Shown in pieces: positions 1 through 22,913 of a DNA stretch of 22,913 bases. The notes under the pieces were generated by a model, which was not told where the DNA came from, did no database searches, and was given only the letters and a program-made list of their open reading frames with translations. Numbering within the stretch: the stretch's first letter is position 1; every line of letters begins with the position of its first letter. Location of the stretch: the IMG/VR virus record IMGVR_UViG_3300048838_000329, positions 1-22,913 of that record, one strand, 5' to 3'. This stretch comes from a virus. Both the position numbers and the translations under genes were made by a program.

Positions 1-1710
1 AGTTTCCCCATTGCCCGGAGACCGAAAATCAAACACACCCTGGGCAGCGCCTTCCGGATTGAATTTTGTCGCGTTGATCTGTTCTACCCTCATCTGCCCG
101 GCTATTACGGCCGCTGCGGCCGCGGCTATACCCAGCCCGGGCCCAACTACAGGAATTCCGGCCAGCGAAGTAAAAGCCGCCTGAGCGCCCGCGTACGTAT
201 CTATTAAAGCCTGGGCTACAGCCGCGCCTTTGCCTATATTGAATTGCTCTTCGGTTTTAGCTCCCATAAGCGACGATATGTTTCCAAATATATTTGATAG
301 CGAAGCCAGTCGGGTAGTAGCTTCCTGCTGCTGAATCCTCTGCATTTCTTCTGATGTCATGGTAGCCATTTCTATCTGCTTTTCATTAGCTTCCTGCAGA
401 CGGGCTATTTTTTTATCGGTAATTGCCTGGTCCATTTCATCCTGTGAAGTATAAAGATTGTTGTATTTCTCTATCTGTTCTGCCGTAAAATTGTCAGTCG
501 CTATTCCTATCGCTTCCATGTTTGCCTTGAGGTCCGCCTCCAGAACCGGTCCAAGCGGCTCGTTAGGCGCCGCCTGAGGTGAGGCGCTTTTGCTTTTCTG
601 TTTCCCCCTCAGTCCCTCAATAGCTTTTTCATATATCCCGACCGCTTCGCTGGCCTTGACCCACTTTTCACCGACCTGAACAAGGGCGTCTCCCTGTTTT
701 TTGTACATATCTATTTGGGTCTGGAACTTTGTAATAATGCCCTCATTTGACGAAGTGAAATCTTTTTCTTTACTGTAGTTTTCGACATACTTCGTGCCAA
801 GATCAAGAAGTGCATTGCTTAATAATGCCACAGCGGCCGCCACAGCCAAAACAGGATGAGCCGCCATCGCTAGCTGGAACATCTTCGCCATGGCCGCGGC
901 TTCTTTCAGCTTCGGCGCCAGAAAAGCCGCTGCGCCGACAAGGCCCGTAAGCGCCAGCGTATACTTCGCGGCGATCGCAATACCTCCGCCCGTTTTATCA
1001 TTCCATGCGATAATTGCATTGACCGCGGCAGTAGCTGCTTTCGCGTATTTGTATGTGGCTTCCACGAACGGTCCGCCTATCGATTCTCCCAGATCTGATA
1101 TCGCGTTTTTGAGCTGTGCCATAGGCTTTATATTGTCTTCCGCTCCGCCAGCTACCATTTTTTGAATTTCATTGAGCGCGTCCATTCCCTTAACTCCTTC
1201 CTTCAGCTCAATGCCCATCTGTTTTAGCCTTGCGGTATTTCCAACGTACGCCATTTGTAACATGAGCGTCGCCTGCTCGAGGGATTTGTCTGTTCTTGCC
1301 GCGAGGTCTGCGGCTGTTTGGGTGTGATTTAATGCCACGTTGTAATCTTTTGTCAACATTAGCAGGTCCGTCATAGTGTCTTTCAGCTCTTCATCGCCAT
1401 AATTTGACATGGCCTGTATACCGGATGCCGCTTTTTTCAGGTTAACCGCCAGCTCCTTACTGCTGTATCCCAGCTTTTTAAGCTGCGTGTCAAGTCGTCT
1501 GTCTACCTCCTCCGCGTTTATTGCCTCTTTTATCGAAAACCCTATTCCGGCAGAAACCGCGGCAAAGGCTATTGCGGCAGACTTGCCTATTGTATCAATG
1601 GCTTTTTTGTTTTTTTCTATGTTTTTATTGAACTTGTCGAATTCGGATATAGCCTTATCTGCTTTTGCCTTTATCGCTATCTCCAGATCCGCGTTCCGTG
1701 TGCCGCCCAT
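1..1710 (-). CDS. Tail tape measure protein, partial (C-terminal end beyond window)
   Basis: The frame is open from ATG at 1710 to the window edge, 570 codons, with the C-terminus missing. Tape measure proteins set tail length and sit inside the tail tube. The translation is rich in Ala and Lys and largely helical. Near residues 45-60 and 240-310 there are hydrophobic Ala/Gly stretches that could be membrane-active segments. Residues about 430-490 look like coiled coil (Glu/Gln/Lys-rich). The last 70 residues contain GIPVVGPGLGIAAAAAAVIA, a pattern typical of the end of many tape measure proteins, so the missing part may be modest. It starts one base after the stop of the chaperone extension, with GAGG upstream. 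Isoleucine is mostly encoded by ATA. Position after the tail chaperone agrees with the usual tail gene order. Confidence 0.88.
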   Translation of the reverse strand, partial: MGGTRNADLEIAIKAKADKAISEFDKFNKNIEKNKKAIDTIGKSAAIAFAAVSAGIGFSIKEAINAEEVDRRLDTQLKKLGYSSKELAVNLKKAASGIQAMSNYGDEELKDTMTDLLMLTKDYNVALNHTQTAADLAARTDKSLEQATLMLQMAYVGNTARLKQMGIELKEGVKGMDALNEIQKMVAGGAEDNIKPMAQLKNAISDLGESIGGPFVEATYKYAKAATAAVNAIIAWNDKTGGGIAIAAKYTLALTGLVGAAAFLAPKLKEAAAMAKMFQLAMAAHPVLAVAAAVALLSNALLDLGTKYVENYSKEKDFTSSNEGIITKFQTQIDMYKKQGDALVQVGEKWVKASEAVGIYEKAIEGLRGKQKSKSASPQAAPNEPLGPVLEADLKANMEAIGIATDNFTAEQIEKYNNLYTSQDEMDQAITDKKIARLQEANEKQIEMATMTSEEMQRIQQQEATTRLASLSNIFGNISSLMGAKTEEQFNIGKGAAVAQALIDTYAGAQAAFTSLAGIPVVGPGLGIAAAAAAVIAGQMRVEQINATKFNPEGAAQGVFDFRSPGNGET

Positions 1711-2073
1711 TTATTGTATTACCTCGCTTTCGCCTTCAGAAGTTTTGCCTTCTTTGATATCTTTTAAAAACTGAACTGTCCGCAGGAATCCTTTTATATC
1801 CGTTTCGTGTTCTTCCTTTTCTCTGTATTTCTTCCGGATTTCCCAGCGTGCCCGGAGCTGTCCTGCAGGCAGCGCGTCGAGGGACTGCTCCTGCTTGTAT
1901 GAAAGGTAATTGTTAATTATGGCGTCCATCTCGTCCTGCCTGAGCTGCAGCAGCTTCCGGTTTATCTCGCTCCTGGCTAGGGTGCTGATGTACCCGTCTT
2001 TCCAACCGAAGGCTTTGTTAAGTTTGTAAAAAGCGACTTCACAAAACTCCCAAAACTCCATTTTTTCGGAGCT
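1711..2073 (-). CDS. Tail assembly chaperone, -1 frame extension (gpGT-like)
   Basis: This is the second half of a frameshifted tail chaperone. The frame opens at a TAA (2082-2080) that touches the run of nine A and stays open for 120 codons to the stop at 1711. Its only early ATG (2061) has no ribosome site in front, so independent initiation is unlikely. Slipping back one base on the A run joins residue 127 of the upstream protein to SSEKMEFWEFCEVAFYKLNK, giving a fusion of about 247 residues. In lambda, gpG and the frameshift product gpGT recruit tail tube subunits to the tape measure. The sequence is helical and charged, and lies directly before the tape measure gene as expected. The fusion itself is inferred from sequence. 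Confidence 0.8.
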   Translation of the reverse strand, partial: SSEKMEFWEFCEVAFYKLNKAFGWKDGYISTLARSEINRKLLQLRQDEMDAIINNYLSYKQEQSLDALPAGQLRARWEIRKKYREKEEHETDIKGFLRTVQFLKDIKEGKTSEGESEVIQ

Positions 2074-2453
2074 TTTTTTTTATTGAAATTTTCCTCTTCT
2101 ACTTCCTTGTCCGTCTTCTTTGTGGTTATCGCCGGCGTTATCAAAGACCATGCCGTAGTGACTATCGTGAATTTGTCGTCAATGGTTACAGCCGACTTTT
2201 GAAAATCATCGAGAGTGGGAAATTCCTTCTTTAACGCATCATCCCCAAGCAGGTATATTATCTCACTCAGAATTATTTCATTTTGAGGCGCGAGTAGTTT
2301 TTCAGTAAGTTTGTCGCCGTATTTGTCTATCATTTGCTTTTCTGCCCAAATACCATATTTGCCTATCTTGTAAACAGCGGCTTCTCTGATCCATTCGCCT
2401 TTTCCGTCATCTATGTATCTAAAATACTTCAGGGTTTCAAACTCTTTTATCAT
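1977..2453 (-). CDS. Tail assembly chaperone, zero-frame product (gpG-like)
   Basis: A 158-residue protein starting MIKEFETLKY at an ATG preceded by GGAGAG. An in-frame GTG at 2495 would add 14 residues but lacks a good ribosome site. The body (residues 1-125) is helical and acidic. The end after the A run is short, Lys/Ser/Thr-rich and looks disordered, as in lambda gpG. It overlaps the -1 frame extension by about 97 bases. In tailed phages this short form is made in excess over the frameshifted form and both assist tail assembly before leaving the virion. The assignment rests on position between tail tube and tape measure and on the slippery overlap rather than on sequence similarity. Confidence 0.78.
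   Translation of the reverse strand: MIKEFETLKYFRYIDDGKGEWIREAAVYKIGKYGIWAEKQMIDKYGDKLTEKLLAPQNEIILSEIIYLLGDDALKKEFPTLDDFQKSAVTIDDKFTIVTTAWSLITPAITTKKTDKEVEEENFNKKKAPKKWSFGSFVKSLFTNLTKPSVGKTGTSAP
2073..2097 (-). promoter_or_regulatory. Programmed -1 ribosomal frameshift site
   Basis: On the minus strand the zero-frame codons read AAT AAA AAA AAA GCT, so A AAA AAA (2073-2081) is a canonical slippery heptamer. An internal ribosome-site-like AGAGGAA (2091-2097) lies 9 bases upstream of the run, a known stimulator of bacterial -1 shifting as in dnaX. Just after the run, AGCTCC and GGAGTT (2073-2056) could form a 6-bp stem including one G-U pair. Transcriptional slippage on nine A could add to the effect. 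Confidence 0.8.
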
Positions 2454-2477
2454 TATCGGCTCTCCTGTTATGATTGC

Positions 2478-2521
2478 ATCCTGCCGCCCGCGCACGCGCG
2501 CCTGTGGGACTTATGCAGGAT
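2478..2521 (-). other. GC-rich inverted repeat before the tail chaperone gene
   Basis: Arms ATCCTGC and GCAGGAT (2478-2484 and 2515-2521) flank a GC-rich core containing GCGCACGCGCGC. It lies in the 86-base gap between the secreted protein gene and the chaperone start. No T run follows on the minus strand, so it is not a standard terminator. It may affect mRNA stability or translation of the chaperone. Function unknown. Confidence 0.35.
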
Positions 2522-2539
2522 TCTTAATAAATCTGGTAC

Positions 2540-3001
2540 TTAATACCCTATGACAGCAGCGGTGTAGGTTACGCCGCCGCCATCAACTCCATTGAGGCTT
2601 CCATCCATCATCACCCCCGCCGTAAAAGTCACTCCGCTAATTATCCCCCTGTTGGACCCATTGCTGGCAATGGTCCAGTCTCCCAGCGCCGTATACCAGT
2701 TTGACTGGGCGGCGCCCTTTACTGTCAGGGTTACTTTCCACGCGCAGGCAGTGTACGTGTTACCGATATCCGCAAGTCCTATGGTATAGACCGTCGTGTC
2801 AATGGTTCCTCCGGTGTTTGTCATTGAAGTGTAGGTCTGCTGCACTCCAATAACCGTGAAAGCGCCGGTCTTGACCATAATCTTCGGAGTTGCTCCGTTT
2901 ACTGATTTTACATGCGTCATTCTCTCGCCGGCAGCCATGACCAGCGAAACAATGAGCATTGTTGATATTACGGTAAAGATCGTGAGTAAAGATTTTTTCA
3001 T
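2540..3001 (-). CDS. Secreted protein of unknown function inside the tail module
   Basis: A 153-residue protein with a clear signal peptide: MKK, then a hydrophobic core (residues 4-22) ending in SLVMAAG, a likely signal peptidase I site near residue 23. The mature part is rich in Thr, Gly, Val and Ser with alternating beta-strand patterns, few charged residues and one Cys (about residue 86). It would be a small beta-sheet protein outside the cytoplasmic membrane. AAAGGAGACAG precedes the ATG. It lies between tail tube and tail chaperone, where virion genes are expected, yet virion proteins are not normally exported. I do not recognise a family. It could be a moron acting in the envelope, or a tail protein whose hydrophobic start is not a true signal. 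Confidence 0.72.
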   Translation of the reverse strand: MKKSLLTIFTVISTMLIVSLVMAAGERMTHVKSVNGATPKIMVKTGAFTVIGVQQTYTSMTNTGGTIDTTVYTIGLADIGNTYTACAWKVTLTVKGAAQSNWYTALGDWTIASNGSNRGIISGVTFTAGVMMDGSLNGVDGGGVTYTAAVIGY

Positions 3002-3025
3002 GCTTCTGTCTCCTTTAAGGCTCTA

Positions 3026-3889
3026 TTAGCCTTTAGTTTTGTGCCAGTTTCCGACGAGGTTGCTGTTCGCCGAGTCTTTTGTTACGTTCAGTGTCAACTC
3101 CTGGGAATGGTACTCCTTGATAGCTGCGTTGTGGGCCCCGCGTGAAACTTTGACCCTGTACAACTCGATATAATCAAGATGCCCTTCCGGCGACGGCTGA
3201 AACATCAGATAAGCCTTGTAATACTTGTCAAGCTTGGTGTCCGCGATGGGCGTGTTTATGTACCCTGCGTTCACCTTTCTGATCACGATTATGGCCGTGT
3301 CGCCTGGAGTGAAAGCAGTCGCGCTCGCTCCGCCTGTTACGGTAATGCCCAGCTCGGTAATCGCAACGGTGCCCCCGATTGAAATCGTATAAGGCGTTGC
3401 ATTAACAAGCCCTGACTCGTCATCTGATTCAACGAGATCGTCAAAATCAGAATACCCGTAAAAATTCAGGGTTGCCGCTGCTGCTGCCTTCGCGATGTAT
3501 ATCCCTTCTTTTAAAACCGCCGGCGAAGCTGTTTTTGTTATGGCCGCCAGTATACCCGTAGCCGCCACAACAGACGTTCCTGTCACGTTCACAGCATCCG
3601 CAATGTTGCCCGTTGTTTCCGCTGTGCCTGATGTCTGTGTTCCATGGTAAACAAGCCCCATGAAATTATCAGGGAATTCCCTGACAGGCACCGTTACCGT
3701 ATCGTTGCAGTCCACAATCGCTACGGAATACGGAAAGTTGCTGTCTCCGCCTTTCATTTTTGCCACACTCTCGCCCAGGTCAATATTTGCGGAATCCACG
3801 ACTTTCAGGATCGCCGCGGTTTCCTTGGTGTCTATATCGACAAGCGCGAGATTGTGTACTCCTACTATCCCTACTTTTTCTTTCGGCAT
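3026..3889 (-). CDS. Major tail tube protein (probable)
   Basis: A 287-residue beta-rich protein with the size, position and composition of a major tail tube subunit. Residues 1-85 and 230-287 look like a tube core with alternating hydrophobic strands. The middle (about 90-225) is Ala/Thr/Gly/Val-rich and may be an inserted surface domain, since TGTSVVAATG and TISIGGTVAITELGITVTGG look like Ig-like or repeat strands. The C-terminal motif KEYHSQELTLNVTKDSANSN resembles a strand-rich closing segment. GGGAG precedes the ATG. It follows the small tail protein and comes before the secreted protein and chaperone. No sheath gene is present, which supports a non-contractile tail. Assignment is mainly from gene order. 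Confidence 0.68.
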   Translation of the reverse strand: MPKEKVGIVGVHNLALVDIDTKETAAILKVVDSANIDLGESVAKMKGGDSNFPYSVAIVDCNDTVTVPVREFPDNFMGLVYHGTQTSGTAETTGNIADAVNVTGTSVVAATGILAAITKTASPAVLKEGIYIAKAAAAATLNFYGYSDFDDLVESDDESGLVNATPYTISIGGTVAITELGITVTGGASATAFTPGDTAIIVIRKVNAGYINTPIADTKLDKYYKAYLMFQPSPEGHLDYIELYRVKVSRGAHNAAIKEYHSQELTLNVTKDSANSNLVGNWHKTKG

Positions 3890-3913
3890 GTTTTAACTCC
3901 CTTCTTTCCGAGA

Positions 3914-4117
3914 TTAAATTACTTTTTCTGCCTTGAGCGAACCGATAAACACAGTCGGAACCTGTGCTGTTTCGCCCATCTTGAGTACCTGTCTCGTAAC
4001 TGTAGGCGGCGAGTGCAAGACAAAGTCCCTGAGCGGCACAATCTCTGTCATTGTTCCTGTCATTGTGTCGCCGCTGCCTTTGTCAACGAACTTGTCGCCC
4101 TTCTGTTTCTCTGCCAT
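3914..4117 (-). CDS. Small hypothetical protein of tail connector region
   Basis: A 67-residue protein starting MAEKQKGDKF with GGGAG upstream. The first 20 residues are charged and Gly/Thr-rich, probably flexible. The rest, with SPPTVTRQVLKMGETAQVPT, could form a few beta strands. It lies between a tail completion gene and the tail tube gene with short gaps, and shares their ribosome-site style, so it is probably real and structural or assembly related. No family recognised. Confidence 0.6.
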   Translation of the reverse strand: MAEKQKGDKFVDKGSGDTMTGTMTEIVPLRDFVLHSPPTVTRQVLKMGETAQVPTVFIGSLKAEKVI

Positions 4118-4137
4118 AACACACTCCCTTTCTCAGG

Positions 4138-4680
4138 TTAAATTGTGAGCTTTAGCCCTATGCCCCACGTCAACCTGTCTTTTGTGGTATCCCAATAATC
4201 CGGACCCGACAGATACGGCAGGGTTTCTATCGCGTTCAGACTCACCCTGTTCGTACCTATTCCGGACATTGTTTCAAACATCTCTTTCAAAGCTCTTCTA
4301 TACCTGAGCATTCTTATCTCACCCGTGTAATCCCGGGGATCAATCAGACTGATAAGGATCAAGACTGAAGCCGTATCGCGCCCCATTGTGTTAATAGGCG
4401 CCGCTCCGTCGCCTGTAAACTTTATGATCATGTACGGGTCGTATGCTTTCATCTTGCTGGCGTTAAGTCCGAGCAGGTCAATAGCCTTGTCTGCCGTATC
4501 GCCGGCCGCGCCGCCTATTATTCCCCCTCCCAGGGCCTTGAAGTTCGTCAGTACTATATTCGCCGAGTTTTTAGCCTTATCCGTAACGATAGCGGCCAGT
4601 TTGGTGTTAAAATCCGCTACAATCTTTGTCCGAATGTCTATCATCAGCTGTTCAACGTCATACTTTGCTGTTATGCTCAT
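4138..4680 (-). CDS. Tail terminator/completion-like protein
   Basis: A 180-residue protein. I choose the start MSITAKYDVE because its ATG overlaps the previous stop as ATGA; an ATG four codons earlier is less well placed. The N-terminal half is helical with an Ala/Gly-rich middle (GGGIIGGAAGDTADKAIDLL). The C-terminal half has strand patterns and basic residues (GEIRMLRYRRALKEMFETM). Position after the gpG-like protein and before the tube matches where tail terminator or head-tail joining proteins lie in siphoviruses. The role is inferred from order and size only. Confidence 0.55.
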   Translation of the reverse strand: MSITAKYDVEQLMIDIRTKIVADFNTKLAAIVTDKAKNSANIVLTNFKALGGGIIGGAAGDTADKAIDLLGLNASKMKAYDPYMIIKFTGDGAAPINTMGRDTASVLILISLIDPRDYTGEIRMLRYRRALKEMFETMSGIGTNRVSLNAIETLPYLSGPDYWDTTKDRLTWGIGLKLTI

Positions 4681-5177
4681 CTGGGTGTCCACGCTCCATT
4701 TATGCCATTCACGCTGTTATACATCTGTACCGCAGTCTGAAAAAATACATCAGCGAGCCTGTCCATCTGTTCAAAAGCCTTTAAGACCGGCTGCCTCTGT
4801 GGTAAATTTGCCGTACCTTTCTGATGATATATCGCGTATTCAAGAGCCGTTCCCATAATCAGGTAATCATCCCCGAGTTCGACCACTGCAAAAGCGCTGT
4901 TCTGTGTTGTCAAGCTTTTCCATAGCAGGCCGTCAAATTTCAATATCGGGTAATGGAATCCCACAGCCGCGTCTTTATAGTCCTTGTAAGCCTCGTCTAT
5001 GTCCTTGTATTGCCCTGGACCAGAGAGGCCGAAGATATACGTATCATTCCATTTGTGCCAGTATGTAAGGACGCTGGACAGGGGCACCCGGGCGGACCCG
5101 AATACTCCGATGAAATCATTCATCATTTTGCGGATTTCGTTGTAATTGACTACCTCAGCGTCCAGTTCCATGCCCAT
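4677..5177 (-). CDS. Phage virion morphogenesis/tail completion protein (Mu gpG-like)
   Basis: A 166-residue protein. The stretch ALEYAIYHQKGTANLPQRQP (about residues 111-130) matches the conserved YA.YHQ.G....RP core of the phage virion morphogenesis family (Mu gpG, P2 gpS type), which completes tails or joins head and tail. Upstream, HYPILKFDGLLWKSLTTQNS carries the usual G..W..L element. The start overlaps the previous stop as TGATG. It is coupled to the next gene by an ATGA overlap. The lysine in YHQKG and the spacing fit the family. This is one of the better-supported connector assignments. Confidence 0.75.
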   Translation of the reverse strand: MGMELDAEVVNYNEIRKMMNDFIGVFGSARVPLSSVLTYWHKWNDTYIFGLSGPGQYKDIDEAYKDYKDAAVGFHYPILKFDGLLWKSLTTQNSAFAVVELGDDYLIMGTALEYAIYHQKGTANLPQRQPVLKAFEQMDRLADVFFQTAVQMYNSVNGINGAWTPR

Positions 5178-5647
5178 CAGTATTTGTCCTCTTCTAAATT
5201 TGTTCCAAAGTCCGTCGCGTCCGAGTGTGTAACACCGTCATCCGCGGAACTTGAAACTTTCTGATTTGCGACCTTTAAAGACGCGCTGTCAGCCGCCGTT
5301 TCAAAAATCAGCGTTGACTCTCCCCTCACCAGTCTGCGGAGCTGTCTTAACCCTTCCGATAGGCGGGCCGGCACACGCTCTTTCGTTATCTCGTCCGTGA
5401 CATACCTGGCGTCGAAGCCGTATATCTGTTCTATCCTTCCGCTCCCAATCTGTATAGCTATGTCTTTAATTCTGTTGAGGGCTTTCGTTCCGGTAATAGG
5501 CGTTACATATTTTCCGGACAGTTCGCTGTCTATAAGGTCGTCTACACGCGTCAAAATGGCCGTTACCTGTGTGGATGTAAGTTCAGTATTTGCGGTAAAA
5601 TCCTTTTGAAGTTCAGCCTCTATATCCGTTTCAACGCAATACGACAT
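5177..5647 (-). CDS. Head-tail adaptor, gp36-like (DUF1320 type)
   Basis: A 156-residue protein beginning MSYCVETDIEAELQKDF. This start, with a later RVDDLIDSELSGKYVTPITG, fits the gp36-like/DUF1320 adaptor family (MSY..e.DI, Thr/Asp-rich loop, then D..ID..L..rY..P). Such proteins form a helical ring on the portal side of the connector. The first 95 residues are the helical domain. The tail from about 115 is Ser/Asp/Thr-rich and likely flexible. The gene follows the strong intergenic hairpin at 5668-5713 and has GGAG ahead of its ATG. It is coupled to the gpG-like gene by TGATG. Confidence 0.7.
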   Translation of the reverse strand: MSYCVETDIEAELQKDFTANTELTSTQVTAILTRVDDLIDSELSGKYVTPITGTKALNRIKDIAIQIGSGRIEQIYGFDARYVTDEITKERVPARLSEGLRQLRRLVRGESTLIFETAADSASLKVANQKVSSSADDGVTHSDATDFGTNLEEDKY

Positions 5648-5667
5648 TTTTCACTCCGTTTTTGATA

Positions 5668-5713
5668 GGCACCGGGACGGCAGGACACAAGCAAAGCCCT
5701 GCCGCCCGGTACC
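5668..5713 (-). other. Strong intergenic RNA hairpin between capsid and connector genes
   Basis: On the minus strand GGTACCGGG+CGGCAGG pairs with CCTGCCG+CCCGGTGCC: 16 base pairs with one G-U and one bulged U, and a 13-base loop. It fills most of the 72-base gap between the 137-residue protein gene and the gp36-like gene. No T run follows in either direction, so a standard rho-independent terminator is unlikely. RNA processing, mRNA stabilisation or attenuation are possible roles. Confidence 0.75.
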
Positions 5714-5719
5714 GTATTT

Positions 5720-6133
5720 TCAGACTACTTCTATTTCCTTCAACGCCCCGGCTTCCGGAACGTGTTTTGACTTGATCCTCTCGATGATCCAGGCATCTTC
5801 CTTCTCGTCAAGGATAGTTCCCACGGGAAGCACCGTCTTTTTCAACACGGTAGTTTCTTCCGTAACCTCGTACATCGACTCGCTTATCTTCTTGAGATTT
5901 TCGGGATTCGACTGAGCAATAAGGTAATACTCAGCCGACCTGACATCGAGCCTTTTGCCGGCTTTTATGGTGACGGGCTTCTTGATATTAAACGCGATGT
6001 TTAATGCAAGCGCCTTCTTCACCATCCCCCGCGGCTTGGGTGCCTGAGTAGGATTAGGATCCGGCGGTGCCTCGCCAGGTCCTTTCTCTTTCTCGGGCTT
6101 TGCAGGTCCTTTCTCTTTCTCGGGCTTTGACAT
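5720..6133 (-). CDS. Hypothetical structural protein with repeated basic N-terminus
   Basis: A 137-residue protein. The N-terminus is low complexity: KPEKEKGP occurs twice (residues 3-10 and 12-19), followed by a Pro-rich stretch up to about residue 35. The folded part starts at about residue 37 with VKKALALNIAFNIKKPVTIK and ends ALKEIEVV. It looks like a small beta-rich domain. GGAGG lies before the ATG. It sits between the major capsid gene and the head-tail adaptor, so it may be a capsid accessory or a connector protein. The disordered N-terminus could bind nucleic acid or another head protein. Family not recognised. Confidence 0.6.
   Translation of the reverse strand: MSKPEKEKGPAKPEKEKGPGEAPPDPNPTQAPKPRGMVKKALALNIAFNIKKPVTIKAGKRLDVRSAEYYLIAQSNPENLKKISESMYEVTEETTVLKKTVLPVGTILDEKEDAWIIERIKSKHVPEAGALKEIEVV
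6076..6128 (-). repeat. Two tandem 26-bp identical copies (period 27)
   Basis: Copies at 6076-6101 and 6103-6128 are identical and separated by one base. They encode the doubled KPEKEKGP at the N-terminus of the 137-residue protein. A recent slippage duplication is the simplest explanation, keeping the reading frame. Confidence 0.9.
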
Positions 6134-6148
6134 TGTGTCCTCCTTTTC

Positions 6149-7132
6149 TTAGACCGCTGTCGTGCAGTCTGTGAAGAGATATCCGCAGTCGTACGAAAGT
6201 ACGACGTCGTCATACTGCCACCTGTCGGTCACGTCTTCCTCTGTGTCCAGGTATTTCTCCTGTTTCGTGATCAACACCTGTATGGCCTGCGAGGTTTCCG
6301 CGGACGCCGTAGAGCCGTCCTTCGTAAACGACGCGGTCATTGAAGACTGGTGAGCCTTCGGGTCCCTGTTCGGGTTGATGTACGCGTAAATGAAGCAGTC
6401 GCTCCATGCGCGTCCCATTACCGCCGTGGCCCCTTTGTTCGCTGAATTGTAGTTGGACTGCCCGATTAAAATCTCGCAGTCCTTGGGCGCGTAATGCGGG
6501 AACAGTATCGGTTTCATGGTTTCCACCGTCATCACGCTCTCGCCTACGTTCAGCCTGCCTGCCAGCAGCTGGGGATGCTGTATCAGGTACGCCCACACAT
6601 CGCCCGCGATTATCGCGGTGTTCGGGTACTTGCCGCACGATGTCCTCACTGCTTCCTGCGCGACTATGAAGTCCTCCCTGGGCGTGGAAGTCGCAAAAAC
6701 GTCCCACTCCATGTTTGAGGTCTTGTTGCTGGCTCCATAGCTGGCCGCCAGTGTCATAGCCGTAACCGCCGCGCTTTCGCGGATTATCATCAGCTGCTCC
6801 ATGAGCATTTCTGTGAAATTCGCCCTTGCGTTGGCGGCTCCGAACTGATCCGAAATGTCGTCGTCTATGAAAGCCGAGAGTTCATGCCATTCGAGCTTCC
6901 AGACTTCCGACTTTGACACTGTAACTGAAACGTAGTTCGTGTTGCCGTTTCTGCGCACGTCTGACACCACGCGCATGTGGTCCTTGCCGAAGGAGATTAT
7001 GTCGCCGGTATTCTTGTCTACCTTGATTCCCTTGAATATCCTCGACGCGATAAAATCCTTCTGGTCGTTCTGAAAGCCGAGAGCCAGGCCGACCAGTACC
7101 GGGTTATTCCTTGCTGAGATCGCTGATTTCAT
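6149..7132 (-). CDS. Major capsid protein (HK97-fold, probable)
   Basis: A 327-residue protein starting MKSAISARNNPVLVGLALGF with AGGGAGGAT upstream. Size, position after the scaffold and decoration genes, and the pattern of an early extended arm, a spine-helix-like segment near residues 95-125 (ARANFTEMLMEQLMIIRESA), and a later PNTAIIAGDVWAYLIQHPQL (A-domain-like) agree with HK97-fold capsid proteins. The protein would form the icosahedral shell. The N-terminus is not long enough for a fused scaffold domain, consistent with a separate scaffold. The C-terminal part has several Cys and Tyr (YDCGYLFTDCTTAV). No clear fold evidence can be given without a structural search. Confidence 0.8.
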   Translation of the reverse strand: MKSAISARNNPVLVGLALGFQNDQKDFIASRIFKGIKVDKNTGDIISFGKDHMRVVSDVRRNGNTNYVSVTVSKSEVWKLEWHELSAFIDDDISDQFGAANARANFTEMLMEQLMIIRESAAVTAMTLAASYGASNKTSNMEWDVFATSTPREDFIVAQEAVRTSCGKYPNTAIIAGDVWAYLIQHPQLLAGRLNVGESVMTVETMKPILFPHYAPKDCEILIGQSNYNSANKGATAVMGRAWSDCFIYAYINPNRDPKAHQSSMTASFTKDGSTASAETSQAIQVLITKQEKYLDTEEDVTDRWQYDDVVLSYDCGYLFTDCTTAV

Positions 7133-7145
7133 TTTTTATCCTCCC

Positions 7146-7529
7146 TTAAGCGGCATACTGAGAGGGAAGGACTACGCAGGGGATTATGTCACCCGCTGCA
7201 GCTGCTATCCCAATCGTATACCCGACTATGCGGTCTGTTACTGCTGTTACAGGTGTTGCGGCTCCGTTCGCGTCGCTCATGAAATACGTGCCCGGTGTTG
7301 CCATGGCTGCGCCTGCTTTGACTTCGGTTCCGCCTATCATCGTGGCCGAGAAATACGCTCCGTCGGCAGCGGCTTCGTCCGCTACTGCCTTGCCGGCCTC
7401 GCCGGCGCCGCACTTTATCCACGTGCCTTCTGTCGTGGTGGGTTTGACTATCATCCCCTTGGTGATCGCTCCGGAGGCCTTAAATGTGCCGCGCCCCTCG
7501 CTGAGTACTGCCTTCATGGATTCCGCCAT
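7146..7529 (-). CDS. Capsid decoration protein (DUF2190-like)
   Basis: A 127-residue protein, Ala/Gly/Thr-rich and beta-stranded, with little charge. The pattern FKASGAITKGMIVKPTTTEG near the start and DRIVGYTIGIAAAAGDIIPC near the end fits small capsid decoration proteins of the DUF2190 type (G..i..G..v......g...vGi......aG..v.v). Such proteins bind the outside of the shell and stabilise it. It lies between the protease/scaffold gene and the capsid gene, the usual place. GGTGAG precedes the ATG. Confidence 0.72.
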   Translation of the reverse strand: MAESMKAVLSEGRGTFKASGAITKGMIVKPTTTEGTWIKCGAGEAGKAVADEAAADGAYFSATMIGGTEVKAGAAMATPGTYFMSDANGAATPVTAVTDRIVGYTIGIAAAAGDIIPCVVLPSQYAA

Positions 7530-7531
7530 TG

Positions 7532-8152
7532 CTACTCACCTTCCTTTTTCTGCGATTCCCGCGACTTCTTGTCGTAAAAAGCATCGTATGCTTCTCTGTA
7601 AGGAACCTCAGAGAACCTTACTCCGCGGGTTTTTGCCATCTCTTCGCGCATGGCCGATACGCCCTTCGTGTCATCAGGCGTTGCATTTACATCTATTTCT
7701 GTTTCCGGTTTGGTTCTTTTGATCTTGTCGGGCAGAGACGCGAAAGTCTTCTCTCCAATAACAAGGTCTTTCTCGCAAAGCTCTTTGAACCATCCGTCCG
7801 CTTCCGCAGGCGTGAGCTTCGTCATCTTCGCCTTTTCGACCAGAGCCGTTACCTTCTCCGCAAAACTGGCTTTCTTCATGTCTTCCAGTTTTTCGTTGAA
7901 TTTCGACTCTATCTTCTCGAGGGCTTCCTTGAACTTTCCTTCAGAGCCTCCCTCGATGGCCGTGTACTTCACTTTCAGATCGGCGAGCTCATCGGCTACT
8001 TTCTTGGCCTCATCCGCCGCCAGTTTTGCCACTTCGGCGTCTTTCTTGGCCTTTTCCTCAAACGCCGCGACTATCTGCTCTTCCGTTACGTCTTCCGCTC
8101 CGAACTTCGCGCCTAATATCTTGGCCGCGAACTCCTTCAACTTTTTAAGCAT
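7532..8152 (-). CDS. Capsid scaffold protein, internal start within the protease gene
   Basis: An in-frame ATG at codon 177 of the protease gene is preceded by a perfect AAGGAGG at a 5-base spacing (plus-strand complement at 8158-8164). The product would be 206 residues starting MLKKLKEFAAKILGAKFGAE. It is highly charged, Lys/Glu/Ala-rich and coiled coil over about residues 30-110, as in phage scaffold proteins. Nested scaffold genes are well known: lambda Nu3 in C, and Mu Z in I. The scaffold would guide capsid assembly and be cut by the protease. Internal initiation is inferred, but the ribosome site is as good as any in the window. Confidence 0.78.
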   Translation of the reverse strand: MLKKLKEFAAKILGAKFGAEDVTEEQIVAAFEEKAKKDAEVAKLAADEAKKVADELADLKVKYTAIEGGSEGKFKEALEKIESKFNEKLEDMKKASFAEKVTALVEKAKMTKLTPAEADGWFKELCEKDLVIGEKTFASLPDKIKRTKPETEIDVNATPDDTKGVSAMREEMAKTRGVRFSEVPYREAYDAFYDKKSRESQKKEGE

Positions 8153-8680
8153 TGTTTCCTCCTTCGTGTTGTCATTCTCGTTCTGAACATCTTCCGTGTC
8201 TGCGCCTGCAGGAACTTCGCTGAACTTAATAGAGGGCTGCCCCGGTATCTGGGGTCTATTAAGAATAGCCACGCTCCGCAGCACAGACTTGTACTTCTTT
8301 CCTGTCTCCGGGTGTAACCATTCCCAGAATATTTCCGGCGAGACGTACTTATATTTGCCACCTTTGAGGGCTTCCTGTCCGTCAGGATTCCACTCAGGAA
8401 TAGCAAAAAGGGCGGCATATGTTTTACCGTCCACCTTCGTCTCCCCGAGCTCTACAGACTTTATCCAGCCTGCAGGCTTGGTTTCGTCGTGATTAAAATC
8501 AAAGTATGCATCCAGGCCCAGCACATTGCTGTCGAAGTTTTCCTTCATCAATAGCAGGTCCGCCATGGTAATACCGCGCCTGTGAATGAAGTTTGCTTCC
8601 CTGGCGATCATTACGGGCTTGCCTTCTTTCAGACTCACATCGCTAAATAAGTAACCCTTTTCCGACATTAAAGGTTTCAT
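7532..8680 (-). CDS. Head maturation protease-scaffold (Mu gpI-like)
   Basis: A 382-residue protein. Residues 1-155 resemble the Mu-like prophage I protein protease: DAYFDFNHDETKPAGWIKSV (58-77) has the conserved NH..... .G segment, YVSPEI (112-117) the conserved YxSP, and SVAILNRPQIPG (136-147) the usual end of the domain. The conserved His and Ser are candidate catalytic residues, but this is not certain. Residues 177-382 are the Lys/Glu/Ala-rich scaffold, also made separately from an internal start. The protease would cut scaffold and capsid proteins during head maturation. Its start overlaps the portal stop by ATGA, giving coupled translation. Confidence 0.82.
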   Translation of the reverse strand: MKPLMSEKGYLFSDVSLKEGKPVMIAREANFIHRRGITMADLLLMKENFDSNVLGLDAYFDFNHDETKPAGWIKSVELGETKVDGKTYAALFAIPEWNPDGQEALKGGKYKYVSPEIFWEWLHPETGKKYKSVLRSVAILNRPQIPGQPSIKFSEVPAGADTEDVQNENDNTKEETMLKKLKEFAAKILGAKFGAEDVTEEQIVAAFEEKAKKDAEVAKLAADEAKKVADELADLKVKYTAIEGGSEGKFKEALEKIESKFNEKLEDMKKASFAEKVTALVEKAKMTKLTPAEADGWFKELCEKDLVIGEKTFASLPDKIKRTKPETEIDVNATPDDTKGVSAMREEMAKTRGVRFSEVPYREAYDAFYDKKSRESQKKEGE

Positions 8681-10944
8681 GCTGCCTCCTTGAATTGCTG
8701 GCTTACCCTGGCCGCGTCCCCGGATATCACGAAACCGGTCCAGCTGCCAGCCGGGATTCCGTCACCCTTAGTTATTGGTACGAGTATTGACCGGCAATTG
8801 AAGTGATTCGGCGGGTCAAGCTTCGCGGATTCGTAATCATCTATTGCACGCGTCTTACCGTCCAGTTGCCGGCAGGTTTCCGTGGTATCATTGTCGATTA
8901 TGGATGAGTATTGGAAGCCTATAACCTCATCCGAGTCCTCCATCGCCTGTTTACGGCCGGTATTTATGGCGATAGGTATAATTGATGAGCCGTTAAGATT
9001 GGATACATTGGCAAGCCACTCATCGCCTGTAATCTTGGCCGCCCGGAGCACTTCATCCAACTGCTCAGGATTTAGCTTTTTATTGACAGGGTAAAAGGAT
9101 GCCTTCGTAGTCGCGGACCCGCCGACTTTTTTTTCAATATCGGCGATTTTCTCATCGGATATCCTTTTTGCCTGATTCTTCACCCACGCAAACACGCCCG
9201 AAGGCAGTTTCATTTCTTCGCCCGCTGCCATTGTGGCCGTAATCTGCAGTTCGTTATCTATCTGCACCTTGCCGGCCATGACAACCTTTTTAATCTGGTC
9301 CTGCATAAGTTTCTCGAATACCGCACGTCCGGGCACGTCAAGGTCGTTTACCACATTGAATATATTGCCGCCGTCTTTGAGCGTCCTCTTTCTCAGCTCA
9401 TAGACGTAGTCCTCAATCATCTTTCCAAGAGCTTTCTTTTGTTCGTAGTTAAAATCTTCAATGCCGAACTGGATATCCCTGCCTATGACCGCGAAGTCGC
9501 ACTTCTGCTCGTATATGGTCCTCGTCCTGTTCTCAAAAGTGGGGTTTGAGCTCATTTTCGCGGCCTTCTCTGCTTTAACCTTTTCTTCTATAACCTTCTT
9601 CATGTCCTCAGCTTTTTTAGCTTCATCTTCTGTTTTGTGTTCTGCGGCTTTTCCGGCTTCCTTTACCGGGTCAGGCTGATTCCGGGCGGGATCCTCTTTG
9701 CGTTCGCTGTCTTTCTCTGCCGGCGGCGGGGTAAGGTCAATAACCCTGCGTAATTGTTTTTCAAGGCTCAAATCCGGCAGGATAAGCTTCCCGTCCGCGA
9801 ACATTTTAATTACACGGGCCCATTCCTCAAGGCCCTTCTGCTCGACACCGGTCACGTTTAGCTTCGCGCCCTTGCCTGGCTTTACAGTGCCATGATTACG
9901 CCGTATATATTCAGGCACGTACATCCTGTTGATCTCATCTATCAGCTGCCATATAACGTAGGACATCGACTGCAGGAAGTTTTTTCGCTTGCTATCGCCG
10001 AGCATCCTGTTACCGCCGCCATCCCTGCCCAGCATTAAAAAATCAGCCAGGACAACGTATGTCATATCCGTATTTTCTGCCTGGATAACCTGCTGTAGTT
10101 TCTCGGGATCAAAAGGAATCTGCTGTAGTGTAAGTGTCGTGCCTTCAGGCCGCAGTCCGTATTGATTCTGCGAGCTGGTTATATTTTTAAGATATGTTTT
10201 GAGGGCTTCGTATTCCGTACTTCCTTCTTTCCATTCCGCCGGGTATGTGACATCGGGCCAGCCAAGCGCGGACCTGCCAATGCCCACTATCTTGATTTTC
10301 TGCATATGCTTTTTGCGGAGATAGTTTCCATATGCGCGCCGGAAGGGCGAGATACCCGCGAAGTTCAGGCCTTCTTTCTCAATAGCCAGATACATGAGCT
10401 TATTTACATCAATCCAGCCGTTAAAAGGCCTGTCAGACATCTGGGTCTGCATGTAGATGTGCGTGAGACGTTCCCTTTCATCCATGCCCCACTTCTCAAT
10501 TATCCTCGGGCTGTACCAGGCGAAGTCGTCATATATCCAGCGTGTTTTACCCTCGTACTGCTTGACAGCTGTTATTGGCGCCGATACATAATGCCCGAAA
10601 AGCATTATTGTCAGGTACTCGTCTATCAGTTCACTCCAGCGCTTATGGGGAGCGTCAAAGAACGCCCATTCAAGTTCCTTTGCCATGGCCACAGAATCCG
10701 GATCCTCGGGGTTATCCGGGTCAAAGGTATATGTTCCTCCCTGTATCGCCGTCCTTATGGCCGTGTATATGCCGCCTATGACTTCATCGGAACGCCGCAT
10801 TTCTTCGATTATCGCGGCCCACTTATTACCCTGAAGCGCGTCTATGTGCTCTTCAAAGAGATACCCGCCGAACATCAGCGTGCCAGCGGATCCTGTTTTC
10901 TCAGTGCTGTCTGTCCGTCGTATCTCAATACCCTTTTTAGCCAT
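8677..10944 (-). CDS. Portal protein fused to MuF-type head morphogenesis domain
   Basis: A 755-residue protein. Residues 1-405 look like a DUF935 (Mu gp29-like) portal: RRSDEVIGGIYTAIRTAIQG (50-69) and NTDMTYVVLADFLMLGRDGG (291-310), then the stem/clip region. Residues 408-465 form a charged Lys/Glu linker. Residues 480-755 resemble Mu gpF: T.T..CRQLDGKTR at 691 and PPNHFNCRS (711-719) are the hallmark MuF elements. Portals form the DNA entry ring of the capsid; MuF proteins are minor head components. In Mu they are separate genes, here one chain. The start overlaps the terminase stop (TAATG). I found no internal ribosome site that would release the MuF part, but a proteolytic cut cannot be excluded. 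Confidence 0.85.
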   Translation of the reverse strand: MAKKGIEIRRTDSTEKTGSAGTLMFGGYLFEEHIDALQGNKWAAIIEEMRRSDEVIGGIYTAIRTAIQGGTYTFDPDNPEDPDSVAMAKELEWAFFDAPHKRWSELIDEYLTIMLFGHYVSAPITAVKQYEGKTRWIYDDFAWYSPRIIEKWGMDERERLTHIYMQTQMSDRPFNGWIDVNKLMYLAIEKEGLNFAGISPFRRAYGNYLRKKHMQKIKIVGIGRSALGWPDVTYPAEWKEGSTEYEALKTYLKNITSSQNQYGLRPEGTTLTLQQIPFDPEKLQQVIQAENTDMTYVVLADFLMLGRDGGGNRMLGDSKRKNFLQSMSYVIWQLIDEINRMYVPEYIRRNHGTVKPGKGAKLNVTGVEQKGLEEWARVIKMFADGKLILPDLSLEKQLRRVIDLTPPPAEKDSERKEDPARNQPDPVKEAGKAAEHKTEDEAKKAEDMKKVIEEKVKAEKAAKMSSNPTFENRTRTIYEQKCDFAVIGRDIQFGIEDFNYEQKKALGKMIEDYVYELRKRTLKDGGNIFNVVNDLDVPGRAVFEKLMQDQIKKVVMAGKVQIDNELQITATMAAGEEMKLPSGVFAWVKNQAKRISDEKIADIEKKVGGSATTKASFYPVNKKLNPEQLDEVLRAAKITGDEWLANVSNLNGSSIIPIAINTGRKQAMEDSDEVIGFQYSSIIDNDTTETCRQLDGKTRAIDDYESAKLDPPNHFNCRSILVPITKGDGIPAGSWTGFVISGDAARVSQQFKEAA

Positions 10945-12722
10945 TAGTACTCATCCCTTTCATCGTCGTCAGACGGCGGCGGTGGTATATTTTTGCTGAC
11001 TGGCCTGTTCTTTTCGCTCATGGTTCTGTTTGCCTGCGTGATTGCGTCTTTCATCCTGTCCGAGCCGTCCTTTAAGTGCCTGGCTTTGTTGGCCAGCATA
11101 AGCGCGTCAAACTCGTCCGGGCTCTCTCCGCTGTGCCTGGCTTTATATGCGTCCTTGGCCTCAAGCATGTGGCGCTTTTTGCCGTCCTGTGTTTTTAGCC
11201 GGTCCGTGAGCTGGTTCTGCAGGTCATCGTCTGGTTCGAGCAGGATTCCTTCGCTTGACATGATGTCCTCCGAGAGTTCAATGGCCATTTCGGCTATGAT
11301 GTCATGGTAGATTTCTTCCTTTTCTTCCGTGCTCGCCTTCTGCGCGAAGTTCAGACGTATTATTTTTACGAACTTGGAATTGAGGTTTTTGTTCATGAGG
11401 TGTTCATAGACGCTGTCTCCAAACCCGCCTGTTACGTCTATGACTATGAATACCAGCCGCTCAGGGTTCGGAACTACAATCATGCTGTAGATGTAATCCG
11501 CGACATACTTGCCGTCCTCTTTAAGCTTGGTGCCTTTATAGTCAAGGTTGCTTTTCTCGTACGTCTTGGCAAATACCTTCTTGTGATATTCCCGGTTGCC
11601 TTCCAGCACATGGATAACGCGCTTATCAGTACCCTGCCCGGAGCAGTCAACGCCGACATACAGGTTCTTTATGCCGTTCCACTTCGCGTATCCGCGCTCT
11701 TCTGCCGTCCAGCAGCGCTTGCCCTCCGCGTCCATGTAGCTTCCAGGCATGATCTCAATGGCGCGTTCAAAGGGAATAAGCGTATTTTCCGTGCGGTCCG
11801 TCCATTCCCCGATCGCCTTGGATAGGAACAGCTGGCTCTCTCCCCACTTGATGTAGCATTTCATTACCCAGCCGGGGGAAAGCAGGTGTCTATTCACGAT
11901 TTTATAGTGTTTGTTGTCGTAATATTCCTTGCGTTTATCCCTCGGCAGTATCCTTATCTTTTCGCCTTCCCTGCGTATGGCTTCGATTGAGGTTAAGGCG
12001 TTCGCTATCATGTTCGGGGCCTGATATGCTTTTTTATGTATGACTACATAACCTTCCCCCTCGTCCGTCAGACACATCTTGCCGAACCTGCTTGATTTTA
12101 CGAGGGGATTACCTATGTAGATTACGTAAACATCTCCGGGCGTGTTGGTTATGTGCTCCACCTGGTCAAATATCTGGTCTTCCAGGGCGCCGGCCTCATC
12201 ACCCACGACTATGATCACAGTGGCATGGCTCCCTGACAGGTATTGAGGCGTGTCCGATCCCTTAGCTGACTTTCTGGGCGATATCCCCACGGCAAAGGTC
12301 TTTGTATCGATATCGTACCTGGTAAGGGTCATTTTGCCGTCTAGGATGATTTCCTCGCGGTTTGCTTTTGAATGTATATCGCGCATTTCCTTCCAGAATA
12401 TATCCCTGACCTGCCTGAATGTAGGAGCCAGAGTGTGCGCTTCGCACTCTTCGACGTTCAGATTCATGATTGTCAGGACAGCCAGCGCTGATATAAAAGA
12501 CTTTCCGAACGCGAAGTGAGTGGGCACCAAAACTTTCTTATGTTTGAATATGCCTTCCAGTACATCCCTTTGCCCTTCTTCAAGATCAATACCAAGCTTG
12601 GGCAGGATGATCTGGTCAACGAACTTCATGGGGTGCTTTTTGAAATGCCGGCGGGCCAGTATCTTTTCTTGCAACGTCAGGTCCTGAAACGTGACTTTCT
12701 CCGGAGCGCAAGCAGTTGTCAT
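10944..12722 (-). CDS. Terminase large subunit
   Basis: A 592-residue DNA-packaging motor. The ATPase half carries a Walker A variant, PTHFAFGKS (67-75), and a Walker B VIIVVGDEA (169-177) with Asp175 and catalytic Glu176. The nuclease half has acidic residues in the right order: YVGVDCSGQGTD (Asp359), FIVIDVTGGFGDS (Asp429) and SPDEFDAL (Asp536/Asp539), an RNase H-like fold. Length is usual. The very C-terminus (PPPPSDDDERDEY) is acidic and Pro-rich and may bind the portal. It pumps DNA into the prohead and cuts concatemers. It overlaps the small subunit by ATGA and the portal by TAATG. Confidence 0.93.
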   Translation of the reverse strand: MTTACAPEKVTFQDLTLQEKILARRHFKKHPMKFVDQIILPKLGIDLEEGQRDVLEGIFKHKKVLVPTHFAFGKSFISALAVLTIMNLNVEECEAHTLAPTFRQVRDIFWKEMRDIHSKANREEIILDGKMTLTRYDIDTKTFAVGISPRKSAKGSDTPQYLSGSHATVIIVVGDEAGALEDQIFDQVEHITNTPGDVYVIYIGNPLVKSSRFGKMCLTDEGEGYVVIHKKAYQAPNMIANALTSIEAIRREGEKIRILPRDKRKEYYDNKHYKIVNRHLLSPGWVMKCYIKWGESQLFLSKAIGEWTDRTENTLIPFERAIEIMPGSYMDAEGKRCWTAEERGYAKWNGIKNLYVGVDCSGQGTDKRVIHVLEGNREYHKKVFAKTYEKSNLDYKGTKLKEDGKYVADYIYSMIVVPNPERLVFIVIDVTGGFGDSVYEHLMNKNLNSKFVKIIRLNFAQKASTEEKEEIYHDIIAEMAIELSEDIMSSEGILLEPDDDLQNQLTDRLKTQDGKKRHMLEAKDAYKARHSGESPDEFDALMLANKARHLKDGSDRMKDAITQANRTMSEKNRPVSKNIPPPPSDDDERDEY

Positions 12723-13261
12723 TTTTCGCCCTCCGCTTCTGCCTTTGCAGCTTCCCGGAACGCGGCCGCGACAGACCCCTCGGTTACTATTTTGTCCTTG
12801 ATATCCCCACCACCCAGCTGAACAAGGCGTTCACAAGCCTTTTCATGCGGCAGTATGTGCTCTATGGTTTCTTCAAGCAGGCCTTTCTTTCTGTTCTTAC
12901 CCCTGCCGTGATAGCCGAATGTCTTCTTTGTCGTGTCACAACCCTCAGCCAGCTTTAAAAGGCCCCTCATGCCCACATCCAGGAGCAGATGCTTGTACTG
13001 ACGCTTTTCTTTGTCAACCGCTTCCCAGAATCCCTTTATATTCACATAGTTATGCAGGGTATTTACGGACCTAGCAGAGAGTCCATGCTTTACGCAGAAC
13101 TGCGCTTCACTCTGACAGTCTTCCGGCATTATCTTGCCTACGAGGCCCATTTCACGGACAGCAACGTAAACAATGTAATCTTTGACTATGGCCGTATCGA
13201 GAGTATATGCTTTTGGGTTTTTTGTGGCCGGCTTCGTGCGGGTGTTTCTTTTCTTACCCAT
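12719..13261 (-). CDS. Terminase small subunit (probable)
   Basis: A 180-residue protein just before the large terminase gene, overlapping it by ATGA. The N-terminus is strongly basic (MGKKRNTRTKPATKNPKAYT). The segment SEAQFCVKHGLSARSVNTLH (about 51-70) looks like a helix-turn-helix of the terminase small subunit kind (a..fc...gis..tl..w), which recognises the packaging site. The rest is helical, suited to an oligomeric ring, and residues 105-130 are basic. Translation begins at an ATG with CCGGGAGG in front. That ribosome site lies in the hairpin at 13267-13308, so the gene may be under translational control. Confidence 0.78.
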   Translation of the reverse strand: MGKKRNTRTKPATKNPKAYTLDTAIVKDYIVYVAVREMGLVGKIMPEDCQSEAQFCVKHGLSARSVNTLHNYVNIKGFWEAVDKEKRQYKHLLLDVGMRGLLKLAEGCDTTKKTFGYHGRGKNRKKGLLEETIEHILPHEKACERLVQLGGGDIKDKIVTEGSVAAAFREAAKAEAEGEK

Positions 13262-13266
13262 TGTAC

Positions 13267-13308
13267 CTCCCGGAGAATATAAGCAAAATTTTTCTTGCTT
13301 GCCGGGAG
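13267..13308 (-). promoter_or_regulatory. Hairpin hiding the terminase ribosome site in read-through mRNA
   Basis: On the minus strand CTCCCGG (13308-13302) pairs with CCGGGAG (13273-13267), which contains the GGGAG of the small terminase ribosome site. Inside is a second stem, AAGCAA with TTGCTT (13300-13295, 13286-13281), loop of 8 bases. A transcript starting at the nearby promoter begins close to base 13300, so it would lack the outer 5' arm and leave the site free but keep the inner stem at its 5' end. Confidence 0.7.
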
Positions 13309-13335
13309 TATAGAGATTTAAAACAGACTTGTCAA
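13307..13335 (-). promoter_or_regulatory. Sigma-70 type promoter for terminase and structural operon
   Basis: TTGACA (13335-13330) and TATACT (13312-13307), 17 bases apart: a perfect -35 and a 5/6 match to the -10. Transcription should begin near 13300, about 39 bases before the small terminase start codon. It lies in the AT-rich gap after the moron region. It is the strongest promoter-like sequence I found and probably drives the head and tail genes. Confidence 0.82.
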
Positions 13336-13344
13336 AAAGTAGTG

Positions 13345-13361
13345 TCTATCAATTTGATAGA
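13345..13361. promoter_or_regulatory. Perfect 17-bp palindrome, candidate operator
   Basis: TCTATCAA-T-TTGATAGA: 8-bp arms with one central base, ending 9 bases upstream of the -35 element. The centre is about 53 bases before the predicted transcription start, where activators commonly bind; a repressor is also possible. A T-rich stretch follows on the plus strand, but the AT-rich stem argues against a terminator. I saw no second copy in the window. Confidence 0.55.
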
Positions 13362-13390
13362 TTTTTTATTTTGAATTGATTGAATAAGGC

Positions 13391-13537
13391 TTATTTTATT
13401 GAATTATACCGAGAGTGAGGATTATTTCTTTTTAAACACAGAATTTGGTTCATCGCAACGGCTAAAACGTCATTCATGATAAATATATCCGCTACAAAGA
13501 ATAAGAAAGAGATTGCCAGAAGCGTTATTTTCTTCAT
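13391..13537 (-). CDS. Possible 48-residue membrane peptide
   Basis: A short frame beginning MKKITLLAISFLFFVADIFI, with one hydrophobic segment (residues 4-27) and a basic end (LKRNNPHSRYNSIK). It starts 20 bases after the lipoprotein stop, with GGCGGGG just ahead of the ATG, a usable but not ideal ribosome site. It could be a small inner-membrane protein, or a poor signal peptide, co-transcribed with the lipoprotein. The low GC makes chance frames more likely, so confidence is limited. Confidence 0.45.
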   Translation of the reverse strand: MKKITLLAISFLFFVADIFIMNDVLAVAMNQILCLKRNNPHSRYNSIK

Positions 13538-13556
13538 TTTCCCCGCCTTTTTTTAC

Positions 13557-13946
13557 TTACCGGGACGTATAGCTGGTTTCTGTGCATATATTATACGGCG
13601 TAATTGATGTTCCCCATCCTTCCGGGGTTAAAAAACTATCCTCAGAAACAAGCACAGAACCGTCGTATATTCCAACATCTATTCCACATACTCCCTCCGG
13701 AGGATTTATTGAGCACAATTTGATGCTTATTTCTTTTGCTTCCACAAAATCGTATTTTATCATCCCCAATGGTCCGTTAAAGTATATGTCTGTTTTCTGT
13801 CCGTCAACCGTGATTGTTGCTAGAACAGACGCGTCGCCATTAACATAACCTTCCACCCTTCCAGAAGAAGTTTTACTGCAGGCCGTTACTGAGACAAATA
13901 CAAGAACCCAAACAAACAGAAACGACACCTTAGTCTTGATTTTCAT
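13557..13946 (-). CDS. Small lipoprotein, moron-like gene
   Basis: A 129-residue protein with a lipoprotein signal peptide: MKIKTK, hydrophobic residues 7-20, then a lipobox VTAC with Cys23. Ser at +2 predicts outer-membrane sorting in diderm bacteria. The mature part is beta-rich, with three further Cys (in LCSIN, GVCGI and NICTE) that could form a disulfide, and no recognised domain. It has its own promoter (13979-14007), a strong AGGGAGGA ribosome site, and lower GC than its neighbours (25/60 and 21/60 in two sampled rows). These are moron features. By analogy with phage lipoproteins such as T5 Llp and lambda Bor, it may block superinfection or alter the host surface; that is inference. 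Confidence 0.8.
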   Translation of the reverse strand: MKIKTKVSFLFVWVLVFVSVTACSKTSSGRVEGYVNGDASVLATITVDGQKTDIYFNGPLGMIKYDFVEAKEISIKLCSINPPEGVCGIDVGIYDGSVLVSEDSFLTPEGWGTSITPYNICTETSYTSR

Positions 13947-13978
13947 GATTTTTCCTCCCTTATATTTGATTCAATACA

Positions 13979-14007
13979 TTTTTATCACACAAAAACGTGT
14001 TTGTCAA
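13979..14007 (-). promoter_or_regulatory. Promoter for the lipoprotein gene
   Basis: TTGACA (14007-14002) overlaps the stop of the upstream 107-residue gene. TAAAAA (13984-13979) follows after exactly 17 bases; it matches 4 of 6 positions of TATAAT. The predicted start lies about 25 bases before the lipoprotein ATG. A second such element only 670 bases from the terminase promoter suggests the lipoprotein is expressed independently. Confidence 0.65.
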
Positions 14008-14327
14008 GCTGTTCCGGTCTTTCTCTTCTTTTTTCCTCTCCCGCCGTAAATTTTACGCTGTATGGTACATACTGATGATCCCTTAAGCTTTGCCATTTCG
14101 GCCTGGACGTCCACATCGCTATAAAGCGGAAAAGTGTGTTTCCTCATCACGTCATAGACCTTGCGCAGAATACTCCGCTGATGTTTCTTGTTCATGATCC
14201 ATAGTATCGTCTCAACGTTGTACTTATTGACAAGGTTTGCAGTTTCCTTAACAGCGTCAATGAACTTGCTGGACTTTTTCGCCGGCCCGTTTTTCAGACT
14301 TTCCGGCATGGGGAAGTGTTTTTTCAT
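14004..14327 (-). CDS. Hypothetical basic protein
   Basis: A 107-residue protein, strongly basic: the last 20 residues contain GGRGKKKRKTG. Residues 20-75 are helical (SKFIDAVKETANLVNKYNVE), and SSVCTIQRKIYGGRGK near the end could contact nucleic acid. It begins 5 bases after the 59-residue membrane protein gene, with GGGAGGAT as ribosome site, and its stop overlaps the lipoprotein promoter. It is the last gene of the early/middle operon before the moron. Family not recognised; DNA binding is only suggested by charge. Confidence 0.6.
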   Translation of the reverse strand: MKKHFPMPESLKNGPAKKSSKFIDAVKETANLVNKYNVETILWIMNKKHQRSILRKVYDVMRKHTFPLYSDVDVQAEMAKLKGSSVCTIQRKIYGGRGKKKRKTGTA

Positions 14328-14331
14328 GCGG

Positions 14332-14511
14332 TTATCCTCCCGCTGTGAGCCCGGCCATATACGCTATGATAGAACCGATTATGAATAGCAGGTACACAAA
14401 CCAGTTTTCTTTCAAATCCCGTCCTATTTTTTTACATATCCATTCCAGTAGGGTAGGACATTCCCGCATTTCGTATACGGGTTTTGTTTGTTTCGGCTTC
14501 CTGCTTTTCAT
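14332..14511 (-). CDS. Small single-pass membrane protein (59 residues)
   Basis: Reads MKSRKPKQTKPVYEMRECPT, then a cytoplasmic-looking basic stretch, and a hydrophobic segment WFVYLLFIIGSIIAYMAGLT (residues 37-56), ending AGG. The basic N-terminus and C-terminal membrane helix suggest a tail-anchored orientation. Its ATG overlaps the previous stop as ATGA, and the following gene starts 5 bases on, strong support for a real gene. Size and topology are compatible with a small holin or another envelope protein, but it lies far from the transglycosylase gene, so I leave the role open. Confidence 0.72.
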   Translation of the reverse strand: MKSRKPKQTKPVYEMRECPTLLEWICKKIGRDLKENWFVYLLFIIGSIIAYMAGLTAGG

Positions 14512-14696
14512 ATTTTCACCCCATGCTTACGCAGCCTGACAACAATAGCCCTTTTAAACTCGTTCCGGCATTTGAGGTTTGCCGCATTATCTCCCAGATA
14601 CTTCGTTATCGCTTCTGTGGCCTTACGTTTTATCTCTGGTATGTTCGCCTTGTCGGTTGTGGATATAATCGCGTCCGCCACTGATTTCGCGTTCAT
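14508..14696 (-). CDS. Hypothetical small protein
   Basis: A 62-residue protein. I choose MNAKSVADAI at 14696 because its ATG overlaps the upstream stop (TGATG) and AAAGGAG lies just ahead; an earlier frame start would run into the previous gene. It is helical and basic at the end (FKRAIVVRLRKHGVKI). Coupled to the membrane protein gene by ATGA. No family recognised. Confidence 0.65.
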   Translation of the reverse strand: MNAKSVADAIISTTDKANIPEIKRKATEAITKYLGDNAANLKCRNEFKRAIVVRLRKHGVKI

Positions 14697-14923
14697 CAGT
14701 TCTCCTTTCTTCTCTGAAGTATTCTGTTTATCGCCGGGCATATGCTCTCTACGATCCCCTTGGCCTCTTTTTTTATTGCCTCCTGGACTCCGATGTTATT
14801 TATCGGAAGTTTGCTCTGCTTCGCCATTTCGTAGAGTTTTGTCAGCGCGGAGTTGTAGATCTGTTGGACTTCCTTTGTGGTAAGTTCCAAGCCTGTAGTT
14901 TTCTCTAATTTTTCAGTGTTCAT
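14696..14923 (-). CDS. Hypothetical helical protein
   Basis: A 75-residue protein starting MNTEKLEKTT, chosen because it overlaps the end of the preceding gene by 11 bases with AAAGGGGA ahead. An ATG eight codons earlier lies deeper in that gene and is less likely. It is helical throughout, with a polar, Lys/Glu-rich surface, and ends RILQRRKEN. It is coupled to the 62-residue gene (TGATG). Function unknown. Confidence 0.62.
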   Translation of the reverse strand: MNTEKLEKTTGLELTTKEVQQIYNSALTKLYEMAKQSKLPINNIGVQEAIKKEAKGIVESICPAINRILQRRKEN

Positions 14924-15212
14924 TGAGCAATCCCCTTTCCCTTTCAATCTGTTTTATGTCGCAAAACGCCTGCGTGTCTGTAACGTATATCTTATCCCGC
15001 GGCAGTGACGGGCATATCGCCACCGGGATGCCGCAGACTGTCTCGACGTTCGCGCCGGCTTTAACCTCGCTGATAAGTGGAATCGGCACCACTATCACGT
15101 CCGGCCATGCGCCGGTTCTGGCCGTAAACTCGTTTATCGCGTCGATTATCGAGGCCTCGCTGAGTTCATAAACAATACCGCGCTTCGTACCGGCATTAAC
15201 CGCTGTTGTCAT
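14913..15212 (-). CDS. Hypothetical alpha/beta protein
   Basis: A 99-residue protein with a mixed pattern: a helix near SEASIIDAINEFTARTGAWP, a hydrophobic strand VIVVPIPL (residues 39-46), then VETVCGIPVAICPSLPRDKI, which resembles the strand-loop style of small phage proteins. Two Cys (in VCGI and ICPS) are close together. The start overlaps the preceding stop (TAATG). Family not recognised; the compact fold suggests a small soluble protein rather than a structural one. Confidence 0.62.
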   Translation of the reverse strand: MTTAVNAGTKRGIVYELSEASIIDAINEFTARTGAWPDVIVVPIPLISEVKAGANVETVCGIPVAICPSLPRDKIYVTDTQAFCDIKQIERERGLLNEH

Positions 15213-15634
15213 TACGCCACGTCCTGGACAGCTTTTTTTAGGGCGTCAATGCCAGCTTTCATGCCGGCGGCCTTTTCCCGGAGTTCATCCGCCCGGTCCT
15301 GCAGCTTGTTCGCCTTGGCTTCAAGCTTTTCAGCCTTCTTTCCTGACTTCAGGATGTTTTTGATAAACTTCTTCGTCTCCCGGTCCAGTTTCGGGGTTTT
15401 GCCCGACTTGATTGCCTTGCCGGCCCTGCGCGTGTACTTTCTTTTGCCTTTTTTCATGGTGTTTTCTCCTTCTTCTCCAGCGAATTTCGGCCCTGTAAGG
15501 CCGAGTTGTCTTTTGCAGTCAATACATAGCGATGTCACTATAACCGGCATTGCTTTTCCGTTTAACTTTTCCTGTGCCTCGTGGTCGAGCCGGCACTTAG
15601 GGCACAGGCCTGCGGGATCGATGTCTATGCTCAT
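15212..15634 (-). CDS. Cys4 zinc-binding N-terminus with basic coiled-coil domain
   Basis: A 140-residue protein. The N-terminus has two CxxC pairs, LCPKC (residues 10-14) and LCIDC (36-40), a probable zinc ribbon. From about residue 60 it is very basic, and residues 95-130 form a Lys/Glu/Ala coiled coil (KAEKLEAKANKLQDRADELR). An internal ATG at residue 60 (MKKGKRKYTRRAGK) is preceded by GAAGGAGAAAACACC, so a shorter 81-residue form may also be made. GGAGG lies before the main ATG. It may bind nucleic acid. Family not recognised. Confidence 0.6.
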   Translation of the reverse strand: MSIDIDPAGLCPKCRLDHEAQEKLNGKAMPVIVTSLCIDCKRQLGLTGPKFAGEEGENTMKKGKRKYTRRAGKAIKSGKTPKLDRETKKFIKNILKSGKKAEKLEAKANKLQDRADELREKAAGMKAGIDALKKAVQDVA

Positions 15635-15643
15635 TTTTCCTCC

Positions 15644-15835
15644 TTAGCCTTTTCTTTTCCGCTTGTGTGCTATATTGCAAAACGTGCAAAGCGTCCTTGC
15701 CTTGTTCGCCCAGCCACATACAAGAATTTCATCAGTGGTGTGATTCCAGCACGTGCAGGCCCTGACTTCAGTACACCCGCATATCCGGCACACGCCGGGT
15801 TCAGGCTTTTTTCTTTTTGGCTTTGCCTTCGTCAC
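15644..15835 (-). CDS. Small Cys-rich zinc-finger-like protein
   Basis: A 63-residue protein that starts with GTG at 15835, inside the ParB-like gene (35-base overlap in another frame). The start is supported by a perfect AAGGAGG six bases ahead. Seven Cys: VCRICGCTEVRACTCW, then LVCGWANKARTLCTFC. The CxxC-C..AC...C..C layout is common in short phage proteins of unknown function and suggests one or two zinc sites. The ends are strongly basic (KRKRKG). It may act on nucleic acid or with the ParB-like protein, which has its own Cys4 cluster. Confidence 0.68.
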   Translation of the reverse strand: MTKAKPKRKKPEPGVCRICGCTEVRACTCWNHTTDEILVCGWANKARTLCTFCNIAHKRKRKG

Positions 15836-17369
15836 CGGGAACCTCCTTCTTGGCCACCGCTTTCTTCAGCTCGGTCAGCTTCTCCTTCTCCAGGGTTTTC
15901 AGCTCATTGTCAAAACCAAAAAACTTTATTACATTGGCGCTTTCGTTTTCGTACGCAGTCATTACCAGAGCAGTTTTTAAAGACTTAGCGTCTTTCGCGT
16001 TGCGGCCGTTTTTGTGGTATCCGAACGCATCGGCGATATAGTCCATAGGGTAGGACATTACACACGCCGGCGCGATGAGCTGCAAAACCTTTTCATCGTC
16101 TAAAGACAGGCCCTTGTGAACCCGAGCAACTATTTTCTTGATTATGTCAGTTTCCGCGGCTCTTTCGGCCTTCTGCTTCATGTCTTCCAGCGCCTTTTCT
16201 TCCGGTGTTTTTTCTCTGTACTCCTGTGTCTCCTGCTTAAGCTTAGCCGGCACAAACGCTATGGCAGCCCTCGGGCTTATCAACTCGTGCTTTTTCCCGG
16301 ACGCGTCTATCGCTATTACCGGCTTGTACTCCGTGCCCTTGAGCGCTTTCTCCCAGGTGGTCTGCCCTTTAAGCATGTAGGACGTCTCTGTGGGCTTTTC
16401 ATACAGGCCTCCAACAAGGGCGCTTTCAGCCTTCGCACCGACAAGGACCGTGTGCCCGGCGTTTTTTAGGTCATCGTACTTGGCGAGGGCCTTTTTTTCG
16501 TGTTCCCGCTTTTTGGCGGCCCAGCATTTCGGGTCCCGGCAGGTATCGTTCTTGCCCACCAGGTCGCCGAACAGGTCCGGCTGAGCGCCGGTCCGCTTCG
16601 CGCATGAGCCGCACGGCCCGCCCTGCAGGTCCTTATCCTTTACCGGGAACGGAGCCTCGGACAGCTTCAGCAGATATTCCCGCTCGATTCCAAAAACAAC
16701 ATCGTGCTCAAAGTTCCAGTAAGTCAAACCGTCCTCGTCGTCCATTTTCTTATAAAACTTCTTCTGGTCCTCCGGGTCCTCTATCTTGAGAATTTCCTCG
16801 GCCCATGTCAGCTTGAGCTCACCCTTTTCCAAAAGCTTTAAGAACTCAGGTATCAGGTCCAAAAGCTTCAGCCGGCGGAATATGTACTGCTGGCTCTTGC
16901 CCACCCTGGCGGCGATCTCCGGCCAGTCCATGCCGAAGCCTTCCCGTAGCTGTTTGTATCCGCGGGCCTCTTCAAGCGGCGTTAAGTCCGCCCTCTGCAT
17001 GTTCTCGACTATCTGCACTTCAATGACCTGCGCGTCCGACATCTCACAGATAAGGCAGGGGACTTCAGTAAGTCCGGCCATACTTGCCGCAAAAGACCTG
17101 CGCGCCCCGCATATAATCTCGTACAGTTCCTTGTCACCGGACTTATCAAACCGCCCGCTGTGCCTGACTATAAGCGGCTGTATCACGCCCTTGTCCCGGA
17201 TTGAACTGGACAGGTCTTCCATGCCGTTCTCTTCAAAGTTCTTTCTGGGGTTCGTCTTGCTGGGTTCAAGCTGCGCTATCGGTAGTTTCACCAGCCTCCC
17301 GGTCTTCAGCGGTTCAGCGGCCGCCGGCACTTCCTTCCCTTTCTGTTCCTTCTCCACGTTCTTTTTCAT
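15801..17369 (-). CDS. ParB-like nuclease/partition-family protein with Cys4 cluster
   Basis: A 522-residue protein starting MKKNVEKEQK; its ATG overlaps the preceding stop as ATGA with AAGGAGG upstream. Residues 27-140 are a ParB/Srx-fold domain: PSKTNPRKNFEENGMEDL, ICGARRSFAA (GARR at 88-91), and ENMQRADLTPLEEA (122-135). Residues 145-172 are the ParB helix-turn-helix. Then Cys253, Cys256, Cys277 and Cys282 form a likely zinc cluster (PCGSCAKRTG, CRDPKCW). The C-terminal 230 residues are helical and basic. Canonical chromosomal ParB is about 300 residues, so the C-terminal part is extra. Roles could be CTP-dependent DNA binding, nuclease action or host takeover; no ParA partner is visible, which speaks against simple partitioning. 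Confidence 0.82.
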   Translation of the reverse strand: MKKNVEKEQKGKEVPAAAEPLKTGRLVKLPIAQLEPSKTNPRKNFEENGMEDLSSSIRDKGVIQPLIVRHSGRFDKSGDKELYEIICGARRSFAASMAGLTEVPCLICEMSDAQVIEVQIVENMQRADLTPLEEARGYKQLREGFGMDWPEIAARVGKSQQYIFRRLKLLDLIPEFLKLLEKGELKLTWAEEILKIEDPEDQKKFYKKMDDEDGLTYWNFEHDVVFGIEREYLLKLSEAPFPVKDKDLQGGPCGSCAKRTGAQPDLFGDLVGKNDTCRDPKCWAAKKREHEKKALAKYDDLKNAGHTVLVGAKAESALVGGLYEKPTETSYMLKGQTTWEKALKGTEYKPVIAIDASGKKHELISPRAAIAFVPAKLKQETQEYREKTPEEKALEDMKQKAERAAETDIIKKIVARVHKGLSLDDEKVLQLIAPACVMSYPMDYIADAFGYHKNGRNAKDAKSLKTALVMTAYENESANVIKFFGFDNELKTLEKEKLTELKKAVAKKEVPGDEGKAKKKKA

Positions 17370-17692
17370 AAATCCTCCTTCATGTATTTTATGGGAGTAC
17401 GCTGCGCGTCTCCCTTGCTTCCAAGCCAAGCCATAATCTCACAACGCATACCCTCGGTGGGCTCGGCTCCAAACACCCACATTTCGTCGCAGAGCCGAAG
17501 CAGTTCTATGCCCATTTCAATACCCATGTTGCGCTCATGCAGGTTGTCCTCGTTAAAAAACCTCGTAAAGTACAGGTGAGGCGCGATAGGCAGATATCCG
17601 GCGCGTATCGCCAGCTTGCAGTACTGCTCAGCCCTGCGCGTGTTGCCGGGGATATCGCCACGAAAAGGGGAGCATATGAAACATTTTTTCAT
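17366..17692 (-). CDS. Nucleoside 2-deoxyribosyltransferase-like protein (DUF4406/DUF7768 type)
   Basis: A 108-residue protein. I start at MKKCFICSPF because its ATG overlaps the previous stop (ATGA) with GGAGG upstream. Typical family elements: ICSPFRGD (6-13), the AEQYCKLAIRAGYLPIAPHL stretch (21-40), LHERNMGIEMGIELLRLCDE (51-70), and WVFGAEPTEGM..EI (72-86). This is the Rossmann-like DUF4406/nucleoside deoxyribosyltransferase pattern, with Glu80 and Glu85 as possible active-site acids. Members hydrolyse or transfer deoxynucleosides or are of unknown use. In phages they may alter nucleotide pools or help modify DNA. Coupled to the ParB-like gene by ATGA. Confidence 0.68.
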   Translation of the reverse strand: MKKCFICSPFRGDIPGNTRRAEQYCKLAIRAGYLPIAPHLYFTRFFNEDNLHERNMGIEMGIELLRLCDEMWVFGAEPTEGMRCEIMAWLGSKGDAQRTPIKYMKEDL

Positions 17693-17967
17693 TTGTACTC
17701 CTCCATGGACACAGTCTGCCCCGCCAGCTTGTGCGTGCAATCGCTTAAAAACTGTATTTTTCCCTCTTTAATGAACATATGACAACGCTTTTCTTCTTCA
17801 GGCCGGTGTGTTCCTGCTGGTTGCCAGCGCGTCAGTATGCTCGGACTGACCGTCAGGTTATTCGACTCGCCGCTTATCTGCCACCCGTCGTTTATCCTGT
17901 GACTCATCTCGCAGCCCGGACAGTAAAAAAGCAGGGTGCCGTCATTCGCTCTTATGCTTTTGCTCAT
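17689..17967 (-). CDS. DUF6527-family protein
   Basis: A 92-residue protein. Features of the family: FYCPGCEMSH (residues 14-23), a Trp, LTVSPSIL (38-45), then RCHMFIKEGKIQFLSDCTHK (61-80) and LAGQTV. Cys16, Cys19, His23, Cys62, His63, Cys77 and His79 could bind zinc. DUF6527 proteins are common in phages and prophages and their function is not known. The start overlaps the 46-residue gene (ATGA), and its stop overlaps the next start. GGAG-like site within the upstream gene. I am fairly sure of the family. Confidence 0.75.
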   Translation of the reverse strand: MSKSIRANDGTLLFYCPGCEMSHRINDGWQISGESNNLTVSPSILTRWQPAGTHRPEEEKRCHMFIKEGKIQFLSDCTHKLAGQTVSMEEYK

Positions 17968-18104
17968 TTCGCGTCACGCTCCCCTATGCTTTTTTCGGCA
18001 CGCTCAAGCAAAGAAGCAGCAACATTATAGTCACTTAAAAGAATATTGCCGCCCTTCAACAGACTTAACAAAATCACTCTTACAGCCGTAATAAGTTCTC
18101 TCAT
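17964..18104 (-). CDS. Small 46-residue protein
   Basis: Reads MRELITAVRVILLSLLKGGN, then ILLSDYNVAASLLERAEKSI and GERDAK. An amphipathic or partly hydrophobic helix is followed by a polar helix. It lies exactly in the gap between the zinc-ribbon gene (stop three bases before) and the DUF6527 gene (ATGA overlap), and a GGGAG-like site is in place, which makes it very probably real. Function unknown. Confidence 0.68.
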   Translation of the reverse strand: MRELITAVRVILLSLLKGGNILLSDYNVAASLLERAEKSIGERDAK

Positions 18105-18107
18105 TTT

Positions 18108-18314
18108 TCACCACGCTCCCTTTTTCTTATATAGCGGATATCCACATACGCTGCAGCATGGACCCCATAACTCGTCCGGTATTGTAGCCACAACAACAAT
18201 TTCACAGCGAGGACAACGCTTCGGAAGTGTTTGAAGTGTCATCGGCTCAATCTGCCTGTCCGCCTTGCGCTCGAGTTCCGCGTCAAGCCCCTTGTCCTCG
18301 AAGCAGCCGCTCAT
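18108..18314 (-). CDS. Small zinc-ribbon protein
   Basis: A 68-residue protein. Residues 31-60 contain KRCPRCEIVV and CCSVCGYPLYKK: two CxxC knuckles about 20 residues apart, a probable zinc ribbon. The N-terminal 25 residues are polar and helical (LDAELERKADRQIEP). Starts at an ATG overlapping the previous stop (ATGA). Similar ribbons often contact nucleic acid or act as adaptors. Function unknown. Confidence 0.68.
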   Translation of the reverse strand: MSGCFEDKGLDAELERKADRQIEPMTLQTLPKRCPRCEIVVVATIPDELWGPCCSVCGYPLYKKKGAW

Positions 18315-18586
18315 GGTTTCACCAATACTTTCTTGACCGCACCCAATATTCCACTATCATCCTTAAAGCCGTGCATATTGATTAACTCAATGGCAACTTC
18401 AATCCGCTTTTCAAGGTCTGTCACCTGCGCCTCCGCTTTTTCGCATTTATCAAAAAAATCGTGAATGGAAACCTCATCATGAATCCTGTTGTTGCTGCAC
18501 TGTATGAACGGATATTTTTTCTCACCAGTTATTATATCAATTAAGCCGAACTTCTTTGTCAATGTGCCACCGCATATACATTTCAC
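18311..18586 (-). CDS. Small protein with N-terminal Cys pair and coiled coil
   Basis: A 91-residue protein that begins with GTG (GTG AAA TGT), overlapping the previous stop (GTGA), with AAGGAGG nine bases ahead. The start carries KCICGGTLTKKFGL and a further FIQCSN, a possible zinc knuckle. Residues 40-75 are a Glu/Lys/Ala coiled coil (DKCEKAEAQVTDLEKRIEVA). It is one of a string of small Cys-bearing proteins here. Function unknown. Confidence 0.65.
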   Translation of the reverse strand: MKCICGGTLTKKFGLIDIITGEKKYPFIQCSNNRIHDEVSIHDFFDKCEKAEAQVTDLEKRIEVAIELINMHGFKDDSGILGAVKKVLVKP

Positions 18587-19218
18587 CTCACTCCTCCTTT
18601 TATGCTGTTTTTATAGTAAACGTTCGGATGTTTTATGCTGTCTATCCACTCCTGCTTGACTGACACCGCGCCCGACCCGGACATGGCGCCTACGATAATA
18701 CGGTCAAACGCTTTTTCTAAAGGGAACACAGGGTTGCTAATTTTTCCAAGAAGCGGCTCCGCGCTGCAAAAAGTCTGAAAGTGTTCGTCACGTTTTAGAT
18801 AACACATTGCCCGCTGACGCCCTATATCCGTAGCGGTTATCGTACAGCCCAGCCACACGCTCAGGCCCTCAAACGAAAACTCGCTGTACCTCTCCGGGTT
18901 TTTGGTAAGAAAAATATAAACATGCTGTGGAGCACACTTACAGGCCACGAGAACCTTTTCAATCCACTTCTTCGATACCCACTCACCCCACATATCGGCC
19001 ATACTCCCGACAAATATATGCAAGGGATTTTTATGTTCGTGCGGCTCATCCAGCCTGTCGGCATGGATCGTCGGCTTGAAGCCGGGTCCGCCATAATTAT
19101 CAGGGAACCTGTTCGCTATCTTGCGGGCATAACAGTAAAAACATTCATTCTCACAACCCGTTATTGGGTTCCATGTCCACAACGGCTTCCACGGCCAATC
19201 AATTTTAGTTCTGTTCAT
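18583..19218 (-). CDS. DUF5131 / phage Gp37-Gp68 family protein
   Basis: A 211-residue protein starting MNRTKIDWPWKPLWTWNPIT. Residues 20-32 are TGCENECFYCYAR: Cys22, Cys26 and Cys29 in CX3CX2C, the iron-sulfur motif of radical SAM proteins and of the DUF5131 family. Further family marks: the IFVGSMADMWGEW stretch (68-80) and IFLTKNPERY (102-111). The Fe-S cluster is likely, but the substrate is unknown; DUF5131 proteins occur in phages and in defence or repair contexts, often with a TcmP partner, which I do not see here. The gene overlaps the transglycosylase gene by 14 bases and the next gene by GTGA. Confidence 0.82.
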   Translation of the reverse strand: MNRTKIDWPWKPLWTWNPITGCENECFYCYARKIANRFPDNYGGPGFKPTIHADRLDEPHEHKNPLHIFVGSMADMWGEWVSKKWIEKVLVACKCAPQHVYIFLTKNPERYSEFSFEGLSVWLGCTITATDIGRQRAMCYLKRDEHFQTFCSAEPLLGKISNPVFPLEKAFDRIIVGAMSGSGAVSVKQEWIDSIKHPNVYYKNSIKGGVR

Positions 19219-19744
19219 AACTCACCTCACACCCGAAATCAGGAAAATATATTCTGTATGTTTTCAGTACCTTCTCAAGGTACCCGTAATTCCCTGACAC
19301 GCAGTCACCGGCGTTATACGCCATGATAACCTTGCAGATATCGTTGTCATAAACATAGAGCAGCGTTTTTATGTGCCTGACCGCCCAGTATATTGCCTCG
19401 CGGTAATCCATAAGCGCGTCCGGCTCACCGCGAAAGCCCTCGCTGTACGCCATGGCATAAGATATCTGTGGTATGCTGTAAACGTAGAATCTGTGGACGG
19501 CTTCCCACTTCTTAAACACCATGTGCTTCTCAAGCAGCGAACTTTCAACCGTGAACAGTGATATCGCCAGTGCGGGCTGGACGCCCAGCTCCTCGCACAC
19601 GTCCGCCGTGTAGTCCACTATGCCGGGCCTTGTGTCCGGCTTCGGTGCATTAAAATCCATATAAAGCATAAATATAAGTGCAGCCACCGCCGTAACAAAA
19701 GCGGCAGCCGGGCTGATAACGCGATTATCAGCCTTTGTCTTCAT
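19205..19744 (-). CDS. Membrane-anchored lytic transglycosylase (candidate endolysin)
   Basis: A 179-residue protein. Residues 11-31 are a single N-terminal membrane segment (SPAAAFVTAVAALIFMLYMD) after a basic start, so the rest faces the periplasm or the wall. The SLT family marks are LFTVESSLLE with catalytic Glu67, AYNAGDC (142-148) and GNYGYLEKVL (151-160). It cuts peptidoglycan between MurNAc and GlcNAc. The short length and N-terminal helix, without cleavage site, recall signal-anchor-release endolysins. It is coupled by ATGA to the secreted protein gene upstream. Host lysis is most likely; a role in DNA entry is possible but tail genes are far away. Confidence 0.82.
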   Translation of the reverse strand: MKTKADNRVISPAAAFVTAVAALIFMLYMDFNAPKPDTRPGIVDYTADVCEELGVQPALAISLFTVESSLLEKHMVFKKWEAVHRFYVYSIPQISYAMAYSEGFRGEPDALMDYREAIYWAVRHIKTLLYVYDNDICKVIMAYNAGDCVSGNYGYLEKVLKTYRIYFPDFGCEVSYEQN

Positions 19745-20247
19745 TTCACACCCACGTTTTTAAGCACCCACTCGCAAAACTCGAGGTTGCTTTTGGCTTT
19801 GGCTATTACCTCAGCCTTGGTTATCTGACTGCTTTTTAAAATCTGCTTTGCCGCTTCAAGCTCTCCCAGGTACGGCCGGGCTTTGTCATACAGCACACTT
19901 AAAGCTTTCAGCCGCTCAGGCCCGTTCTCAATCGCCTTCAGCGCCTCCATGTCCGATTCCCAGTTCGTTACTGTTTTAAAGTGTTTGACATACACATAAG
20001 CGGCGTTATTGACCTGCCACTCCGCGTAAAGCTTCCACGGCAGTTTCATGTTGTCCTGAGCCGCAAGGACTGAAGCCTCGTTTGCCGCTTTCAGGTACAT
20101 ATCCACCGCGGTTGCCAGCTCCCCGGCCTGCTCTGCCGCCACAGCCGCTTTCTTGGCTGTGTAGTAATCCGAGTACCCGGCATGAGCCGCGCTCACAACT
20201 GACACCAGCAACATCACTGCCGCCAGCACTGCTAAAATCTTTTTCAT
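19741..20247 (-). CDS. Secreted helical (TPR-like) protein, partner of transglycosylase
   Basis: A 168-residue protein with a textbook Sec signal peptide: MKK, hydrophobic residues 4-18 and an AHA|G cleavage site after residue 23. The mature part is Ala/Lys-rich and helical: KKAAVAAEQAGELATAVDMY reads like a TPR helix-turn-helix, followed by a longer helix set that ends NLEFCEWVLKNVGVK. It would be exported to the periplasm. Its stop overlaps the start of the transglycosylase gene (ATGA). This suggests a shared role in lysis, perhaps as an accessory or regulator of the transglycosylase or as a spanin-like factor. GGAGCGG precedes the ATG. Family not recognised. Confidence 0.72.
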   Translation of the reverse strand: MKKILAVLAAVMLLVSVVSAAHAGYSDYYTAKKAAVAAEQAGELATAVDMYLKAANEASVLAAQDNMKLPWKLYAEWQVNNAAYVYVKHFKTVTNWESDMEALKAIENGPERLKALSVLYDKARPYLGELEAAKQILKSSQITKAEVIAKAKSNLEFCEWVLKNVGVK

Positions 20248-20259
20248 TGTCCGCTCCTT

Positions 20260-20595
20260 TTATCCGGCCTTTGTGGCCGCTTCCTGTTTTGCCGCGTCTT
20301 CCTTCACGGCTTTTTCGTCCGCCTTCTGCGCTTTCTTTTTCTTTGTCCGTTTCGCGACTATCGACTTTTTGTATGCCGATTTCCAGCCCTTCAGCGCATC
20401 GTCCGCATTCTTGGCCGTGTACTGGATGTCGCCTAGTATTGCCCTGAACTTCCCGTCGTCGAGCTTGTTCACGTGCACGTTCTTAATTGTGACCGGCAGC
20501 TGCACTATCGTGTCGGTTGTCAGCTGCAGCTTGCCGTCCAAACTCGGCATTCCTGGGAGTTTAGGCTGTGCCCCCCCCGCGTTCTTTTTGCTCAT
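20260..20595 (-). CDS. Small hypothetical protein with basic tail
   Basis: A 111-residue protein, ATGA overlap with the RusA-like gene and GGAGGTG upstream. Residues 20-68 contain a strand-rich core (IVQLPVTIKNVHVNKLDDGK). Residues 75-111 are a Lys/Ala/Glu-rich tail (VAKRTKKKKAQKADEKAVKE), probably disordered and able to touch nucleic acid. Its place directly after the resolvase gene suggests a role in replication or recombination, but I recognise no family. Confidence 0.62.
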   Translation of the reverse strand: MSKKNAGGAQPKLPGMPSLDGKLQLTTDTIVQLPVTIKNVHVNKLDDGKFRAILGDIQYTAKNADDALKGWKSAYKKSIVAKRTKKKKAQKADEKAVKEDAAKQEAATKAG

Positions 20596-21029
20596 GTGTT
20601 TTTCACCTCCTCCGTGTATGACATACTTACTTCTATCCTCGGCGTATCGCTGTATCTCTTTCTCATTGTCATGGACACTATCTGCGCGTCATCCTGCCAG
20701 AACAGGCCGTTCATGGCGTCACATACAAGCTTTACATAGTTGTCAATATCCGGCCTTGTAGTCGGATTCACCCGCCCGTCCAGCGCGTCTGTCTTTGCCC
20801 GCTTTGACATGCTCTTTTTCAGCCTGCGAAAGAAACTCACGTCAAGCGCTATCTCGCCGGTTATAAGTGAGTTTGGCCGGAATTTTAAAGCCTGTGATTT
20901 AAAATCATCCTCAGCCGCGGCCGTCTTTTTCGGCGTGTACGTGCCGACATATCCAGCCTTAGACCTAAAAAACTTCGGTCTTCCCTTTGCCACCGGCTCG
21001 CCGTAGTACGTGAACTTTATCTCTTTCAT
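20592..21029 (-). CDS. RusA-type Holliday junction resolvase
   Basis: A 145-residue endonuclease. Family marks: EPVAKGRPKF (residues 11-20), YTPKKT (31-36), then RPDIDN (92-97) with Asp94 and Asp96, Asp104, and WQDDAQIV (111-118) with Asp113 and Asp114. These acidic residues bind the metal ions and cut branched DNA symmetrically. Phages use it to resolve recombination intermediates before packaging. Length is normal. It is translationally coupled to the DnaC-like gene (ATGA, AAGGAGG ahead) and to the next small gene. No missing catalytic residue was noticed. Confidence 0.9.
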   Translation of the reverse strand: MKEIKFTYYGEPVAKGRPKFFRSKAGYVGTYTPKKTAAAEDDFKSQALKFRPNSLITGEIALDVSFFRRLKKSMSKRAKTDALDGRVNPTTRPDIDNYVKLVCDAMNGLFWQDDAQIVSMTMRKRYSDTPRIEVSMSYTEEVKNT

Positions 21030-21871
21030 GCTTTTACCTCCTTGTCGTTAAACAACTTCTGTGCCTGGCCTTTCGGCACCCACGTGGGCCAGTTAAATTC
21101 ATAGACGTAACTGTCCCGAAGCCTGCGCTGTACCGCGTCGCCTTCAAACAACGCGAAGACCTGCTCTGGTGACATATTCGTAATCAGTATGGTTTGCCGG
21201 TTGTTTTCGTGCCTCTCATCAAGCAGGTCAAATATGGTGTCCTGAAAAAACTTTTTTTCAGATGTCCGTCCGAGCTCATTTAAAACCAGCAGATCGACAG
21301 TTTCGAGTTCCCTTAACATAATTCGCTTTTCCTCGCCGGATCTTGCCAACTGCTCATCCATAAGCCGCTTGACCTTCCACAGCACAGCCGTCCGGCCAGA
21401 CTTGAGCCGGTCCTTTATAACCGCAGTCGCCAGGTGATTTTTACCCGTGCCGGTTGATCCGCACAAAACAAACCAGTTACGCTTGTCGTTTTGCAGGCGT
21501 TCAACACACTCGCGCTGCACATCATTTGTTGTTTCATAACTTTCAAACGAACAGCCCCGGTGCATCTCGGGAATGTTCGCCATAATTAGCTGTCGTTCCC
21601 ATTCAACCGCGGCTCTGCGCTCCTGTTCTTCCTTCGCCCTCCGTAGTTTGGCCGCCCGCTGTTCCTCAGCCTTTGTCAACTGCGCCGGAGTCATGTACTT
21701 ATCAATGGGATATCCGCAGTCCTGAAGATACTCCAGATATTTTAAGTCATCCTCAAAAGGATCCTGCGGCCTCGGAATGTGTTTTTCTCCCAATCTCGAA
21801 TTGATATCCTTAATAGCTTTTTTGAATTTGGCATTACCTGGCAGCGCATCAATTTCTTTATCATTAAACAC
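21026..21871 (-). CDS. DnaC-type helicase loader ATPase
   Basis: A 281-residue protein starting with GTG, overlapping the previous gene by 8 bases, GGAGGTG ahead. The N-terminal 100 residues are helical and charged, as in phage loaders. Walker A is CGSTGTGKNHLA (137-148); the GKNH form is also that of E. coli DnaC. Walker B reads DLLVLNELG (193-201), with Asn198 where Asp is normal. Sensor I is LITNMSPEQ (229-237), and RRLRD (249-253) holds the probable arginine finger. It should load the host replicative helicase. The N198 change may weaken Mg binding, so ATP turnover could be slow; see findings. Overall DnaC/IstB-like assignment is sure. Confidence 0.9.
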   Translation of the reverse strand: MFNDKEIDALPGNAKFKKAIKDINSRLGEKHIPRPQDPFEDDLKYLEYLQDCGYPIDKYMTPAQLTKAEEQRAAKLRRAKEEQERRAAVEWERQLIMANIPEMHRGCSFESYETTNDVQRECVERLQNDKRNWFVLCGSTGTGKNHLATAVIKDRLKSGRTAVLWKVKRLMDEQLARSGEEKRIMLRELETVDLLVLNELGRTSEKKFFQDTIFDLLDERHENNRQTILITNMSPEQVFALFEGDAVQRRLRDSYVYEFNWPTWVPKGQAQKLFNDKEVKA

Positions 21872-22598
21872 GTTTCACCTCCGGCATGAATTTTGTTCCT
21901 GCGGCATTGCCGGCGGCAAGTGGAGTCTTACGGTCCGCGTAATTGCCATCGAGCAGTTTCCGCCAGTTCACGTCGTTCTTAATAAGCCAGTCAAACGAGA
22001 ACCATTTGTTTTCTTTCAGAAAGTTTCCGCCCTTGTCTGCTTCTGCCATAAGTTCAGTCATGTTGAATTTCAAATCCTTGTGCCGGCATCTTAACTTTTC
22101 TCTGCGAGATTCGCCCAGGTCTCGTATTTTGGTGCGCCATATTGAATCATTCCAGATATCCCTATCGCCCTCCGGAGTCCATCCGGACGCCGGCGGGACT
22201 TTAGCATCCGCAGATACAGCATCTCTAAATGTCTTTTTTTGACTCATTATCTTATCCGTGTTTTTCCTGGCGTATTCATAGTTAAGTTTTTCCAAGTTAG
22301 GAATCAGGATGCTTACCTCATCGCTGCCGGGCGTTTCTGTAAGTATGAACTTCGGCTCTCCGTCCGGGCCCTTTTGTGTGGCCAGCCACCGAAATGTCTC
22401 GAGTACCTTTTCAGGTGTTACGGACACAAATTCATGCGCAAAAAAAGCGGGTGTGCCTGTCATGGGCCGGTAAAAATGATTTCCGTCAGCCAACATACGC
22501 AGAGATTCGCTGTAAACCACATACCCATCTGATCCGAATTTAGCCCGTAACAAGAATGTCATTCCGTCTTTTTTGGTGTACATTTTGAAGTGCTCCAT
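21864..22598 (-). CDS. Phage replication initiator/replisome organiser (DUF4373/DnaD-like)
   Basis: A 244-residue protein. The start MEHFKMYTKKDGMTFLLRAK and SDGYVVYSESLRMLA match the N-terminal winged-helix pattern of phage replication proteins of the DUF4373/Lin1244 kind (l...fG..Gy.vy..Ll). The C-terminal NKWFSFDWLIKNDVNWRKLL and DGNYAD are typical ends of replisome organiser proteins, which recruit the helicase-loader. It lies directly before the DnaC-like gene. It probably binds the phage origin, which such genes often carry inside; I did not identify iterons. GAGGCG upstream of ATG. Confidence 0.72.
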   Translation of the reverse strand: MEHFKMYTKKDGMTFLLRAKFGSDGYVVYSESLRMLADGNHFYRPMTGTPAFFAHEFVSVTPEKVLETFRWLATQKGPDGEPKFILTETPGSDEVSILIPNLEKLNYEYARKNTDKIMSQKKTFRDAVSADAKVPPASGWTPEGDRDIWNDSIWRTKIRDLGESRREKLRCRHKDLKFNMTELMAEADKGGNFLKENKWFSFDWLIKNDVNWRKLLDGNYADRKTPLAAGNAAGTKFMPEVKRV

Positions 22599-22616
22599 TT
22601 TCGCCTCGTTTTTTTG

Positions 22617-22913
22617 TTATTTGAACGCTTCCACGATCTGAAAAAGCTTGCCCTGCCCGCCGAATTTCTGCGCGGCCTTTTCTTCAATCGTGTTAGCTAT
22701 TTTTAATTCGGTGTATGCTTTCGTGCGGCGTTCCTGGGATGCCAGGCCAGCCTGGTCAATGTTACGGATGAGATAATACCCAGGGTATCTGCCGCGATGA
22801 GTGGACCCTATATTACCTTCTACCTCGGTCATAAGCTGCACCTCACCACGCATTTTGCTGTCTGATACCATGTAGCCCTGCTCAAGCAAATGCTTGTGTA
22901 ATTTCCGTCTCGG
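22617..22913 (-). CDS. Possible winged-helix DNA-binding protein, partial (N-terminus outside window)
   Basis: The frame is open to the right edge, so the 98 residues visible lack an N-terminus; the first in-frame start codon here is a TTG at 22889, unlikely to be the true start. The pattern HLLEQGYMVSDSKMRGEV, IGSTHRG and YPGYYLIRNIDQ looks like a winged helix (a recognition helix followed by G.....PGYYLi), then a helical tail. It may be a regulator or replication-associated DNA-binding protein. It lies 18 bases before the initiator gene. Confidence 0.5.
   Translation of the reverse strand, partial: PRRKLHKHLLEQGYMVSDSKMRGEVQLMTEVEGNIGSTHRGRYPGYYLIRNIDQAGLASQERRTKAYTELKIANTIEEKAAQKFGGQGKLFQIVEAFK

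What the first reader, a model, noticed from the sequence alone, without database searches (positions are those of the whole stretch)
13262..13335. Promoter and ribosome-site hairpin overlap: possible promoter-dependent translation switch for the terminase operon
The -10 of a near-consensus promoter overlaps the first arm (CTCCCGG) of a hairpin whose second arm (CCGGGAG) contains the small terminase ribosome site. mRNA reading through from early or moron genes carries both arms and should hide the site. mRNA starting at the promoter near 13300 loses the first arm, keeps only a short 5' stem, and leaves the site free. Phage T4 gene e is a known case of this logic: early transcripts fold and block the site, late transcripts start inside. 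Here it would keep packaging proteins off until the late promoter fires. The sequence elements are seen; the switch is inferred.
Basis: partly seen in the sequence, partly recalled or inferred. Interest (0 to 1): 0.72.

Follow-up and report, generated by a model that had tools for sequence, protein, structure and literature searches.

The report
Terminase promoter overlapping ribosome-site-masking RNA hairpin
In an uncultivated phage, the promoter of the DNA-packaging (terminase) genes fires from inside an RNA hairpin that could hide the gene's ribosome site only on messages running in from upstream genes; the promoter and a hairpin at its start are shared with distant relatives, but the ribosome-site masking is seen in this phage alone and is untested.

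Summary
On the minus strand lie TTGACA-17-TATACT (13335-13307, 11/12), arm CTCCCGG (13308-13302), an inner hairpin starting at the predicted start site (13300-13281), arm CCGGGAG (13273-13267) over the Shine-Dalgarno GGGAGG (13271-13266), and the terS ATG (13261). The promoter is unlikely to be chance. Folding supports the claimed logic: read-through RNA masks the Shine-Dalgarno and promoter-initiated RNA mostly frees it, with a weaker contrast than T4 gene e at equal length. That contrast is in the top 1-4% of 359 phage genes: suggestive, not proof.

New here: of the close terL relatives found (about 47-53% identity), only two (L003, L040) keep the terS leader. Both have a promoter-like site at the same place and a stem-loop beginning at predicted +1, of unrelated sequence. 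In both it is an intrinsic terminator and does not mask the Shine-Dalgarno. The window lacks a minus-strand terminator there.

So the shared element is 'promoter plus +1 hairpin'; Shine-Dalgarno masking is specific to this phage. Best reading: shut-off of upstream read-through, by termination in relatives and by masking here. 'Late promoter' is not supported: it is a host-type near-consensus promoter. It works like T4 gene e, but is not proven to be one.

The parts
13307..13335 (-). Near-consensus sigma70-type promoter: TTGACA (13335-13330), 17-bp spacer, TATACT (13312-13307); predicted start A13300
   Evidence: a promoter-like site lies at the equivalent place in L003 and L040
13302..13308 (-). 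5' arm CTCCCGG (anti-SD arm); overlaps the last 2 nt of the -10 and the discriminator; absent from RNA started at 13300
13281..13300 (-). Inner stem-loop AAGCAAGA-AAAA-TTTTGCTT that begins at predicted +1 (5'-terminal hairpin of the promoter transcript)
   Evidence: a stem also begins at predicted +1 in L003 and L040 with unrelated sequence
13267..13273 (-). 3' arm CCGGGAG, pairs with the 5' arm and covers most of the SD
13266..13271 (-). Shine-Dalgarno GGGAGG of terS
12719..13261 (-). Small terminase (terS) gene, 180 aa; no direct profile hit, assigned by position before terL and 33% identity to the gene in the same place in L003; the gene in that place in L040 hits terminase-small-subunit PHROGs
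10944..12722 (-). Large terminase (terL), 592 aa; tblastn matches to annotated phage terminases
13391..13537 (-). Possible 48-aa membrane/signal-peptide ORF, last upstream ORF on the same strand; ends 129 nt before terS, so terS is not coupled to it
13557..13946 (-). Probable lipoprotein gene (N-terminus ...SVTACSK), candidate source of read-through RNA
   Evidence: no Pfam or PHROG hit

Best explanation
13335-13307 is the promoter of the terminase/head operon. Its RNA starts near A13300 with a 20-nt stem-loop at its 5' end, followed by a strong SD. The region doubles as a filter against RNA entering from upstream co-directional genes (replication region, ParB-like, lipoprotein): such RNA carries CTCCCGG, which closes the hairpin over the SD and reduces terS translation, while promoter-initiated RNA lacks that arm and is translated. 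In related phages the same position carries an intrinsic terminator hairpin beginning at the promoter start, which would stop the read-through RNA itself; this phage has no terminator there and masks the SD instead. Shown: the sequence elements, the promoter and hairpin statistics, the promoter-plus-+1-hairpin layout in 3 of 3 intact leaders, and predicted SD masking here only. Inferred: the start site, that read-through RNA exists, and that masking reduces translation. Not claimed: that the promoter is late-specific.
For: Promoter significance. SD opening cost 10.8 vs 2.9 kcal/mol with 20 nt of coding sequence, contrast matched or exceeded by 3 of 359 genes including itself; 7.3 vs 4.3 with 41 nt, 13 of 359. 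Only 5 of 359 genes have an anti-SD arm of 7 bp or more. Among about 30 terL relatives, promoter-like sites of >=10/12 about 40-60 nt before terS occur only in the window, L003 and L040. A stem of >=7 bp starts at predicted TSS+-1 in all three, against 3.9% at shifted control positions. L003 terminator 1406-1433; L040 hairpin GCAAAGAT...ATCTTTGC followed by CTTTTTTT from +1. No minus-strand terminator with a U tract between upstream genes and terS in the window. Same logic is established for T4 genes e, soc, 49 and I-TevI (PMC3014915).
Against: SD masking is not conserved. By the random-context test, 7.5-13% of upstream sequences mask this GC-rich SD as well as the real one. Promoter-initiated RNA still has an SD opening cost of 3-4 kcal/mol. 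In L003 and L040 the hairpin lies in the promoter's own transcript, so it might attenuate that too, which pure insulation does not need. No expression data; host unknown.
Confidence: 0.4

Rival explanations
1. A plain promoter plus a strong SD for the terminase operon; the CTCCCGG/CCGGGAG pairing is coincidence or too weak to matter.
For: Masking absent in both relatives; 1.4% of genes have such an arm, so about one per two or three windows is expected by chance; the SD is GC-rich and pairs readily with random context.
Against: The arm coincides with the single strongest promoter, with the start predicted between the arms; hairpin stability is in the top 1.1%.
Confidence: 0.27
2. Promoter-proximal hairpin control of elongation: a constitutive host-type promoter is followed at once by a terminator or pause hairpin, and a phage factor must let polymerase through, as in lambda pR'/tR' with Q. 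The SD pairing is secondary.
For: The near-consensus promoter alone cannot be late; in L003 and L040 an intrinsic terminator follows +1 directly; 3 of 3 leaders have the +1 hairpin.
Against: The window hairpin has no good U tract (tail ATATTCTCC); no Q-family (PF06530, PF03589, PF06323) hit among the upstream ORFs scanned; no antitermination signal identified.
Confidence: 0.15
3. The +1 stem-loop is an mRNA stabiliser (a 5'-terminal hairpin hindering 5'-end-dependent decay, as described for E. coli ompA-type leaders; own knowledge), conserved for that reason.
For: A hairpin starts at predicted +1 in 3 of 3 leaders with unrelated sequence.
Against: Does not explain the outer arm over the SD in the window or the U tracts in the relatives; not testable here.
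Confidence: 0.1
4. The inverted repeat is a DNA operator for a phage repressor or activator over the start site, giving the promoter its timing.
For: The dyad overlaps +1, a good repressor position; a near-consensus promoter would need such control to be late.
Against: The dyad has no second copy in the window above chance; the dyad sequence differs completely between relatives while RNA pairing persists.
Confidence: 0.08

Closest known systems
T4 gene e (lysozyme) leader, with T4 soc, 49 and I-TevI (PMC3014915)
   Same: SD sequestered in a helix on long upstream transcripts; promoter inside or next to the 5' arm so that shorter RNA lacks it; same folding calculation shows the effect (about 14 to 5.5 kcal/mol).
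   Different: T4 uses phage late promoters (TATAAATA, two in the gene e leader); here a host-type near-consensus promoter. Weaker contrast at equal length. T4's structure is predicted in several related phages; here it is absent in both relatives available.
Lambda-type late promoter controlled by Q antitermination (Q, Q21, Q82 families; PMC7171158)
   Same: Strong host-type promoter at the head of late genes, followed at once by a terminator-like hairpin in L003 and L040.
   Different: No U tract in the window, no Q-family protein found, terminator at about +30 (lambda's is about 190 nt downstream, own knowledge).
Translational-coupling hairpins (SD masked by the end of the upstream gene)
   Same: SD hidden in a hairpin with an upstream arm; an example in hand is L109 near 625-670.
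   Different: There the arm is inside the upstream gene and translation opens it; here the last upstream ORF ends 129 nt before terS and a promoter lies between.

Membership tests
T4 gene e-type read-through-masked leader | SD/start region paired on the long transcript | tested here: met
   Predicted only: opening cost 7-11 kcal/mol on read-through RNA
T4 gene e-type read-through-masked leader | Internal promoter whose transcript lacks the 5' arm and frees the SD | tested here: met
   Predicted start 13300 lies downstream of the arm; opening cost falls to 2.9-4.3 kcal/mol; start site not measured
T4 gene e-type read-through-masked leader | Internal promoter is of a late class | tested here: not met
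   TTGACA-17-TATACT is host sigma70-type; no other motif found
T4 gene e-type read-through-masked leader | Structure kept in related phages | tested here: not met
   L003 and L040 show no read-through-dependent SD masking; only two intact leaders, so weak
T4 gene e-type read-through-masked leader | Reduced translation of the long transcript | not testable with these tools
   Needs reporter or infection data
Lambda Q-type antiterminated late promoter | Terminator between promoter and late genes | tested here: not met
   Not met in the window; met in L003 and by eye in L040
Lambda Q-type antiterminated late promoter | Q-family antiterminator gene | tested here: not met
   No PF06530/PF03589/PF06323 hit among the upstream ORFs scanned; the record is a fragment
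5'-terminal stabilising stem-loop | Stem-loop within a few nt of the 5' end | tested here: met
   Stem begins at predicted +1 in 3 of 3 leaders
5'-terminal stabilising stem-loop | Longer mRNA half-life | not testable with these tools
   Needs decay measurements

The most novel reading that the evidence does not exclude
A phage clade carries a fixed module at the head of its packaging operon, a promoter whose start site sits in the 5' arm of a hairpin, and the hairpin's effect on read-through RNA has been exchanged in evolution between transcription termination (L003, L040) and ribosome-site masking (window). Termination and SD masking would be interchangeable outputs of one promoter-in-hairpin design.
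Probability: 0.2. Interest if true: 0.6.

Novelty: new member of a known kind. Interest (0 to 1): 0.42.

Why it matters
Packaging proteins made too early could cut replicating phage DNA. A leader that reads where its own transcript began would let a phage keep terminase off on read-through RNA without a dedicated regulator. The comparison suggests a related clade solves the same problem with a terminator at the same position, which would make the swap between two kinds of RNA control testable in small reporter constructs.

Tried and rejected
Close relatives by TerS alone: none. TerL in genome contigs: none, both scans. Leader-like DNA pattern in viral contigs: 2 hits, both inside an unrelated coding region. 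DNA similarity in phages: none. Rfam and tRNAs: none. A repeated operator dyad: no excess over chance. Distant terL relatives (22-33% identity): no promoter at the equivalent distance, used as background. L038, L005 and L008 are close relatives but their contigs end before the terS leader. Three intact leaders with unrelated hairpin sequences are too few for a covariation test or a covariance model. Archaeal host considered, because a Methanosarcinales virus gives the best terL E-value; set aside because DnaC-like, DnaD-like, RusA and ParB-like genes resemble bacterial phages, but the host stays unknown. Translational coupling rejected: 129-nt gap to the last upstream ORF.

Full report
CONTEXT. 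The window is a 22.9-kb linear IMG/VR record of a tailed phage. Nearly all likely genes lie on the minus strand: replication genes (DnaD/O-like, DnaC-like loader, RusA), a ParB-like protein, several unknown genes including a probable lipoprotein (13557-13946) and a possible 48-aa membrane ORF (13391-13537), then terS (12719-13261), terL (10944-12722), portal fused to a Mu-F-like domain (8677-10944), Mu-I-like protease, scaffold and capsid. TerL is confirmed by tblastn matches to annotated terminases. TerS has no direct profile hit; it is assigned by position, by 33% identity to the L003 gene in the same place, and because the gene in that place in L040 hits terminase-small-subunit families.

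OBSERVATION. The promoter is the only >=11/12 site in the window (0.25 expected) and appears in 0.7% of shuffles of the upstream region. The 42-nt hairpin folds at -16.8 kcal/mol, top 1.1% of its strand. A 7-bp or longer exact anti-SD arm occurs in 1.4% of 359 SD-bearing phage genes.

THE SWITCH IN SILICO. With 20 nt of coding sequence (about what exists when the first ribosome can load), opening the SD costs 10.8 kcal/mol on read-through RNA and 2.9 on RNA started at 13300; with 41 nt, 7.3 and 4.3, because CCGG of the SD region can re-pair with GCCGG in the gene. The contrast is matched or exceeded by 3 of 359 genes (20 nt) or 13 of 359 (41 nt), itself included. A harsher control, giving the same SD random upstream sequence, finds 7.5-13% as masked. 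For T4 gene e the same method (41 nt) gives about 14 falling to about 5.5 kcal/mol. The literature reports a 100-fold effect there, and the same logic for soc, 49 and I-TevI (PMC3014915). The window's switch is plausible but weaker.

RELATIVES. Scans with TerL and alignments gave a close group at about 47-53% identity (L002/L003, L005, L008, L038, L040) and many distant ones. Only L003 and L040 retain the terS leader. L003: TTTACA-17-TATAAA (1376-1404), then an intrinsic terminator AGCCTTGACAGG..CTTGTCAGGGCT-TTTATATTTT (1406-1433). L040: TTGACG-18-TATACT (733-762), then GCAAAGAT...ATCTTTGC-CTTTTTTT. In all three, counting seven nt from the -10, the first transcribed base is the first base of a stem-loop. 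Stems of >=7 bp at TSS+-1 occur at 3.9% of shifted control positions, so finding it in both L003 and L040 has a chance near 0.0015 if the promoters are right; I saw the layout before testing it, so this is a guide, not a formal p-value. Among about 28 more distant relatives none has a promoter-like site at that distance; the two other sites found sit 2-5 nt from the start codon. The hairpin sequences are unrelated, which points to structure or position rather than a DNA operator. SD masking does not differ between read-through and initiated RNA in L003 or L040.

READING. What is shared is a promoter whose start lies at the 5' arm of a hairpin, at the head of the packaging operon. In the relatives the hairpin is a terminator. 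In L003 the predicted start lies inside the terminator's 5' arm, so its own RNA lacks the lower stem next to the U tract; in L040 most of the stem stays in the promoter's own RNA, so attenuation is also possible. In the window there is no U-tract terminator on the minus strand before terS, and the extended stem covers the SD instead. The most economical account is shut-off of RNA arriving from upstream, by termination there and by SD masking here.

WHAT IS NOT SUPPORTED. 'Late promoter': a near-consensus host promoter should fire early unless repressed; nothing in the sequence makes it late. If terS is truly late, an extra control (repressor, or antitermination as in lambda Q) is needed; no Q-family gene was found among the upstream ORFs scanned. 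No transcript, host or expression data are available. Everything about regulation is inference from sequence.

VERDICT. Observation confirmed; interpretation partly supported. If real, a new member of a known kind (transcript-start-dependent masking of a ribosome site), with an unusual companion: the same position carries a terminator in relatives.

Noticed in passing
window 13344-13370 (+ strand): AT-rich stem-loop GTCTATCAATTTGATAGAT followed by TTTTTATTTT: a terminator-like site for plus-strand (antisense) RNA just upstream of the terS promoter; no plus-strand gene is evident.
   Followed up: partly
window 13557-13946 (-): Probable lipoprotein gene (MKIKTKVSFLFVWVLVFVSVTACSK...), preceded by a promoter-like site TTGACA-18-AAAAAT at 14007-13978; a moron candidate between the early region and the packaging genes.
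   Followed up: partly
window 13391-13537 (-): 48-aa ORF with a hydrophobic N-terminus (MKKITLLAISFLFFVADIF...) between the lipoprotein gene and the terS promoter; no convincing family hit.
   Followed up: partly
window 19205-19744 (-): Protein with a weak transglycosylase SLT domain (PF01464) inside the replication/early region, an odd place for a wall-degrading enzyme.
   Followed up: no
window 8677-10944 (-): Single 755-aa protein joins a portal domain (phrog_113) and a Mu F-like/minor head domain (PF04233); the same fused length class is seen in L038 and L040.
   Followed up: partly
L109 625-670: TTCCCTCC(T) / (A)GGAGGGAA arms inside the upstream gene mask an SD strongly (18 vs 5 kcal/mol), with no promoter between: looks like a translational-coupling hairpin.
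   Followed up: partly
all loci: Promoter-like sites (>=10/12) have a stem of 7 bp or more starting at predicted +1 in 11 of 83 cases against 3.9% at shifted positions; 5'-terminal hairpins may be common in these phages.
   Followed up: partly
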